Shown here: positions 1-64,000 of the stretch, piece after piece
How the letters are laid out: the number at the start of each line of letters is the position of its first letter
Numbering within the stretch: position 1 is the stretch's first letter
Assembly: GCA_009838915.1 (NCBI GenBank)
Contig: VXQT01000027.1
Coordinates: forward strand, 1 to 64,000
Origin: Chloroflexota bacterium
Lineage (GTDB): Bacteria > Chloroflexota > Dehalococcoidia > Bin125
Length of the DNA stretch: 64,000 nt
Direction of reading: 5' to 3'
Translations under genes and position numbers: made by a program
The notes under the pieces: model-generated
What the model was told of the DNA's origin: nothing
The model's database searches: none
The model's input: only the letters and a program-made list of their open reading frames with translations

Positions 1-3000
1 TCGTGCGGACGACCGAGGCGCTCCACTTCGAGGACCCGCGCCAGCTCCGGGCGCGCACCCGGAGCGTGTGATCCATGTCGGCCGCCAGACCGGTGAAGTC
101 GTGGACCAGCTGCGCTGCGTCGAGCGCCTCCGGCTCCCCCTCACCGGCCGCCGCGTCGTACTCGCTCGCGCCGGTGACCTTGCCCCAGGCCAGCCGGGCG
201 CCGCTCGAAGTGATAGCAGAGGTCACCAGCCCCGTCGGCTGCGCCGTGCAGACCGTCTCCGCGCCCTCCGCCTGCACCGAGTCTACGCCCGGCTCGGGGT
301 CGCCAAACATCAGACCGCCCTCGCGGCCGGGGCCGTCGGCCACGCCCGCAGGCGCCTCGGTCATTACGGCGCCTGAGTCCGCCTGGACCCGCACGCTGTC
401 CGCCGCTGGCTTGAGCGGCAGCGCGAACGCCGAGGTCGCCGCCCACAGATCGGCCTCGCGGTCCACCTCGAACTGGTACTGCTCCGGCGTGATCCGCTCG
501 CCGCCCGTGGGGATGAACGTCACCTCCACCCGGGCCGGACAGACCGTGTTGTCCAGCCGCGCCGAGACCACGCCCAAGGTGTAGTCCACCCCCGCCACCG
601 TGGCCGTGTACGCGCCGCTCGCGTACCAGCGGCCGGCCCTCACCTCGGGCAGCTTCAGGTACCGCTTCGCTGTCATCATGTCCGAACCGCCCTTGAGCCG
701 CAGCGCGAACTCGACCCTGTGGTCGGACAGCCGCCGCGCCCGAACCTGCGCCTCGACCGTGGCCGGCGGCGCCGGCTTGCTCACCGTCAGGCTGAGCGTC
801 TTGGTTGCCGTCAGCTGCCGGTACGTCGCGTCCGTCGCCAGGACCATGACGTTCTGCGTGCCCGCCGTCGCCTGACAGGTCACCTGCACGGAGGATCCGC
901 TCTGCGCGGTCCCATCGACGCTCACCGTGTGCGAGCCCGATCCGCCCGTCACCGTCCAGCTGACCGTCACCGCTGCGTTGGTCTCGCAACTGGTCGGCGT
1001 CGCCTCGGCCGTCAGCACCAGCGCCGGCGGGGCCAGGGTCGTCCCCTCAATAGTCGCCCAGAGCGAGTGGTCGGCCCCCGTGTAGGCGCGCACCTCCAAC
1101 TCGTACTTCGTGCTCGGCTCGAGACTGAGGAACGGGTGACTCAGCGTCGCCGCTGCCAGCTTCGCCTCAGCCCCGCCGTCCCGCCGCACCCCGTAACCGG
1201 TGGCGCCCTGCGCCGCCTGCCAGCCGAGCGTCAGAGCGGTCACCTCAGCAGCCACGGAGAGCCCCGCCGGCGCCGCGACCTTCGGCACGCTCACCGTCAA
1301 CGTCACCCGCTGCGTCGCGCTCAGCGTCGTGTGCACCGTGTCCCGGGCGACCAGCGAGACCGTCTGCGTGCCCGCCGTCCCCTGGCAGACCACCTCCGCC
1401 GACGCATCCGCTTGCTCGGCGCCGTCCAGGCTGACCGTGTAGCGGCCGGAACCGCCCTCGACGCTCCAGCTGATCTCCACCGTCTCGCCGGTCAGACAGC
1501 TCGCCGCACTCGGCGTCAGCGTCAGCGCCAGCGGCTGCGGTGGCGGCGCCTCCGGCGTCGTCAACGCCACCCCCGCCCAGGGCGTGTAATCCCGCACGCC
1601 GCGGTACAACGTCCGCACCTCCGCCCGATAGCTCGTCTCCGGCTGCAAGCTCAGCCCGCTGAAGTTGAACCCTCGGCGCGGCGTCGCGCTCTCCTTCACC
1701 ACCCGGCCGCCCTGCCGCAGCCGCACGTTGTGAATCAACACGCCCGGACGCAGCCCCTCCCACTCCAGCCGCAGCCCGCTCGTCGTCACCCCGCTCACCC
1801 GCACCGCGCACGGACCCAGACAGGCGACTGCGCTGCCCGGATCAGAGGCCTCTCCATCGCCGTTCAGCGCCTCCACCCCGATCTCGTAGATCCCCGCGGC
1901 CGTAAGATCACAGAACCGCCGGGTGCGCTTGTCCGTTGGAGCCGCGCACTCCTTGTTTCCCGCCGTTCCGATCACCGCAGCATCGATCGGGCCGCCCGGG
2001 CTGACATCGATGATCTCAGCCTCGTAATCCGCGGCGCCGTCCGCCTGGGGCCAGCTCACCAGCACCGAGTACGGGCCGCCGGGCGCTCCCGCCCAGGCAT
2101 CGAACCGGACCGCAGCCTGGGGCGGCGGCGGTGCGGTTTTCGTGCTGGCCGGCGTGCTCTCCGGACTCGACGCGCCCTGCGCCAGCGCCTGCACCGTGAA
2201 GCGATAGACCGTGTTCGGCTGCAACCGGTCAATCGTTACCGGTGGGTGATCGGTCTCCCTCGTAGTGTTGCCGTCACGATCGGCCGGACTGTAGCTCACG
2301 CGGTACGACTCGGCGCAAACTTCCGACCAGGTCAAGTCGATCGCGCTGGAGCTGATCCCACCCGTCTCGCTGTAGGGAAGCGACGGCGCCTGGAGCGGCA
2401 ACGTGCATGTCACATCGAGCTTGAGCGGCGCCGTAGCCGTCCGGCCGACCCCGTCCCTCACCGTGATCGTCAACTCCGAGGGACCATAGGTCGACGGGCA
2501 GCGATAGCCGTACTTCCAACTGCTGCCGGAACTCGTCTTGGTGTACGACGTGCCGTTCTGGTCGGTGTACGCGTATGGCCCACTCCCACCGGAGACCTCG
2601 AAATAGGTAACCGTAGCCTGCCCGGCAACACAGTCGCGCGTTGTTCCTAAGCCACCGACGGCCAGCGGCTGCGTCGCCGTGGCTGTTGCTTGTCGTCCGC
2701 CGCCGTCCTTGCGCAGCGCCCACACCGCAACCGAGCTCCCGGTTGCCACGCCAGCGGGACAGCGGACCTCAAGCGGCGAAGCGGCCGAACTCTGGCCGTA
2801 GGCGTGCATCGTCACCGGACCGCCCGAATCGGACGCCAGCCGCCATCCGATCGACACCGTGCCGCCTGAACTGCACGTACCAGGCGCCGACGTGGGCGCG
2901 ATCTCGAACTTGACCGACTTCGGCCTCGGAATCACGTAGTAGTCGAGGGATATGGTCCTCGTCGTGTCAGCATCCCAAGCGGCCTTCACGCTCACTTGTT

Positions 3001-4537
3001 TCGTTTGGCCGCCGACCGCGCCGCACGCCTGGGTGGTCGGAGTGATCGAGGGATCGTTCGCGCCTCCGCTGTGCGAGATTGATAGCTTCGCCCGCGGCGT
3101 CGAGAAATCGGATGGATTGATGGCGAAGAACTGTCCCGTGTAGCAGTAAGCCGTACTGACCGACGCGCTCAAGACGGCCGGGCACCCCGGTCCTCGGCAC
3201 CATCCGGCGTCGTCGGGCTCATCCCACTCGGCAACGCCGACGACATGAGTCGGATCACCGATCGGGTGCTTCGGCCACCTCTCGAGCAGATCGGTTGGCG
3301 TGCAGTTGGACGTCCAATAGGGGGTCCTGGGCGCCAGTGGTGGTTCCGGGGCTTGGTTGTCGATGAACGCGTTGAGACCCATCTTGAACCCGGAACTGCC
3401 GACCAGGCGATACTCCTCGCCCAGCCCGCCGCAGTCGACGACCTTGATCATCGATTGCCGCATACCGGCACCGACAAAGGCAGGAATCGAACGCAGCGTT
3501 CTCCAGCCATTGGTCGTCTTGCGCTGCACGATGATGTGGGTCGCATTGTGGCTCAGTTCTTCGGCTCCATCCTTTCCCCAGTGGAACGTCGCCGCCATAG
3601 TGCCTGACTGCGAACGCTTGACGTCTCCGTCCAGGCGCACGTCGGTCAACGGTCCCACACGATAGGCCTCGTAGAGGTCGCGAAGATCGCGGCCAGTGAT
3701 GTCGCCGTTGGTTTTGCAAGCGGTCGTCCCTGCTCGCGGGCGATAGCTCATCGCGGTGAAGTGATCACCTAGCGGATCAACCGCGGAGTTTCTCAGTTGG
3801 TCGCAGTGGTCGTGATCGTCGTAGTGAGAGAGACCCAGAGCATGGCCCAGTTCGTGCACCATCGTGCCGACATGATCGGGGCTGTTCGGCTGGTGGGACA
3901 GCGCCTGATAGATCAGCACTGCGCTATCACTGAGGCCGGAGCCGGACGGCGCATTGTCCCATCTGAAGAGCTTCCTTGGCGAAGAGGTTCCAGGCTCCCA
4001 CTTGTAACATGCGCGCGTGCTCCCACTCACGGTGGGGTCGAAGGTTCCGTTCGAACACTGAACCCTGACGTGGGTAGCATTGATCAGGAGCGTGTTCTCC
4101 ACCACCTCCACGTTTGCCCCGGCACACGCGGGCGTCGTGACTTGTCGGAAGACTCGATAGTCGAGTAGCGCGCCGTCGTCGATGGCTCCGTCGCCATCCG
4201 AGTCCGGGCTGAGCCTGTCGTGCCAGACCGATATCGCTTCCCCCAGCACCTGCAAGAGCCGGGGATTGGTGCTTCGGGTGCAGATCGTCGTCGGCTTCCC
4301 CTCGATTACATTCTCGTTGAGGCGGACAGACTCGTCATCATCGGTGTTGCTATCGTCGTGGGCGGCCGGGAGTGCCGCACTGGATGGAGACGCGGGCATC
4401 CGTCCGGCCGGAGTCAAGGTGGAATGAGATCGGATTGGTACGGTGGTGCTCGCACCAGAGGATTCGTCCGTCGCGAACCCCAGGACGCCAGCGCCGAGCG
4501 CCAGGCCCAGCGCAATAGCGCTCAGCGCGCGCCGCAC
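1..4537 (-). CDS. Giant secreted metzincin-type metalloprotease with Ig-like and Fn3 domains (3' end outside window)
   Basis: The frame is open for at least 1,512 codons from a GTG and leaves the window with no stop. The N-terminus (MRRALSAIALGLALGAG) is a signal peptide. Residues 228-238 read HELGHALGLSH, the metzincin zinc motif HExxHxxGxxH, and Met263 in AMSYRP fits the Met-turn, so an extracellular zinc endopeptidase is likely. A D-S-D-G-D-G-A-I-D-D stretch before it may bind calcium. After about residue 540 follow Ig-like modules with V-x-G-G-S-G and G-T-Q-T-V motifs and at least four Fn3-like modules (near 712, 806, 913 and 1089). Near residue 1260 is a V-E-F-A-L domain also present in the membrane protein starting at 13683. 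The GTG directly follows the TAG of the upstream gene in the same frame, so expression is probably coupled. The substrate is unknown. The zinc motif and signal peptide are seen directly; domain boundaries are by eye. Confidence 0.85.
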   Translation of the reverse strand, partial: MRRALSAIALGLALGAGVLGFATDESSGASTTVPIRSHSTLTPAGRMPASPSSAALPAAHDDSNTDDDESVRLNENVIEGKPTTICTRSTNPRLLQVLGEAISVWHDRLSPDSDGDGAIDDGALLDYRVFRQVTTPACAGANVEVVENTLLINATHVRVQCSNGTFDPTVSGSTRACYKWEPGTSSPRKLFRWDNAPSGSGLSDSAVLIYQALSHQPNSPDHVGTMVHELGHALGLSHYDDHDHCDQLRNSAVDPLGDHFTAMSYRPRAGTTACKTNGDITGRDLRDLYEAYRVGPLTDVRLDGDVKRSQSGTMAATFHWGKDGAEELSHNATHIIVQRKTTNGWRTLRSIPAFVGAGMRQSMIKVVDCGGLGEEYRLVGSSGFKMGLNAFIDNQAPEPPLAPRTPYWTSNCTPTDLLERWPKHPIGDPTHVVGVAEWDEPDDAGWCRGPGCPAVLSASVSTAYCYTGQFFAINPSDFSTPRAKLSISHSGGANDPSITPTTQACGAVGGQTKQVSVKAAWDADTTRTISLDYYVIPRPKSVKFEIAPTSAPGTCSSGGTVSIGWRLASDSGGPVTMHAYGQSSAASPLEVRCPAGVATGSSVAVWALRKDGGGRQATATATQPLAVGGLGTTRDCVAGQATVTYFEVSGGSGPYAYTDQNGTSYTKTSSGSSWKYGYRCPSTYGPSELTITVRDGVGRTATAPLKLDVTCTLPLQAPSLPYSETGGISSSAIDLTWSEVCAESYRVSYSPADRDGNTTRETDHPPVTIDRLQPNTVYRFTVQALAQGASSPESTPASTKTAPPPPQAAVRFDAWAGAPGGPYSVLVSWPQADGAADYEAEIIDVSPGGPIDAAVIGTAGNKECAAPTDKRTRRFCDLTAAGIYEIGVEALNGDGEASDPGSAVACLGPCAVRVSGVTTSGLRLEWEGLRPGVLIHNVRLRQGGRVVKESATPRRGFNFSGLSLQPETSYRAEVRTLYRGVRDYTPWAGVALTTPEAPPPQPLALTLTPSAASCLTGETVEISWSVEGGSGRYTVSLDGAEQADASAEVVCQGTAGTQTVSLVARDTVHTTLSATQRVTLTVSVPKVAAPAGLSVAAEVTALTLGWQAAQGATGYGVRRDGGAEAKLAAATLSHPFLSLEPSTKYELEVRAYTGADHSLWATIEGTTLAPPALVLTAEATPTSCETNAAVTVSWTVTGGSGSHTVSVDGTAQSGSSVQVTCQATAGTQNVMVLATDATYRQLTATKTLSLTVSKPAPPATVEAQVRARRLSDHRVEFALRLKGGSDMMTAKRYLKLPEVRAGRWYASGAYTATVAGVDYTLGVVSARLDNTVCPARVEVTFIPTGGERITPEQYQFEVDREADLWAATSAFALPLKPAADSVRVQADSGAVMTEAPAGVADGPGREGGLMFGDPEPGVDSVQAEGAETVCTAQPTGLVTSAITSSGARLAWGKVTGASEYDAAAGEGEPEALDAAQLVHDFTGLAADMDHTLRVRARSWRGSSKWSASVVRT

Positions 4538-5497
4538 CTACTGAGCACCTGATGAAGGTGGCTGACCGGAGGACCCGATAAGAGCGGTCAACAACGAGTT
4601 CAACGCCGTTTCGGGGTCGTCGTGTGCACCCTGCTCTCTTCCCTGGCCCCGGATAGCATCCGGAGTGCTGGAGAGCCTTTCGATCCGGCGATCGCCGACC
4701 TCAGTTCCGCTATCGAGTCCGATGTGTGCGATGCCTCGAAATCCACCAAGAAAGAAAGCGATCTCAACGTTACTCTGGCCTCCGTCGACTTCCTCGATAG
4801 CTCCGACCCTGGCCTCGACACCCTCCGGGATTGTGAACAGAAATCCAAGAATCCGATAGGTCTCGCCCGCCTGCAACTGCGTCCCTCCTCCGCTGACGCT
4901 GAGGACCACGTAGATGTCGTGAGACGCGACTGCGGTCGCGCCGGTGGAGTCAGTCACGGTGGCGCGAATGGTCTTGGGGCCGGAGTCGATCTCGGGGTTG
5001 GCGTGGTACCAGCGGTGCTGGTCGTAATCCTCGTAGGACACCGCTCCGGGGTTCGGCGCGCAACTCACTGACGCGGTGCCGGCTGCTCCCTCGTAAGCTC
5101 CAACCCCGTCCCGTTTCTCATTGTCGATGACCAGGGTGTATGGACCCGTGCCGCCACTCACCTCCCAGCGCACCGGGATCTCGGCGACGTTTGCCCAGCC
5201 CTTGGTGATGCTGCGGGTGCCGATGATCTCGCCCTCGTCGTCGTAGACCCACGCCTCTCCGGCAAACCCCCAGCCGCGTTCGGTCTCGCAGATCTCGGGC
5301 GCGGAGAGAGTCAGAGTCAGGTCGCTATCGGCCTTCGCGGCCGCCGCCTGCTCGCTGGAGTCATCGCTCACCGCTGTTGCTTCTTCGCCGATGCCCAGCT
5401 CCCGCCCGACCATCACGACGACCACCGCCACCACCGCAGTGACGACAACAAAGAGCGCGATGTCCCGCGGTCGGAGCCGTCGAACACGAGCCGTCAT
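4538..5497 (-). CDS. Membrane-anchored protein with one composite Ig-like/GQPP module
   Basis: No named family is recognised. A basic N-terminus (TARVRRLRPRD) leads into one hydrophobic segment (IALFVVVTAVVAVVVVMVG), so it is a type II anchored or uncleaved-signal protein with the rest outside the cell. The exported part is one copy of the module repeated in the genes at 7036 and 9363. It has L-S-A-P-E-I-C-E, then W-E-V-S-G-G-T-G-P-Y, then V-T-D-S-T-G-A-T-A, then L-Q-A-G-E-T-Y-R-I, and ends in S-G-Q-P-P. The ATG at 5497 was chosen because GGGG lies 6 nt upstream. The frame stays open to an ATG at 5572, which would add 25 residues. The TAG stop is immediately followed, in frame, by the GTG of the metzincin gene. 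It could anchor or present the secreted partners, but that is inference. Confidence 0.75.
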   Translation of the reverse strand: MTARVRRLRPRDIALFVVVTAVVAVVVVMVGRELGIGEEATAVSDDSSEQAAAAKADSDLTLTLSAPEICETERGWGFAGEAWVYDDEGEIIGTRSITKGWANVAEIPVRWEVSGGTGPYTLVIDNEKRDGVGAYEGAAGTASVSCAPNPGAVSYEDYDQHRWYHANPEIDSGPKTIRATVTDSTGATAVASHDIYVVLSVSGGGTQLQAGETYRILGFLFTIPEGVEARVGAIEEVDGGQSNVEIAFFLGGFRGIAHIGLDSGTEVGDRRIERLSSTPDAIRGQGREQGAHDDPETALNSLLTALIGSSGQPPSSGAQ

Positions 5498-5846
5498 CGT
5501 CATCCCCTTCAAGCCGTCAGGGGAGCGTACCACGCCTTCTGGAGAAGGGCTTTTGCTCGCACTGTCGGGCACGATCCTTCACCTGCAAACGGTCTGGGAA
5601 TGGAGCATCGGTGCTCCGCCGCAAGAGCGGAGCAAGCACTCGGGATCACCGGCCTCAATCCCCTCCGCAAGCCTGGCAGGCGAGTGCCAACGGCGCGAAA
5701 GCAATCCGGGCAATGTCGCAATTGATTGCAGCGGCCGCCCGCCATTGGCTAACAAGGACAGAACTCCGAGCCCTCCTGGGCAGCACCAGTGAGGCCAACT
5801 GAATGGCTTCGAAGGAGATTGCCGTTAGATACGCCTGGACGACTCT

Positions 5847-6044
5847 ATGCTGAGGCGGATGTCGACTTTGTTCAATGCGATCTAGGTGGTCGGCGGGCGG
5901 CCCTCGATCCCGCTCGATCACTTGCTCAAGGCGAGCCCTTTGATGGTGCCTTGCACGGTCCTCTCGGAGCGCCGTTTCTGCGAGCAACTCCGCTACAACC
6001 TCCTGTTCAACTGGTTCTTCGAGCTCACCGTCCGAGGCGAGTAG
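5847..6044 (+). pseudogene. IS5-like (DUF772-type) transposase N-terminal remnant
   Basis: One frame reads MLRRMSTLFNAI, a TAG, then GGRPSIPLDHLLKASPL, and further on E-R-R-F-C-E-Q-L-R-Y-N-L-L-F-N-W-F-F-E-L before a second stop. This matches the start of IS5-group/DUF772 transposases (consensus GRPSIPPExLLxAxLLxxLY...RSERxxxEQLxYNLLFRWF). Only about 60 codons remain, with an internal stop and no DDE catalytic domain. It lies tail to tail with the IS1182-like remnant on the other strand. It is non-functional. Confidence 0.75.
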
Positions 6045-6099
6045 TGCCTCCGGTAGTGTCATCCCACTTGGGGCCCCGGGTGCCCAGGCATGCGCTACG

Positions 6100-6671
6100 C
6101 CAGACGCTGCTCGCGACCGCGCACCGTGTTCGGCACCAGGAACGCTTGCTACGCGCCGTCCCACTGCTGCTCCTCGGCTTCTACGCGCTCCGTATCTGAC
6201 AGCGTCTGCTCGACCTCAGCCTCCAGTTCCAGGGGCCGCGGCTGCGACCGTGGCTCGCTTGAGCGCGCAGCCTGGCACCATCCAGAGCCACCAACCCGGC
6301 CGTGAACAAGTCCCCCCTCGTCACCCAACCGCAGGATGTCAATGATCATGCAAGCCAGGGCTCGCGCTGGGTGCTTGCGAATGCGGTAAGTCGTCGCGTG
6401 GTCCGGCTACTGGTTCGCGCTCAGCACGCGGTAGGCGATGTCCTCGCGGAAGCGCCATCATCATCTCTGGGTCTTGGGCGCGCCGTCCCTAACCGTCTTC
6501 GCGGTCAGAGGTGTGGAAGACAGAGAGAACTCGCAGTTCGACCGCCTCCGCGGCGAACCAGGTCAAGTGGACCTCCGGCAGCCAGTCGCCCAGATTGGCC
6601 AGCATCGCGTACTGCTGCTCACCTCTGCACGACGGATAACGCCGAGACACGAACCGACGCCTCCCCCACAT
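6100..6671 (-). pseudogene. IS1182-family transposase remnant with stops and a deletion
   Basis: Fragments in family order survive in several frames. They are RGEQQYAMLANLGDWLPEV and H-L-T-W-F near 6560-6620, D-P-E-M-M-M-A near 6460, and EDIAYRVLSANQ, a stop, then PDHATTYRIRKHP near 6380-6440. LELEAEVEQTLSDTERVEAE follows near 6170-6230. These correspond to the WLPExHLAWF, DPxMMVALLLY, EDxAFRVxxANxxPDHATIxRFR and coiled-coil parts of IS1182-type transposases. About 20 codons are missing between D-P-E-M-M-M-A and E-D-I-A-Y. The catalytic C-terminus was not found. The 3' boundary is approximate. Confidence 0.75.
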
Positions 6672-6986
6672 GCTCCGGTATTGCGAGCAACTTGCCCTCT
6701 GGCTGCCTCGCGAGGAGGTCTGTGCGACAGCCTCCGCAAGCGGGCCCGTTCGCCGCTCTCCGGTGATCTTCGGCCGTCGACACTCGGTCGTCGCAGCAGC
6801 GCCGTTCGCGGGGGACGCCTCCATCTCCCTCAGCGAAACGAACCTATCCGCTGCCACACCTCCGCCAAGGCGTGCGGTCAACCAAGTGCCCCGTTCCTGG
6901 CCTCGCAGCAGTGATCGCTGGATCTGGCTCCACCCCGGGTCAAATCAAGCGACGACTCCCACTCGAGAGCGCCCTGCGGTGCTCCT

Positions 6987-7020
6987 CGCTCACTGCTACG
7001 CCCGTTCTGTTGGGTGAGCG
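6987..7020 (-). terminator. Possible hairpin downstream of the gene ending at 7036
   Basis: CGCTCAC and GTGAGCG form a perfect 7-bp inverted repeat around a 20-nt loop, just past the stop of the exported multidomain gene. There is no U-tract, so a role as an intrinsic terminator is uncertain. Confidence 0.25.
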
Positions 7021-7035
7021 CAGCGCGTGCATCCG

Positions 7036-9357
7036 CTAGGGCTCGTCAGGTGCGTCGGATGTCACATCGAGACTCACATGCTGCCGCAAAACAGTCGGCA
7101 TGACATTGGAGTCGGTGATCTCGATCGTGACATGTGGGTTGTCAGAGCCGGGAGGGCAATCGAGCTCGATGATGGAGCCGTCCACTCGGGCCGGTTCGTC
7201 GCCGGGCGCCCTGACGCGATACGGCGGCACGCCGCCAGTCGCGCGCCAGACGATTTGCACACGCTCGCCGGTGGTACAGGTTGCGCTCGGCGATGCCTTT
7301 GCGATTACCCGCATTCCAACACGCTGCGGCGGCGAATCGGTGACGTTGATGTGCACGGTCGCCGTGGATTGGTGCGGAGGTTGCGCCTGATCCGTCGCAC
7401 GGAGCATGACGGTCTGCGTCCCGATTGACTGCTGACAGCGGACGGTCGCCACGCCGCCTGGATCAAGTTGGCCATCGACGCCGTCGATCGTGATCGCGAC
7501 TGGTCCCTGTTCGCTGTAGGCATTCCAGCCGATGAGCACGGCCTCGCCCGGTCGGCAATGGCTGCTCAGGAGCGCCGCGGCACTGAACGGCAGCTGTTCC
7601 TCAATCGATCTGGCGAGAGACTCGTACTCCAACGTCAACTCATCCGACTGCGGTGGATCGCTGCGGTCCGAGGCGGTCAATCTGATCTCGTGCGTACCAC
7701 CTTGCTGCGGGCAGTTCAGCACGAGACGATGAGCCGATGGGTCGCGGCCGTTGACTGTGATGGTCAGCGGCGTCCAGTAACCGCCGGTCACTGACCAGTT
7801 GAGATTGAGCGCAGGGCCGCCGATCGGGTTCGCAGTGGTGTATTCCCCGTCGTGCCAGCTGCTCCAGTGTTCGTTGCGTTCTCGGGCGGTCTGGATGTTG
7901 TAGCCGCCGAACTGGCAACTGATCGGGTCAACGTCAGCCGTGATGCGCAGCGGCGCGAGCTGATCGGCGAGATCGTCGCGAAGCGTTGGCGGTTGGCCAA
8001 CCGACGCCACGAGCGCTCGGAGCTGAGTGTGGATCGGGTGGTCCGAGCCGACGGCGGGCGTCGTTGCTCGTGGTTCCTCCCCGTAGGCGCGACCGCTCTC
8101 CACGCCAAACCAGACGGAGGCGGAGACTCCGTCTGAATCCATCCACAGCGAAAACGCATCCTCGCAGTAGTACGGATCGTTGCGGTCGTCGCCCTCGGGC
8201 GGATCGCAGCTGGAGTGCTCGTACCCGCCCGCGTCGGCGACGACGCCCGCTGGAATCGTCAGCAGTTGACCTGAGACCCGGTAGGTCTCGCCGCCGTGCA
8301 GGTCCGCGGCGACAACGTTCTTGATCCCATAGGTGTGAACGACGCCTGATGCGACATTGCCGTTCGCGTCGATCACGATGCCGTGCACACTGTGCAGGCC
8401 GGAGTCGCTGACGCCGCGAGTCAGACGCCCGCATTGCACGTGCAGGTCGCCAAACGCGGCCCCGAACATGTGGCCATCGATGACGATCCGATACGGCGCG
8501 ACGCCGCCGCTGACCTCCCAGGCGACAACGCTCTGCGACGGTCGCCAGGTGGGGCCGGTCTCCTCGCAGATCGCCGGTGCGATCATCCGCAGCCTGAGAT
8601 CGGACGCACCGCCGCCCGAGACGCTGGGCGGCGCCAGGTCAGACGCAGGCTGATTGATCGAAGCGACCAGTTGATCGAACGCCGCGCTCACTGCATCGGC
8701 ATCGAGAGCGCCGTATGCGGAGACTTCCCGACTGAACTCCTCGGCTGGCCAGCGTCGGATCCAGATGCTGGAGCCTCGAAAGTTCCAGCTGCCGGTGAAG
8801 AGCTGGAACCGGTCGGCGCAAGGCGCATCGAGGTCGCGGCAGTCGGCTGAGGTGTAGTCGCCGAGATGCAGGTCGAAGGCCTCGGGAACCGTGATCAAGA
8901 TGCCGTGCACGCGGTAGGTCAGACCGGCCTGCAGCTCGGTGTCGCCGGGTCCGCCATAACTGTCTGCGCGAATCGAACGCACCGCGTTCACGTAGGAGAG
9001 CGCGCCGGCGGTCGCTCCGGTCGCATCGCGGACATGCGCCTGGACAGCGAACAGGCCGGAGTCCACATCGCGTCCCACCCAGACCCCGCAGAGCAGCTGC
9101 GTGACGCCTTGAGCCTGGCCAACGCGCGAGTCGTCGACGAACACCTCGTAGGGGGGTTCCCCACCGACAACCTGCCACTCGACGTTCAAGGTGAGCTCTT
9201 CGTCGCGTTCGTCACCTTCGATGTCGCAGGTGCGTGGGACGGTGAGCATCAATTTGAGCCCTTGCTCGCGACCGATCGACGCCCACGCGCTCGCCGCCGC
9301 CGCGGCCATCATGAGCAGGCTGGCGAGAAGCGCGACGCCGCGACGCCGCCGAGACAT
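7036..9357 (-). CDS. Secreted multidomain protein, two composite GQPP-type modules plus three Ig-like domains
   Basis: This 773-residue exported protein is not assignable to a named family. Residues 1-27 are a signal peptide (basic R-R-R-R, hydrophobic core, A-W-A-S cleavage site). Two long modules follow, at about 34-237 and 252-460. Each starts with a cysteine-bearing strand (V-P-R-T-C or A-P-A-I-C-E), then W-x-V-x-G-G-x-x-P-Y, D-A-x-G or N-G, and A-G/G-G-x-T-Y-R-V-x-G. Each ends in a helix-like L-V-A-S-I/V-x-Q-P. Residues 468-773 hold three shorter Ig-like domains with paired cysteines and motifs such as Q-T-V-M-L-R-A-T-D, which are also found in the metzincin. A strong GGAGGT sits 7 nt before the ATG, inside the end of the upstream gene, so the two are co-translated. 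The role may be surface adhesion or matrix binding; this is unproven. Confidence 0.8.
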   Translation of the reverse strand: MSRRRRGVALLASLLMMAAAAASAWASIGREQGLKLMLTVPRTCDIEGDERDEELTLNVEWQVVGGEPPYEVFVDDSRVGQAQGVTQLLCGVWVGRDVDSGLFAVQAHVRDATGATAGALSYVNAVRSIRADSYGGPGDTELQAGLTYRVHGILITVPEAFDLHLGDYTSADCRDLDAPCADRFQLFTGSWNFRGSSIWIRRWPAEEFSREVSAYGALDADAVSAAFDQLVASINQPASDLAPPSVSGGGASDLRLRMIAPAICEETGPTWRPSQSVVAWEVSGGVAPYRIVIDGHMFGAAFGDLHVQCGRLTRGVSDSGLHSVHGIVIDANGNVASGVVHTYGIKNVVAADLHGGETYRVSGQLLTIPAGVVADAGGYEHSSCDPPEGDDRNDPYYCEDAFSLWMDSDGVSASVWFGVESGRAYGEEPRATTPAVGSDHPIHTQLRALVASVGQPPTLRDDLADQLAPLRITADVDPISCQFGGYNIQTARERNEHWSSWHDGEYTTANPIGGPALNLNWSVTGGYWTPLTITVNGRDPSAHRLVLNCPQQGGTHEIRLTASDRSDPPQSDELTLEYESLARSIEEQLPFSAAALLSSHCRPGEAVLIGWNAYSEQGPVAITIDGVDGQLDPGGVATVRCQQSIGTQTVMLRATDQAQPPHQSTATVHINVTDSPPQRVGMRVIAKASPSATCTTGERVQIVWRATGGVPPYRVRAPGDEPARVDGSIIELDCPPGSDNPHVTIEITDSNVMPTVLRQHVSLDVTSDAPDEP

Positions 9358-9362
9358 CGCCG

Positions 9363-11354
9363 CTACCTCCGCGGACGGGCGAGCTGGGCCCGGATCGTCG
9401 CGTATCGGGACTCGTCAAGGTCCGGATTCGATTCGACGCTGACTCCCATTTCGAGCCGATGGTAGCCCTGCGTCGACGGACAGCGGATCGCTGCCGAGCC
9501 GCCCGGGCCGAACACGCGATCATCGAGATTGAAGCGAACTGCCGTTGGGCTGCCCTCGTCGTAGGAGGACAGGACCGACGTGCTCCAGGACAGCTCGAAC
9601 GATTCGCCGATCACGCAGGTTCGCTCATCCGGCAGGGTCCATTGGACGTAGAGGTTGCGGCTGTTCCGGGTAGGCGGCACCGACAGATGCAGTTCCTGAG
9701 TCACGCGCTGCGGAGCGGGCCCGGACTCACGAGCCTCGATCGACAGTCGCCGACCGTCGCCGGAGGACTCACAGCGCGTAGAGGCGCTCGCGCTTCCCGC
9801 GCCATAGACCTGCTGCGGTTCACCATCGATGGTGAACCGCAGCGGCCACCATCGCCCACCACTGACGTTGAGGTAGAGGCTAGTCCAACCTGCGCTGCAG
9901 ACTGGCGAGGAGGCGAAGACGTGCAGGCTGAGGGCCTCCGAGCGATCGAGGAAGTCGGCAGGCAGTTTTGGCGCCTGACCCAGTGATGCAACGAGTGCTC
10001 GATGCTTCAGCCGCAATGTCGGCGGCAGGTCGGCTGAAACTGAACGGCTGAGCACGTCACCGCTGACCTCACCAATCTCCAGCGTCGCCTCCGCTTCCCC
10101 ATCCGACAGCACCAGGACCATACTGCGTTCGCAGGTGCGTCCTTGATTGTCGAAACCTCCGTAGCAGTCCTCCTTGCCGAGGCGGGTTTCGAGCGTCACC
10201 TCATCGGGCACGGTGAACAGCTGGTCGCCGTAGCGATACGTCTCACCGGCGCGCAAGGTCCAGGTCCAGGACCACAGTCGCCGGATCACGTACTGTTCGG
10301 CGCTGGCGACCGCAGCATTGCCGCGCGCGTCGACGACCGTGGCCCGGATCCGTTGGATGCCGGAATGGCCGGGAGACTGTCCGAGCGCGGAACAGAGGAT
10401 CGGAACCTCACCCGTGCGACCCAGATAGCGTTCCCCGCCAATCGTCACCTCGTAGGGTCCGCGTCCGCCGCTCACGCTCCAGCGGACCGGCGCCACCCCG
10501 GGATCGTGCTCGCAGATCGCGGGTGCGGTCAGGCTCAGCCGCAGCCCCCCACCCGCGCGACCGCCAGACCGCACATCCGGACGCAACCTCGGCGGTTGGC
10601 CGATGCTAGACATCACCTCGTCGAAGCTGTCGCTCGCCCACTGCTGGCGCCGCGGAATGACCGCGTTCTGGTCGTCGGCAAGGATCTCGACAGACTCTCG
10701 GCCGCTCGAGCCGTCAAGGACTCGCGAGTGCTCCCCTCCGCTCCAGCGATAGAGGACGATCTTGCCGTAGGGCGCGAACAACTCGAAGCGGTCGCCGCAA
10801 TCCGGCCCCGGCGCCCCGCAGCCGGCGGAGATATAGCGGCCCAGCTCCAGGCCATGGCCGTCAGGTATCGTCAGCAGATGTCCGTGCACCCGGTACGTGG
10901 CGGGACCTTTCAGACCGAAGGGAAAGGTGCCGCGTTCGTGAATGACCTGAACGATGTGCATGTCGTGCAGCGCCACAGCGAGGTCGCCGTTGGCGTCGCT
11001 GACGCTCGCCTGCAGCGTGACTATCCCCGGCGTGCGGCTGTTCGAACGCACATCGATCGCCGTCGGACCGCAGGGCACGTTGACGTGGCCGTTTGCGCCC
11101 GTTAGGGGTTGGCCATTGAACACGAGTTCGTACGGTGCCGCCCCGCCGCTGATTGACCAACTGACCTGGACTGAACCAACCGCAATTGAATCTTCAGGTC
11201 CGATCGCGGACAGCTCAAACTCGCACACGTCAGGCGCGTCGAGCGTGAGGCTCAGCCGTGACTGCGCGCTCGTCGTCCAGATTGCCGACGCAGCGATGAC
11301 GCCGAGCAGCCCAGCGACGACCGCAAGGGTCCGCGCCGATCGCCAGTCCAGCAT
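9363..11354 (-). CDS. Secreted multidomain protein, paralogous architecture to the gene ending at 7036
   Basis: This 663-residue exported protein has a signal peptide (core AVVAGLLGVIAASAIW, likely cut near T-S-A-Q). Module 1 spans about 33-255 (D-A-P-D-V-C, S-W-S-I-S-G-G-A-A-P-Y, TYRVHGHLLTIPDG, S-S-I-G-Q-P-P). Module 2 spans about 271-463 (T-A-P-A-I-C-E, WSVSGGRGPYEV, A-G-E-T-Y-R-Y, V-A-S-L-G-Q-A-P). Two shorter Ig-like domains fill the C-terminus. Conserved cysteine pairs suggest disulfides, in keeping with export. The downstream gene starts 5 bp after the stop and its Shine-Dalgarno lies in this gene's last codons. No enzyme motif is visible. Function unknown; it probably acts with the other exported proteins of the cluster. 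Confidence 0.8.
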   Translation of the reverse strand: MLDWRSARTLAVVAGLLGVIAASAIWTTSAQSRLSLTLDAPDVCEFELSAIGPEDSIAVGSVQVSWSISGGAAPYELVFNGQPLTGANGHVNVPCGPTAIDVRSNSRTPGIVTLQASVSDANGDLAVALHDMHIVQVIHERGTFPFGLKGPATYRVHGHLLTIPDGHGLELGRYISAGCGAPGPDCGDRFELFAPYGKIVLYRWSGGEHSRVLDGSSGRESVEILADDQNAVIPRRQQWASDSFDEVMSSIGQPPRLRPDVRSGGRAGGGLRLSLTAPAICEHDPGVAPVRWSVSGGRGPYEVTIGGERYLGRTGEVPILCSALGQSPGHSGIQRIRATVVDARGNAAVASAEQYVIRRLWSWTWTLRAGETYRYGDQLFTVPDEVTLETRLGKEDCYGGFDNQGRTCERSMVLVLSDGEAEATLEIGEVSGDVLSRSVSADLPPTLRLKHRALVASLGQAPKLPADFLDRSEALSLHVFASSPVCSAGWTSLYLNVSGGRWWPLRFTIDGEPQQVYGAGSASASTRCESSGDGRRLSIEARESGPAPQRVTQELHLSVPPTRNSRNLYVQWTLPDERTCVIGESFELSWSTSVLSSYDEGSPTAVRFNLDDRVFGPGGSAAIRCPSTQGYHRLEMGVSVESNPDLDESRYATIRAQLARPRR

Positions 11355-12390
11355 TGCCGCATGGTACTACTCTGGCCGAGTGACCAGCTCAACGAGCGAG
11401 AGCTGCTCGCGCGGCCGATGTTCGCGACCAGAGACGATCACGACGCCCGCCCCTGAGAGGGGGAACGAGGCGCCAGCACCGGATAGGTCGGCGGAACCAG
11501 CGCGGTTGTTCCACCACACGCTGAGGCGGCACGGGCCCCGAGCAGGATCAGCGATGTCGGCACGAAACGACAGCCCGGCCGATCACCGCGTTCCCGCCGC
11601 CTCTGCTGTCTGGAGGTTTCAACACGCCTCCGGCAAAAGCCGCGAACGGACGGCGAGGCGCGGGTGCCCGGGTCTGGGCCGCGAATCACTCCTAGCGGAT
11701 GGACAGGTCGGGGATTGACCCGTCGGGAGGCGGCAACCGTCGATAGCGACCGCGACGCTCCGCGTCGGTCCGAGTGCCAACGCGCAGGTTCTGCTGGTGC
11801 ACAGCAGCTGCAGGTTCGAGCGTTCGTTGCCGCCGGCGCGGCTCACCGGCCACTAGCGGTCGATTTTGAGTTGGCGGTTGCTCTCCCTCGGGGACGCAGC
11901 AGCAGCTCCGCTGTTCAATGAACAGCGCATTCGGCGCTCGCGTAGGGAAGATGACTCGCCCGCAGGCGGGTAAGCATCCACACCGCAGAGCCTGCCGTCC
12001 GACTCCGCCTCGGCCGGCAGCAAGGCTTCGCACTAGTGGGTGACCATGCGCTGCCATCGGCGGATCACCGCGGGGTGCTCCGCCTGATCAACTGGGCTCA
12101 GCAGCGCTGCCGTCAGGGGGGAGACCACGGTTCGTAGGCTGAGCGCCTGCGGCCCGTCTCCAGTCCGCGGTCGGCTCTACCCCGATGCCCTTGCGCGGCC
12201 TCTGCTCTCACGAGAGCGCCTGCACAGGCTGGACCACCGTCGACTCCGGCTGCTCTGAGCTAAAGCAGACGCGGTCGAGGTACTCCCTGGGTCCGAGACG
12301 CGGCACGCCAATGTGCCAGACCATGCAGACGTCAGGAAGCGAATCGTCGCGGCTGCTCGCCCAGCCAGGCGTTCGGTTGACAACGAGCGT
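11355..12390. other. Gene-poor stretch, no supported gene
   Basis: About 1 kb upstream of the exported-protein pair. Open frames are short, mutually antisense and arginine/serine-rich, as expected for noncoding GC-rich DNA. Nothing was recognised. It may contain the operon promoter and more decayed mobile DNA trailing from the IS256-like remnant at its far end. Confidence 0.5.
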
Positions 12391-12671
12391 TCAAGAACTC
12401 CCCAAGAGGCGGTTGACGACCCCAGGCGTCCGCTCCGGGACCGGGCTCCCTGCCGTCGCGATCTCGCGCGCCTGGCGGCAGCCGTTGCCGACAACCATCC
12501 GACGACCGTCATTGTGAGCGCGTCCGTGTGGCGCTCCAGGTACGTACGGCGTTCTGCCTCCAGCGTCACGCCGAGCATCTTCTGGGTGACGAGACGAACC
12601 AACTCCTCCGGGCCGCCCCGTGCTGTGACGCCCGCCTCCCAATCGTCACGCTCATGCACTCCACCCAGCAT
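12391..12671 (-). pseudogene. IS256-like transposase fragment, frameshifted
   Basis: The first frame reads G-P-E-E-L-V-R-L-V-T-Q-K-M-L, then L-E-A-E-R-R-T-Y-L-E-R-H. A one-step frame change continues as NDGRRMVVGNGCRQAREIAT, then G-S-P-V-P, before a stop. This follows the IS256-group N-terminus (L-E-A-E-V-x-x-Y-L-E-R-H, then D-x-x-G-R-x-x-V-V-R-N-G-x-x-x-x-R-E-I-x-T, then a P-R-V-N-D segment). The DDE domain is absent. It is a truncated, frameshifted remnant. Confidence 0.65.
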
Positions 12672-12780
12672 TCGGCATACTCCTCCCGACCAGCCTCCAC
12701 CGGCTGATTCTGGAATCAGGGCGATCGTCTGCTCATCTCCTCAGGCCACCCAGAGTCTCTGGGTACATCTCGTGGCTGAA

Positions 12781-13683
12781 TCACCCGTCCATGAACCCGC
12801 CCTCGAGTTCTGGTGCAGCGATGCAGCCCGCCACCTTGAGCGCCTGAATCTGCTCGGCAGGCAATCCAGAGGCCCAGCGCGTACGCAGCTCCTCGCTGAG
12901 GAACGGCCAGACCGAGTACTCGGTCCTGATCTGCCATCCCTCGGTGCCCCCGCTCGACCAGGATGCATAGACCGACCGCAGTCCGGCCAACATCGCCTCG
13001 TGGAACAGCTGGTACCTGGCCGGCGGGGTCACCGCCTCCCACATCGCGATCTCAAGACCGAGCAGATCCAACCAGTCGGCCGAACTGAGCTCCCGTTTCG
13101 TTGCCTCCCACAGAGCCTCGCTCAGCGCTCGAGCCGGTCCCCCGTCGATGCTGGCGAACGTCGACCAGCCCACACTGAAGGGATTGCGGCAAAAGGACCA
13201 ATAGTCAGTCTCGGCATCGCCCGCCTCCATGCTGCCGCCGGAGTCGGTCGACGCAGTCGTCTGTTGCCGATAGTCGGTCGAGACCGTCTCGACTTCCATG
13301 TAGCGGTCGACCTCAACCTGGACGCCGCCGATGTTCTCGATCTGAGAGACGACTGCGACGACCTTCTCGTCTCGTTCGATCTCGACCTCCCAGCTCACAC
13401 TGACCGGCGACGAGTTCGCCCAGCGCCCCGAGTGAGACGCGGGCAACCGATTGCTGCGCGGCTCCTGTCGCGCTCCCCAGGCGCCGTCCGGCTGTCGCTG
13501 TTGGAGCGCGAACTGGACATCGCCATTGATCTCGCGCATGGCGTTGATCCTGACCTCGATCTCGCCCGAGCGCGTCAGCGCCTGCACACCGAGCGTGGTC
13601 AACACGCCGACCAGCGCCGCCAAGAGCAGCAGCGCCGCGATCCAGCCGCTTGCTCCGCTTCGCAGCCACCGTGGTGCGCGCAT
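12781..13683 (-). CDS. Exported single-pass membrane protein of unknown function
   Basis: This 300-residue protein has an N-terminal transmembrane segment or uncleaved signal (WIAALLLLAALVGVLTTLGV). Right after it lies a small beta domain, E-I-E-V-R-I-N-A through D-V-Q-F-A-L-Q-Q-R. Its pattern (V-x-F-A-L, then R-x-L, then G-R-W-x-x-S-S) is repeated near residue 1260 of the metzincin. The remainder (T-D-Y-W-S-F-C-R-N-P onward) contains W-rich helical segments and no recognised catalytic motif. It has the same strand as, and 100-bp spacing from, the RCC1-like lipoprotein gene upstream. It is clearly coding, but I do not recognise a function. Confidence 0.7.
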   Translation of the reverse strand: MRAPRWLRSGASGWIAALLLLAALVGVLTTLGVQALTRSGEIEVRINAMREINGDVQFALQQRQPDGAWGARQEPRSNRLPASHSGRWANSSPVSVSWEVEIERDEKVVAVVSQIENIGGVQVEVDRYMEVETVSTDYRQQTTASTDSGGSMEAGDAETDYWSFCRNPFSVGWSTFASIDGGPARALSEALWEATKRELSSADWLDLLGLEIAMWEAVTPPARYQLFHEAMLAGLRSVYASWSSGGTEGWQIRTEYSVWPFLSEELRTRWASGLPAEQIQALKVAGCIAAPELEGGFMDG

Positions 13684-13780
13684 TGAGCTCTCACATCCCC
13701 GCGACCGTCAGGCGCGTTCGATCGGTCGCTAGAGGCTAGGGTACGCGCATCGCGTCCACGATGACGCGCTGAAGGAGCGT

Positions 13781-14791
13781 CTACGCGCCGTACTCCGTGA
13801 ACGCCTCCTCATCGTCGCCCCAACAGATCACGTCGCCCCCAGCGGTCAACGCGCAGCTGAAGTAGACACCGGCATCGACCTCGATGTACTCGCCCGCCGG
13901 CGCGTCAAGCTGCCCATCGCGGTTCGCACCCCAGCAGACGATCTCTGCGGCACGGGTCAACCCGCAGGCATGGTCGTGACCGGTGCTGATGCTTCGAAAC
14001 TCGATCGGTGGCGCTTCCAGGCTGCGGGAACTAAGGTCACCCCAGCACGTCACTCGCCCGTCGTTCGCCAGGACGCAACCATATCCAGAGCCAAGCTCGA
14101 CATCGATGAACCCTGTTCCCGACGGCGCGCCATGGCCATAGAACCGCCCGCCCCAACACACCAGCCGCGTGTCCTCAGCAATCGCGCAGCGGTGCACCCA
14201 ACTCGCGCTCACCCGACGGAAGACGCCGTCCGGTGGCTGATTCTCCTGATCCTCCTCATGCCCCCAGCAGCGGACGGCGCCGATCTTGTCGATCCCGCAA
14301 CCCCTCCCGCTGTCGAAGCTGAGCTGAATGAACTCGATGCCCCGATGCACCCCGACCGGTGACGGCGGACTCGTTCCCCAACAGCGAATCTCGCCGTCTG
14401 CCCTCACGCCACAGGCCGACTGACTGCCCGCCTCGATGAACCGGTAAGGGCCAGGTGGAATCCGCCGCCCCGCCTGCCAGTACCTGCTTCCGCAGGCGAC
14501 ATCACCCGATGCGAGAATCCCACAGTGAATCCCGCTGCCAACCGAGATCGCAACGTAGGTACCAGGAGGCAGTGGGACCGCGTCTGGAGGTCGGATCGGT
14601 TCAACCTGATGATCCGACTCGACGGCCTGCATCTCGTCAGCGCCCACCTCGCTCGCCGTCTGGGCCTCGTCAGCGCTTGCTTCATTCGCCGTCTGAGACA
14701 AGTCCTCAGATCCCCCGTCGCCGTTCACACAACCAACCGCGGCAGCGCCGCCAGCAACAACGACGACCAACAGTCCCAACAGCCGATTCAT
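13781..14791 (-). CDS. RCC1-repeat (BNR-like) lipoprotein
   Basis: The N-terminus is a signal segment (LLGLLVVVVAGGAAAVGC) whose cysteine, after A-V-G, is a plausible lipidation site. A short acidic linker follows. From about residue 75 there are six or seven roughly 40-residue repeats, each with a cysteine near a G-D/G-E/G-R turn and ending in V/I-x-C-W-G (for example GEIRCWG, GRVTCWGD, G-D-V-I-C-W-G-D). This is the RCC1/regulator-of-chromosome-condensation pattern and predicts a seven-bladed propeller. In bacteria such exported propellers are usually structural or binding proteins. It is the first gene of the minus-strand exported-protein series. Its ligand is unknown. Confidence 0.8.
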   Translation of the reverse strand: MNRLLGLLVVVVAGGAAAVGCVNGDGGSEDLSQTANEASADEAQTASEVGADEMQAVESDHQVEPIRPPDAVPLPPGTYVAISVGSGIHCGILASGDVACGSRYWQAGRRIPPGPYRFIEAGSQSACGVRADGEIRCWGTSPPSPVGVHRGIEFIQLSFDSGRGCGIDKIGAVRCWGHEEDQENQPPDGVFRRVSASWVHRCAIAEDTRLVCWGGRFYGHGAPSGTGFIDVELGSGYGCVLANDGRVTCWGDLSSRSLEAPPIEFRSISTGHDHACGLTRAAEIVCWGANRDGQLDAPAGEYIEVDAGVYFSCALTAGGDVICWGDDEEAFTEYGA

Positions 14792-15266
14792 GCTCTCAGT
14801 CCCTCGACAGCTCTCATCTCACCCGCCCTATCGGCCTCTCATTGCCAATGACGCACATCGCCACGCAGGAGCGACGCCTCAACACCACGCTCGAGCACGG
14901 CATCTACCTCCCTGGTGCGCTCGTGACGTTGCATCTGCTCCTCCGCCTTGACGAGCTTCGCCTGCCTCGGCTCAGCCCATTTCGGCGCTGCGTTCTGCGC
15001 TGGTAACCATGTCTGAACTTCAGATCGGGGAGCCCGAGCGAGTCGCCGTACTCCTTCAACTACCACAGACGCTGGGCCTATTCGACGGTTGACGCGACAC
15101 CAGCGCCTCTCCTGTTTCCTGGTGCGCAAGCACGGTGGTCGCCACCCAGCTGCGCACCGCATTGCGGCTCGCAGACGCGGCGATAGGCGGCGCAAAGCAT
15201 ATGCTCATTGGGCAGCTACAGCTCCAGCAGGAAACGAATCTCAAGGGTTCTCGATTTTGTCCAGTT
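14792..15266. other. Intergenic stretch between RCC1-like lipoprotein and tRNA
   Basis: No convincing gene. On the minus strand near 14840-15040 a glutamine/glutamate-rich frame (A-K-L-V-K-A-E-E-Q-M-Q-R-H-E-R) looks more protein-like than its surroundings and might be a decayed coding remnant. It has no matching upstream domain and no clean start. The promoter of the exported-protein series should lie here. Confidence 0.4.
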
Positions 15267-15342
15267 TGGTGGGCCGGGCTGGATTCGAACCAGCGACCGA
15301 GCGGTTATGAGCCGCCTGCTCTGACCCCTGAGCTACCGGCCC
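15267..15342 (-). tRNA. tRNA-Met (anticodon CAT)
   Basis: A 76-nt cloverleaf is complete. It has a 7-bp acceptor stem (GGGCCGG with CCGGCCC), a D-arm starting AGCTCAG, an anticodon loop CTCATAA, a T-arm GCTGG-TTCGAAT-CCAGC, and an encoded 3' CCA after discriminator A. Anticodon CAT with a paired G1-C72 argues against the initiator tRNA, so it is an elongator Met tRNA. A lysidine-modified Ile2 tRNA is the other possibility for CAT. Confidence 0.93.
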
Positions 15343-15384
15343 GGGATGCTCTGATTGTATCGAGCCGTCGGCTACGATCCGCGC

Positions 15385-15984
15385 ATGCCATGTCGGACCA
15401 AGCCACGTCGGACCAGATCATATCGGGCGGCGTCGGGATTGCTGATCGCGCTGGCAGCGCTGGTCGTCCTGGCCTGCGGACCGACCCAGAGTTCCGACAC
15501 GGTGAACGACGGTGGCGTAATCGCGCCGGCCGTCGAACGGCCCGCCGATCTCGACCGGTTCCTGCAGCTCCCGGAAGACGTTGACTATGTCGACTTCCCC
15601 TGGTCGGAGGTGGAAGTCGAACGCTCGACCGGGACGCTGACCGTGGGGGTACTGGTCGCCGACACGTCCGAGCGGCGGTCGCGCGGGATGATGTATCGCA
15701 ACGGATTGCCCGAGCAAAGCGGGATGATATTCATCTGGGAGGACATCCGCGCGCAGACCGGCGGATTCTGGAATCCAAATGTGCCCATCGATCTCGACGT
15801 GGCCTGGCTCGACGCGAACGGTTCGATCATGGAGTTCACCGTGTTGACTGCCGGCGACTCGACGATCAAGGGGCCGGCGAAGCCGTACTACTTCGTGATG
15901 GAGATGCCGCGCGGCCGATTCGCGGCCCTTGGCATCGAGCTGGGCGATCGCGTCGTGATTCCAACTACGTTGCTGCCGCGCTAG
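15385..15984 (+). CDS. DUF192 family lipoprotein
   Basis: This 199-residue protein starts with a basic region, a hydrophobic stretch (LLIALAALVVLAC) and a lipobox V-L-A-C, so it is likely anchored to the outer face of the membrane. The mature part has the DUF192/COG1430 fold signature: E-R-R-S-R-G-M-M-Y-R, then G-M-I-F-I-W-E, then F-W-N-P-N-V-P-I-D-L-D-V-A-W-L-D and a late G-D-R-V. Family members are small extracytoplasmic beta proteins of unknown biochemical role. The ATG at 15385 was preferred over a TTG 10 codons upstream because it gives a normal signal sequence. It is flanked by the tRNA gene on the opposite strand. Confidence 0.88.
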   Translation: MPCRTKPRRTRSYRAASGLLIALAALVVLACGPTQSSDTVNDGGVIAPAVERPADLDRFLQLPEDVDYVDFPWSEVEVERSTGTLTVGVLVADTSERRSRGMMYRNGLPEQSGMIFIWEDIRAQTGGFWNPNVPIDLDVAWLDANGSIMEFTVLTAGDSTIKGPAKPYYFVMEMPRGRFAALGIELGDRVVIPTTLLPR

Positions 15985-15996
15985 GTGGGGCAGCAA
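15970..15996 (+). terminator. Hairpin at the 3' end of the DUF192 gene
   Basis: TTGCTGCC and GGCAGCAA form a perfect 8-bp stem that spans the stop codon. No clear T-run follows, so termination is only a possibility. Confidence 0.35.
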
Positions 15997-16091
15997 TGCG
16001 ATTGACCAACGACTCCACGAGATCATCGTGATATTGTGGCGCTGAGCCAGAGGGCTTCCGATCACGCGGCCCATTGGAACGGAGCGGAATC

Positions 16092-16190
16092 ATGAAGCGA
16101 GTTTTGGGGATTGGTGCAGTGCTCGCGGCGTTGGCGGCTATCGCCCGTGTTGTGATGGGACGACGTCGCGACGCGGAGGATGAGGCGTAG
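16092..16190 (+). CDS. Small hydrophobic protein, 32 residues
   Basis: ATG with a GGAG 7 nt upstream opens a 32-codon frame: a basic start, a hydrophobic run (VLGIGAVLAALAAIARVV) and a charged tail (G-R-R-R-D-A-E-D-E-A). It would be a single-pass membrane peptide with a positive-inside C-terminal side. It ends just before the glycerol kinase frame and could act as a leader that couples translation to it. Nothing identifies a function. Confidence 0.45.
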   Translation: MKRVLGIGAVLAALAAIARVVMGRRRDAEDEA

Positions 16191-16198
16191 CCGGCTCA

Positions 16199-17638
16199 CT
16201 GGTCCTGGCACTGGATTCCGGCACGTCCTCGAGCCGCGCGCTCGCCTGGGATGAACAGGGGCGAGTCGTCGCGCTCGCACAGCAGGTACTACCTTCGCGT
16301 TATCCGAAGCCGGGCTGGGTGGAACAGTCGGGCGAGGAAATCTTCCATTCGCAGCTTGAGGCGGCACGCGATGTCGTGCGCGACATCGGGGTTCAGCAGA
16401 TCCGCTGCGTCGCGCTGGCGAATCAGCGAGAAACCTCGCTGCTCTGGGATCGCACATCGCGTGAGGCGCTTGGCCCTGCGATCGTCTGGCAGTGCCGACG
16501 CACCGCAGGCGCAGCGGCCGAACTGCTCGCGGCTCGCGGCGACGAAGTACGCGTCCGCTCGGGATTACGCCCGGATGCGTACTTTTCCGGTCTGAAGTTC
16601 GCCTGGTTACTCGATCATGTGCCCGGAGCGCGAGATCGCGCAGCACGAGGCGATCTGGTCGCGGGAACGGTCGATACCTGGCTGCTGGCCAACCTTACCG
16701 ATGGCGACGTGTTCGCGACGGATCGGACGAATGCGTCGCGGACGATGCTCTGGAATCTGACCGAGCGACGCTGGGACGCGGGCCTGTGTGAGTGGCAGCA
16801 GGTCCCTGATGTAATGCTGCCGGAGGTGCGACCCAGCGCTCACGAATATGGACACACAGCCCCGTCGCTGTTCGGCGCGCCGCTGCCCATCCTTGCGGTC
16901 GCCGGCGATCAACAGGCCGCGCTCTACGGGCACGGCATTCAGGAGCCGGGCCGCGCGAAGTGTACCTATGGCACTGGAGCCTTCATCTTGACCCACGCAG
17001 GAGAGTCAGTCGAAGCCGCGTCGCCGCCGCCGGGTCTGCTGCTGACGGCTTCCGCAGACGGGGGACTGGCACTTGAGGGCGGAGTGTTCACCGCTGGATC
17101 GGTGGTGCAGTGGCTGCGCGACGAGTTGCGGTTGGCGACTACGGCGCCAGAGATTTCCGCACTGGCCGAGGCAGCCAGGTCGTCTCAGGGCGTCATATTG
17201 ATACCGGCGCTCGCCGGCCTCGGTTCTCCGCACTGGGATGCGGACGCTCGAGGCGCGATTCTGGGCATCACCCGGGGCACGACAGCGGGGCAGATCGCCC
17301 GAGCAGCGCTGGAGTCAATCGCGTTTCGCGTGCGCGAGGTGGTCGAGGCAATGGAGGCGGAACACGGGAACATCGACGAGCTACGGGTTGACGGGGGAAT
17401 GTCTTCCAGCGACACGCTGCTCCAGATTCAGTCGAATGCGTTGCAACGACCCGTGATTCGGCCGGCGATCCAGGAGACCACGGCGCTGGGCGCGGCGCGG
17501 CTTGCCGCCGAGGCGGCAGGAGGTTCGCTCGATCTCGCAGACGCCAGTGAGCGCTTCGAACCGACGGGGGAGCTAGAGCAAGAGTTCGATCGCTGGTCAA
17601 CGGCTCGACGGGCGATTCAACGCATCGCTGGCAACTGA
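16199..17638 (+). CDS. glpK: Glycerol kinase, start codon anomalous
   Basis: Phosphorylates glycerol to sn-glycerol 3-phosphate with ATP (FGGY family, cytoplasmic). The frame begins with the phosphate-1 motif (L-V-L-A-L-D-S-G-T-S-S-S-R). It carries the family's G-D-Q-Q-A-A-L-Y-G-H-G, K-C-T-Y-G-T-G-A-F and L-R-V-D-G-G-M-S-S-S motifs, and at about 479 residues is near the usual 500. There is no ATG, GTG or TTG in frame between the upstream stop at 16181 and a GTG at 16319, and starting at that GTG would delete the phosphate-binding motif. A CTG start at 16199, about 13 nt after a GAGG, is offered. A sequencing error or a non-canonical start are alternatives. glpD follows after 14 bp, so this is a glycerol catabolic operon. 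Confidence 0.85.
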   Translation: MVLALDSGTSSSRALAWDEQGRVVALAQQVLPSRYPKPGWVEQSGEEIFHSQLEAARDVVRDIGVQQIRCVALANQRETSLLWDRTSREALGPAIVWQCRRTAGAAAELLAARGDEVRVRSGLRPDAYFSGLKFAWLLDHVPGARDRAARGDLVAGTVDTWLLANLTDGDVFATDRTNASRTMLWNLTERRWDAGLCEWQQVPDVMLPEVRPSAHEYGHTAPSLFGAPLPILAVAGDQQAALYGHGIQEPGRAKCTYGTGAFILTHAGESVEAASPPPGLLLTASADGGLALEGGVFTAGSVVQWLRDELRLATTAPEISALAEAARSSQGVILIPALAGLGSPHWDADARGAILGITRGTTAGQIARAALESIAFRVREVVEAMEAEHGNIDELRVDGGMSSSDTLLQIQSNALQRPVIRPAIQETTALGAARLAAEAAGGSLDLADASERFEPTGELEQEFDRWSTARRAIQRIAGN

Positions 17639-17652
17639 ATAGACTCCATGCC

Positions 17653-19272
17653 ATGACCACCCCCGACTATGACGTCATCATCATTGGCGGGGGGATCAAC
17701 GGCGCGGCGACCGCGTCTTCGATAGCTGCGCGCGGCTATCGAACGCTGGTCCTGGAACAGGACGATTTCGCGTCCGGCACGACATCGGCGTCAACGAAGC
17801 TGATCCACGGCGGACTGCGATACCTCGAGACCGGCGATGCGCGGCTGGTGCATGAGTCGTTGCAGTCGCGTGAGAGATTGCTGCGCGAACGCTCGCACCT
17901 GGTCAGGCCGATGGGTTTCATCCTGCCGGTGTACGAAGGCGATCCTCGGCCGCCCTGGTACATCCGCTCTGGCCTGGCGCTGTACGACGTGCTCTCGCCG
18001 CGCAAGGTGTCACCGTGGCACACGTCGTTCTCGCGGCGAGAGCTGCAGCGGTTCGAGCCGTCGATATCGACCGAGCGGATGCGCGCCGCCTACCTCTACT
18101 ACGACGCCCAGGTCTGGTCTCCGGAACGTCTGACGCTGGAGTACCTGGCCGAGGCGCGCGGGTCCGGTGCGGACTTGCGCAATCATGCGGCGGTCGACTA
18201 CATCATCGTCGACGGCGGCCGGGCTCGGGGTGTGGACTTCCACGACGTGCTGACGGGGCGTCGCTCGACGGCTTCGGGCAGGCTGGTAATCAACGCGGCG
18301 GGTCCTTGGGTCGATGCGGTGCTTGATGCCACCGGCAGGTCGCTGCAGAAGCGGATCGGCGGGACACGGGGATCGCACCTCGTGCTGGACCTCGAGGGTC
18401 GCGGCCCTCGACATGCCGTCCTGGCGAGCGCGCAGTCTGACGGCCGCCCGATGTTCGTCACGCCCTGGTTGGATCATCACATTGTCGGCACCACCGACGT
18501 CCGCGACGACGGCGACCCGTCGGATGTGCGCGCGGCCGGGTGGGAGATTGACTACTTGATCGCCGAGGCGGCGCGAGTGTTGCCCGGCCTGGGCATCGAA
18601 CATCGCAACGCGCTGTACGCGTATTCCGGTGTGCGACCCCTGGCGCGGGCGGGAGAAAGCGTGTTTGAAGGAGCAATCTCGCGCCGCTCATTCCTGGTCG
18701 ATCACGCGTCCGAGGGAGTCGAGCGGCTGCTTTCGATCGTGGGTGGGAAGCTGACAACGGCGTCCGCGCTGGGTGCCAAGGTCAGCGCGTCGGTTGCGCA
18801 ACAGATCGGGCGTCCTCGTGCACGTGGAATTGCTGCGCTCCCCGAGATACCGACAAGTCGTGCGGTCTTCCTGACGCCCGAGACGCACGAGCACTTGCGC
18901 ATGGTCTACGGACAGCGCGCGCCGCAGGTCGCGGCCTACGCCGCATCAGATCCAACGTTGGCCGAGCCGATCTCCGGCCGCCACCGAGACATCGGAGCGC
19001 AGGTGTTGTACGCCGTCGCGCACGAGCACGCCCGCACGGTCGCCGATGTGCTGCTGCGGCGCACAATCGTGGGACTGACCAAGGACCTTGGCCGCAGCGC
19101 CGCAGCGCCGACGGCAGCGATCATGGCGAAGCGGCTGGGTTGGTCCGACGAAGTGCGAGACCAGGCCGTGCGCGACTACTTCGCCGAGTTGCACCGCAGT
19201 TATGTCGTGCTCAATCCCGACGTGAACGCGATGTCGAGCATGGATGCGGCGAGTGCGGCCGAAGCCGAGTAG
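17653..19272 (+). CDS. glpD: Glycerol-3-phosphate dehydrogenase (FAD-dependent, GlpD type)
   Basis: Oxidises sn-glycerol 3-phosphate to dihydroxyacetone phosphate and passes electrons to the quinone pool, so it works at the inner membrane face. The 539-residue protein opens with the FAD dinucleotide-binding motif D-V-I-I-I-G-G-G-I-N-G-A-A-T-A. It has the GlpD signatures S-T-K-L-I-H-G-G-L-R-Y-L and I-G-G-T-R-G-S-H, then V-G-T-T-D, S-G-V-R-P-L and V-G-G-K-L-T-T. The C-terminal DAO_C-type helical domain is present. It directly follows glpK, which supplies its substrate. No glycerol facilitator is next to them. Confidence 0.93.
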   Translation: MTTPDYDVIIIGGGINGAATASSIAARGYRTLVLEQDDFASGTTSASTKLIHGGLRYLETGDARLVHESLQSRERLLRERSHLVRPMGFILPVYEGDPRPPWYIRSGLALYDVLSPRKVSPWHTSFSRRELQRFEPSISTERMRAAYLYYDAQVWSPERLTLEYLAEARGSGADLRNHAAVDYIIVDGGRARGVDFHDVLTGRRSTASGRLVINAAGPWVDAVLDATGRSLQKRIGGTRGSHLVLDLEGRGPRHAVLASAQSDGRPMFVTPWLDHHIVGTTDVRDDGDPSDVRAAGWEIDYLIAEAARVLPGLGIEHRNALYAYSGVRPLARAGESVFEGAISRRSFLVDHASEGVERLLSIVGGKLTTASALGAKVSASVAQQIGRPRARGIAALPEIPTSRAVFLTPETHEHLRMVYGQRAPQVAAYAASDPTLAEPISGRHRDIGAQVLYAVAHEHARTVADVLLRRTIVGLTKDLGRSAAAPTAAIMAKRLGWSDEVRDQAVRDYFAELHRSYVVLNPDVNAMSSMDAASAAEAE

Positions 19273-19295
19273 GGCCGCCGTCAGTCGGCGCTCGG
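19265..19295. terminator. Possible bidirectional hairpin between convergent glpD and P-type ATPase genes
   Basis: CCGAG and CTCGG enclose an inner GCCG/CGGC pairing across the gap between the two stop codons. The placement suits a shared terminator, but there is no strong T-run on either side. Confidence 0.3.
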
Positions 19296-21539
19296 GAGCT
19301 TCCAGCGGCCAAGGCGGAGCGCGTTGGTAAGCACCGAGAGCGAGCTGGCAACCATCGCGAGCGCCGCGGCGATCGGTTCGAACTGACCGCGTTCTCCGAA
19401 CAACCAGACCAGACCACCCGGCACGCCGTCGAGCGCGTCAAAGATTGGGACCGCCAGCCCGGCGGCGAGCGGAATCAGCAGGATGTTGTAGCCGAACGCG
19501 AAGCCGAGATTCTGGTGAATCACACGCCGCGTCGCGTGTCCGAGCAACACGGCCTGCGCGGCTCGCTGCGGACTGGATCGCATCAGGGTGACCTGCGCGG
19601 TCTCGACGGCGACATCCGAGCCGGTTCGCATCGACATGCCCAGATCCGCCTCGGCAAGCGCCGGCGCATCGTTGACGCCGTCGCCGACCATGGCGACGCG
19701 CCTGCCGCGTGTTTGCAAGTCGGTGACCCTGGCTGCCTTTTCGGTCGGTAGAACTCGCGCGTATACGCGATCGATGCCGAGCCGACGGCCGACCTCCTGG
19801 GCCGACGCCTCTGTGTCGCCGCTGATCAGGATCGACTCCATGCCGCGGCGACGTAGCAGCCCAACCGCGTCTGCCGCTCCATCCTTGATGTAGTCGCTCA
19901 GGTGGATCACGCCATTGAGTTCGCCGCCACGGGCGACGTAGACGGGCGTGGTCGCGCGGACCTCATCTGTGACGTCGATACCCAGGGCTGACATCAGTCT
20001 GGCGTTGCCTACCGCGACATCGCGACCATCAATCCGTGCGGATGCGCCCCTTCCCGGATGAGAAGTGAACTCAGAGACGTCGAGGAGCGAGAGCTCCAGG
20101 TCATCGGCATGGGCCACGATGGCAGCGGCCAGCGGATGCTCCGATTGCCGCTCGATTGATGCAGCAAGCTGAAGCAGTTCCTGCTCGGTTGCCGCGAACG
20201 CATCAACGGAGGTCACTTCGTGGCGCCCGCTGGTCAAGGTGCCGGTCTTGTCCCAGGCCACGGTGTCGACGCGGCCGGCCGCTTCCAGCGCCTCGGCGTC
20301 GCGAAAGAGAATGCCGAGCGACGCGGCGCGGCCGGCGCCGGCGGCGATCGCTGCCGGAGTCGCCAGACCCAGCGCGCAAGGACAGGCGACGACGAGCACC
20401 GCGACCGAACTGAGCACGGCGCTGGTCCAGCTCGTGTCGTTGCCCAGCAATCCCCAGGCGATAAAGGTGATGATCGCAACCAGGATCACCAGCGGCACAA
20501 ACACGGACGCGATCCTGTCGGCCAGCCTTTGAACCGGCGCCTTCGAGGATTGCGCCCGTTCGACTGCCGCCGTGATCCGTGCGAGCGTGGTCTCGGCTCC
20601 GACCTGAGTGGCTTGATAGCTGAACGCGCCATCGAGATTGAACGTGCCGGCGAAGACGGCATCGGAGGGGGCTTTCGAGACCGGCAGGCTCTCGCCGGTC
20701 AGGGTGGCCTCGTTGACTGAACTCTCACCGTCCGCGACCAGACCGTCGACGGGAATCAGCTCGCCGGGCCGCACGAGCACGAGGTCCCCGACCGTGACCT
20801 CCGAGGCGGGCATGTCCCGCTCGACACCGTCGGACAGGACGCGCGCGGTCTGCGGAGCGAGCTCCAGCAGACGCGTCAATGCCGAGGCGGCGAGTTGCCG
20901 CACCCGGGCCTCGAGCGCGCGCCCGAGACTGACAAAGCCGACAATGATCAAGGCGGTGTCGAAGAACACATCGCGCGCCGCGGCGGCCGACTCAAACGCC
21001 GCGGGGGCGAGCGTCGCCGCGGCGCTGTAGCCCCAGGCAGCTGTCACGCCGATCACGATCAGCGTGTCCATGTCGGTGGTGCGGCGCACGGCGGCGAGCC
21101 ATGCCCGACGCAACATTGGCCAGAGGCCCCAGGCGAGGATTGGAGTTGCGACGGCGAACAGGACCGGATGCAGGATGTCGGGACTCCACCCGAAGTCGCC
21201 CCAACGATTCGCCTGCATGGCGAAGAAGATGCCCCAACCGACGATCAGCGCGGGCAGCGCGCGACTGAGCAGAGGGAACAGATCGATGGTCGCGACTTCC
21301 GCGTCGTCGTCCGCCTGATCGATCAGTTCGTACCCGGCGCCGGTGATGGCAGCGCTGAGCGCTGCGGGATCGGGCTCGCCATCGATTCCAATCACTGCTC
21401 GACCGGAGAGAAAGTCCGCTGACACGTCGACCACGCAGTCGACCTTGACCAGGGCTCGCTCGACCCGTCGCACGCAGGCGGCGCAGTGCATACCGTCAAT
21501 GCGCAGGGTCTCTGTCCGCGATGCGTTGGCCGTGGTCAT
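19281..21539 (-). CDS. copA: Copper-translocating P1B-type ATPase
   Basis: ATP-driven export of Cu(I) (possibly Ag(I)) across the cytoplasmic membrane. One N-terminal heavy-metal domain carries G-M-H-C-A-A-C. Transmembrane helices surround the A-domain T-G-E-S motif and the ion-binding C-P-C of V-A-C-P-C-A-L-G-L-A. The P/N domains show D-K-T-G-T (phosphorylated Asp), S-E-H-P-L and G-D-G-V-N-D-A-P-A. The CPC motif with N-x-G-F-A-F-G-Y-N-x-x-x-x-P in a late helix fits the copper class. The ATG at 21539 was chosen. The frame is open to 21584, but that start would overlap the ATG of the divergent gene. No copper regulator or chaperone is adjacent. Confidence 0.93.
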   Translation of the reverse strand: MTTANASRTETLRIDGMHCAACVRRVERALVKVDCVVDVSADFLSGRAVIGIDGEPDPAALSAAITGAGYELIDQADDDAEVATIDLFPLLSRALPALIVGWGIFFAMQANRWGDFGWSPDILHPVLFAVATPILAWGLWPMLRRAWLAAVRRTTDMDTLIVIGVTAAWGYSAAATLAPAAFESAAAARDVFFDTALIIVGFVSLGRALEARVRQLAASALTRLLELAPQTARVLSDGVERDMPASEVTVGDLVLVRPGELIPVDGLVADGESSVNEATLTGESLPVSKAPSDAVFAGTFNLDGAFSYQATQVGAETTLARITAAVERAQSSKAPVQRLADRIASVFVPLVILVAIITFIAWGLLGNDTSWTSAVLSSVAVLVVACPCALGLATPAAIAAGAGRAASLGILFRDAEALEAAGRVDTVAWDKTGTLTSGRHEVTSVDAFAATEQELLQLAASIERQSEHPLAAAIVAHADDLELSLLDVSEFTSHPGRGASARIDGRDVAVGNARLMSALGIDVTDEVRATTPVYVARGGELNGVIHLSDYIKDGAADAVGLLRRRGMESILISGDTEASAQEVGRRLGIDRVYARVLPTEKAARVTDLQTRGRRVAMVGDGVNDAPALAEADLGMSMRTGSDVAVETAQVTLMRSSPQRAAQAVLLGHATRRVIHQNLGFAFGYNILLIPLAAGLAVPIFDALDGVPGGLVWLFGERGQFEPIAAALAMVASSLSVLTNALRLGRWKLPSAD

Positions 21540-21582
21540 TGTTTGCAGCATATGTCGCTGCGACGGGCGGTAGCCTGAGTTC

Positions 21583-22806
21583 ATGCCGCGCGTGATGCTC
21601 CTGATACCTACCGCTTCCTATCGCGCGCCCGACTTCATGTCGGCCGCGGACAAGCTCGGTCTGGACGTGGTCGTCGCGTCCGACAACGATCAGCCGCTCG
21701 CGGATATGTATCCGGGACGCTGGCTCACGCTGCCCTACCACGATGTCGAGCGCGGCGCACAAGCGGTGGCCAGGTACGCCGACAGCTTTCCGCTGGATGC
21801 AGTGGTCGCGGTCGACGATCCGGGCACGATCCTGGCCGCCCACGCCAGCGCCGAGCTGCAGCTCAACGGCAACACGCCCGAGTCCGTGATCGGCACTCGG
21901 GACAAGTCCGAACTTCGCCGCGCGCTCGAGTCGCACGGCGTGCGCTCTCCGAGCTGGCAGGTTTGCCGTTTCGATGACGAACCGCCGCTCGGCCAGCTGG
22001 AGTTCCCGGTCGTGGTCAAGCCGTTGGGACTGAACGGCTCCCGCGGCGTGATCCGTGCAAACGACGAGGCATCGCTGCGCCAGGCAATCGAGCGGCTGCG
22101 CCGACTGCTGAGCACCAAGTCGGCGGCGGCGGAGTGCGGAGAACTTGCCGACCGCTTCTTGATCGAGGGTTTCATCCCCGGCATCGAAGTGGCGCTCGAG
22201 GGTCTGCTGCGCGAGGGCGAACTGCACACCCTGGCGGTGTTCGACAAGCCCGACCCGCTGGACGGCCCGTTCTTCGAGGAGACGATTTACGTCACCCCGT
22301 CGCGATTGCCGGAAGCGCAGATCGACGAGGTTGTAGCAACCGCGCGGAAGTCGGCCGAAGCGCTCGGCCTGCAGGATGGCCCGCTGCATGCGGAGCTGCG
22401 GCTCAACGAGGAGGGCGCCTGGCCGGTGGATGTCGCCGCGCGTACGATCGGTGGGCTGTGCGCGCGGACGCTGCGCTTCGGCGCGGGGATGTCGCTGGAA
22501 GAGATCGTGCTGAGACACGCGATCAACGCGCCGCTGGCCTCGCTGAATCGCGAGTCGACGGCGGCGGGCGTGATGATGATGCCAATCGTCGGCCGCGGAC
22601 GCATTCGCGAGATTCGCGGGCTGGATGAAGCGGCAGCGGTCCCCCTGATCGAGGAGATCGAGATGGAGGCGCGTGTCGGCGATGTGCTGGTCCCGCTGCC
22701 GGAAGGCGCCGACTATCCGGGCTTCATCTTCGCCCGAGGCGACGATCCGGCGAAGGTGGAGTCGGCGCTACGGGAGGCCTGGTCGAAGATCGAGTTCGTT
22801 CTGTGA
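21583..22806 (+). CDS. ATP-grasp domain carboxylate-amine ligase-like protein
   Basis: This 407-residue ATP-grasp enzyme should activate a carboxylate with ATP and join it to an amine or thiol; the substrates cannot be read from sequence. A pre-grasp Rossmann-like N-terminus (MPRVMLLIPTASYRAPDF) is followed by F-P-V-V-V-K-P-L-G-L-N-G-S-R-G-V, typical of the ATP-binding loop. Next come F-L-I-E-G-F-I-P-G-I-E-V-A-L-E-G and the Mg-binding H-A-E-L-R-L-N-E-E-G-A-W-P-V-D-V-A-A-R. The last resembles the PurK/carbamoyl-phosphate-synthase-like and dipeptide-ligase (BacD) groups. It diverges from the P-type ATPase gene with almost no intergenic space and may have a leaderless mRNA. Confidence 0.8.
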   Translation: MPRVMLLIPTASYRAPDFMSAADKLGLDVVVASDNDQPLADMYPGRWLTLPYHDVERGAQAVARYADSFPLDAVVAVDDPGTILAAHASAELQLNGNTPESVIGTRDKSELRRALESHGVRSPSWQVCRFDDEPPLGQLEFPVVVKPLGLNGSRGVIRANDEASLRQAIERLRRLLSTKSAAAECGELADRFLIEGFIPGIEVALEGLLREGELHTLAVFDKPDPLDGPFFEETIYVTPSRLPEAQIDEVVATARKSAEALGLQDGPLHAELRLNEEGAWPVDVAARTIGGLCARTLRFGAGMSLEEIVLRHAINAPLASLNRESTAAGVMMMPIVGRGRIREIRGLDEAAAVPLIEEIEMEARVGDVLVPLPEGADYPGFIFARGDDPAKVESALREAWSKIEFVL

Positions 22807-22837
22807 GCGAGCAGCAGCGCCTCGGAACTTGAACGGC

Positions 22838-24250
22838 TTACGAACTCAGGATGCCCGGCGGTTCAGTCGTGCGCTGCGGAGCCGACCGCGAGAGCAGCGG
22901 ATTGATGGCTTTGACCAAGTCCGTCTTCGGCGGTTTGGCGAACCAGATCGGGAGGATTGCGGCGTACGTGAGGATGGCGACCAGCGTGAGGGGAATGTCA
23001 TAGGAACCGGTGATGTCGTCGAGCAGTCCGATCAGCAATGGTCCGATGCCGCTGGACATTTGCGTGGCCATCGAAATCATGCCGTAGATAGCGCCGAAGC
23101 TGACGTAACCGAATACGTCCGACGTGAGCAGCGACAGCAACATGTACACGTTGCCGATCGTGAAGCCAAAAGTGAGCACGGCGATGTAGGTCATGATTGC
23201 ACCCTCGAACCGGATCACGACCAGCGCCGCCGTGCCCTGGACAACGAACATGATCACGGTAAGGATGCGCAGGTCGACCCGATCGGCGAAGTAGCGGCCA
23301 ACCACCAGCCGCGCGACGATGCTGCCGAAGGCGAGAATCGAGAGCGTGGTCGTAGCGACGGTCAGCGATCCGAGGCGCTCTTCCAACAACGCGGTCTGGT
23401 GCAGGATGAATCCGGTCTGCGCCAGCAGCACGATCAGGAAGCTGAGCATGATCGCCCAGAACGGAACCGTGCGGGCGGCCTTGCCTACGGTCCACACCCG
23501 CGTCTGGTTTGCGGCCGATCTGGCGACGTTAGTCGCTACGCGGACAGCAGGACGCAGGCCATCCTGAGGTAATCCCATCTGTCGCGGATCCCAGACCAGG
23601 ACGAACAGGACGATTGGCAGTCCGATCACGAGGATCAGACCGGCCATTACCGGCGTCGCGACGCTGAGACCGAACTGTTCGATCAGGAATCCGTTCAGCG
23701 GAGAGAGCACGACCCCGCCCAGCGAGACTCCGGTCGAGGCCATCGCCATGGCCCATGCGCGGCGTTGCACGAACCATCGGGTCAGTGTGGCGTTGACGGC
23801 GACACCGGCGCTCATACCCGAGCCGATCGCGAGCACAATGTAGGCGACGAAGAGCTGCCAGAGGTACTGGACCTGACCGACCGCGCAGGCCGCAGCGATG
23901 ATCAACACCAGGCCGGGCAACATCCAGCGCTTCGCGCCCTGTCGATCGATCCTGGGGCCGACCCAGGCGGCGGTGATACCCGAAAAGACGAAGTACATGC
24001 CAGTCGGGAGCGAAACATCGCTGTTGCTCCAGCCGTGCAACTCCTGCAGCGGCCCGAGGTATACCGCGAGCCCGTAGTAGCCCACGCCGACGGAGACGAA
24101 CATCAACGCCCCGCAGGCGAACACGATCGCCCAGCCGTAGTAGAAACCGGACGGCAATAGTCGCGCGGCCAGCGGCTGCTGTGCCGGCAGGTTGAGAACG
24201 TCTGGTGCGGCTGAGTGGCTGATCAAGGCCGATTCAGCATACGACCGCAC
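22838..24250 (-). CDS. MFS transporter (OFA/monocarboxylate-like)
   Basis: This 470-residue integral membrane protein has about 12 hydrophobic segments. It opens with Y-Y-G-W-A-I-V-F-A-C-G-A-L-M-F, a W-A-I-V start common in the oxalate/formate antiporter and monocarboxylate carrier group. G-P-x-x-D-R-Q-G-A-K-R sits in the loop between helices 2 and 3 (motif A position). A polar central loop follows W-D-P-R-Q-M-G. A small organic anion is the likely substrate, by family only. It is convergent with the ATP-grasp gene and divergent from the HDAC-like gene. A second carrier of similar type lies at 37078. Confidence 0.85.
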   Translation of the reverse strand: MRSYAESALISHSAAPDVLNLPAQQPLAARLLPSGFYYGWAIVFACGALMFVSVGVGYYGLAVYLGPLQELHGWSNSDVSLPTGMYFVFSGITAAWVGPRIDRQGAKRWMLPGLVLIIAAACAVGQVQYLWQLFVAYIVLAIGSGMSAGVAVNATLTRWFVQRRAWAMAMASTGVSLGGVVLSPLNGFLIEQFGLSVATPVMAGLILVIGLPIVLFVLVWDPRQMGLPQDGLRPAVRVATNVARSAANQTRVWTVGKAARTVPFWAIMLSFLIVLLAQTGFILHQTALLEERLGSLTVATTTLSILAFGSIVARLVVGRYFADRVDLRILTVIMFVVQGTAALVVIRFEGAIMTYIAVLTFGFTIGNVYMLLSLLTSDVFGYVSFGAIYGMISMATQMSSGIGPLLIGLLDDITGSYDIPLTLVAILTYAAILPIWFAKPPKTDLVKAINPLLSRSAPQRTTEPPGILSS

Positions 24251-24323
24251 CGGACCCGGCCTTCGCCTTATGGCTGACTAGACTGCCACCGAACTCAACA
24301 GAGACTCTGGAAGAGGAAGCGCC

Positions 24324-25451
24324 ATGACCGAACGCAATACGGGGTGGGTCTACCACGAGGCGTATATGTGGCATGACGCGGGCCGGACCCGCGCGTTCGA
24401 CCCGGTGCTGCGCCGCTGGATGCAGGCCTGGGAACACTGGGAGAACCCGGACACCAAGCGGCGCCTGAACAATCTGCTCGAGGTCTCGGACTTTTCCGAA
24501 GAGCTGGTGCAACTCAAGCCACGCCCCGCAAACGAGGAACAGGTGCTTCGTTTCCACACGCCGGAGTACGTGGACCGGGTCCGTGCGCTCTCGGCCGAGG
24601 ACGGCGGCGACGCGGGCGAGGGCGCGCCGTTCTCACACGGCGGATACGAGATCGCGCTGCTGTCGGCCGGCGGCACGATTACGGCCGTCGACGCGGTGCT
24701 CGACGGCACGGTCGACAATGCCTACGCGCTTGTGCGACCGCCGGGACACCACGCCGAGCGGGATCGGGGGCGCGGCTTCTGCGTGTTCGGGAATGTCGCG
24801 ATCGCCTCGATGCACGCGCTCGCGGAACGCGGGATCGAGCGGGTCGCCACGCTCGACTGGGACGTGCATCACGGCAACGGCACGCAGCAGGCGTTCTACG
24901 AGCGCAAGGACGTCCTGACGATGTCCATCCACCAGGACCAGTGGTATCCGCGAGACAGCGGACGGATGGAGGAGCAAGGCGACGGCGAGGGCGAGGGCTA
25001 CAACATCAACGTCCCCCTGCCTCCCGGCAGCGGGCACGGCGCGTACATCGAGACGATTCGGCAGGTCATCGCACCGGCGCTTGAGGCGTTCCGTCCCGAC
25101 CTGATCGTCGTGCCCTCAGGATTCGACGGCAGCATGTACGACCCGCTGGGCCGGATGATGGCCTACTCGGAGACCTTCCGCGAGATGACTCGCCTGCTGA
25201 TGGAATCGGCCGACGAGCTGTGCTCGGGTCGGCTCGTGCTCAGCCACGAGGGCGGCTACAGCCCGACCTATGTGCCGTTCTGCGGGCTGGCCGTGGTCGA
25301 GGAGCTGAGCGGCAGGAAGTCAATCGCCGGCGATCCGTTCGAGGACAACTCGGCGACGGCGGGCGGGCAAGAGTTACAACCGCACCAGCAGGCCGTGATC
25401 GACGATGCGAAGCTGCTGGTCGAGCGATTACGACAACTTGAAGGCGTCTAG
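24324..25451 (+). CDS. Histone-deacetylase-family amidohydrolase (class II / acetylpolyamine type)
   Basis: A zinc hydrolase that removes acyl groups from amines; in bacteria usually acetylpolyamines or acetylated small molecules and proteins. The 375-residue sequence contains the family hallmarks: R-P-P-G-H-H-A-E (catalytic histidines), D-W-D-V-H-H-G-N-G-T-Q (zinc-binding Asp and His), S-G-F-D-G-S-M-Y-D-P-L-G (second zinc Asp) and E-G-G-Y-S. GAGGAAG precedes the ATG at good spacing. Its TAG shares a CTAG with the stop of the convergent radical-SAM selenoprotein gene. Confidence 0.9.
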   Translation: MTERNTGWVYHEAYMWHDAGRTRAFDPVLRRWMQAWEHWENPDTKRRLNNLLEVSDFSEELVQLKPRPANEEQVLRFHTPEYVDRVRALSAEDGGDAGEGAPFSHGGYEIALLSAGGTITAVDAVLDGTVDNAYALVRPPGHHAERDRGRGFCVFGNVAIASMHALAERGIERVATLDWDVHHGNGTQQAFYERKDVLTMSIHQDQWYPRDSGRMEEQGDGEGEGYNINVPLPPGSGHGAYIETIRQVIAPALEAFRPDLIVVPSGFDGSMYDPLGRMMAYSETFREMTRLLMESADELCSGRLVLSHEGGYSPTYVPFCGLAVVEELSGRKSIAGDPFEDNSATAGGQELQPHQQAVIDDAKLLVERLRQLEGV

Positions 25452-26827
25452 CGCTCGATTAGCGGGATCGCATCAGTTCCAGCTGTGACGCTGAGGGGAG
25501 CCAACTGCTCCCCGGTCGGCTCCGCTCAACAGAACCAGTCTTCGGTCAGGCCGGGACGATGCAGATGGGGAGCGGGCAGATTCGGCCAGGGTTCGGCGCC
25601 GAGCGCCAGGCAGGCGGCCTGCTTGATCTCTGCGAAGGCCGCGCCGCGCTCTGCGAGCGAAGCTACCTGCGACTGCAGGGCGTCCATGCGCTCGTCCGGA
25701 TGACGCCAGTTCCAGGTCAGGCCGTCTGCGTCGTAACTGATCAACGCATTCATTTCGCGCATCGGCTCGACCAGCGGTGAGTCAGCCGGAACGAGCAGGC
25801 GGAGGCCGAGTTGGACCGGTGGCGTCAGGTCGACGAGCCCTCGGGTCTCGACGAACTGCAGCAGCGCGAGATAGTCCTTGGCCGCGGTCCAGGGGGTGAA
25901 GGGCAGCCAGGTCGGACGCAGGGCGATGCCGACCTCCTGCGTCGAATGCAGCACGCGGTCCAAGTCCGACGCAGTGTGGCCTTTGTCGAGAATTTCCAGC
26001 AGGCGATCGTCCACGGACTCGAACGCCGAGGTGATGAAGGTCACGCCCAGCGCGGACATCTCTCCGAGCATACTTTCGTGCTCGATCAGGTGCTCGACCT
26101 TGATTGTGGCGTCGAAGGTCATACCGGGATGCGACTCGGCGCTGGCTCGGAGCAAATCCACTGCAAGGTCGGGTGCATTGAGAAAGTCGGGGTCGCCGAA
26201 GGTAATGTGTTCTGCGCCCATCGACACCTGTTGGTCGATGTCGGCGAGCACCGTGTCTGCGCCGTTGAGTCGGAGCCGGCCCGCGTAGATCGGTGTGAGC
26301 GGGCAATGCGTGCAGCGGTGGGCGCAGCCGCGCGTAGCTTCTACGTGTCCGGCCAGGTGCGCGACGCCTGAGGCGTCCATGTAGCGGGCGTACTGCTCCA
26401 GTGGAGGCAACAGCGATCGGTCCGGAACCAGCCGTTTCTCGCGATCGAACACGGGAGCGAGCTGTGGTTCATCGCCGTTGGCGAGCGCGACCAGTTGCAG
26501 ATCGGTGTCGCCGCTGATCGCGCGACCCAACCCTAGGTCGCGCAACGAGTTCGCGGCTAGTCCATAGAAGACGATCTTGTCGGACATCGCCTCAAGCTGG
26601 CGTGCGATGCGGATACCGAGCCGCGCCGCGGTGTGCATCGGGGTCGAGATGCCGATCAGGTCGGCATCGGCTGCGTCGACGCGAAGTCGCTCCGGGCTGA
26701 CTGACTCCACTGCGAGGTCAAAGGCTGTGACATCGTGTCCGGCGGCCATCAGAGCCGCAGTGGGCGCGGCGACGCCGAGCGGTTGGTGACCCTGCTCGTA
26801 AGTTGAGATCAGAAGGACGCGCGTCAT
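25448..26827 (-). CDS. Radical SAM selenoprotein with CUAEP tail (TGA at 25526-25528 read as Sec)
   Basis: An N-terminal B12-binding-like Rossmann domain (V-L-L-I-S-T-Y-E-Q-G-H-Q-P-L-G) precedes a radical SAM domain whose CAHRCTHC (Cys168, 172, 175) binds the 4Fe-4S cluster. The frame seems to stop at W-F-C followed by TGA. Reading through gives C-U-A-E-P, then 22 more residues to TAG. This matches what I recall of the CUAEP/CCAEP-tail radical SAM family, where the position is Sec or Cys. A SECIS-like hairpin follows the TGA. The extended stop forms a 4-bp CTAG overlap with the convergent HDAC-like gene. Total length would be 459 residues with Sec434. nfuA lies 18 bp upstream on the same strand and may supply the cluster. 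Reaction and substrate are unknown. Confidence in Sec depends on selenium genes elsewhere in the genome. Confidence 0.82.
25495..25528 (-). promoter_or_regulatory. Bacterial SECIS-like element behind the Sec TGA
   Basis: Starting 12 nt after TGA, GGGGAGC pairs perfectly with GCTCCCC around a five-base loop AGTTG. The loop's G is 21 nt from the TGA. A short hairpin with a G among the first loop bases, about 16-37 nt downstream, is the known bacterial SECIS layout recognised by SelB. An alternative stem (GGAGCCGAC with GTTGGCTCC) overlaps it. Confidence 0.7.
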
Positions 26828-26845
26828 CGCAGCGTCCGATTCCAG

Positions 26846-27454
26846 CTACTTCTTCGACGGCTTGTAGTAGGGATTCTCGCCGGATTGGTGATCGGTGATG
26901 TCGATCAGTTCGTCGATCTCGGGGAGCTGTTCCTTGACTGCGACCTCGATGCCCTGCTTGAGGGTGACGTTGGCCATGCCGCAGCCCTGACAGCCGCCGC
27001 CCATTTCGATGTAGGCCTTCGAGCCCTGTACGTCGAGCAACTGCACGAACCCGCCATGCGCAGCGATCTGCGGGTTGACCTGCTCGTCGAAGATGCGCTG
27101 GATCTCTTGCGCCAGGGGATCGCGCCAGACAGGGTTCGGGTTGGCGAATTCGAGACCGGAGACATTGGGGCCCTTGAACTCGTAGTGGATCGTGGTGCCG
27201 CGCAGATCGTCAATACGCTCGCCCTCGACGTAGAGCAAGAAATCCGGGTACTGCACGATGGCGTCGCCGGACGGCTCGTAGTTCTTCTCGACGATCGTCA
27301 GGACGTGCTCGAATCCCTCCGACGTACGTCCGGAGATCTTCAGCCGCAGGCCCGCAACTTCCTCCGGATAACCGGTCAACACCTCGAGCAGCTTCTCGCG
27401 CGCCACCTCGGAGAAGGTGATGCCCAGATCGCCTGTGAGCGCCTCGGTTGTCAT
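26846..27454 (-). CDS. nfuA: NfuA-like Fe-S cluster carrier
   Basis: Carries and delivers 4Fe-4S clusters to apo-enzymes in the cytoplasm. The N-terminal half is an A-type (IscA-like) domain with no cysteine, as in degenerate NfuA domains. The C-terminal half is a NifU-like domain with H-G-G-F-V-Q-L-L-D-V and the cluster-binding G-G-G-C-Q-G-C-G-M-A (C-x-x-C). The ATG at 27454 was chosen for AGGGGAA at good spacing; the frame is open 8 codons further. It is co-directional with, and 18 bp from, the radical-SAM selenoprotein gene, a likely client. Confidence 0.9.
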   Translation of the reverse strand: MTTEALTGDLGITFSEVAREKLLEVLTGYPEEVAGLRLKISGRTSEGFEHVLTIVEKNYEPSGDAIVQYPDFLLYVEGERIDDLRGTTIHYEFKGPNVSGLEFANPNPVWRDPLAQEIQRIFDEQVNPQIAAHGGFVQLLDVQGSKAYIEMGGGCQGCGMANVTLKQGIEVAVKEQLPEIDELIDITDHQSGENPYYKPSKK

Positions 27455-27526
27455 TGCGTTCCCCTGTCCGGATCTCATTTCCTAGCATAGCGTTCGGTCA
27501 GGTTGGACATGTGATGGGAGCGGCAC

Positions 27527-29260
27527 ATGGCAGTTGAACGAGTGATCGTGGAGAAGAACATCGAAATCCCGATGCGCGACGGGATCATCCTGCGGGCGGA
27601 CCTGTATCGGCCGGAGGGCGCCGACCAGCCCGGCGGCGCGGTGCCGGGCATCGTCACCCGCACGCCGTATGACAAGGAGATGTCGGGCGCAGGCGTGGTC
27701 GCGGTGATGCCCAGCGCGCTGAAGCTGGCCGAGCGCGGTTACGCGGTCGTCGTCTGCGACTGCCGAGGCCGCTATGCGTCCGAAGGCGACTTCAAGCCCT
27801 TCCACCAGGAGGGCCCGGACGGATACGACACGCTGGAGTGGGTCGCGGCTCAGTCCTGGTGCGACGGCAACACCGCGATCTACGGGCCGTCCTACGTCGG
27901 CGCGACGACGATGCTGGCGACCCGCGAACAGCCGCCGTCGCTGCGCTGCGCGATTCCGATCATCACCGCCGACGACTACTACGACGGCTGGACCTACCAG
28001 GGCGGAGCGTTCCAACTTGGCTTCGTCGGGCTCTGGGGCAGCGGATTGGCGGCGACCGGCTTCCTGCAACAGGATCATGCGCGGCCGGTCGAAGCGCAGC
28101 CGGAGATGACCGAAGCGATCATGGGCAACGCGTTCCGATTGCTGGGCAGCCGTCCCCTGAACGCGATGCCCGGCATCTCGCAGGAGGGGGTCGCGCCCTA
28201 CTGGCACGAGTGGCTGGCGCATGAGACACGGGACGAGTACTGGGAGTCGGTGCGGCACTCGGCGGACTACTCGCGCTTCCAGGTGCCGATGCTGCACATC
28301 GGCGGCTGGTTCGACATCTTCGGCATCGGGACAGTGCGCAACTTCCGCGGCATCTCTGCCGAGGGCAATCCCGATCAGCACCTGATCATGGGTCCCTGGG
28401 CGCACACCAACTACGACCGCTGGCTGGGCGAGATGGAGTTCGGTCCGACCGGCGCGGCGGTCGCCGCCAACGTGATCGCCGACATTAACAGGTTCCTCGA
28501 CACGCATCTCAAGGGCCGCGAACGCGAGGTTCCCGGGGTGCGCTGGTTCCTGATGGGCGCCAACGAGTGGCGCACCGACGAGTCCTGGCCACCGCTGAAC
28601 GCCGAGGAGCAAAGCTGGTACCTGGGCTCGGACGGCGGTGGCAATCTGCAATGGGGTGACGGGCGCCTGACGACTGAGCCTCCCGACGAAGACCACCGTT
28701 GGGACGAGTACATGTACTCGGGCTACAAGCCGGTGCTGAGCGAGGGCGGCTCGACGCTGCAGCAGGCGATCGGGCTGCCGGGGCCGCGTGACCAGTCGCG
28801 CATCGAGAGCCGCGACGACGTGCTTTGCTACACCTCGGAGCCGCTCGCGGAAGCCGTCGACGTCGCCGGTCCGGTCGAGGCCGACATCTGGTTCTCCAGT
28901 GACCGTCCCGACACCGACATCACGATCAAGCTGGTCGACGTGCATCCCGACGGCAAGGCGGTCTCGCTCGTCGACGGCATCATGCGGGCGCGGTTCCGTG
29001 AGGGATTCGACCGCGAGGTCTACCTGACGCCGGGCGAAGTGGTCAAGGTGACCGTCGATCTCGCCTCGCTTGGGCACCGCTTCGACGTGGGGCATCGAAT
29101 CCGGCTGGAAGTGTCGAGCAGCAACTACCCTCGCTTCATGGCGAACTCGAACGACGGCGGCTCGGTCAACGCGGCGACCGAGATGCAGACCGCGATCAAT
29201 CGGATTCGCCGAGGCGGCGAGTATCCCTCGGCGTTGCGCATGTACGTCCTACAAGACTGA
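27527..29260 (+). CDS. CocE/NonD-family serine hydrolase (X-Pro dipeptidyl-peptidase S15-like)
   Basis: An alpha/beta hydrolase of 577 residues that should cleave esters or amides. The nucleophile is Ser122 in Y-G-P-S-Y-V-G; the acid is the Asp of G-G-W-F-D-I-F; the base is the His of M-G-P-W-A-H-T-N-Y. The N-terminus M-R-D-G-I-I-L-R-A-D-L-Y-R-P is diagnostic for CocE/NonD proteins. The C-terminal jelly-roll domain (S-S-N-Y-P-R-F near the end) is complete. Cocaine esterase is the best-known relative, but the natural substrate here is not inferable. A NIPSNAP gene follows 13 bp later, so they are probably co-transcribed. Confidence 0.9.
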   Translation: MAVERVIVEKNIEIPMRDGIILRADLYRPEGADQPGGAVPGIVTRTPYDKEMSGAGVVAVMPSALKLAERGYAVVVCDCRGRYASEGDFKPFHQEGPDGYDTLEWVAAQSWCDGNTAIYGPSYVGATTMLATREQPPSLRCAIPIITADDYYDGWTYQGGAFQLGFVGLWGSGLAATGFLQQDHARPVEAQPEMTEAIMGNAFRLLGSRPLNAMPGISQEGVAPYWHEWLAHETRDEYWESVRHSADYSRFQVPMLHIGGWFDIFGIGTVRNFRGISAEGNPDQHLIMGPWAHTNYDRWLGEMEFGPTGAAVAANVIADINRFLDTHLKGREREVPGVRWFLMGANEWRTDESWPPLNAEEQSWYLGSDGGGNLQWGDGRLTTEPPDEDHRWDEYMYSGYKPVLSEGGSTLQQAIGLPGPRDQSRIESRDDVLCYTSEPLAEAVDVAGPVEADIWFSSDRPDTDITIKLVDVHPDGKAVSLVDGIMRARFREGFDREVYLTPGEVVKVTVDLASLGHRFDVGHRIRLEVSSSNYPRFMANSNDGGSVNAATEMQTAINRIRRGGEYPSALRMYVLQD

Positions 29261-29273
29261 AAGGAAACCCCCG

Positions 29274-29600
29274 ATGATCTACGAACTCCGCATCTACACC
29301 GCGCATCCGGGCAAGATGGGAGCGCTGATGAAGCGTTTCCGCGACCACACGATGGATCTGTTCGAGCGCCACGGCATCCACAACGTCGGCTACTGGACCA
29401 ACTCGGTCGGCGGCCGCTCGGACGAGCTCTGGTACATCATCAGCTTCGAGAGCGCCGGCCAGCGCGATGAAGCATGGAAGAACTTTGCTTCCGACCCCGA
29501 GTGGCAAGCCGCCCGAGCCGCCTCCGAGGAGAACGGCCCACTGGTCCACCACATCGAGAACCGAATCCTCCAACCCACCGAGTGGTCGCCGATGCCCTAG
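29274..29600 (+). CDS. NIPSNAP family protein
   Basis: This 108-residue dimeric alpha-beta barrel-like protein begins M-I-Y-E-L-R-I-Y-T, the standard NIPSNAP opening. The motif G-Y-W-T-N-S-V-G-G and a late F-A-S-D-P-E-W-Q-A follow. The true start is the ATG after AAAGGAAA, not the longer overlapping frame that opens inside the upstream gene. The family has no firm biochemical role; bacterial members often sit beside catabolic hydrolases, as here. Its TAG overlaps the convergent methyltransferase stop as CTAG. Confidence 0.9.
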   Translation: MIYELRIYTAHPGKMGALMKRFRDHTMDLFERHGIHNVGYWTNSVGGRSDELWYIISFESAGQRDEAWKNFASDPEWQAARAASEENGPLVHHIENRILQPTEWSPMP

Positions 29601-30412
29601 CCCCGATGCCGGAGGCGGGCGACCAGTATCGGCGGGATGCTGGGCAGATCGTCCCAGGTGAGGCGATTTTCGGAGTCGGGATCGCGGCGGTCGCGGAAGG
29701 ACGGCTCGCGGATGCCGTCCAGTACCCAGCCGCGATCAAATGCGGTCGTGAACAGCTCCGTCAGGGAGCGGTGGAAGTAGGGTTGCTGCGCCGGCTGTCC
29801 GACCGAGGCGATGCCGTGCTGCACGCCGGTGTCGAGATAGCCGGTGATCCGCACGCCGGACTCGGTGACCAGGCGACCGTCCGGCGTCTCGTGGCGCTCG
29901 ACGAAGAGTCGCACGTCGGGACCGAGATTGAACGCCGGATGCAGCACGGAGAAGACGAACGGCGCGGCCTCGGCGAGCGCCAACGGCAGCATGTCGAACA
30001 GCGGCGTGATCTCGGCGATGTCCATGATCGCCATGTTGCAGACGGCGGCGTCGAACGGCGCGCCGCGCGCGCCGGCGAGCGTGGCCAGCTCGCTGCGGTC
30101 GGTGGCGTCCAGCCGCATCCAGTCGAGATTGCGTGCCTGTGAACGCTCGCGCGCGATCTCGATCAGGCGCTGCGAGCCGTCGGTCGCGGTGACCGCCACG
30201 CCCAGCGCGGCCGCCTGGCGGGCGAAGTTGCCGTTGCCGCAGGCGATTTCCAGCAGAGTCGCCGGCAGCGGTTCCAGCAACTCCAGCGTGGTCGGAAAGA
30301 CCAGCGTCCGCTGCCAGTAGTTGCCCTCGTCGCCCTGCACGGCGTCCCAGAACTCGGCGTTGGTCTCCCAGGCGGCGATCGACTCGTCATTGAGGTCGGG
30401 ATAGTCGACCAT
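29597..30412 (-). CDS. Class I SAM-dependent methyltransferase
   Basis: Motif I (LLEIACGNGNFARQAAALG), an acidic motif II (A-T-D-G-S) and D-A-A-V-C-N-M-A-I-M-D-I-A mark a class I methyltransferase of the UbiE/small-molecule type. The start chosen is MVDYPDLNDESIAAWE; an upstream ATG 17 codons earlier lacks family-like sequence. Specificity is unknown. The divergent gene to the right starts about 80 bp away, so regulation is probably separate. Confidence 0.85.
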   Translation of the reverse strand: MVDYPDLNDESIAAWETNAEFWDAVQGDEGNYWQRTLVFPTTLELLEPLPATLLEIACGNGNFARQAAALGVAVTATDGSQRLIEIARERSQARNLDWMRLDATDRSELATLAGARGAPFDAAVCNMAIMDIAEITPLFDMLPLALAEAAPFVFSVLHPAFNLGPDVRLFVERHETPDGRLVTESGVRITGYLDTGVQHGIASVGQPAQQPYFHRSLTELFTTAFDRGWVLDGIREPSFRDRRDPDSENRLTWDDLPSIPPILVARLRHRG

Positions 30413-30493
30413 GCGTGGCTCGGATTCGTTGATACCGTGTGCGCAGACTGTCGAGACTATCACCGTATCCCGATTACACGCAGGGAGATCGTC

Positions 30494-31453
30494 ATGAGCG
30501 CGCCACTACCGGTCATCATCCAGGGGCTTGGCCCGATCGGGCTGCGAGTTGCCGAAGCGGCGCTGAACGACCCCTTCCTCGAGGTGGTCGGCGCGGTCGA
30601 AATCAATCCCGAGATGGTGGGACGGCCGCTGTCGGCGTTCGTCGACGGCGCGCCCGACGTCGCGATCCGGCAGTCGGTGGCGGCGGCTCGGGTCGACTCG
30701 CGTTCCGACGGTGGCATTCTGCTCCATTGCACCGGCTCGTACCTGGAACAGGTCTCGCCGCAGATCGAGGAGGCGTTGCGACAGGACCTGCATGTTGTTT
30801 CGACTTGCGAGGAGCTCGCGTTCGCGCAGGCTCGACACCCCGAGATCGCGGCGGGACTCGACGTCCTTGCCCGCCGCGCCGAGCGCACCGTCGTGGGTAC
30901 CGGGGTCAATCCGGGCTTCCTGATGGACGCCCTCCCGGCATCGCTTTCCTCGATCTCGCACAGCATCAAGTCGGTCTCGGTCAGGCGGGTCCAGGATCCG
31001 TCGCGGCGGCGCGTGCCGTTCCAGGAGAAGGTCGGGATGGGGATCTCGAAGGCAGCCTGGGAAGCCAAGCGCGACGCAGGCGGCTTCGGCCACGTCGGAC
31101 TGATGGAGTCGGCAAGACTGCTGGTCTACCCGCTGGGCTGGAAGATCGTCGACTGGCGGCACGAGATGGCGCCCTGCGAGGTGCCGGGACAGGAACTGGT
31201 TGCCGGGACGCTCGAGACGCTGGAAGGCTCGACGTTCGACGGGCACACGGTGCGATTGCGCTTCGAGGCAAACGCGTCGGTCGAGGAGGAGTACGACGAG
31301 ATCGTGGTCGACGGCACGCCACCGCTCAGGCTGCGATTCGAGGGCGGCGTGTTCGGCGATGACGCCACGGCGGCCTCGGTGCTGCGCGCGGCTCGCGTGA
31401 TCCCACATACGCGCCGGGGTCTCATGACGGTGCTCGATCTGCCGCTGCGTTAA
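30494..31453 (+). CDS. NAD(P)-dependent oxidoreductase, dihydrodipicolinate-reductase/2,4-diaminopentanoate-dehydrogenase-like
   Basis: A Rossmann N-terminus (I-I-Q-G-L-G-P-I-G-L-R-V-A-E-A-A-L) and a C-terminal domain resembling DapB and 2,4-diaminopentanoate dehydrogenase are visible. L-L-H-C-T-G-S-Y-L fills the position of the DapB cofactor loop, then V-V-S-T-C-E-E-L and V-G-T-G-V-N-P-G-F-L-M-D. The Shine-Dalgarno GGGAG, 6 nt from the ATG, decides the start over an open frame 19 codons longer. It lacks a clear DapB active-site signature, so a catabolic amino-acid or ketone dehydrogenase is more likely than lysine synthesis. The flavin reductase gene follows after 39 bp. Confidence 0.75.
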   Translation: MSAPLPVIIQGLGPIGLRVAEAALNDPFLEVVGAVEINPEMVGRPLSAFVDGAPDVAIRQSVAAARVDSRSDGGILLHCTGSYLEQVSPQIEEALRQDLHVVSTCEELAFAQARHPEIAAGLDVLARRAERTVVGTGVNPGFLMDALPASLSSISHSIKSVSVRRVQDPSRRRVPFQEKVGMGISKAAWEAKRDAGGFGHVGLMESARLLVYPLGWKIVDWRHEMAPCEVPGQELVAGTLETLEGSTFDGHTVRLRFEANASVEEEYDEIVVDGTPPLRLRFEGGVFGDDATAASVLRAARVIPHTRRGLMTVLDLPLR

Positions 31454-31492
31454 ACTGGCAGTCCGCCGGGCAGACGCCGAGAGGGGACCAGC

Positions 31493-32002
31493 ATGAGCTT
31501 CGACGACCGAGAGTTCCGTAACGCCCTGGGCATGTTCCCCAGCGGCGTCACCGTGATTACGACCGGCACGGATCCGAACTTTGTCGGGATGACGGCGCAG
31601 TCGTTCTCCTCCCTCTCGCTCGATCCGCCGCTGGTGCTGGTCTGTGTCGACAAAGGGGCGAGCGTGTTGCCGCTGCTCAAGGAGACCGGGGCCTACACGG
31701 TCAATATCCTGCCCGACACGGCGATGGACACCTCCAACTACTTCGCCAGTAGCAAGCGGCCTGCGCCGCCCCACCAGTTCGACGAACACGAGCACGCCCT
31801 GGGCGAGACCGGGCAGCCGCGTCTGGCCGGCGCCACGATGGTCTTCGACTGCTCCATTCACTCGGTGCTCGACGGCGGCGACCACGAGATCATCGTCGGC
31901 GAGGTGAAGGCGTTCGAGAAGCAGTCGGACGAGGAGCCGATCCTGTTCTACGGCGGCAACTACCGCAAGATGGGCCCACCCGATCCGTCGATGAGCTGGT
32001 AG
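31493..32002 (+). CDS. Flavin reductase (FMN-binding split-barrel, HpaC/RutF-like)
   Basis: Uses NAD(P)H to reduce free flavin for a partner monooxygenase. The 169-residue protein starts F-R-N-A-L-G-M-F-P-S-G-V-T-V-I-T-T, has M-T-A-Q-S-F-S-S-L-S-L-D-P-P-L-V-L-V-C-V and ends with Y-G-G-N-Y-R-K-M, all typical of the family. No flavin-dependent monooxygenase is adjacent, so its partner lies elsewhere or it acts generally. Confidence 0.9.
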   Translation: MSFDDREFRNALGMFPSGVTVITTGTDPNFVGMTAQSFSSLSLDPPLVLVCVDKGASVLPLLKETGAYTVNILPDTAMDTSNYFASSKRPAPPHQFDEHEHALGETGQPRLAGATMVFDCSIHSVLDGGDHEIIVGEVKAFEKQSDEEPILFYGGNYRKMGPPDPSMSW

Positions 32003-32020
32003 TCGCCGATTGGCGTAGCC

Positions 32021-32578
32021 ATGTGCGTGCAGAGCATGGACGACCGTCCGCTGCTGGCGACCGATCCGCCGCTGCCCGCCGACGACTTCGTCCCGGCACT
32101 CTGGGTTCCGCTGACCCGTGCACTGCGCGCGCGGCGCAGGTTGGTCCAGATGATCGAGGTCCTGCCTGCCGATCAATGGCTGCGCGAGTCCGCCGCACCG
32201 CAGTGGTCGCGACGCGACGTGTTGGCTCACCTGGTGGCGTCGGATCGCCGCTATCACGACGCGCTGAATGCCGCGCTCAACGGATCTCCGCTGGACGAGT
32301 GGAGTCCCGATCCCTCGCTCCCCAGTCTCGAACTGGACATGGCCAACGCGCTCGGCGCCGAGCGCTTCCTGGGTCAGCCGGTCGGCGCGCTCTCCGATCA
32401 GCTCGACGCCGGCGCACGCAAGTCAACGATGTTGTTTGCCGCGCTGACGGAAGACCAGGTGCTGATGCGCATGGGATTCGCCGGCAATGCACTCTCGTTG
32501 CTCGAAGCCTGGGCCGCGCACGACAACGGTCACGCCGACGACATCATCAACGGCCCCAAGATGATGCGCACGCTGTGA
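32021..32578 (+). CDS. DinB/MDMPI-like four-helix protein
   Basis: W-S-R-R-D-V-L-A-H-L-V-A-S-D-R-R-Y-H and a late A-W-A-A-H-D-N-G-H-A-D-D-I supply the spaced histidines of the DinB-like metal-binding four-helix bundle, the same fold as mycothiol-dependent maleylpyruvate isomerase N-terminal domains. Members are often thiol-dependent transferases or damage-induced proteins of unknown role. An ATG five codons downstream is an alternative start. It is co-directional, 18 bp after the flavin reductase gene. Confidence 0.75.
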   Translation: MCVQSMDDRPLLATDPPLPADDFVPALWVPLTRALRARRRLVQMIEVLPADQWLRESAAPQWSRRDVLAHLVASDRRYHDALNAALNGSPLDEWSPDPSLPSLELDMANALGAERFLGQPVGALSDQLDAGARKSTMLFAALTEDQVLMRMGFAGNALSLLEAWAAHDNGHADDIINGPKMMRTL

Positions 32579-32599
32579 TCCGCTCCTTGATCGACAACC

Positions 32600-33424
32600 A
32601 TGCCTCCCGAGATTGACCAGTACGACGCGGGACAGATCCTCACGCCCGGCGCCGGTTACCTGCGCGAGTACGACTACTCGCTGAATCCGTACGTGGGCTG
32701 CGCGTTCGGTTGTTCCTACTGCTACGCCGCGTTCTTTGCGCCTCCGGCGAAGCAGCAGACCTGGGGCGGCTGGGTGCGAGTCAAGCGCAACGCGGAGGCG
32801 AAGCTCTCACGAGTGCGGCGCTCGCTCGACGGCAAGACGATGTACATGAGCAGCGCTACAGATCCTTACCAGCCGATCGAGCGCCGACTCCAACTCACGC
32901 GCTCGCTCTTGTCAGTCCTCGCCGAGAAGGGCGCGCGGCTCGTCGTGCAGACGCGCAGCCCGCTGGTCGCGAGGGACATCGACCTGCTGCAGCGGTTTGA
33001 GCAGGTGTGCGTCAACTTCAGCGTCACGACAGACTCCGAGGCCGTCCGCCGAGCGTTCGAGCCGCGCAATCCGCCGATTGCGGATCGCCTGCAGGCGGCG
33101 CAGGAAGTCGCAGATGCCGGGATACCAGTCGCAATCACGATGACGCCGCTGCTTCCCATCGACGACCCCGCGCAGTTCGCGGGGTCGGTTGCCGACACCG
33201 GCGCCTCGCGATTCGTGGTCGAGTCCTTCACGCCAACAGTCGGTCACTTCCGCGGAGGAACCGGCGAGGAAGCTCGCGCAGTTGCTAGCCGACTGGGGTG
33301 GGATTGCGCTGCCTATCAGGCCGCGAGAGATGCGCTGATCAACGCGCTCGCGCCCAACATCCGGCAGGGCGCGGCCGGGTTCAGTCCGGACTATCTGCTG
33401 AGCAGTCCCGCGCGACGGTCATGA
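32600..33424 (+). CDS. Radical SAM protein, spore-photoproduct-lyase-like (Rv2578c-type)
   Basis: The 4Fe-4S motif is C-A-F-G-C-S-Y-C (Cys34, 38, 41), preceded by Y-D-Y-S-L-N-P-Y-V-G, the hallmark of the COG1533 SplB-related group. The S-S-A-T-D-P-Y-Q-P-I-E stretch is also typical. Length is 274 residues. The reaction is unknown; relatives are called DNA repair photolyase-like on distant similarity only. Its 3' end overlaps the convergent hydrolase gene by 44 bp. Confidence 0.87.
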   Translation: MPPEIDQYDAGQILTPGAGYLREYDYSLNPYVGCAFGCSYCYAAFFAPPAKQQTWGGWVRVKRNAEAKLSRVRRSLDGKTMYMSSATDPYQPIERRLQLTRSLLSVLAEKGARLVVQTRSPLVARDIDLLQRFEQVCVNFSVTTDSEAVRRAFEPRNPPIADRLQAAQEVADAGIPVAITMTPLLPIDDPAQFAGSVADTGASRFVVESFTPTVGHFRGGTGEEARAVASRLGWDCAAYQAARDALINALAPNIRQGAAGFSPDYLLSSPARRS

Positions 33425-34262
33425 TCGTCTCGGCAACGGCGTCGGGGCGGCGCATGGGAATGAAGTGGTCCGAATCCTGGACCGTTTCCTCGAAGGCGTT
33501 GGGGAAGACCTCGACCGCGTTCTGACCGGTGGGTGAGGGATGTCCTTGCATCTCGCCGGCGCGCAGGATCAACGTGGGTTGCGAGGCGCGGGCCATCTCC
33601 GGCCAGGGATCGACCGTCGGCGCGTGCTCGAAGCACCAGGCCTCGACCTCGGGATCGCAAGCCAATTCCCACTCGCCCAGCCTTGCGGTTGGCTTGAGCC
33701 CGTAGCGGACGTAGCGCTCTACCGCCTCGCGCGGCCAGTGCGTGAACGCGCCGCGACCGGTGAGCGAGTCGGCCATCTCCTGAGAACTTGACCAGATCTT
33801 GCGCCGCTTGCGCGCCGCCACCGACAGACTGTCGGGCGGCACCGGCGGCCTGGGACCTCGAGGATTGACCAGCACCGGATCGACCAGCGCCAGCGACTCG
33901 ATCCGATCGCCGGTCGCGGCGGCGATTGTGCAGATGGCTCCGCCCATCGAGTGCCCGACAGCGACCACGTTGGTCAGCTCGCGCTGGGCCAGCCACTCAT
34001 TGAGGTCGGCGGCCATCTCGCGCCAGTTGGCTCCTGCCTTGTCCGTCGGCGCTTGCGACGCTCCATGCCCGCGCATGTCCAGCGCAAACACTCGCCAGTC
34101 TTCGGGCAGGAGCCGAGCGACGGAGTCCCAGGTGCGCGAGTGAAATCCGGTCGCATGGATCAGCACCGCTGTCCGCACCGGATCGCCCGACGCGGCCCAT
34201 TCCCAGACCCGCAGCGCGTAACCGCGAACCAGATCGGTCGATGCCGCCGGTTGTGGACGCAT
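33381..34262 (-). CDS. Alpha/beta-fold hydrolase
   Basis: The nucleophile elbow is V-G-H-S-M-G-G-A, the oxyanion-region motif L-I-H-A-T-G-F-H-S-R-T-W-D comes early, and D-M-R-G-H-G-A-S marks the usual strand. The likely catalytic His is in V-Q-D-S-D-H-F-I-P-M. At 293 residues it is a standard esterase/lipase or C-C hydrolase-like enzyme. It starts 6 bp after the upstream enoyl-CoA hydratase, so both form an operon. Substrate unknown. Confidence 0.87.
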   Translation of the reverse strand: MRPQPAASTDLVRGYALRVWEWAASGDPVRTAVLIHATGFHSRTWDSVARLLPEDWRVFALDMRGHGASQAPTDKAGANWREMAADLNEWLAQRELTNVVAVGHSMGGAICTIAAATGDRIESLALVDPVLVNPRGPRPPVPPDSLSVAARKRRKIWSSSQEMADSLTGRGAFTHWPREAVERYVRYGLKPTARLGEWELACDPEVEAWCFEHAPTVDPWPEMARASQPTLILRAGEMQGHPSPTGQNAVEVFPNAFEETVQDSDHFIPMRRPDAVAETIMTVARDCSADSPD

Positions 34263-34268
34263 CGACGT

Positions 34269-35153
34269 TTACGTCCGACGCCGGATTGCGCCGCGGCCGT
34301 CGCCGAAGGGGTCGTCGCGCCATTCGAGCGCGACCTTGAGGCCCTTCTCGCGGCCGATCCTGGTGAACTCGTCGATGCTCGGCGCTTCGTGCCAGATTGC
34401 GTCGAAGTCGGCGCCTTCCGAGGCGGCGGTGCGCAGACCCATCAACTCGAACCAGCGGTTGGTCGAGTGCTTGTGCACGGTCAGTCCGTCGAGCGGCACA
34501 TTGGCGATCCGCTGGCACCAGGCCATCGTCTCCTCGTCCAACTGGTCCTCGGGATAAGCGCGGTTGATCATCCCGATTCGCTCGGCCTCGATCCCGTCCA
34601 CCGTGTCGCCGCTGAAGAGCAGCTCCTTGGTCTTGAGCATGCCGATCTTGGCCGGCCAGAGACCCAGGGTCGGCGGGATGCCGATCGCGCGTCCGGCGGG
34701 GTGCCCGAAGCGCGCCGACTCGGCGGCGAAGACGATGTCGCAAGCGCCAATCATCTCGCCGCCGCCGGCCAGGCACCAACCGTGCACCTGGGCGACGATC
34801 GGCTTGCGGTAGCCCCACATCCACATCCAGCGGTCAACCGAGACGCGCAGGTTCTCGCGATCCAGCGCGATCCGCGACTCGCCCAACTCCCAGGCCTGGT
34901 CGCCGCGTCGCTGGTTCGGCCGCCAGGTCATCGCGCCGCCGCCGGGCGTCAGGTCGTAGCCCGCGCAGAAGGCGCGGCCCGCGCCCTTGAGTCGGATCAC
35001 GCGCACTTCGTCGCCCGGATTCAGCTCGCGCAGCGCCCCTTCCAGGTCGTCGCGTAACCCGCCCGAGATCGCGTTCAGTTTCTCCGGACGGTTCAGCGTG
35101 ATCGTCGCCACCGGCCCGTCAATCTCGACAAGGACGTTCTCGTATTCGGTCAT
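34269..35153 (-). CDS. Enoyl-CoA hydratase/isomerase family protein
   Basis: Crotonase-fold enzyme acting on acyl-CoA thioesters. I-T-L-N-R-P-E-K-L-N-A-I-S opens the domain, A-F-C-A-G-Y-D-L follows, and G-W-C-L-A-G-G-G-E-M-I-G supplies the oxyanion-hole glycines. The C-terminal half (K-E-L-L-F-S-G-D, then I-G-M-I-N-R-A-Y) is family-like. GGAGAGG before the ATG at 35153 decides the start over one 14 codons earlier. It is co-transcribed with the hydrolase downstream. Confidence 0.9.
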   Translation of the reverse strand: MTEYENVLVEIDGPVATITLNRPEKLNAISGGLRDDLEGALRELNPGDEVRVIRLKGAGRAFCAGYDLTPGGGAMTWRPNQRRGDQAWELGESRIALDRENLRVSVDRWMWMWGYRKPIVAQVHGWCLAGGGEMIGACDIVFAAESARFGHPAGRAIGIPPTLGLWPAKIGMLKTKELLFSGDTVDGIEAERIGMINRAYPEDQLDEETMAWCQRIANVPLDGLTVHKHSTNRWFELMGLRTAASEGADFDAIWHEAPSIDEFTRIGREKGLKVALEWRDDPFGDGRGAIRRRT

Positions 35154-35231
35154 GGGCCTCTCCTCCAGCAGATGACCGCATGGTAGACCCCGCACTGGAT
35201 TCTGTAGGAGGGTTGACCCAGCAGGAGGCCC

Positions 35232-35999
35232 TTACCGGGCGGAGGCCTGCCGTTGCTTGCTGCGGCGGAACTCGAGGTATTCGTCGTAGTGGGCGCGACA
35301 GAATCGGCGCGGGCCGAGCGCCGTGTCCACCGCCACGGCGAGATCATCCGACACCCGGCAACCCTTCCAGGCACACTCCAATGGAGAGTCGTCGATCGGA
35401 CGTGACCGCTTCGCTCGCTCCCGGGTCTCGCGCTCGCGCTTCACGCGCGCGAGCGCTTCCTGCTCCTGCCGGCGCAGTTCCTCGACTCGACGCCGCTCGG
35501 TTTCGTCAGCAGCGCGCTGCTGCTCTCGCTCCGCACGCAGGCGTTCTTCCTGTTCCCGCTGGGACTCTTCCCGTTGCCTGGATTCAAACGCCGCCCGACG
35601 ACGCGCCATCTCTTCCTGGAAGGCGTCGTTCTGCCGTTCCGCTCGCCGCGCCTGACCCTTGACCGCCGAGCGCCGCCGCGACTTGCGCCGTTCTTCAGAT
35701 TCGCGGCGTCGCCGGAAGGCGTTGATGATCGACTCGCGATCTTCCTCAGTCACTTCCCTGGCCGGTCGATACAGGTCCTCCCCCGCCTCGGGCGGAGCTG
35801 CGAGCGGATGGTGCTGCCGCTCGATCAGCAGGTCGTGGGCATCCTTGAGTCGCTTGAACTCCTCCGCCGCGTCGGGCGCATCGGAGACATCTGGATGCAC
35901 CGACTTGGCCTTGCGCCGAAACGCACGGCGGATCTCATCCTCGCCGGCGGCGGGAGTCAGTCCCAGCAACTCGTGCGGATCGTAGGATTCCGGCATCAA
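35232..35999 (-). CDS. J-domain protein with long charged coiled coil and C-terminal zinc-knuckle-like motif
   Basis: The first 65 residues form a J domain with the H-P-D tripeptide (S-V-H-P-D-V-S), so it should stimulate a DnaK-type Hsp70. The next 120 residues are almost wholly Arg/Glu/Gln, a long charged helix or coiled coil. The C-terminus has C-A-W-K-G-C and later R-F-C-R-A-H-Y-D-E-Y, spacing that suggests a small metal-binding fold. It lacks the G/F and CxxCxGxG regions of DnaJ proper. It overlaps the flavodoxin-like gene by ATGA. The role of the tail is unknown. Confidence 0.8.
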   Translation of the reverse strand: MMPESYDPHELLGLTPAAGEDEIRRAFRRKAKSVHPDVSDAPDAAEEFKRLKDAHDLLIERQHHPLAAPPEAGEDLYRPAREVTEEDRESIINAFRRRRESEERRKSRRRSAVKGQARRAERQNDAFQEEMARRRAAFESRQREESQREQEERLRAEREQQRAADETERRRVEELRRQEQEALARVKRERETRERAKRSRPIDDSPLECAWKGCRVSDDLAVAVDTALGPRRFCRAHYDEYLEFRRSKQRQASAR

Positions 36000-36532
36000 C
36001 TCGGTACTTTACTGAGCTTGAGCGCGTACTCCGACACCCTCGCTCCCAGGCGGCGCGCCTGCTCGCGATCCAGGTCGCTGACCTTGCGCACGGCGGTCGC
36101 GCCGTAGTAGCTGCCCGAGTGGTTCATCGCCGCGGTCCAGGGAAGGCCCACAATCAGCATCCCGTGACCGATCAGCAGATGCACGAGCTGCAACAGCGTC
36201 GCCTCGAGGCCTCCGGACGGGCTCCAGCCTGCGCTGAACGCGGCGGCCGGCTTGCCCGCGAGCTCGCCCGACTCCCAGAGATCGCCGGTGTAGTCCCACC
36301 AGTGCTTGAGCCGTCCGGTGATCCCTGTCCAGTTGGGACTGCCCAGGATCAGCGCGTCGCAGCGGACCAGTTCGTCCTTGTCGGCGATGTCCAGCGGGCG
36401 ATCCCAGACTTCGACGCCGTCGACCGAGGCCGCGCCCTCGACGATCGACGTGGCCAGCTCCGCGACCAGACCCTGCGAGTCGTAGAGCACCATCACTGCG
36501 ACATCGCCGGATTCGTCCGCGCCACCTGACAT
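35996..36532 (-). CDS. Flavodoxin-fold NAD(P)H-dependent reductase (WrbA/FMN reductase-like)
   Basis: V-M-V-L-Y-D-S-Q-G at the start is the FMN phosphate-binding strand, and D-A-L-I-L-G-S-P-N-W-T-G-I-T-G-R is the second flavin loop of the WrbA/NADPH:quinone reductase group. Length is 178 residues. It probably reduces quinones or flavins in the cytoplasm. It is translationally linked to both neighbours: its ATG overlaps the upstream TGA by one base, and its TGA overlaps the J-domain gene's ATG. Confidence 0.83.
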   Translation of the reverse strand: MSGGADESGDVAVMVLYDSQGLVAELATSIVEGAASVDGVEVWDRPLDIADKDELVRCDALILGSPNWTGITGRLKHWWDYTGDLWESGELAGKPAAAFSAGWSPSGGLEATLLQLVHLLIGHGMLIVGLPWTAAMNHSGSYYGATAVRKVSDLDREQARRLGARVSEYALKLSKVPS

Positions 36533-37029
36533 CAGAGGTCCGTCTCGAACCAGGCCGCCTGGCCGGGCATCTCCTCGACCCCGACCCGCAGCCGCGCCAG
36601 TCCGGGAGGGCCGGAGACCTCCAGCGACTCAGTCAGCTTGCCCGCGATGTACTGCGAGAGCCGCTCGGCGGTGCTGTTGTCGATCGGCAGCGCGGCGACA
36701 TCATGCTTCGGCAGGCGATACGGATGCTCGTCCCGGTACTGGATCACGTAGTGCGTGTCGTCGTCGGTGATCGTCAGCGCGCGCGAGTCCATTTGCAGCA
36801 GGAACTTGTGATCGAGCGTCTCGCAGACCTCGCGGGTGAGGCGCTTGAGCAGGGAGAAGTCGATCACCCACGACTCATCCGTGAGCGGTCCGACGACCTC
36901 GACGAACACATCGTAATTGTGGCCGTGAATCGGCTCCAGTTCGTCGGCGAAGGTGGCGAAGTGGCCGGCGGCGAAGCGCAGGCGCTGACGCTCGACGGTG
37001 ACGGCATGAGAACTGGACTGATCCGGCAT
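36532..37029 (-). CDS. 6-pyruvoyl-tetrahydropterin synthase/QueD family protein, no canonical cysteine
   Basis: The T-fold family is clear from R-F-A-A-G-H-F and I-H-G-H-N-Y-D-V-F-V, which give the zinc-binding histidines, and a late V-E-E-M-P-G-Q-A-A. The catalytic cysteine normally found just before HGH is missing; the segment is D-E-L-E-P-I-H-G-H. The queuosine enzyme QueD and eukaryotic PTPS both need that Cys, so this may be a different subgroup (perhaps PTPS-III-like, where Glu replaces Cys in a folate bypass) or another pterin enzyme. The start was set at MPDQSSSHAV, since the upstream extension overlaps the divergent MFS gene. Confidence 0.75.
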   Translation of the reverse strand: MPDQSSSHAVTVERQRLRFAAGHFATFADELEPIHGHNYDVFVEVVGPLTDESWVIDFSLLKRLTREVCETLDHKFLLQMDSRALTITDDDTHYVIQYRDEHPYRLPKHDVAALPIDNSTAERLSQYIAGKLTESLEVSGPPGLARLRVGVEEMPGQAAWFETDL

Positions 37030-37077
37030 GCCCGCAGCGTACCGCGAGTTCGGCAAGACACCGCGTAGCCTGCGCCA

Positions 37078-38328
37078 ATGCATCTGCCGTCGTTGAGCAC
37101 AGTCGCTTCCTGGCTCAAGACCTGGCAGCCCGCGATCCTGCTCGGCATTCTCACCTGCGGCGCGTACGGACTCGTTCTCTACGGATTCGGCATCATTGCG
37201 GGTCCAATCCAGGAGGACGAGGGCTGGTCGTCGGCGATGGTCAACGCGGCCTTCATGGGCTCGTACCTGCTCGGCGCGGCGGCGTCGCTGGTCTCCGGAC
37301 GAGTGCTCGACGTGCTCGGCCCGCGCCTGGTGCTGTGGTCGGGACTCGTGGTCGGCACGATCTTCCTGATGGCAGCGTCCTACGTTGGGAACGTCTGGCT
37401 GTTCATCGTCTTCTGGACGCTCGGCGGCGCGGTCACGATCGCAGGGCTGTTTTACAACGTGACCATGCCGATCGCGGCGCGGCTGTATCCCCAGCGCCAG
37501 ACAGCGGCGATGACGGTGCTGGTCACGACGGGCGGGTTCTCGTCGGTCATCTTCATGCCGCTCACCGGTCTGTTCACCGAGGAGTTCGGCTGGCGCTGGG
37601 CGGTGCGCATCCTCCTCGTCCTGGCGGCGGCGCTCTCGCTGCCGGCCGTGCTCACGGTCCGTCGGCTGCCCGTCATTCCTCCCCCCGAGCAGCCTGGGCA
37701 GACCTCAGAGCAGACCACTTCGGTCGACCGGTACGGCTACGCCAGCGTTGGCGAGGCGCTGCGCTCTCGCGAGGTGCAGGTCACGATTGCCATGGTCGTG
37801 ACAAGTTCATTCGGACTCGGCGCGTTGCTCAACCACTTCGTACCCGCCGCGACCGCCGCCGGGTTGTCGCTGACCGCAAGTGCGTCGCTGACCGGATTGC
37901 GCGGCTTCCTCTCGCTCCCGGGACGAGCGCTGATCGGGCCGATGGCGACACTGATGGGTCTGCGCCCCGCGCTGGGCGCGGGGTACTTCGTGATGCTGCT
38001 GGGCACCCTTTGCCTGCTGGCCGCCGGTCCGCTCTGGTGGATCTATCTCTCGGCGATCATCGCAGGCCTCGTCTGGGGACAGACGATGCCGCTGCAGGGA
38101 CTGATCGCGTCCGAGGTCTACGGACTGCGCCGCCTGGGCACGCTGATGGCGATCCAGACCGCCGCCGGCAACGTCGCGCTCGCAATCGGCCCGTTCGCCG
38201 CCGGCGTCCTGCTCGACTCGGTCGCAGGTGACTACCAGCCGGTACTGATCGCCATTGCGGCGATGAACGCGCTCACGTTTTTGCTGCTGGTCTTGCTGAC
38301 CCGTGTACGCAGGCGGACGTTAGGCTGA
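37078..38328 (+). CDS. MFS transporter
   Basis: This 416-residue carrier with about 12 hydrophobic helices has Y-G-F-G-I-I-A-G-P-I-Q-E-D-E-G-W in helix 1. G-R-V-L-D-V-L-G-P-R follows in the 2-3 loop and a polar mid-loop (P-P-P-E-Q-P-G-Q-T) separates the two halves. The pattern resembles the carrier at 22838 (both in the OFA/monocarboxylate-like group). The ATG lies 48 bp from the divergent PTPS-family gene. The adjacent SDR/enoyl-CoA hydratase genes hint at import of an organic acid, but this is inference. Confidence 0.85.
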   Translation: MHLPSLSTVASWLKTWQPAILLGILTCGAYGLVLYGFGIIAGPIQEDEGWSSAMVNAAFMGSYLLGAAASLVSGRVLDVLGPRLVLWSGLVVGTIFLMAASYVGNVWLFIVFWTLGGAVTIAGLFYNVTMPIAARLYPQRQTAAMTVLVTTGGFSSVIFMPLTGLFTEEFGWRWAVRILLVLAAALSLPAVLTVRRLPVIPPPEQPGQTSEQTTSVDRYGYASVGEALRSREVQVTIAMVVTSSFGLGALLNHFVPAATAAGLSLTASASLTGLRGFLSLPGRALIGPMATLMGLRPALGAGYFVMLLGTLCLLAAGPLWWIYLSAIIAGLVWGQTMPLQGLIASEVYGLRRLGTLMAIQTAAGNVALAIGPFAAGVLLDSVAGDYQPVLIAIAAMNALTFLLLVLLTRVRRRTLG

Positions 38329-38354
38329 TCGCTAGCTAGAACTGGAGACGGAAC

Positions 38355-39146
38355 ATGGGTCGATTGGACGGCAAGGTTGCGCTGGTCACCGGCGCGGCGC
38401 GCGGTATTGGCAAGGGCATCGTCACGGAGCTGGCCAGGGAGGGCGCGGACATCGTGATCTGCGATGTGCTGATCGATGAAGCCGCCCGCACCGCCGGCGA
38501 GCTGCAGAATCGACACAGCGTCACCGCGATCGCGCTCGAGATGGACGTGACCAGCGACGACTCGATCGCTTCGCAGGTCGCCGAGGCGATCAGTCAGATG
38601 GGCAAGGTCGACATCCTCGTCAACAACGCCGGCGTGCCGCCCGACAACTTCGGCGCCGACGAAACCGAGGCCGACTGGGATCGCTGCTATGAGGTCAACC
38701 TCAAGGGCATTTGGAAGGTCACTTCAGCCGTTGCGCCGCACTTCAAGGAGCAGGGCGGCGGCAAGATCGTCAATATCGCCTCGATCGCGGGACGACTCGG
38801 AGGCGGCATGGCCTCGTACTCCGCGTCCAAGGCGGGCGCGATCAGCATCACGCAATCGCAGGCCGCCGAACTGGGCCGCTTCAACGTCAACGTGAACGCG
38901 ATCTGCCCCGGCCTGCTCTGGACCGATCTCTGGCGTCAGATCGAGGGCATGTTCGCCGGCGACCACACCGAGGAGGTCGTCGACCGGCGCGAGCGCTTTG
39001 AGGCCGTGATCGCGTCCAATATGCCGCTCCAGCGCGAGCAGACGCCTGAGGACATCGGCAAGGCCGCCGTCTTCTTCGCCTCCGACGACGCCAAGAACAT
39101 TACCGGCCAGTCGCTCAACGTCGACGGCGGCATGCGGATGAACTAG
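38355..39146 (+). CDS. SDR family oxidoreductase (FabG-like)
   Basis: NAD(P)-dependent dehydrogenase of 263 residues. It has T-G-A-A-R-G-I-G-K-G-I cofactor binding, N-N-A-G-V, Ser in N-I-A-S-I-A-G-R, and the catalytic Y-S-A-S-K; the C-terminus carries G-Q-S-L-N-V-D-G-G. A good GGAGACGG precedes the start. It lies 26 bp after the MFS gene and 38 bp before an enoyl-CoA hydratase, so a beta-oxidation-like operon is likely. Confidence 0.9.
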   Translation: MGRLDGKVALVTGAARGIGKGIVTELAREGADIVICDVLIDEAARTAGELQNRHSVTAIALEMDVTSDDSIASQVAEAISQMGKVDILVNNAGVPPDNFGADETEADWDRCYEVNLKGIWKVTSAVAPHFKEQGGGKIVNIASIAGRLGGGMASYSASKAGAISITQSQAAELGRFNVNVNAICPGLLWTDLWRQIEGMFAGDHTEEVVDRRERFEAVIASNMPLQREQTPEDIGKAAVFFASDDAKNITGQSLNVDGGMRMN

Positions 39147-39184
39147 GTCGCCAACAGACCGGGCTGCTCAACAGGAGATCAACG

Positions 39185-39991
39185 ATGACTGAGGAACTGC
39201 TCTACGAGGTTCAAGATCACATCGCCGTGATCACGCTCAACCGACCGGAGAAGCTGAACGCCTTCTCCAACGAGATGCTCGACGCCTGGCAGGAGTCGAT
39301 CACCCGCGCCTCCGTCGACCAGAACGTGCGCGTAATCATCGTCACCGGCGAGGGCCGGGGATTCTGCTCGGGCGCCGACGTGGGCCGCGAGCGGGCCGGC
39401 GCTGACGTGCTCGGCGGCGACCCCAACGCCCCCGCCGCCAACCGCAACTCGCTGCGTCATTCGGTCCAGCGCGTCCCGCGCGCGCTGTTCAACTGCGAGA
39501 AGCCCTACATCGCCGCCGTCAACGGCGCGGCCGTCGGCGCGGGCATGGACATGGCCTCGATGGCCGACCTGCGGATCGCTTCGGACCGGGCCAAGTTCGG
39601 CATGGCCTACGTGCGCATGGCGCTGATCCCTGGCGACGGCGGCGCCTACTACTTGCCGCGCATTGTGGGCATGTCCAAGGCGCTGGAGCTGATGTGGACC
39701 GGCAAGATCTTCACGGCCGAGGAGGCATTGGCGATGGGCTACGTCAGCCAGGTCGTCGAGCACGACGAGCTCATGCCCGCAACCTTCGAGCTGGCCGGTC
39801 AGATTTCCCGGATGCCTGCGGTCTCGGTCCAGATGATCAAACGCCTCGCATATCGCTCCGCCGAGACCGGTCTGCACGAGTCGCTGGAGATGGCCGACCA
39901 CGCGATGGTCATCGCGCGCTCGACCGAGGACGCCAAGGAAGGTCCCCGGGCCTTCGCCGAGAAGCGCGAACCAAACTTCCAGGGCTTCTAG
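39185..39991 (+). CDS. Enoyl-CoA hydratase/isomerase family protein
   Basis: Crotonase fold, 268 residues. I-T-L-N-R-P-E-K-L-N-A-F-S, G-F-C-S-G-A-D-V and V-N-G-A-A-V-G-A-G-M-D-M are the CoA and oxyanion-hole motifs. A-L-I-P-G-D-G-G-A-Y-Y-L-P-R provides the acidic catalytic region. It probably hydrates an unsaturated acyl-CoA in the pathway encoded with the flanking SDRs. AGGAG lies just before the ATG. Confidence 0.9.
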   Translation: MTEELLYEVQDHIAVITLNRPEKLNAFSNEMLDAWQESITRASVDQNVRVIIVTGEGRGFCSGADVGRERAGADVLGGDPNAPAANRNSLRHSVQRVPRALFNCEKPYIAAVNGAAVGAGMDMASMADLRIASDRAKFGMAYVRMALIPGDGGAYYLPRIVGMSKALELMWTGKIFTAEEALAMGYVSQVVEHDELMPATFELAGQISRMPAVSVQMIKRLAYRSAETGLHESLEMADHAMVIARSTEDAKEGPRAFAEKREPNFQGF

Positions 39992-40020
39992 TCACACAGT
40001 TCCGAAAGGACTCGCCACAG

Positions 40021-40839
40021 GTGCCAATCACTCACGCAGCCGAACCCAAGCTCAGCGGCAAGACCGCCATCATCGTCGGAGCCAGCGCTGGCATGGGCCT
40101 CGCCTCGGCCCGACTCTTCGCCGAGCACGGGGCCAACGTCATCATGGTTGGACGGAATCAGCAACGCCTACAGGAAGCTGCCGAACTGATCGGCGAGCAG
40201 GCGGTTCCCGCGGTCGCTGATGTCCGAGACGAATCACAGCTCAAGGCCGCATTCGATATCGCAGACGAGCGTTGGGGCGAGCTTCATGTCGTGTTCAACA
40301 ATGCAGGACCGGGCGACGGCGGCTCCCACAACATCGCCGACATGACGGCCGACATCTTCGACGATTTCATCGCCGTCAATCTGCGGGCGGCGTTCCTGGG
40401 CATGAAGTACGCGATCCCCTTGATGGAACGCGCCGGCGGCGGATCGATCATCTCTACATCCTCGATCGGCGGCATTAGCGGCGTCCCTGGAGCGGCCGGC
40501 TACTGTGCCGCCAAGGCGGGCTGCCATGCGCTCAGTCGCAGCTTGGCGGCCGAGTACTCCGACAAGCACATCCGCGCCAATGTGATTGTGCCCGGGCAGG
40601 TCACCACCCGTTTTGGGCTGCCCAGCGATGCTCCACAATCAGAAGCCGACCTGGAGGTCATTCGCGCCCGCGGACGACGGTTATCGCCGATGGAGCGCGC
40701 CGGAGAGGCGGAGGACGTCGCGAACCTCGCGCTCTTCCTCGCCTCGGACGACTCCTCCTACATCACGGGGCAAGAGTTTGTGATCGACGGCGGCATGACT
40801 GCCGTCAACCATTGGATCCGCGCCATTCGCGAGGGCTAG
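40021..40839 (+). CDS. SDR family oxidoreductase
   Basis: GTG start 29 bp after the enoyl-CoA hydratase stop, with AAAGGA upstream. G-A-S-A-G-M-G-L-A binds the cofactor, F-N-N-A-G-P-G marks strand 4, Ser of S-T-S-S-I-G-G and Y-C-A-A-K complete the catalytic set, and V-I-D-G-G-M lies near the C-terminus. It is probably a hydroxyacyl-CoA or alcohol dehydrogenase acting with its upstream partners. The longer frame opening inside the hydratase gene is not the real start. Confidence 0.88.
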   Translation: MPITHAAEPKLSGKTAIIVGASAGMGLASARLFAEHGANVIMVGRNQQRLQEAAELIGEQAVPAVADVRDESQLKAAFDIADERWGELHVVFNNAGPGDGGSHNIADMTADIFDDFIAVNLRAAFLGMKYAIPLMERAGGGSIISTSSIGGISGVPGAAGYCAAKAGCHALSRSLAAEYSDKHIRANVIVPGQVTTRFGLPSDAPQSEADLEVIRARGRRLSPMERAGEAEDVANLALFLASDDSSYITGQEFVIDGGMTAVNHWIRAIREG

Positions 40840-40869
40840 CCGACTCGCTGGTTGTGGTTGACCGCCGCC

Positions 40870-41247
40870 CTACTCGTCCGAGACGTAGATCGTTCCCTCG
40901 TCCACACGGGTCTTGAAGGTCTGGATGTAGTCGGGCTCGATCTTGTTCTTGATGAAGGGCGGCGGCGGGGGCATCAGTTTGTGAATCATGTTCCAGATGC
41001 CGTTGGGCAACCAGGACTTGGTCTGACCGGTGCGCATGTCGAACTCGGAGTCGTGCCAGGGGCAAACGATGTGCGCGTTCTTCAGCTCGCCGACCGAGAG
41101 CGGGGCAAAGAGGTGCGGACACTTGTCCTGCACGGCGAAGATCTCGCCATGCACATTGGCGACGCAGACGCGGGTGCCATCGAGATCGGCGGCAGTGATT
41201 TCGCCGGGCGGCAGTTCCGACAACGGACAGACGGCGGTCTCGGTCAC
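40870..41247 (-). CDS. Rieske [2Fe-2S] ferredoxin-like protein
   Basis: This 125-residue protein has both Rieske half-motifs, C-P-H-L (Cys43, His45) and C-P-W-H-D (Cys62, His65), with 16 residues between. It resembles small Rieske ferredoxins or NirD-like subunits that pass electrons to oxygenases. The C-terminal proline stretch (M-P-P-P-P-P-F-I-K) is unusual. No oxygenase subunit is adjacent. It lies opposite the plus-strand SDR operon. Confidence 0.88.
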   Translation of the reverse strand: MTETAVCPLSELPPGEITAADLDGTRVCVANVHGEIFAVQDKCPHLFAPLSVGELKNAHIVCPWHDSEFDMRTGQTKSWLPNGIWNMIHKLMPPPPPFIKNKIEPDYIQTFKTRVDEGTIYVSDE

Positions 41248-41394
41248 GGTGGCCTCCCAGCGCTCGCGGCGGTCAACTCCAGTGTCCTGATCATCGCGCC
41301 GCCGACTTCATCGGTCAATGCAAACTGCGCATGCTCACGATTCAGCTTCCGCTCATACACTGAACTGGCGCTGCTGAAGAACGGACGGTGAGCC

Positions 41395-42222
41395 ATGGAT
41401 TTCGAGCAGTATCTGAGTCCCCCGCGCGTGGCGGTGATCGAAGTGGCCGGACAGATCGGGGCGCGGCTCAATCCGCGCGAACTGAGCCGCACCCTGAACA
41501 GCGTCCGCACCAACCCGCGCTACCCCGCGGTCGTGCTCGACATCGATTCGCCCGGAGGCGGCGCGGCGGCGTCCGAGGCGCTTTACCTGGCGACCAAGCG
41601 GCTCTCGGACAAGAAGCCGGTCGCCGCGGCGATCCGCGGCGTGGGCGCGTCGGGCGGCTACATGATCGCCTGCGCCGCCAACCCGATCTTCGCGCTGCCC
41701 ACGTCGGTGGTCGGCTCGATCGGCGTGATCTGGACCGCGCCGATGATCTCCGAGGCGCTCGAACGGGTCGGGGTCAAGATGCGCACCCGCGCCGCCGGCG
41801 AGTACAAGGACATGGGCTCGCTCTTCCGCGACTCGACGCCAGAAGAAGAGGCAAAGCTCGACGCACTGATTCAGTCCGTCTACGAACGCTTCGTCGACAT
41901 CGTCGCGGAGGGTCGGCCCGAGTTGACTCGCGAGCAGGTCGCGGCACTGGCCTCGGGCGAGATTCACACCGGGGCCGAGGCGCACGAAATTGGACTGGTC
42001 GACCGACTTGGCGACCTCAACGACGCCGTTGAGTGGGCCGCTGACGCCGCCGGCATCGAGAAGCGCACCACCTTGGTGCGTCCCAAGCGAGGCCTGCTGC
42101 AGATGTTGATGACACAGGGCGCCGATTCGGTCGCACACGCCCTCGTCAACGCCTTCATCGACCGGCTGGACGCCGCCAGGTCGGAGCGCTTGCTTGAGGC
42201 TCGCTCGCGGATGGGCCGATAG
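41395..42222 (+). CDS. S49 family peptidase (SppA-like)
   Basis: A Ser-Lys protease related to signal peptide peptidase A. I-D-S-P-G-G-G-A-A-A-S-E is the conserved loop, Ser86 in G-V-G-A-S-G-G-Y-M-I-A is the nucleophile, and Lys138 in G-E-Y-K-D-M-G-S is the base. At 275 residues it is a half-size form. It has no N-terminal membrane segment or signal peptide, so it may be cytoplasmic, unlike classical SppA. Its end is 2 bp from the convergent CoA-transferase end. Confidence 0.88.
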   Translation: MDFEQYLSPPRVAVIEVAGQIGARLNPRELSRTLNSVRTNPRYPAVVLDIDSPGGGAAASEALYLATKRLSDKKPVAAAIRGVGASGGYMIACAANPIFALPTSVVGSIGVIWTAPMISEALERVGVKMRTRAAGEYKDMGSLFRDSTPEEEAKLDALIQSVYERFVDIVAEGRPELTREQVAALASGEIHTGAEAHEIGLVDRLGDLNDAVEWAADAAGIEKRTTLVRPKRGLLQMLMTQGADSVAHALVNAFIDRLDAARSERLLEARSRMGR

Positions 42223-42224
42223 GG

Positions 42225-43421
42225 TCAATCGAACGCGCCCGAGACCAGGTGCTCGACGTATTCCTCGTCCGACATGCCAACGATGTCCTTGTAGACGTAC
42301 TCGTTATCCTCGCCCAGCAGCGGCGCGGCCTTGGTCAGTTCGGCGGGGGTTTCTGAGAGGCGGAACGAGGGGGCGTCGTACGCCCGATGGCCCATCGTCG
42401 GGTGATCGAGCATCCAGAAGTGCCCGCGATGGGCGAGCTGCGGATCGTTGCGTAGATCTTCCGGCGTCTGCACGACACCGGCGGGCACGCCGGCGTTCTG
42501 CAAGCGCTCCATCAGCTCCTCAGCCTGCTGAGTTCGGGTCCACTCTCCGATAGCGGCATCGAGCGCGGCGGCGTCCATCGAGGTCCATGACTGCTGACCG
42601 GCGACCCTCGCCAACGCTGTCAGTTCCGCGCCGTTGGTCACCGTGATCGCGATCCAGCGGTCGTCATCGTCTCCGCGAGCCGCGCATTGGTACGTCCCGT
42701 ACGGCGCGTGGTCGGCATGTCCTGCGCCCAAGGCTTCCTGCTCACGGCCGTTGACGGTGTAATCGAGCACCATCGTCTCGGTCGCGTGAATCGCGGCCTC
42801 CATCTGGCCGAAGTCGATGTTCTGGCCCTCGCCGGTGCGTTGGCGGTGGTCCAGCGCGGCCAGCAGCGCCGACGCAGCGAAGTGCGGCACGAGGAAGTCG
42901 GTATAGGCGACGCCCGTTCCGATCGGTTCCTCGCCCGGATAGGCGGTCAAGTGCGAGATGCCGGCGGCCGCCTGCAAAACGTGTCCGTAGCCCTGCCACA
43001 TCGCCCAGGGACCGGTCAGGCCGTACATCGGCATCGAGATCATGATCAGGTCGGGCCGGATTTCGCAGAGGTCCTCATAGGTCATGCCCCAGGCGCGCAT
43101 TGCTTTGGGCGTGAACGACTCGGTCACGATGTCGCACTCGGCGATGATCCGCTTGGCGATTGCCACGCCGTCGGGATGCTGCAAGTTGAGCGAGACGCAT
43201 CTCTTAGACGAGTTGAAGTCGGCGTAGTAGCCGCTGTTGTCGAGTCCCGGTTCGTCGTTGACGAACGGCGGCGCGCGGCGCAGCGGCTCCGGCCGGACCG
43301 AAGACTCGATCCGGATCACTTCCGCGCCATGGTCCGCGAGGTACTTGGAGACCAGCGGACCCACTCCGACCCAGGCGAAGTCGGCGACGCGGATGCCTTC
43401 GAAGACCGTGCTGATGGGCAT
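42225..43421 (-). CDS. CaiB/BaiF family CoA-transferase
   Basis: Type III CoA-transferase, moving CoA between carboxylic acids via an aspartyl intermediate. I-R-V-A-D-F-A-W-V-G-V-G-P and Y-L-A-D-H-G-A-E-V-I-R-I-E are the class-III opening, and F-N-S-S-K-R-C-V-S-L-N-L is also typical. The likely catalytic Asp is in F-G-Q-M-E-A region or N-I-D-F-G-Q. Length is 398 residues. It starts 9 bp after a second CoA-transferase; such pairs may form heteromers. Substrate unknown. Confidence 0.9.
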   Translation of the reverse strand: MPISTVFEGIRVADFAWVGVGPLVSKYLADHGAEVIRIESSVRPEPLRRAPPFVNDEPGLDNSGYYADFNSSKRCVSLNLQHPDGVAIAKRIIAECDIVTESFTPKAMRAWGMTYEDLCEIRPDLIMISMPMYGLTGPWAMWQGYGHVLQAAAGISHLTAYPGEEPIGTGVAYTDFLVPHFAASALLAALDHRQRTGEGQNIDFGQMEAAIHATETMVLDYTVNGREQEALGAGHADHAPYGTYQCAARGDDDDRWIAITVTNGAELTALARVAGQQSWTSMDAAALDAAIGEWTRTQQAEELMERLQNAGVPAGVVQTPEDLRNDPQLAHRGHFWMLDHPTMGHRAYDAPSFRLSETPAELTKAAPLLGEDNEYVYKDIVGMSDEEYVEHLVSGAFD

Positions 43422-43430
43422 GCGTGGCTC

Positions 43431-44693
43431 CTAGATCACCCCGTCGTCGGATAGCTGCGTCATCGCGTCGTCGGTCAGTTCGAGCAGGTCGCCGTACACG
43501 TAGTCGTTGTGCTCGCCGATGTGCGGGGCGCGATGTCGCACCGAGAGCGGCGTCTTGCTCAACTTGGCCCATGGTCCGGGATAAGTGACGTGCGCCTCTT
43601 CGTGCTCGATCTCGACCCAGTAGTCGCGGGCCGCGAGGTGCTCGTTCTCAAGCAGGTCTTTCGGCGTGTGGACGATGCCCCAGCCGTTGCGGATCTGCTG
43701 CGCCTCGGAAACGAGCTGGGCGCGAGTGAATCGCTTGCAGAACTTCACCAGCACGTCGTTGAGGTGATCACCGTCTTCGCCGGCCGGCGGGATCAGGATG
43801 CCCTGGGTCGCGTCGAGCTTGGCCAGCCACTCGTCCGAGGTCAAGTCCTCGGCCATACCGTGATGATCCAACCAGTCAATCGTCTGCCGCGCGGACAGGC
43901 CGAAGAGTCCGCCATAGGACAGCGCCGCTACGTAGCCGTCGGCTGCCTCGTAGACGTACTGACCCGACTTGTAGCCGCCGATTTCGCGTCCATTGCCGGG
44001 CCGTCCATTGTTGACACCGCGGATATCCCAGGTCGGCATCGCGTTGTCATGGGTGAACGTGACCGCCTCCTGCATCGACTGGTCGACGTGCTGGCCCTGA
44101 CCGGTCCTGGTCCGCTGGTAGTGCGCGATCAGCGTACCCACGACCGCCTGCGCCGACGCCTGCGTGTAGCCCTGCGACGCGGTCGGTCGGATCGGCGGGC
44201 GGCCCGGCGCGCCGCACAACGACGACAGACCGCCCATCGCCGTGCCAACGAGGTCGGTGGCCTTCCAGTTGGCGTAGGGACCGTCGCGACCGAAGGGCGT
44301 GATTGACGTATGCACCAGGCCGGGATGCGACGAGCGGATCGCTTCAACGCCGAGTCCGAGCGCGGCAGCGGCATCGGGCGGGCAGGTCTCGACCAGGAAA
44401 TCGGCCTGGTCGAGCAGCAGACCGAACAACTCCTGCCCGCGAGGGGTCGTGAGATCGAGCGTGGCGCTGAGCTTGTTGTTGTTGAACGTCCACCAATGCA
44501 GGGAGTGCTCCGGATCGACGACATCGCCCCGGAACGGTCCAATGAATCGCGACTCGTCGCCGCCCGGCGGCTCCAGCTTGATCACCTCCGCGCCCAGGTC
44601 ACCCAGCATCCGACCGGCCAGTTGGCCCAACTCGTTGGTCAGATCAATGACGCGAAACGGCGCGAGCGGTCCGGCAGCGGTGGTGGTGGTCAT
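43431..44693 (-). CDS. CaiB/BaiF family CoA-transferase
   Basis: A 420-residue type III CoA-transferase. V-I-D-L-T-N-E-L-G-Q-L-A-G-R-M-L-G-D-L-G-A is the opening, then V-I-K-L-E-P-P-G-G-D and N-N-N-K-L-S-A-T-L-D-L. G-Q-H-V-D-Q-S-M-Q-E-A includes the probable catalytic Asp. It is tandem with the CoA-transferase downstream and less like it than expected for a recent duplication. It is 24 bp downstream of hflX on the same strand. Confidence 0.9.
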   Translation of the reverse strand: MTTTTAAGPLAPFRVIDLTNELGQLAGRMLGDLGAEVIKLEPPGGDESRFIGPFRGDVVDPEHSLHWWTFNNNKLSATLDLTTPRGQELFGLLLDQADFLVETCPPDAAAALGLGVEAIRSSHPGLVHTSITPFGRDGPYANWKATDLVGTAMGGLSSLCGAPGRPPIRPTASQGYTQASAQAVVGTLIAHYQRTRTGQGQHVDQSMQEAVTFTHDNAMPTWDIRGVNNGRPGNGREIGGYKSGQYVYEAADGYVAALSYGGLFGLSARQTIDWLDHHGMAEDLTSDEWLAKLDATQGILIPPAGEDGDHLNDVLVKFCKRFTRAQLVSEAQQIRNGWGIVHTPKDLLENEHLAARDYWVEIEHEEAHVTYPGPWAKLSKTPLSVRHRAPHIGEHNDYVYGDLLELTDDAMTQLSDDGVI

Positions 44694-44717
44694 GGGCTGG
44701 ATGATAGTAGGAGAGCC

Positions 44718-45956
<1,239 letters not shown>

Positions 45957-46048
45957 GCCGCCGGGCGCGGTTCAGTCTAGTCAGGCAGAAAGACGGAGCC
46001 TAGATGCGCATGTCGGAGCGGACCTCCCAGGTATCGGCTGAATCCAGC

Positions 46049-47212
46049 TTAGCCGGATGCAAATGCCGCGATGCGTTCGACGCCTTCGTCGACTTCTTCG
46101 TCGGGCAGGGTCAGGGAGAGGCGGATGTAGCCCTCGCCGGCGGGGCCGTAGCCGTTGCCGGGGGTGACGACGACGCCTTGTTCCTCGATCAGGCGCGCGG
46201 CGAAGTCGGCGGAGGTGTCGCCCTCCGGAATCTTGGCCCAGATGTAGAGCGAGGCCTTGGGGTTGGTCACCTCAAGACCAATCGAGCGCAGCGCGGCGAC
46301 GACCTTGTCTCGGCGCTTCTGGATGATCGCGTTGTTGGCCTCGATCACCGACTGGTCGCCGTCGAGCGCGGCGATCGCCATCTGCTGAATCGCCTGGGGT
46401 ATGCCGGAGTCGATGTTCGACTTGACCCGCAGCAGCGGATCGACCAGTTCCGCATTGCCGCAGGCCCAGCCCAGCCGCCAGCCGGTCATGTTGAACGTCT
46501 TAGACAACGAGAAGTACTCCATCCCCGCAGCCTTGCCCGATGGCGCCTGGAGGTAGGCGGGCGCTTCGTAGCCGTCGAACGTCACGTCGCAGTAAGCGTT
46601 GTCGTGCAGGACCGCGATCTCATTGTCGAGACCGAACCGCGCGGCGCGCTCGAAGAAATCGATGTCGGCCAGCGCCCCGGTCGGATTGTTGGGGTAGTTG
46701 ATCCAGAGCACGCGCGCCCGCTCGCGCACGTCGGCGGGAACAGCCTCAAGGTCGGGCAGGAAGTCGTTCTCTTCGGTCAGCGGCAGGTGGTGCGACGTGC
46801 CGCCCGCAAACATGGTGCCGATCGCATAGACCGGATAGGCCGGATCGGGGACCAGCGCCACGTCGCCCGGATCGATGAAGCAGAGCGCCGAGTTGGCGAT
46901 CCCCTCCTTCGCCCCGATCAACGGGACGATCTCGGTCGCCGGGTCGAGCGCCACCTCGAATCGCTGGGCCATCCAGCGCGCGATGCACTCGCGCAGCTCG
47001 GGCAGGCCCTCGGTTTCGGGGTAGCGGTGATTGGCGGGCACGTCCGCATGCTCGTGCAGCGCTTCGAGGATGTGCGGATGCGTCGGCAGGTCCGGATCGC
47101 CGATGCCGAACGAGATCACCCGCACGCCCTTCTCGCGCTGCTCGGCGATCTTGCGGGAGATCTCGACGAAGAGATAGGGGGGCAGATTCCGGACACGTTC
47201 GGCGGTTCGCAT
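46049..47212 (-). CDS. dapL: LL-diaminopimelate aminotransferase-like enzyme (class I/II)
   Basis: PLP-dependent aminotransferase. G-I-G-D-P-D-L-P-T-H is the family opening, Y-P-N-N-P-T-G-A binds substrate, and the PLP lysine lies in S-L-S-K-T-F-N-M-T-G-W-R. DapF on the same strand upstream supports DapL function, converting tetrahydrodipicolinate to LL-diaminopimelate in one step for lysine and cell wall. An aspartate-family aminotransferase with another substrate cannot be excluded. The start was set at MRTAERVRNLP; the 19 codons before it run into the dispersed repeat. Confidence 0.82.
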   Translation of the reverse strand: MRTAERVRNLPPYLFVEISRKIAEQREKGVRVISFGIGDPDLPTHPHILEALHEHADVPANHRYPETEGLPELRECIARWMAQRFEVALDPATEIVPLIGAKEGIANSALCFIDPGDVALVPDPAYPVYAIGTMFAGGTSHHLPLTEENDFLPDLEAVPADVRERARVLWINYPNNPTGALADIDFFERAARFGLDNEIAVLHDNAYCDVTFDGYEAPAYLQAPSGKAAGMEYFSLSKTFNMTGWRLGWACGNAELVDPLLRVKSNIDSGIPQAIQQMAIAALDGDQSVIEANNAIIQKRRDKVVAALRSIGLEVTNPKASLYIWAKIPEGDTSADFAARLIEEQGVVVTPGNGYGPAGEGYIRLSLTLPDEEVDEGVERIAAFASG

Positions 47213-47229
47213 GAAGACTCTCTCAGCTA

Positions 47230-47285
47230 GGGAGGGGACCCCCTCTGCCTGCGGCATCTCCCCCTGCAAGTGGGAGGAAGAGACG
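47230..47285. repeat. Dispersed GC-rich intergenic repeat, copy 1
   Basis: The stretch CCCCCTCTGCCT-GCGGCATCTCCCCC-TGC matches, with a few changes, the reverse complement of the segment at 60750-60779. It sits between two co-directional genes and leaves the reading frames untouched. Such C-rich elements with the CTCTGCC-x-CGGCATCTCCCCC core recur in intergenic spaces of some genomes and may act at the RNA level. Confidence 0.6.
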
Positions 47286-47288
47286 AGG

Positions 47289-48218
47289 TTAGAACCTGCC
47301 CCAGATCTTGCCGACCTTGACGTAGGTCACGACCTTTTCGTCGTAACGGCGCTGGACCTCGGCCGGGTCGGCGGGACGCTGGTAGGTGAGTTCGTTGGTC
47401 ACATGGCGGAAGTTGAACTCACGCAGTAGCGGATCGCCCACACTCTCGCCGGCGACTCGAAGAGTCATCGCGCGGCGGTTGTCCTCGGCGCCGCGCTTCA
47501 TGGCGGCGGACAGCAGGGCTCGGGAGACCTCGGTGTGGTCGTGGTCGGGATGGACGATCAGTTCCTCTGCGGTGACTCCGCGCTTCTCGGCCGGCAGGGT
47601 ACGGATGTAGCCCGCCGCCTTGCCGTCCAGCTCGGCGATGCCGACCCACTCCGCGTCTTCAAAGAACTGTCTCGCCAGCGGAGGTGCGTGGGCCCCTTCA
47701 CCGGTCGCCAACTGTTCGATCGCAACGATGGCGTCGTCGTCGGCAGCGGAGGCATCGCGCACGTCGACGGCACCGACGTCCGGCAGCGCCTGATCGCGCA
47801 CGTCGCGGCAACGCATGATAGAGACCTCAGACGGCGAGGTGAAACCCGCGCCGATCATCATCGGCTCGACGTAGTGGCGGTGCGGGAAGTCGGTGAAATC
47901 AATCACCATCAGCTCGCACTCGGAGTGCTCGCTGGCCAGTTCGCCCATCTCATTGAGCAGGTTGGTCAGGTGCAGGCGGATGTGATTGATCGTGTCGAAC
48001 TCGTAGAAGACGCGCAGATGCCGACCGTACGGCACGCCGATCACGTAGCCGTCGTCGCACTGAGTCGAGAGCAATCTCGGAAGGCGGACGAGTTCGTCGA
48101 AGTCGAAGTCGGGCTGGTTGCGGTAGGCGAGCGGCTTCGTCGCCAGCGTTTCGTGCAGCTCGCGCACCATTCCGGGCGCGACATCTTGCGCGTGCCGCGT
48201 GTAGTCGGGAATGACCAT
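47289..48218 (-). CDS. GNAT family N-acetyltransferase
   Basis: A 309-residue protein whose C-terminal half (V-D-V-R-D-A-S-A-A-D-D-D-A-I, then V-G-I-A-E-L-D-G-K-A-A-G-Y, then L-I-V-H-P-D-H) is an acetyl-CoA-binding GNAT fold; a degenerate second GNAT-like half may precede it. It overlaps dapF by one base (TGATG), so the two are co-translated. Acceptor unknown; the link with dapF is positional only. Confidence 0.78.
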   Translation of the reverse strand: MVIPDYTRHAQDVAPGMVRELHETLATKPLAYRNQPDFDFDELVRLPRLLSTQCDDGYVIGVPYGRHLRVFYEFDTINHIRLHLTNLLNEMGELASEHSECELMVIDFTDFPHRHYVEPMMIGAGFTSPSEVSIMRCRDVRDQALPDVGAVDVRDASAADDDAIVAIEQLATGEGAHAPPLARQFFEDAEWVGIAELDGKAAGYIRTLPAEKRGVTAEELIVHPDHDHTEVSRALLSAAMKRGAEDNRRAMTLRVAGESVGDPLLREFNFRHVTNELTYQRPADPAEVQRRYDEKVVTYVKVGKIWGRF

Positions 48219-49144
48219 CAGTTGTCCATTCGTTCGTCCGGTAGTGACAGCAAGTTGTGATCGAGGATGCCCTCGAAGGAGAATCGCGCCTCACCGGTCA
48301 TGAAGACCGACTCGGACGGGTCTTCTCGGCCCTGCCAGAGGACTTCGACGTCGCCGCCGGGCATGGAGACAGTGGCAGACTCCCCAACCAGACCACGCAG
48401 CCGTGCAGCCACCATGACTGCGCAAGCGCCAGTACCACAGGCCTGGGTCAGACCGACGCCCCGCTCCCACACTCGCATCTTCAGGTGAGACGGTGACAGT
48501 ACATTGACGATCTCGACGTTGGTCTTGCTGGGGAAATCCGGGTTCGTTTCGATGAGCGGTCCGTATGCGTCGAGCGCAAAGTCGTCCACATCCTGAAACT
48601 CGCCGTCCATGAACCACACCGCGTGTGGGTTGCCCATGCTGACGCAAGTGAAGTCGACCACGCCGAGGGGAAACTCGATCAGGTGCTCCAGGACGGGCCC
48701 CGGGCCCTCGTGGCGCAGCGGAATCCGTTCGGGATCGAGTATCGCCGGCCCCATGTCCACGGTGACGATGTCTACAAGGCCATTCTCCCAATCGAAGACG
48801 TACGCCTCGAGTACTCCGGCGCCAGTCTCGATCGAAATCGAGTCTCCTACCGGTCTGACGCCCGAGCGCTCGATCAGGTACTTGACGAAGCAGCGCAAGC
48901 CGTTGCCGCACATGTCCCCGTCCGAGCCGTCCGCGTTGACAATCTCCATCCGCGCCGGAGCAAGGTCGGAATCCCTGGCGATCAGAATGCCGTCCGCGCC
49001 GACGCCAATGTGCCGGTCGCAGATGCGCGGCGCCAGCGCAGGCCAGTCGAGCTCGGCCCGATGGGCGTTCTTGCCCAGGGCGTCGATCAGGACAAAATCG
49101 TTGCCCGCGCCCTGGACTTTGAGAAACGGGATGGACATGGTCAC
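48218..49144 (-). CDS. dapF: Diaminopimelate epimerase
   Basis: Converts LL- to meso-diaminopimelate for lysine and peptidoglycan, without cofactor. The two catalytic cysteines are in D-M-C-G-N-G-L-R and A-C-G-T-G-A-C-A. G-A-G-N-D-F-V-L opens the protein and G-N-P-H-A-V-W-F separates the two halves. At 308 residues it is slightly longer than the usual 275-285. It follows miaA by 21 bp and precedes the GNAT gene with a one-base overlap. Confidence 0.94.
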   Translation of the reverse strand: MTMSIPFLKVQGAGNDFVLIDALGKNAHRAELDWPALAPRICDRHIGVGADGILIARDSDLAPARMEIVNADGSDGDMCGNGLRCFVKYLIERSGVRPVGDSISIETGAGVLEAYVFDWENGLVDIVTVDMGPAILDPERIPLRHEGPGPVLEHLIEFPLGVVDFTCVSMGNPHAVWFMDGEFQDVDDFALDAYGPLIETNPDFPSKTNVEIVNVLSPSHLKMRVWERGVGLTQACGTGACAVMVAARLRGLVGESATVSMPGGDVEVLWQGREDPSESVFMTGEARFSFEGILDHNLLSLPDERMDN

Positions 49145-49165
49145 GCTCCAACGGCTGCTTGCATC

Positions 49166-50080
49166 TTACCCAAGCATTGCCAGCGGAACATCAGCCGACC
49201 AACAGATCGACGGATCGTCGCGCCGAAACCAGGTCCGCTGGCGTCGAGCGAACCGGCGCGTCGCCTGGACAACACCTGAGATCGCCTCGTCCAGAGTCAA
49301 CTCGCCGCTCAGATGGGCCAACACCTCGCGATAGCCGATGGCGTCGAAGCCGGGCGCATCCGCAGGCGTGCCATCGGCGAGCAGGTCTCGCACTTCGTCG
49401 ACGAGCCCAGCCTCGAACATCTCCGACGTGCGCTGCGCAATCCGATCGTCCAGGGCGTCCAGCGGAACGTCTGGGGCTACGGCTCGATAGTCAACCGATT
49501 CACGAAGTCGCTGCCACATGGAAATCGGCGTGCCCGTGACGTGATGCACCTCCAGCGCCCGGATGATACGTCGAGTGTTGGTTGGTCCAATCTGCCTTGC
49601 GGCTTCGGGATCGACCTCGTTGAGCCGCTCAAACAGCGACCGGGCAGACTCCTTCGCCAGCAACTCGCGGAATCCTTCATCCGCCTCGACCGGCGGCACC
49701 TGCCATCCTTCCAGCAGCGCGCGCATGTGTTGTCCGCTGCCGCCGACCGCGATCGGCCGCTTGCCGCGCGCGCGGATGTCGTCGATCGCAGTTCGAGCCG
49801 CCCTCAGATAGGCGCCCAGCGAGTAACGTTCCGTCGGCTCGAGGAAATCGACGCACCAATGCGGTACGGTCTCGCGCATCGCGGCCGTCGGTTTGGCCGT
49901 GCCGATGTCGAGGCGTCGGTAGATCTGCCGCGAGTCGATCGAGACGATCTCGCCGTCCAGATGCTGAGCGATCCGCAGCGCCCAATCCGACTTGCCGCTT
50001 GCGGTCAGGCCGACAACTGCGATCAGCGGGCGCTGATCAGGCTGAGGCGGCGATGGCCCGGGTGATGGCGAGGAAGTCAT
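49166..50080 (-). CDS. miaA: tRNA dimethylallyltransferase
   Basis: Adds dimethylallyl to A37 of tRNAs that read UNN codons. I-A-V-V-G-L-T-A-S-G-K-S-D is the P-loop, D-S-R-Q-I-Y-R the substrate motif, and G-S-G-Q-H-M-R and R-R-I-I-R-A-L-E-V are conserved. The start chosen is MTSSPSPGPS, which overlaps the end of tpiA by 44 nt. The longer open frame upstream is merely tpiA read in another phase. There is no clear Shine-Dalgarno, so translation may depend on tpiA. Confidence 0.93.
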   Translation of the reverse strand: MTSSPSPGPSPPQPDQRPLIAVVGLTASGKSDWALRIAQHLDGEIVSIDSRQIYRRLDIGTAKPTAAMRETVPHWCVDFLEPTERYSLGAYLRAARTAIDDIRARGKRPIAVGGSGQHMRALLEGWQVPPVEADEGFRELLAKESARSLFERLNEVDPEAARQIGPTNTRRIIRALEVHHVTGTPISMWQRLRESVDYRAVAPDVPLDALDDRIAQRTSEMFEAGLVDEVRDLLADGTPADAPGFDAIGYREVLAHLSGELTLDEAISGVVQATRRFARRQRTWFRRDDPSICWSADVPLAMLG

Positions 50081-50792
50081 CTGGTTTGAGTGATGCGCCG
50101 CCGACCAGCGCGCCGTCGACATCTGGTTGCGACATGAAGTCGGCGATGTTGCCGGCGTTGACCGAGCCGCCGTAGAGGATGCGCACGCTGTCTGCAACTT
50201 CAGCGCCGAGCTTGCCGGCCACGACCGAGCGGATGTGGGCGCAGGCGGTCTCGGCTTCGTCGGGGGTCGCCGCCTGCCCGGTGCCAATCGCCCAGACCGG
50301 CTCATAGGCGATCACGAGTCCGGTCGGCGCGGGATCGTCGCCCAGGGCGACGCTGACCTGGCGAGTGAGCACAGCGCTCGTGCGGCGGTTCTCGCGTTCC
50401 GCTTGCGACTCGCCCACGCAGAGGATCGGGGTGAGTCGATGCGCCTCGGCGGCGCGCAGTTTGAGCGCGAGCGCCTGGTCGTCTTCACAGAAGAACTGCC
50501 GCCGCTCCGAGTGTCCAAGGATGACCCAGTCGGCGACCTCAGCGAGCTGCGCCGGGGAGATCTCGCCCGTGTATGCGCCCGACGGTTGGGTGTGCATGTT
50601 CTGTCCGGCGATATGCACTTCGGTGCCGCACCAGAAGTCCCAGACCAACGGAAGCTGGGTAAAGCTCGGCGAGAGCACGACGTCCACGCCTACAATCGCC
50701 TCGATACCGGCCAGTCCGCGGCACAGCGCGCGCGTCTCGGCGTTGGTGCCGTTCATCTTCCAGTTGCCAGCCGCAATCGGCGTTCGAGGCAT
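50037..50792 (-). CDS. tpiA: Triosephosphate isomerase
   Basis: Interconverts glyceraldehyde 3-phosphate and dihydroxyacetone phosphate. A-G-N-W-K-M-N-G gives the active-site Asn/Lys, G-H-S-E-R-R the catalytic His, A-Y-E-P-V-W-A-I-G-T-G the catalytic Glu, and L-Y-G-G-S-V the phosphate loop. Length is 251 residues. The ATG overlaps the pgk stop as TGATG, giving a pgk-tpiA operon. The enzyme also links the glpK/glpD product to glycolysis. Confidence 0.96.
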   Translation of the reverse strand: MPRTPIAAGNWKMNGTNAETRALCRGLAGIEAIVGVDVVLSPSFTQLPLVWDFWCGTEVHIAGQNMHTQPSGAYTGEISPAQLAEVADWVILGHSERRQFFCEDDQALALKLRAAEAHRLTPILCVGESQAERENRRTSAVLTRQVSVALGDDPAPTGLVIAYEPVWAIGTGQAATPDEAETACAHIRSVVAGKLGAEVADSVRILYGGSVNAGNIADFMSQPDVDGALVGGASLKPDDFLAITRAIAASA

Positions 50793-52018
50793 CAGTAGTC
50801 CTCCGCGTCGTGACGAGACTCCTGCGAATCGGCATCGGGCAGCACGGCAATGCCCGGCAAGTCGAGTCCCTGCAAGTACTCCAGCGCCGCGCCGCCGCCG
50901 GTCGAGACGTGCGACATCTTGCTGGTCAGTCGGAACTGGGCCACGGCCGCAGCCGTCTCGCCGCCGCAGATCACGGTGTTCGTGTCTTCCAGCTTGGCCA
51001 ACGCTTCGGCCATCGCCCGCGTTCCGCCTGAGAACGCCTCCCGTTCGAACAGACCCAGCGGCCCGTTCCAGACAACCGTGTCGCACTCCTTGACCGCCTC
51101 CGAAAAAAGCTCCACCGTTGCCGGTCCAACGTCGAGAATTTGCCAGTCGTCCGGCATGTCCTCCTCGCCAAAGACGAGCGGCTTGGCGCGGGGCGGCTCG
51201 TCCGCGCCATGAGCGATCACGCAGTCGGACGGAATCAGGAGATTACAGCGCTCCGACTCGGCGATTGCGCTGATTTCATTCGCCGCCTCGACCATGTCCT
51301 GCTCCAACAGCGAGTCGCCGGTGGGCATCCCCCGGGCAAGCAGGAAGGTGTTAGCCATCGCACCGCCGATCGCGATCACTTCCGCAATCTCCGCCAATCG
51401 CTCGAGCAGCCCCAGTTTGTCCGATACCTTGGCTCCGCCGGAGATGAAGGCGAGCTTGCCCGCTTCGCCGTTGCGGATCGGTTCGAGCGCCGCGATCTCC
51501 CGGTCGATCAGCAGTCCCGACGCTGAGGGCAGCATCCGCGCGATGGCGTGGGTCGAGGCATGAGCCCGGTGCGCCGCGCCGAACGCGTCGTTCACGTACA
51601 CATCCGCCAGGTCAGCGAGCTGCGACGCGAAGTCGTCATCGTTCTCCTCTTCCTCCTCGTGGAAGCGGAGATTCTGCAGCACCATCACCTGTCCAGGCTG
51701 CATGTCGCGCGCCATCTGCGTGGTGACGTCGCCGATGCAGTCAGGAGCCATGCTGACATTCATGCGCAACGCGCGGGCAAGTCGCACCGCAACCGGCGTG
51801 AGGTCGAAGGCGGGAACGCGCTCGCCCTTCGGTCTGCCGAGGTGAGAGCAGACGATCACCGACGCACCCCGCTCAAGCACGAACTTCACGGTTGGTGCGG
51901 CAGCGCGCACGCGGGTGTCGTCGAGTACACGCCCCCCATCCAGGGGCGCATTGAGATCGAGGCGAAGCAAGACCCGCTTGCCTGCCAGGTCAAGGTCGCG
52001 AATCGAGGCTTTGCTCAT
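50792..52018 (-). CDS. pgk: Phosphoglycerate kinase
   Basis: Transfers phosphate between 1,3-bisphosphoglycerate and ADP. R-L-D-L-N-A-P-L-D-G and H-L-G-R-P are substrate-binding stretches. G-G-A-K-V-S-D-K and W-N-G-P-L-G-L-F-E belong to the nucleotide domain, and G-G-G-A-A-L-E is the C-terminal signature. Length is 408 residues. It is co-transcribed with tpiA. No gap or eno gene lies beside it. Confidence 0.96.
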   Translation of the reverse strand: MSKASIRDLDLAGKRVLLRLDLNAPLDGGRVLDDTRVRAAAPTVKFVLERGASVIVCSHLGRPKGERVPAFDLTPVAVRLARALRMNVSMAPDCIGDVTTQMARDMQPGQVMVLQNLRFHEEEEENDDDFASQLADLADVYVNDAFGAAHRAHASTHAIARMLPSASGLLIDREIAALEPIRNGEAGKLAFISGGAKVSDKLGLLERLAEIAEVIAIGGAMANTFLLARGMPTGDSLLEQDMVEAANEISAIAESERCNLLIPSDCVIAHGADEPPRAKPLVFGEEDMPDDWQILDVGPATVELFSEAVKECDTVVWNGPLGLFEREAFSGGTRAMAEALAKLEDTNTVICGGETAAAVAQFRLTSKMSHVSTGGGAALEYLQGLDLPGIAVLPDADSQESRHDAEDY

Positions 52019-52083
52019 CGTGCTTCAATCCTGGGCGGCGTAGGCGGCGCGCGGTTCCGGCTTCGCCCGCCGCGCCCGGGCGT

Positions 52084-52623
52084 TCAGGCCATCGGCGACA
52101 ACTCGGTCGAGCGTTCGGCCGAAGCGGATTGCGCCTCTTGTTCAGCGGAGAGTGTGGCCGGCTCCGAGTGCTTCGCTTCCACCGCTGCGAGCTTGGCCAG
52201 ACGGCGCACGTGGCGGCCGCCCTCAAACTCGGCCTCGACGAATGCGTCGACAATCTCGGCGGCCAGGGCGTGTCCGGTCACGTATGCACCCAGCGCGAGG
52301 ATGTTGCAGTCGGTGTGCTCACGCGCGCGACGCGCCGACCAGGGATCTCCGCAGAGCGCCGCACGGGCGCCGCGCACTTTGTTGGCGGCGATGCTCACGC
52401 CGACGCCGTTGGAGCAGATCACGACGCCGAGTTGGTGCTGTCCGTCCACAACCGCCTCGGCCAGCGGGGCGGCGGTGTCGGCGTAGTCGGTTGGTTCGTT
52501 GGACACCGGGCCGAAGTCATGGAGTACGTGGCCCTGCGCAGCCAGCCGCTCGCGCAGACGTTCTTTCAGTTCAAACCCGGCGTGGTCGCTGCCAATCGCG
52601 ATTCGCACCGATGCCTGCCCCAA
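52084..52623 (-). CDS. rpiB: Ribose 5-phosphate isomerase B (RpiB/LacA/LacB family)
   Basis: Interconverts ribose 5-phosphate and ribulose 5-phosphate. I-G-S-D-H-A-G-F-E-L opens the domain and I-C-S-N-G-V-G-V-S-I-A-A-N-K holds the catalytic Cys; most RpiB proteins have C-G-T-G-I-G here, so the S-N change is a variant. G-A-Y-V-T-G and F-E-G-G-R-H are conserved. About 30 extra Ser/Glu/Ala-rich residues extend the C-terminus. It lies 65 bp upstream of pgk. Confidence 0.9.
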   Translation of the reverse strand: MGQASVRIAIGSDHAGFELKERLRERLAAQGHVLHDFGPVSNEPTDYADTAAPLAEAVVDGQHQLGVVICSNGVGVSIAANKVRGARAALCGDPWSARRAREHTDCNILALGAYVTGHALAAEIVDAFVEAEFEGGRHVRRLAKLAAVEAKHSEPATLSAEQEAQSASAERSTELSPMA

Positions 52624-52645
52624 TCCAGACCTTCAGGCCATGACT

Positions 52646-53341
52646 TCAGGAACCCGAGTCCAAATCGGAGAGTCCCCAGTGCCGCATGAGCAGTTCTCCT
52701 ACCTGCGCGCTGAGCATCGGACCGCGGCGCAGCACACGCGGCATCTGGCCTGTGCAATCCAAGATAGTCGAGGCCGTACCCGCAGGCGTTACGCCGTATT
52801 CGTCCAGTATGTGAAGTGATTCACTCACACGATCCGCGGGTGACCCGACAGCGAACTGTCGGCGCACATCATAGGCGGATAGCGAAGCAGGTTCCCCATG
52901 AACATTGGCCGATGTACCCGTCAACGGCGCGTCGACCATGTCGAGCAGGGCCGAAGCAACGGGATGGTCGGGAATGCGCAATGCGATAGTCGCTCCGTCA
53001 ACCGCTCGCGTCGGCCAGTCGGCACGCTTGTTGACGATCAACGTCACTGCTCCGGGCCAGGCCGACTCGGCCAGCGCGAACACGCGATCCTCGAGCGGCT
53101 CGGCCATCGCTTCCAGGTGATCTCTCCAACGAGCGGGCGGCAGGAAGACCGGCAGGTTCTCTCCTCCGGGCCGTCGCTTCAGGCGAAACACTGAAGCTAC
53201 GGCGTGGTCGTCGGTCGCGATCCCGCTCAGGGCGTACTGGGTGTCGGTCGGCAGGGCCACGACGCCGCCACCGCGCAAATGATCAACAGCCTGATCGAGT
53301 TGATCGAATGACACAGGAACAGCATACTCCGCGCGTATCAT
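52646..53341 (-). CDS. Sua5/YciO/YrdC family L-threonylcarbamoyladenylate synthase-like protein
   Basis: Likely makes threonylcarbamoyl-AMP for tRNA t6A. G-G-V-V-A-L-P-T-D-T-Q-Y-A-L is the YrdC signature, with F-R-L-K-R-R-P, W-P-G-A-V-T-L and T-S-A-N-V-H-G-E later. At 231 residues it lacks the extra Sua5 C-terminal domain. The start at M-I-R-A-E-Y leaves 6 bp to the divergent guaA, so promoters must overlap coding DNA. A larger antisense-derived frame upstream is not part of the gene. Confidence 0.87.
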   Translation of the reverse strand: MIRAEYAVPVSFDQLDQAVDHLRGGGVVALPTDTQYALSGIATDDHAVASVFRLKRRPGGENLPVFLPPARWRDHLEAMAEPLEDRVFALAESAWPGAVTLIVNKRADWPTRAVDGATIALRIPDHPVASALLDMVDAPLTGTSANVHGEPASLSAYDVRRQFAVGSPADRVSESLHILDEYGVTPAGTASTILDCTGQMPRVLRRGPMLSAQVGELLMRHWGLSDLDSGS

Positions 53342-53347
53342 TATGAC

Positions 53348-54916
53348 GTGCAGTCCGTCGAGTCCCAGCACGAATCGATTGTCATCGTCGACCTCGGCTC
53401 GCAGACGGCGATGCTGATCGCCCGCCGCGTGCGGGAACTCAACGTGTACTGCGAGCTGGTGCCGCCGACGGCCACCTGGGATCGCGTCCGGGAATCGAAT
53501 CCGCGCGGCGTGATTCTCAGCGGCGGACCGGCCAGCGTTCACGACGAGGGCGCGCCAACCGCTCCCGATTGGGCGCTTGACGGGCGCATGCCCGCGCTGG
53601 GCATCTGCTACGGCATGCAAACGATGGCCAATCAGCTCGGCGGTCGCGTCGCGGCCGGCCGAGAGCGCGAGTTCGGCGCGGCCCACATTTATCCCCATGA
53701 AGGCTCGGGATTGCTCGACGATCTGCCCCGTCCAATGCCGGTTTGGATGTCGCACGGCGACCGCGTGGACGAACTGCCCGACGGATTCCGCGCTCTGGCC
53801 GGCACGGACAGCATTCCGATTGCCGCCATGGGCGACGACAACCACCGATTCGGTATCCAGTTTCATCCTGAGGTCGTGCACACGCCTCACGGGCTACATT
53901 TGCTCAGCAATTTCGTCTACGAGATCTGCGGCTGCTCAGGCGACTGGGACGCCGCCCACTTCATCACCGAGACCGTCACCGAGATACGTGAGCAGGTTGG
54001 CGGCAATCACGTCGTCTGCGGACTCTCCGGCGGGGTCGATTCGTCCGTCGCCGCCGCGCTGGTCCACCGAGCCGTCGGCGACCAGCTCACCTGCATCTAT
54101 GTCGACAACGGCCTGATGCGCCTCGGCGAGACCGAGCAGGTGGTCGACACCTTCCAGCGCAACATGCACATGGACCTGCGCGTCGCCCGTTCCGGCGACA
54201 GATTCCTCGAAGAACTCGCCGGCGTCGACGATCCCGAGACCAAGCGCAAGCGGATCGGCGAAACGTTTATCTCGGTCTTCGAAGAGACAGCGCTCGAAAT
54301 CACCAGAGACGACCACGGCGTTGACTATCTCGTCCAGGGCACGACCTATCCCGACGTGGTCGAGAGCGCCGGCTCCGGTCACGGATCGGCCACCGCGATG
54401 ATCAAATCGCATCACAACGTCGGCGGATTGCCCGACGATCTGCGTTTCGAACTGATAGAACCGCTTCGCCACCTGTTCAAGGACGAGGTCCGCGAAGTCG
54501 GACGCGAACTCGGTCTGCCAGAGGAGATCGTCGGCCGCCAACCCTATCCCGGTCCCGGCCTCGCAATTCGCATCATCGGACCGGTCACGCACGAGAAAGT
54601 GCGCGTCCTCCAGCTCGCCGACGCTGTCGTCATGGACGAGATCCAGGAGGCCGGGCTCTACGACGATCTCTGGCAGTCGTTCGCGATCCTCACCGACACG
54701 CGCACGGTCGGCGTGCAGGGCGACGCGCGCACCTACGGATGGGTCTGCGCGATCCGCGCCGTCACCGCCGACGACGCCATGACCGCCGACTGGGCCCGTC
54801 TCCCCTACGACGTCCTCGGCACGATCGCCAACCGAATCGTCAATGAAATCCCCGAGATCAACCGGGTCGTCTACGACATCACCTCAAAACCCCCCGGCAC
54901 TATTGAGTGGGAGTGA
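53348..54916 (+). CDS. guaA: GMP synthase (glutamine-hydrolysing)
   Basis: Converts XMP to GMP with ATP and glutamine. The class-I amidotransferase domain has G-I-C-Y-G-M-Q (nucleophile Cys) and F-H-P-E-V. The ATP pyrophosphatase domain has C-G-L-S-G-G-V-D-S-S-V, and the dimerisation domain ends in the canonical P-P-G-T-I-E-W-E. GTG start, 522 residues. It heads a plus-strand purine series that ends with purS. Confidence 0.96.
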   Translation: MQSVESQHESIVIVDLGSQTAMLIARRVRELNVYCELVPPTATWDRVRESNPRGVILSGGPASVHDEGAPTAPDWALDGRMPALGICYGMQTMANQLGGRVAAGREREFGAAHIYPHEGSGLLDDLPRPMPVWMSHGDRVDELPDGFRALAGTDSIPIAAMGDDNHRFGIQFHPEVVHTPHGLHLLSNFVYEICGCSGDWDAAHFITETVTEIREQVGGNHVVCGLSGGVDSSVAAALVHRAVGDQLTCIYVDNGLMRLGETEQVVDTFQRNMHMDLRVARSGDRFLEELAGVDDPETKRKRIGETFISVFEETALEITRDDHGVDYLVQGTTYPDVVESAGSGHGSATAMIKSHHNVGGLPDDLRFELIEPLRHLFKDEVREVGRELGLPEEIVGRQPYPGPGLAIRIIGPVTHEKVRVLQLADAVVMDEIQEAGLYDDLWQSFAILTDTRTVGVQGDARTYGWVCAIRAVTADDAMTADWARLPYDVLGTIANRIVNEIPEINRVVYDITSKPPGTIEWE

Positions 54917-54921
54917 CGCCT

Positions 54922-55350
54922 GTGGTTATCACGATCTGCATGAGTATGTCCTTGCGCCATCGACTGCCGGAGATCTGCGGCGTGCTGGAATCAGCCGGTC
55001 ACGAAGTGTTGACTCCGGTCGACACGCGCGAGTTCGACTACGAAGGCGCCAACGATCACCAACGCGCAGACCTCAAGCGGGACAAGGACCTGATTCGCAC
55101 CCACTACGAGAAGATCAAGGTCTCCGATGCCATCCTCGTCCTCAACGAAGACCTGCCCGAGAAGCCCCGCTACATCGGCGGCAACAGTTTCCTCGAGATG
55201 GGCTTCGCCCACATCCTCGACATCCCCATCTACCTGATGCAGGACGTCCCCGAGTCGCCCTACCGCTCGGAAATGCTGGCCATGGACCCCATCGTGATCG
55301 ACGGCGACTTGAGCAAGATTCCGTCCGACATCCCGGCGGTCGTGGGATAG
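54922..55350 (+). CDS. Nucleoside 2-deoxyribosyltransferase-like protein
   Basis: A 142-residue Rossmann-like protein. S-D-A-I-L-V-L-N-E-D is followed by Y-I-G-G-N-S-F-L-E-M-G-F-A-H, close to the G-x-x-x-x-E-x-G-x-A motif of nucleoside deoxyribosyltransferases and related nucleotide-sugar hydrolases, and by L-D-I-P-I-Y-L. GTG at 54922 was chosen because GGGAG lies 8 nt upstream inside the guaA end; the frame is open to a GTG at 54907. Its position between guaA and purD suggests a base or nucleotide salvage role, not proven. Confidence 0.68.
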   Translation: MVITICMSMSLRHRLPEICGVLESAGHEVLTPVDTREFDYEGANDHQRADLKRDKDLIRTHYEKIKVSDAILVLNEDLPEKPRYIGGNSFLEMGFAHILDIPIYLMQDVPESPYRSEMLAMDPIVIDGDLSKIPSDIPAVVG

Positions 55351-55359
55351 CCTCGCAGC

Positions 55360-56628
55360 ATGCGCATCCTGATCGTCGGCGGGGGCGGACGCGAGCACGC
55401 GCTGGCCTGGAAGCTGGCGCAGTCGCCGAGCTGCGAAGCCATCCTCGCGGCGCCCGGTAACGCCGGTACGGCCGACTTGGGCGAGAACCTCGCTATCCAC
55501 GACTCCGACATCGGCGGCATCTGCTCAGTGGCCGAGGAACGGCGCATCGACCTCGTCGTCGTTGGCCCGGAGGCGCCGCTCGCCGCCGGCCTCGTCGACG
55601 CGCTGACCGAGCGCGGCATCCTCGCGTTTGGTCCGACACAGCAGGCGGCGCAGATCGAGTCGTCCAAGTGGTTCGCCAAGCAGGTTATGCAGTCCGCCGG
55701 CGTGTCCCACGCGCGGGGTGAACTCTTCGACTCGGCGCAGGCCGCCCACAAGTGGCTCGAGATCCTCGGCCCCGACGACCTGCCCGTGCTCAAGGCCGAC
55801 GGCCTCGCCGCCGGCAAGGGCGTCATAGTTCCCGACCACATCGACGACGCCCACGACGCCATCGATCAGATGTTTGCCGGGGCCTTCGGTTCGGCCGGCG
55901 AGCGAGTCGTGATCGAGGACCGCCTTAAGGGTATGGAGGCGTCGGCCATGGCCGTCGTCTCAGGATCCGACATCCTCCCGCTCCCCCTCAGTTGTGACTA
56001 CAAGCGGATCATGGACCGCGACCAGGGACCCAATACCGGAGGCATGGGCGTGTACGCCCCGCCAGGATTCGTCGGCGAGCCTCAAGATGTCTTCGCGGAT
56101 GTCCACCAGCCGGTGGTCGAGCAGATGGACTCCGGCGGCTGCCAGTTTCACGGCCTGCTCTACGCCGGACTGATGATCGACGACGGGGCCATGAACGTGC
56201 TTGAATTCAACGCCCGCTTCGGCGATCCCGAGACCCAGGCCATCCTGCCCCTGCTCGACGGCGACCTGCTCCCTGTGCTCGAAGCGTCGGCGCGCGGCGA
56301 GGCGCTGCCGAGAGATGCGATCTCACACTCGGGACGCGCATCGGTCAGCGTCGCCATCGTCAGCGGCGGATATCCCGGCCCGTACGAAACCGGCAAGCCG
56401 ATCCTCGGACTCGACGCCATCGACGAGTCTGTGGACGTCTTCCACGCCGGTACGGCGATCGACGATGATGGACGCACCGTGACCGCAGGCGGACGCGTGC
56501 TCGCCGTCACGGCCGTCGCCGATACGCTGGCGGAGGCGCGTGGCATCGCCTACGACAACGTCCGCCGCATCACGTTCGACGGCTCGTTCCACCGCACCGA
56601 CATCGCCCTCAGGGAGTTGGAATCATGA
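55360..56628 (+). CDS. purD: Phosphoribosylamine-glycine ligase (GAR synthetase)
   Basis: ATP-grasp enzyme making glycinamide ribonucleotide. M-R-I-L-I-V-G-G-G-G-R-E-H-A opens the protein, L-K-A-D-G-L-A-A-G-K-G-V is the ATP loop, G-P-N-T-G-G-M-G-V-Y-A-P is diagnostic, and F-N-A-R-F-G-D-P-E-T-Q supplies metal ligands. Length is 422 residues. It overlaps the cupin ATG by four bases (ATGA). Confidence 0.96.
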   Translation: MRILIVGGGGREHALAWKLAQSPSCEAILAAPGNAGTADLGENLAIHDSDIGGICSVAEERRIDLVVVGPEAPLAAGLVDALTERGILAFGPTQQAAQIESSKWFAKQVMQSAGVSHARGELFDSAQAAHKWLEILGPDDLPVLKADGLAAGKGVIVPDHIDDAHDAIDQMFAGAFGSAGERVVIEDRLKGMEASAMAVVSGSDILPLPLSCDYKRIMDRDQGPNTGGMGVYAPPGFVGEPQDVFADVHQPVVEQMDSGGCQFHGLLYAGLMIDDGAMNVLEFNARFGDPETQAILPLLDGDLLPVLEASARGEALPRDAISHSGRASVSVAIVSGGYPGPYETGKPILGLDAIDESVDVFHAGTAIDDDGRTVTAGGRVLAVTAVADTLAEARGIAYDNVRRITFDGSFHRTDIALRELES

Positions 56629-56981
56629 CCACACAGACGAACCGCGAGATTCGCCCGAATCTGCAGGCTCACGACGAAGCGCAGCAAGTCGAGATGTTCC
56701 CCGGCGTCGTGCGCCGCACGCTCAACGCGGGGGAGCGCACCTCGATCCATGAGATTGAGATTGCGGCGGGCGGTTGCGTCCCGATGCACACGCATCCGCA
56801 CGAACAGATCGGCTACCTCGTTTCCGGCCGCGTCAAGTTCGAACTCGGAGATGAAACCAAGGAGCTCTCCGCCGGTGACTCCTGGATCATCCCTTCGGAG
56901 GTGCCGCACGAGGTGACGGCGCTGGAGGATTCGGTCGCGATGGACATCTTCTCGCCGGCGCGAGAGGAGTTCATTCCCTGA
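56625..56981 (+). CDS. Small cupin-domain protein
   Basis: A 118-residue single-cupin protein. H-T-H-P-H-E-Q-I-G-Y-L-V-S-G is cupin motif 1 with the metal-binding His/Glu set, and P-S-E-V-P-H-E-V is motif 2 with the last His. GGAG precedes the ATG. It is locked between purD (ATGA overlap) and purB (TGATG overlap), so it is made together with purine enzymes. Role unknown; a regulator or metabolite isomerase is possible. Confidence 0.85.
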   Translation: MTTQTNREIRPNLQAHDEAQQVEMFPGVVRRTLNAGERTSIHEIEIAAGGCVPMHTHPHEQIGYLVSGRVKFELGDETKELSAGDSWIIPSEVPHEVTALEDSVAMDIFSPAREEFIP

Positions 56982-58273
56982 TGATCCCCCGCTATCAACG
57001 CGCGGAGATGGCCGCGCTCTGGACCGATGACGCGAAGTGGCGGCGCTGGCTCGATGTCGAGATTGCCGTGGTCAACGCCTGGGCCGACGAAGGCGTCGTG
57101 CCCCGTGAGGACGCCGAACTTGTCGCCGCCAACGCCGGCTACAACGTCGCCGACATCGACCGTTACCAGGCCGAAGTCCACCACGACACCCTCGCCTTCC
57201 TCCGCTCGGTCGCCGACACGCTCGGCCCCGAGTCGCGCTGGGTCCACCACGGCCTGACCACTTCCGACGTCTGGGACACCGCCTCAGCCCTCCAGATCCG
57301 CGACGCCGCGCGGATCATCGAGGACGACCTCGACCGGCTCGAGGCCTCGATCACGAGGCGCGCCGTCGAGCACAAGCACACGCTCTGCATCGGACGCACG
57401 CACGGCATCCACGGCGAGCCGACCACCTTCGGTCTCAAACTGGCCGGATGGATCGACGAGACGCGTCGCAACCGCCGACGGATGGCCGATGCGATCGAGT
57501 CGGTCGCGGTTGGCAAGATCTCCGGCGCGGTCGGCACCCACGCGACCGTGCCGCCGCACATCGAGGAGCGCGTCTGCCGCGAGCTCGGGCTGGGCGTCGA
57601 GGCGATCTCCACCCAGGTCGTCCAGCGCGACCGCCACGCCCACTTCCTTTCGACCCTTGCCGTGATCGCCGCCTCGCTGGAGCGCTTCGCCACTGAGATT
57701 CGCCATCTGCAGCGGACGGAGGTCCGCGAAGTACGCGAGCCCTTCGCCGAGGGCCAGGCCGGCTCCTCCGCTATGCCGCACAAGCGCAACCCCGAGAAGG
57801 CCGAGCGCGTCTGCGGACTCGCCCGCACGATCCGCGCCAACGCGCTCACCGCGCTGGAGAACGTCGCCCTCTGGCACGAGCGCGACATCTCACACACCTC
57901 GGCCGAGCGCATTGCCATTCCCGACGCCTGCTTCGCGCTCGACTACATCACCGACATGCTGGCCTGGATCATCGACGGCCTCGTGATCGACGCCGACCGC
58001 ATGCAGCAGAACCTCGAATCCTCCTACGGCCTGATCTATAGCCAGCGCGTCATGCTCGCCCTGACCGAGGCCGGCGTCGGCCGCGACGACGCCTACAAGA
58101 GAGTCCAGTCCTACGCGATGCAAGCCTGGGACGAAGGTATCCAGTTCCGAGACCTGATCGAGCAGGATGACGTGATCACCTCCGCCCTCGATCACGAGGC
58201 AATGAACGCAGTCTTCGATCCCGGCTACTTCACCCAGCACATCGACGCCTCATTCGCCCGGTTGGGTCTATAG
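56981..58273 (+). CDS. purB: Adenylosuccinate lyase
   Basis: Removes fumarate from SAICAR and from adenylosuccinate. The fumarase/aspartase signature G-S-S-A-M-P-H-K-R-N-P is intact, with G-R-T-H-G-I-H-G-E-P-T carrying the catalytic His and H-H-G-L-T-T-S-D-V-W-D-T earlier. Length is 430 residues. It starts on the last base of the cupin stop. Confidence 0.96.
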   Translation: MIPRYQRAEMAALWTDDAKWRRWLDVEIAVVNAWADEGVVPREDAELVAANAGYNVADIDRYQAEVHHDTLAFLRSVADTLGPESRWVHHGLTTSDVWDTASALQIRDAARIIEDDLDRLEASITRRAVEHKHTLCIGRTHGIHGEPTTFGLKLAGWIDETRRNRRRMADAIESVAVGKISGAVGTHATVPPHIEERVCRELGLGVEAISTQVVQRDRHAHFLSTLAVIAASLERFATEIRHLQRTEVREVREPFAEGQAGSSAMPHKRNPEKAERVCGLARTIRANALTALENVALWHERDISHTSAERIAIPDACFALDYITDMLAWIIDGLVIDADRMQQNLESSYGLIYSQRVMLALTEAGVGRDDAYKRVQSYAMQAWDEGIQFRDLIEQDDVITSALDHEAMNAVFDPGYFTQHIDASFARLGL

Positions 58274-58369
58274 ATCTCTGTTCCTGCTTCACGCAGGGAC
58301 TGATGGGGGCATCCACAGAGACCGATCACTCCGTCAACTTGACCTAAAATCGTTCCGAAGGAGTTTGCC

Positions 58370-59281
58370 ATGAGCGTGATGATGGAATCCGACCTGGACC
58401 TACCGAAGCACTCGGGCAAGGTTCGAGACATCTACGACCTCGGCGATCGTCTGCTGCTGGTCACCACCGACCGCATGTCTGCGTTTGACGTCGTGCTGCC
58501 GACCGGTATCCCCGACAAGGGCTGCGTGCTGACGCAGATGTCGGCCTTCTGGTTCGACGCGACGGAATCGGTAGTACCCAACCACATGATCCGCGTGATC
58601 GACTCGACAGACAATCCCGACATCCCGGTCTCGCTCGGACCGGAGTACATCGGCCGCACGATGCTGGTCAAGAAATGCGAGCCGGTCAAGCTGGAGGCGA
58701 TCGTACGCGGCTACCTGGCCGGCTCAGGCTGGGCCGAGTACCAGCGCGACGGCACGGTCTGCGGGATTCCGCTTCCGGCCGGACTGACCGAGTCGGAGCC
58801 GCTGCCCAACCCGATTTTCACGCCCTCGACCAAGGGCGAGGTCGGCGAACACGACGAGAACATCACCTACGAGCAGGCCGTGGGCATCGTCGGCGAGGAC
58901 GTAGCCAACACGGTCAAGGTGCGCTCGATGGCGCTCTACACTTACGGCCTCTCGCGGGCGCAGGAGGCGGGATTCTTCCTCGCCGACACCAAGTTCGAGT
59001 TTGGCGCGACACAGAACGAACAGGGCGAGGACGAGATCATCCTGATCGACGAGGCACTGACCCCCGATTCGTCGCGCTTCTGGGACGCCGGGATCTACAA
59101 GCCGGGTCAATCGCAGCCGTCGTACGACAAGCAACCGCTGCGCGACTGGCTGACCTCGACCGGCTGGGACAAGGAGCCGCCCGGTCCTGAACTGCCGGAC
59201 GATGTGGTCAAGGACATCCGCGGCCGCTATCGCACGGCGTTCGAGCGTGTCACCGGCCGCGAACTGATCACGGCCGGCTGA
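58370..59281 (+). CDS. purC: SAICAR synthase
   Basis: Joins CAIR and aspartate using ATP. K-H-S-G-K-V-R-D-I-Y-D-L-G-D opens the protein, E-A-I-V-R-G-Y-L-A-G-S-G-W is conserved, and E-A-L-T-P-D-S-S-R-F-W closes the catalytic part. At 303 residues it is the longer form, versus about 240 in Escherichia coli. AAGGAG sits just before the ATG. The 96-bp gap after purB is the only sizeable space in the purine series and could hold its own promoter. Confidence 0.96.
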   Translation: MSVMMESDLDLPKHSGKVRDIYDLGDRLLLVTTDRMSAFDVVLPTGIPDKGCVLTQMSAFWFDATESVVPNHMIRVIDSTDNPDIPVSLGPEYIGRTMLVKKCEPVKLEAIVRGYLAGSGWAEYQRDGTVCGIPLPAGLTESEPLPNPIFTPSTKGEVGEHDENITYEQAVGIVGEDVANTVKVRSMALYTYGLSRAQEAGFFLADTKFEFGATQNEQGEDEIILIDEALTPDSSRFWDAGIYKPGQSQPSYDKQPLRDWLTSTGWDKEPPGPELPDDVVKDIRGRYRTAFERVTGRELITAG

Positions 59282-59294
59282 ACCGGCGCCCGTG

Positions 59295-59555
59295 ATGCAG
59301 TACAAGGCCGAGATTCACGTCACGCTCAAGCGGACCGTCAACGATCCGCAGGGTCTCGCGATCCGCGGCGGCTTGCACTCGCTCGGCTACGAAACGGTCG
59401 AGTCCGTCCGCGCCGGCAAGTTCATCGAGGTCTGGCTGGAGGCAACGTCGGCGGAGGAAGCGCGGCGGCTGGCGGACGAAATGTCGGACCAGTTGCTGGC
59501 GAATCCGGTGATCGAGGATTACGCCATTGCGATCGCTGATGCGGCTACGAGCTAA
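59295..59555 (+). CDS. purS: Phosphoribosylformylglycinamidine synthase subunit PurS
   Basis: Small structural subunit that lets PurQ channel ammonia to PurL. Y-K-A-E-I-H-V-T-L-K-R-T-V-N-D-P-Q-G and E-V-W-L-E-A are the PurS pattern; 86 residues. A GTG one codon earlier is an alternative start. purQ and purL are not in the window. Its last 11 bases overlap the end of convergent hisB. Confidence 0.92.
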   Translation: MQYKAEIHVTLKRTVNDPQGLAIRGGLHSLGYETVESVRAGKFIEVWLEATSAEEARRLADEMSDQLLANPVIEDYAIAIADAATS

Positions 59556-60132
59556 GCGTGCCTTTGGTGCTCGGCGCGCCGGACTCTTCCACGACCCGGA
59601 CCGCATCGCGCAGGCAGCGAGCCAGCGCCTTGAACGTGGCTTCGATGATGTGGTGCTCGTTCTCGCCTGCGAGTTGGCGTACGTGCAGCGCGAGACGGCC
59701 CTCGTGGGCGACGGTTTCGAGGATGTGCCTGGCCATCGACGACGGCAGCTCGCCGATCATCGGGGCGGGGAAATTGAGGTCGATGGCCGCGTAGGGTCGG
59801 CCGCTGAGGTCGAGCGCGACCTGGATCAGTGATTCGTCGAGCGGCACGGTGCGGTCGGCGAAGCGGGCGATGCCGGCTCGGTCGCCGAGCGCGTCGTCCA
59901 GCGCGCGGCCGACGGCGATTGCGACATCCTCCGAGGTATGGTGCGCGTCGACGTGAAGGTCGCCGCTCGCCTGGACGCTCAGGTCAAATGCGCCGTGTCG
60001 GGCGAGCTGGTGCAGCATATGGTCGAGCATGCCGACCCCGGTGGAGACGTCGGCCCGGCCGGAGCCGTCGAGTTCGAGTTCCACTCGGATCGAGGTCTCA
60101 CCGGTATCGCGAGTGACGGTCGCGCTGCGCAT
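59545..60132 (-). CDS. hisB: Imidazoleglycerol-phosphate dehydratase
   Basis: Sixth step of histidine synthesis. D-A-H-H-T-S-E-D and G-E-N-E-H-H-I-I-E-A hold the Mn-binding histidines; G-M-L-D-H-M-L-H-Q-L is the third conserved block. Length is 195 residues, a monofunctional form with no phosphatase domain. hisC lies about 3.3 kb further along on the same strand, with an unrelated operon between them. Confidence 0.95.
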   Translation of the reverse strand: MRSATVTRDTGETSIRVELELDGSGRADVSTGVGMLDHMLHQLARHGAFDLSVQASGDLHVDAHHTSEDVAIAVGRALDDALGDRAGIARFADRTVPLDESLIQVALDLSGRPYAAIDLNFPAPMIGELPSSMARHILETVAHEGRLALHVRQLAGENEHHIIEATFKALARCLRDAVRVVEESGAPSTKGTLSS

Positions 60133-60235
60133 GCGCTCACTGTGTCGCAGAAGGCGAGCGATGTCCAGTGCCGCCTTACACTTACCTCAAGCGCAGTCCG
60201 CCTGGGGTGGCGCAAAGAGCGCAGGCAGGAACCTT

Positions 60236-60661
60236 ATGGAACGTGCGGAGCTGATCGAGAAGCTGAACGGGGATCTTGCCGCCGAGCTTGCGGCGATCGT
60301 CACGTACATCACCTACGCCGCGCGGGTTGACGGTCCGCAGCGTCCTCAGTTGGCGCAGTTCTTCACCGCAGAAGTGAGCGGTGAGCAAATCCACGCGACC
60401 TACCTGTCCAACAAAATTGTCGCGCTCGGCGGCGAGCCGACCACTGTGCCCGCCGAGGTGCCGCTGCCAAGCGGCAACCGGGCGATGCTTGAAGCCGTAC
60501 TGGACCTGGAACGCGAAGCGGTCAACCGCTACACCGAGCGTCTGCAAGACGCCGAGGCGTTCGGCGATATCGCGCTCAAGGTCACGCTCGAGGACTTCAT
60601 CCGAGACGAAACCGGCCACCTCGAAGAAACCGAGGCCATCCTCCGCCACTGGGATCTCTGA
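60236..60661 (+). CDS. Ferritin-like (bacterioferritin/Dps-like) diiron protein
   Basis: A 141-residue four-helix bundle. Spaced Glu/His residues fit a diiron site: E-L-A-A-I-V-T-Y, E-Q-I-H-A, E-R-E-A-V-N-R-Y and D-E-T-G-H-L-E-E-T-E. AGGAA lies 5 nt before the ATG. It probably stores or oxidises iron. It stands alone between hisB and a repeat cluster. Confidence 0.85.
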   Translation: MERAELIEKLNGDLAAELAAIVTYITYAARVDGPQRPQLAQFFTAEVSGEQIHATYLSNKIVALGGEPTTVPAEVPLPSGNRAMLEAVLDLEREAVNRYTERLQDAEAFGDIALKVTLEDFIRDETGHLEETEAILRHWDL

Positions 60662-60665
60662 TCCC

Positions 60666-60782
60666 CTCTCCCCCCGCAGGGCAAGAGGCGACATCTCACC
60701 TCTCCCCCCGCAGGGCAAGGGGCGACATCTCACCTCTCCCCCCGCCTCAGCGGGGGGAGATGCCGAAGGCAGAGGGGGGGCT
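60666..60782. repeat. Tandem GC-rich repeat with perfect hairpin; dispersed repeat copy 2
   Basis: Two 34-bp direct copies beginning CTCTCCCCCCGCAGGGCAAG (60666 and 60700), differing at one base, are followed by a third, diverged start. That third copy forms a perfect 11-bp hairpin, TCTCCCCCCGC / GCGGGGGGAGA with loop CTCA (60735-60760). The segment after the hairpin matches, in reverse, the repeat at 47230. It lies between convergent genes and could act as a terminator. Confidence 0.75.
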
Positions 60783-61640
60783 CTACGCCGGCCGCTCCGT
60801 CGTCCGCTCCTCGATCGCGTAGAGCTCGTCCATCCCCGCCATCTGTTGCACCTCGCGATAGAGCGACATCAACTCGTCGACATCGCGGCCCGATGATCGG
60901 TCTGCAGCAATACGGCGATACGCGTCGCGCATCGCTCCGTAGGCGGCGACCTGTCCGGTGAAGGGATCGATCAGCACGTTGAATCCGTGTTGGGCGAGCA
61001 TCTTGCGGTCGAGACGGTCGGCAGGCGCCATCAGCGAGAGCGGCCCGCCGAGGACTCTGCCGGCCTCGGCGATCTCGCCGGGATCGTTGGTGAACAGCAT
61101 CAGCACGTCGGCCCCCGCCTCGCGGTAGGCGGCGCAGCGCTCGAGGGCGCGCTCGAACGACTCGTTGCGCACGGCGCCGGTGCGGGCGATGATGATGAAG
61201 TCATCGTCGCGGCGCGCCTCCACCGCTTCGCGGACCTTGTCGACCATCATCTCGAGCGGGACCAGGTGCTCAACGCCCTTGTGATGATGCGCGCGCTTGG
61301 GAGCGACCTGGTCCTCGATCTCGATCGCCGCCGCGCCCGCCGCCTCGATCTCGCGCACCGCCCGCGTGGTGTGCAAGGCGTCGCCGAAGCCGACGCCGCC
61401 GTCAACGATGAGCGGGATGTCGGAGCGCGCCGTGATCTGTCGGGTCAGCCCCGCCACTTCGGTGATCGTCAGCAGGGCCTCGGAGACGGAGAGCTGGAAT
61501 CCAAACCCGCCGCCGGAGAGGTACGCAGCCTCGAATCCCAGAGATTCGACCAGCCGGGCCGAGAGCGGGTCAAGGGCGACGGGCGCGAGGATAGGGTGCC
61601 CGGATCGGACGAGGTTGGCGAAGGCGGCACGATCGTTCAT
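60783..61640 (-). CDS. Isocitrate lyase/PEP mutase family enzyme, catalytic-Cys motif altered
   Basis: A TIM-barrel lyase of 285 residues. Y-L-S-G-G-G-F and D-G-G-V-G-F-G-D are family motifs, and E-D-Q-V-A-P-K-R-A-H-H-H-K-G occupies the place where isocitrate and methylisocitrate lyases have K-K/R-C-G-H. The catalytic Cys is Ala, so a true isocitrate lyase is unlikely. A decarboxylase or PEP-mutase-like C-C or C-P bond enzyme fits better. It overlaps the upstream CoA-transferase gene by ATGA, so its substrate may be made from the CoA-transfer product. Confidence 0.87.
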   Translation of the reverse strand: MNDRAAFANLVRSGHPILAPVALDPLSARLVESLGFEAAYLSGGGFGFQLSVSEALLTITEVAGLTRQITARSDIPLIVDGGVGFGDALHTTRAVREIEAAGAAAIEIEDQVAPKRAHHHKGVEHLVPLEMMVDKVREAVEARRDDDFIIIARTGAVRNESFERALERCAAYREAGADVLMLFTNDPGEIAEAGRVLGGPLSLMAPADRLDRKMLAQHGFNVLIDPFTGQVAAYGAMRDAYRRIAADRSSGRDVDELMSLYREVQQMAGMDELYAIEERTTERPA

Positions 61641-62851
61641 TGCTGGTCTTCCTGGTCGAGCGAGACGACACCGGCATCAGCCAATCCGTCAATCTCCTTC
61701 TCTGACCGCCCGATCAGTTCGAGCGCCTCGCGGGTGTGCTCGCCGATGGCGGAGGCTCCTCGATTGAGCTGGATGGGGGTTCGGGAGAGGTGGACTGGGG
61801 AACCGGAGACTTTGATTGTCTTCTGAGACTTGGCGACGGGGAGTTCGGCGATCATGCCGCGGGCCTGGATGTGAGGGTCGTTGATGATCTCGGGGAGGGT
61901 GTTCATCGGCGCGGCGATGCAGACTCCGTCGAGTTCCGCTTCCCACTCGGCGGTAGTGCGCTTCTTGAACGCCTCATTGAGGATTGGTTCGAGGTCGGCG
62001 TGATGATCGGTGCGGTCGGGGTTGGTCTGGAAGCGCTCGTCGTGCAGCAGATCGTCGCGCTCGATCTTGGCGCAGAAGAGCTGCCAATCCTTGACCCCGG
62101 CAATCACCATCCAGCCGTCGGCGGTTGGGAAGGCCTGGAACGGCGTAACCAGGGGATGGCGGGTGCCGATCGGGCCGGGCACTTCGTCGGTGTTGGCGGC
62201 GCGGACGACGGCGTTCTCAAGCAGCGCAACCTGCGCGTCGAGCATGGCGACATCGACGTGCTGTCCGAGTCCTGAGGATTCGCGCTCGTGCATGGCGGCG
62301 AGCACGCCGATGGCGGTGTACATGCCGCCGGCCATGTCGCCGATGCTGTAGCCGGGCCGCGCGGGCGGTCCGCCGGGATGTCCGGTAATGCTCATCACGC
62401 CGCCCATGCCCTGGACGATCACGTCGACGGCGGGTCGGTGCTGGTAGGGGCCGGTGTGCCCAAATCCCGACGTGGAGGCGTAGATCAGGCGCGGATTGAC
62501 TGCCGAGAGGTCCTCGTAGCCGAGTCCCAGTCGGGCCATCGCGCCGGGGCGGAAGTTCTCGGTCAGAACGTCGATGCCGCCGAGATCGGGGTCAATCAGG
62601 TCCTTGACAATCTGCACAGCGTCGGGATGCTTGAGGTCGAGCGTGACCGACTTCTTGCCCCGGTTGACGCTGAAGAAGTAGGTCGAGACGCCGTGGACGT
62701 AGGGTCCGGCGCCGCGATGCCGCTCGTTGGTGTCGACGTGTTCGATCTTGTAGACATCCGCGCCGAGGTCGGTGAGGATCATCGAGCCGTAGGGTCCGGC
62801 GAGGGCCCAGGTGAAGTCGAGAACGCGGAGGCCATCAAGCGGTCCGGGCAT
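61637..62851 (-). CDS. CaiB/BaiF family CoA-transferase
   Basis: The third type III CoA-transferase of the window, 404 residues. V-L-D-F-T-W-A-L-A-G-P-Y and L-T-D-L-G-A-D-V-Y-K-I-E form the opening, then N-R-G-K-K-S-V-T-L-D-L. The catalytic Asp is probably in G-Q-H-V-D-V-A-M-L-D-A. It belongs to an operon with the CMD gene (9 bp upstream) and the lyase gene (4-bp overlap downstream), pointing to a short acid-activation and cleavage pathway. Confidence 0.9.
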   Translation of the reverse strand: MPGPLDGLRVLDFTWALAGPYGSMILTDLGADVYKIEHVDTNERHRGAGPYVHGVSTYFFSVNRGKKSVTLDLKHPDAVQIVKDLIDPDLGGIDVLTENFRPGAMARLGLGYEDLSAVNPRLIYASTSGFGHTGPYQHRPAVDVIVQGMGGVMSITGHPGGPPARPGYSIGDMAGGMYTAIGVLAAMHERESSGLGQHVDVAMLDAQVALLENAVVRAANTDEVPGPIGTRHPLVTPFQAFPTADGWMVIAGVKDWQLFCAKIERDDLLHDERFQTNPDRTDHHADLEPILNEAFKKRTTAEWEAELDGVCIAAPMNTLPEIINDPHIQARGMIAELPVAKSQKTIKVSGSPVHLSRTPIQLNRGASAIGEHTREALELIGRSEKEIDGLADAGVVSLDQEDQQ

Positions 62852-62860
62852 AGCGGTTGC

Positions 62861-63421
62861 CTACTCGAGTTCAAAACCCGGAGTTCCGGGCTCGAGCTGG
62901 ACTCCGAGGGTGTTAAGGGCCATTGAGACGAGGTTGTACTGGCCGGCGGCGAAGACGACGTCCATCATTTGCTTCGTGTCGTAGCGCTCGGCGAGCGCGT
63001 TCCAGGTCGCGTCGGTGATGAACGCATCGGCACGCAGCTCGTCTGTGGCGCGGAGCAGGGCGGCCTCGTGCGAGGTCCAGGCTTCGTGGTCGGGACCCGC
63101 CTTGACGCGCTCGACTTCCTCGAGCGACAGGCCGGCCTGTAGACCGATGCGCCGATGCTGGCCGAACTCGTAGCCGGACCGGCAGTTCCAGCCCATCCGC
63201 AGGATGACGAGCTCGCGTTCGCGCTCGGGCAGTGAGGACTCGCCGAGGACGTGGCGGGCGAATCTTCCCCAGGCCGAAGAGAGCTCGGGATAGTGCGCGA
63301 GCGTGCGGGTGATGTTGAGTACCGGACCGCCGCGCGCCTCTGCGCGCTCAAGCTGCGCTTTCGATTCGCCTTCGGCAGTTTCGATCGTCAGCGGCGGCAG
63401 TCGCGGTTCGGTCAGGCGCAT
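62861..63421 (-). CDS. Carboxymuconolactone decarboxylase (AhpD-like) family protein
   Basis: A 186-residue helical protein. L-I-L-R-M-G-W-N-C-R-S-G-Y-E-F-G-Q-H-region sequence carries one Cys and the conserved His of the CMD fold, but the C-x-x-C redox pair of AhpD is not present. It is thus likely decarboxylase- or lactonase-like, or a binding protein. It is first in the operon with a CoA-transferase and a lyase. Confidence 0.87.
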   Translation of the reverse strand: MRLTEPRLPPLTIETAEGESKAQLERAEARGGPVLNITRTLAHYPELSSAWGRFARHVLGESSLPERERELVILRMGWNCRSGYEFGQHRRIGLQAGLSLEEVERVKAGPDHEAWTSHEAALLRATDELRADAFITDATWNALAERYDTKQMMDVVFAAGQYNLVSMALNTLGVQLEPGTPGFELE

Positions 63422-63465
63422 CGCGTCCTCCTCAGCTCTTGGTTGGGCGAGCGCAGGATAGTGCG

Positions 63466-64000
63466 TCAGAGGACGGAGCTGAGCCGCTCGAGCAAGATGT
63501 CGAGCTGGTCGGCTCGCGGTATGGAGATGCGCAGGTAGTTCGTCAGCAGCGGGTCGCTGTAGGTGCGGGTGAAGACGCCGACCGAGGCGAGGCGGTCGTG
63601 CAGCTCGCGGCCCGTTCCGACGGCGGGATTGACCTCTATCAAGATGAAGTTGGACTCCGATGGCAGCGGATCGAGTCCGTCGATCTCGCGCAATACGCCA
63701 TCGAGGCGACTGCGAGTCCGGCGGATTGAGTCAATCTGCCGGCCAATCTCGTCCGCAGACGCGATGGCGGCCATGCCTGCGCTCTCTGCCGCCTGGTTGA
63801 TGTTGTACGGCTGCTTGACCTTGATCAGGTCCGCCACGAGGTCGGGATGTGCGAGCGCGTAGCCGAGCCGTAGTCCGGCGATGCCGGCCCACTTGCTGAA
63901 CGTGCGCATGATGATCAGGCGGGGGAAGTCGGACAACAGATCCTGCGCGGAAGCGTCGCGGCCGGCGAACTCGATGTAGGCCTCATCCAGCATGACCGTC
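63466..64000 (-). CDS. hisC: Histidinol-phosphate aminotransferase (5' end outside window)
   Basis: The C-terminal 178 residues of a class I/II aminotransferase. M-L-D-E-A-Y-I-E-F is the PLP-contact region, and R-T-F-S-K-W-A-G-I-A-G-L-R-L-G-Y-A carries the PLP lysine in the HisC-type context. The late N-Y-L-R-I-S-I-P is also typical. The reading frame continues past the window edge, so the internal methionine near 63993 is not the start. A HisC role is supported by hisB nearby; a Cobyric/threonine-phosphate-type relative is possible. Confidence 0.85.
   Translation of the reverse strand, partial: TVMLDEAYIEFAGRDASAQDLLSDFPRLIIMRTFSKWAGIAGLRLGYALAHPDLVADLIKVKQPYNINQAAESAGMAAIASADEIGRQIDSIRRTRSRLDGVLREIDGLDPLPSESNFILIEVNPAVGTGRELHDRLASVGVFTRTYSDPLLTNYLRISIPRADQLDILLERLSSVL

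Follow-up and report, generated by a model that had tools for sequence, protein, structure and literature searches.

Genomic localization of the radical SAM gene and its in-frame TGA

Analysis of a 64,000-nucleotide stretch of a Chloroflexota genome (the window; source genome of 2.87 Mb, 95% complete, with Dehalococcoidia/Chloroflexota MAGs as named relatives) revealed a radical SAM gene on the reverse strand with a reading frame that very probably continues through an in-frame TGA codon. The gene, its predicted signals and its two nearest neighbours are arranged as follows:

24324 to 25451, forward strand: HDAC-like gene, convergent, given as context only (Pfam Hist_deacetyl, 294 bits; synteny within the genus)
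25448 to 26827, reverse strand: predicted CUAEP-tail radical SAM selenoprotein, 459 amino acids with Sec434 (NF040546, Pfam, AlphaFold)
25448 to 25525, reverse strand: predicted coding extension after the TGA, AEP plus 22 residues and TAG (AEP invariant)
25495 to 25513, reverse strand: predicted SECIS, 7-bp stem GGGGAGC/GCUCCCC, loop AGUUG, 12 nt after the UGA (covariation; collapse in Cys homologues)
25526 to 25528, reverse strand: in-frame TGA, predicted Sec codon 434 (frame reading; TGA or Cys at this codon in homologues)
26846 to 27478, reverse strand: NfuA-like Fe-S protein with a degenerate HesB-like and a NifU domain, probable operon partner (Pfam NifU, 72 bits)

The radical SAM frame starts with an ATG 18 bp past the NfuA-like gene and runs for 433 codons to the TGA, where the open reading frame of the gene caller (433 amino acids) ends. 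Read from 26827 to 25448 with TGA as U, the frame encodes 459 amino acids with the end LTEDWFC-U434-AEPTGEQLAPLSVTAGTDAIPLIER; the codons after the TGA specify AEP-TGEQLAPLSVTAGTDAIPLIER and are followed by a TAG. This TAG and the TAG of the convergent HDAC-like gene overlap as CTAG (25448 to 25451), and a second CTAG stop overlap is located in the window at 29597 to 29600. The stem arms GGGGAGC (25513 to 25507) and GCTCCCC (25501 to 25495) enclose the loop AGTTG, and the distance from the TGA is exactly 12 nt. The original prediction for this locus had described the W-F-C-TGA end with A-E-P and 22 further residues up to a TAG, the perfect 7-bp stem and the repeated CTAG overlap. Re-reading of the frame and re-checking of the positions reproduced each of these exactly.

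Classification and architecture of the protein

Comparison of the read-through protein with curated families revealed a match to NF040546, the CUAEP/CCAEP-tail radical SAM (seleno)protein family (E value of 9e-143, 476 bits, profile positions 1 to 467 of 468). A whole-genome search with NF040546, reading through TGA, likewise covered positions 1 to 467. The CUAEP/CCAEP family named in the original prediction therefore exists, and the match to it is full length. The score of 476 bits falls short of the 500 bits curated as the equivalog cut-off. Genomes of the same genus scored 457 to 479 bits, in contrast to 522 to 581 bits in genomes of other genera of the same taxonomic family (G016, G018, and G019), which indicates a divergent subgroup whose sameness of function with the family, as implied by the equivalog level, is not assured. 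The next-best family was ArsL (NF040542), with 254 bits.

The locus had originally been called an unannotated selenoprotein. The assignment as a selenoprotein held, but "unannotated" was too strong, because NCBI already names the family and its Sec/Cys duality. RefSeq uses the NF040546 name for a protein of Thermomicrobium roseum (WP_012643191.1; L101 5935 to 7371, NC_011961.1), which is annotated to end in WFC, although the DNA continues with TGA-GCG-GAG-CCG, corresponding to U-AEP. The truncation by automatic annotation that had been foreseen for the window gene is demonstrated by this entry. Read-through of the T. roseum frame gave U-AEPLEDPSGP, with a hairpin of the GAGGACC/GGGTCCC type. 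A search of an open-access library found no paper naming the CUAEP family.

The deduced protein comprises an N-terminal B12-binding-like Rossmann domain, a radical SAM barrel, and an extended C terminus with W-F-C433-U434-A-E-P. The cysteine motif CxxxCxxC (C168-x3-C172-x2-C175) is invariant in the family alignment, and the C-terminal pattern of the family is P-x-L-x-E-x-W-x-C433-(C/U)434-A-E-P. Pfam detected Radical_SAM (PF04055) with 48 bits and B12-binding (PF02310) with 30.1 bits, the latter below its cut-off of 32.1. A sequence search of solved structures gave marginal radical SAM matches alone (MiaB and Elp3, E values of about 0.007 to 0.01). The AlphaFold model (pLDDT of 91, pTM of 0.90) was closest to AprD4, OxsB, MgmA, and TsrM, a set that includes both cobalamin-dependent enzymes and AprD4. 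The CxxxCxxC motif and the SAM barrel indicate that the protein is a member of the radical SAM superfamily, and the predicted fold is that of class-B-like radical SAM enzymes.

Gene neighbourhood

The NfuA-like gene lies directly upstream of the radical SAM gene on the same strand. Its product scored 103 bits against TIGR03341, below the cut-off of 269. The same arrangement was found in the genus of the window and in the distant loci L036, L037, L041, and L076 and the deltaproteobacterial locus L039, comprising Sec and Cys members; in most other Chloroflexota members the radical SAM gene is without this neighbour. Conservation of the HDAC-like, CocE-like, P-type ATPase, and methyltransferase genes at the locus is limited to the genus and is uninformative with respect to function. 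No arsenic or metalloid genes were found beside CUAEP family members in the loci examined, and a search of the source genome, run without a control, found no relative of ArsM of the arsinothricin cluster. ATP-grasp ligases are encoded a few genes away from CUAEP in the window (21583 to 22806, LAL_C2 domain) and in L037 (8610 to 9914); in Priestia (L103 1689 to 2912), an ATP-grasp gene is located close to a radical SAM gene with the RCCLKC tail. This proximity is possibly a coincidence within a common family.

Selenocysteine machinery and homologous tails

Two checks had been proposed for the predicted selenocysteine, the machinery of the genome and the tails of homologues, and both came out in its favour. 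The source genome contains tRNA-Sec (RF01852, 70.8 bits, above the Rfam cut-off; identified by ARAGORN as tRNA-SeC, anticodon tca), selB (348 bits with its neighbours in frame, above the cut-off), selA (528 bits), and selD (350 bits). The selD gene (L018, C24:22895-23836) itself has an in-frame TGA and probably encodes a selenoprotein SelD. Within the phylum, selA was present in 49 of the 51 genomes whose match contains an in-frame TGA; the two genomes without it are 76% and 86% complete. Since 322 of the 400 genomes sampled from the phylum have selA, among them Cys-type genomes, this co-occurrence confirms selA in Sec-type genomes and does not discriminate between Sec and Cys.

The CUAEP protein was found in 99 of 400 sampled phylum genomes. 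Analysis of the 51 homologues with a readable tail revealed TGA at codon 434 in 35 and Cys in 16, with A-E-P kept in every one of them and invariant in the alignment. Each searched genome of the genus contains a single TGA in the matching region, and the Sec members of the genus retain TG[DE]QLAPL. Members with Cys are spread over several lineages, among them the Dehalococcoidia genome L037 and the deltaproteobacterium L039, and the acidobacterium L038 is a Sec member. A tree with 33 Sec and 15 Cys rows required at least five Sec/Cys exchanges, which indicates that Sec and Cys swap repeatedly. In L039 (near position 7218), the WFCCAEP tail is out of frame with the body of the match, owing to a frameshift or a sequencing error, and the short tail after AEP is without a hairpin.

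The hairpin downstream of the TGA

Bacterial SECIS elements, such as that of Escherichia coli fdhF, are hairpins positioned just 3' of the UGA, inside the coding frame. The bSECISearch criteria comprise a distance of 16 to 37 nt from the UGA to the apical loop, a loop of 3 to 14 nt, and a G in the first two bases of the loop. The window hairpin, with 19 nt from the UGA to the loop, a 5-nt loop (AGUUG) with G in second position, and a 7-bp stem, falls within these rules, and the SECIS-like geometry originally ascribed to it was thus borne out. An Rfam scan of the tail gave no SECIS-type match and one irrelevant match (E value of 3.9). Perfect 7-bp hairpins with a loop of 3 to 8 nt that start 8 to 20 nt downstream of a TGA were counted at 16 of the 1717 TGA triplets of the window (0.9%), so the hairpin by itself is suggestive only.

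Covariation was determined in an alignment of 34 TGA sequences, from which the unusual TGA sequence L083 was omitted. The hairpin showed a covariation of 0.242 versus 0.113 in shuffled alignments (0 of 500), 81.9% paired cells versus 72.6% (none of 500 as high), and 23 cells changed on both sides of the stem versus 10.9 (0 of 500); the shuffles keep the kinship among the sequences, so that independence is overstated, yet the exchanges recur across families. All measures dropped when the stem partners were slid out of register. Coordinated swaps comprised GC/CG/UA at one pair and GC/CG/AU at another, and the stem occurred as GGGGAGC/GCTCCCC, GCGGAGC/GCTCCGC, GCGGATC/GATCCGC, GCGGGTC/GACCCGC, and GAGGAGC/GCTCCTC. 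In the Cys homologues, pairing was down to 6 to 38% at the five inner pairs.

Codon choice was compared with random synonymous codons for a fixed peptide. Folding energies in the TGA set summed to -258 versus -164 +/- 11 (0 of 1000), and the Cys homologue L037 was average. The Leu codon in the loop was TTG in 18 of 19 cases and TTA in the remaining one; among 1344 upstream Leu codons, TTG was used 114 times. Many members of the genus carry GGGGACCAGUUGGCCCC (GAC-CAG-TTG-GCC), in which two of the seven pairs fail as drawn. For these members a bulged variant, GGGG-A-CC-AGUU-GG-CCCC, is predicted, with a bulged A, a 2-bp apical stem, and the loop AGUU. Among the genus relatives L022, L024 to L027, L029, L030, and L032, both forms were observed, the continuous 7-bp stem with GAG/GCT codons and the bulged-A form with a 2-bp apical part and GAC/GCC codons. 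The hairpin of L034 is weak. Covariation, codon choice beyond the need of the peptide, and decay in the Cys homologues indicate that the hairpin is a conserved SECIS, a functional RNA rather than a chance stem.

Interpretation of the TGA codon

Conservation, covariation, and the presence of the machinery together point to recoding, and the gene very probably encodes a CUAEP/CCAEP-tail radical SAM selenoprotein in which Sec is inserted at the UGA via the SECIS. SelB with Sec-tRNA(Sec) would bind the hairpin 12 nt past the UGA, and Sec would enter at position 434. The chain would thereby gain a Cys-Sec pair near its C terminus, with A-E-P and a short, variable extension behind it.

A reading of the UGA as Trp or Cys, or a nonspecific readthrough, would account for the Cys found at the site in 16 homologues, but it is highly improbable. 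Three neighbouring genes in the window end in TGA, so the code is not reassigned, and a reassigned code was ruled out on this ground. In addition, tRNA-Sec, selA, selB, and selD are all present, and the hairpin deteriorates in homologues with a Cys codon, which would be expected only of an element devoted to Sec insertion. The further alternative that the TGA is a true stop, with a protein ending at C433 and a downstream frame and hairpin due to chance or a terminator, agrees with the 433-amino-acid frame of the gene caller, the RefSeq annotation of the T. roseum homologue, and the 0.9% chance rate of comparable hairpins, but it is scarcely credible and was refuted on comparative grounds, given the invariant AEP in 51 homologues (16 of which read on with Cys), the covariation and codon bias at the hairpin, and the finding of no terminator-like site.

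Possible function of the Cys-Sec pair

In the proposed mechanism, SAM would be cleaved by the [4Fe-4S] cluster, and the terminal C433-U434 pair may serve in the active site, either by binding a soft metal or metalloid or as a redox-active nucleophile. The adjacent NfuA-like protein would probably supply or repair the Fe-S cluster. The reading favoured here is radical SAM chemistry in which the Cys-Sec pair is a ligand or nucleophile of the active site; this role has about an even chance of being correct.

A B12-fold or cobalamin-dependent radical SAM methylase or dehydratase acting on an organic substrate, with Cys-Sec as ligand of an auxiliary cluster, is a possible, tentative alternative. 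The closest folds (AprD4, OxsB, MgmA, and TsrM), the weak B12-binding match, and the adjoining gene for an NfuA-like Fe-S protein are consistent with it; however, the B12-binding match is under the cut-off, and the top fold, AprD4, shares 15% identity, so that the substrate class need not transfer.

It is unlikely that the protein forms carbon-metalloid bonds as ArsL does, in a reaction where As(III), Se, or Te would be bound by Cys-Sec and SAM would donate a 3-amino-3-carboxypropyl group or a different one. ArsL, the nearest characterized relative, ranks next by score, has CxxxCxxC and a terminal vicinal Cys pair in common with the window protein, and converts As(III) to hydroxyarsinothricin (PMC8552651); As(III) could be bound comparably by the terminal CC of this sister enzyme. 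Against this stand an identity of 31 to 34% and a deep split in the tree between the CUAEP family and ArsL (branch of 1.81). The reading is weakened further by the lack of ars genes adjoining the examined members, whereas ArsL is found in ars clusters, and by the lack of an ArsM relative in the source genome. A Sec-dependent radical SAM enzyme that joins carbon to a metalloid (As, Se, or Te), or builds an organometalloid by another route, is more doubtful still; if this were correct, the terminal Cys-Sec pair would be a metalloid site, the NfuA-like Fe-S protein would be the dedicated partner of the enzyme, and the system would be widespread in Chloroflexota. Direct handles on function are offered by the exchange of Sec and Cys, the covariation of the hairpin, and the Fe-S partner.

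Comparison with known systems

Like the SECIS of E. coli fdhF, the window hairpin has G at loop position 2 and GU in the loop, and the genus variant has a bulged base under a short apical stem, as in bacterial SECIS elements. It differs in its own consensus, GGAGC-AGUUG-GCUCC, and in a bulged base that is A, not U.

Members of ArsL (NF040542) are defined by an RCCLKC tail, a score above 450 bits, and an ars operon; the window protein has 254 bits, the tail WFCUAEP, and no ars genes nearby. The two are homologous over residues 1 to 407, and the CC of the ArsL-type end, RCCLKC, aligns with the Cys-Sec pair of the window protein. Unlike the latter, the ArsL tail is without AEP and without Sec. 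The parallel of a terminal vicinal CC and a metalloid substrate is therefore a resemblance and not membership.

With NF040546, the window protein shares the C-(U/C)-A-E-P tail, here WFC-U-AEP, the Sec/Cys duality, and the radical SAM motif; it differs in the scores of its genus, which are all below 500 bits, and in the 22 residues past AEP. The family and its Sec/Cys alternation were already known and named by NCBI. The present analysis adds a lineage that lies under the family cut-off and is prone to truncation, the truncated T. roseum entry, a covariation-backed SECIS, and the link to an Fe-S partner. The gene model is corrected as well, which automatic annotation would end just ahead of the conserved A-E-P tail, and the near miss to the NCBI cut-off suggests that the whole genus is probably misannotated. 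The CUAEP family thus emerges as common across Chloroflexota and often Sec-containing, with a covarying SECIS.
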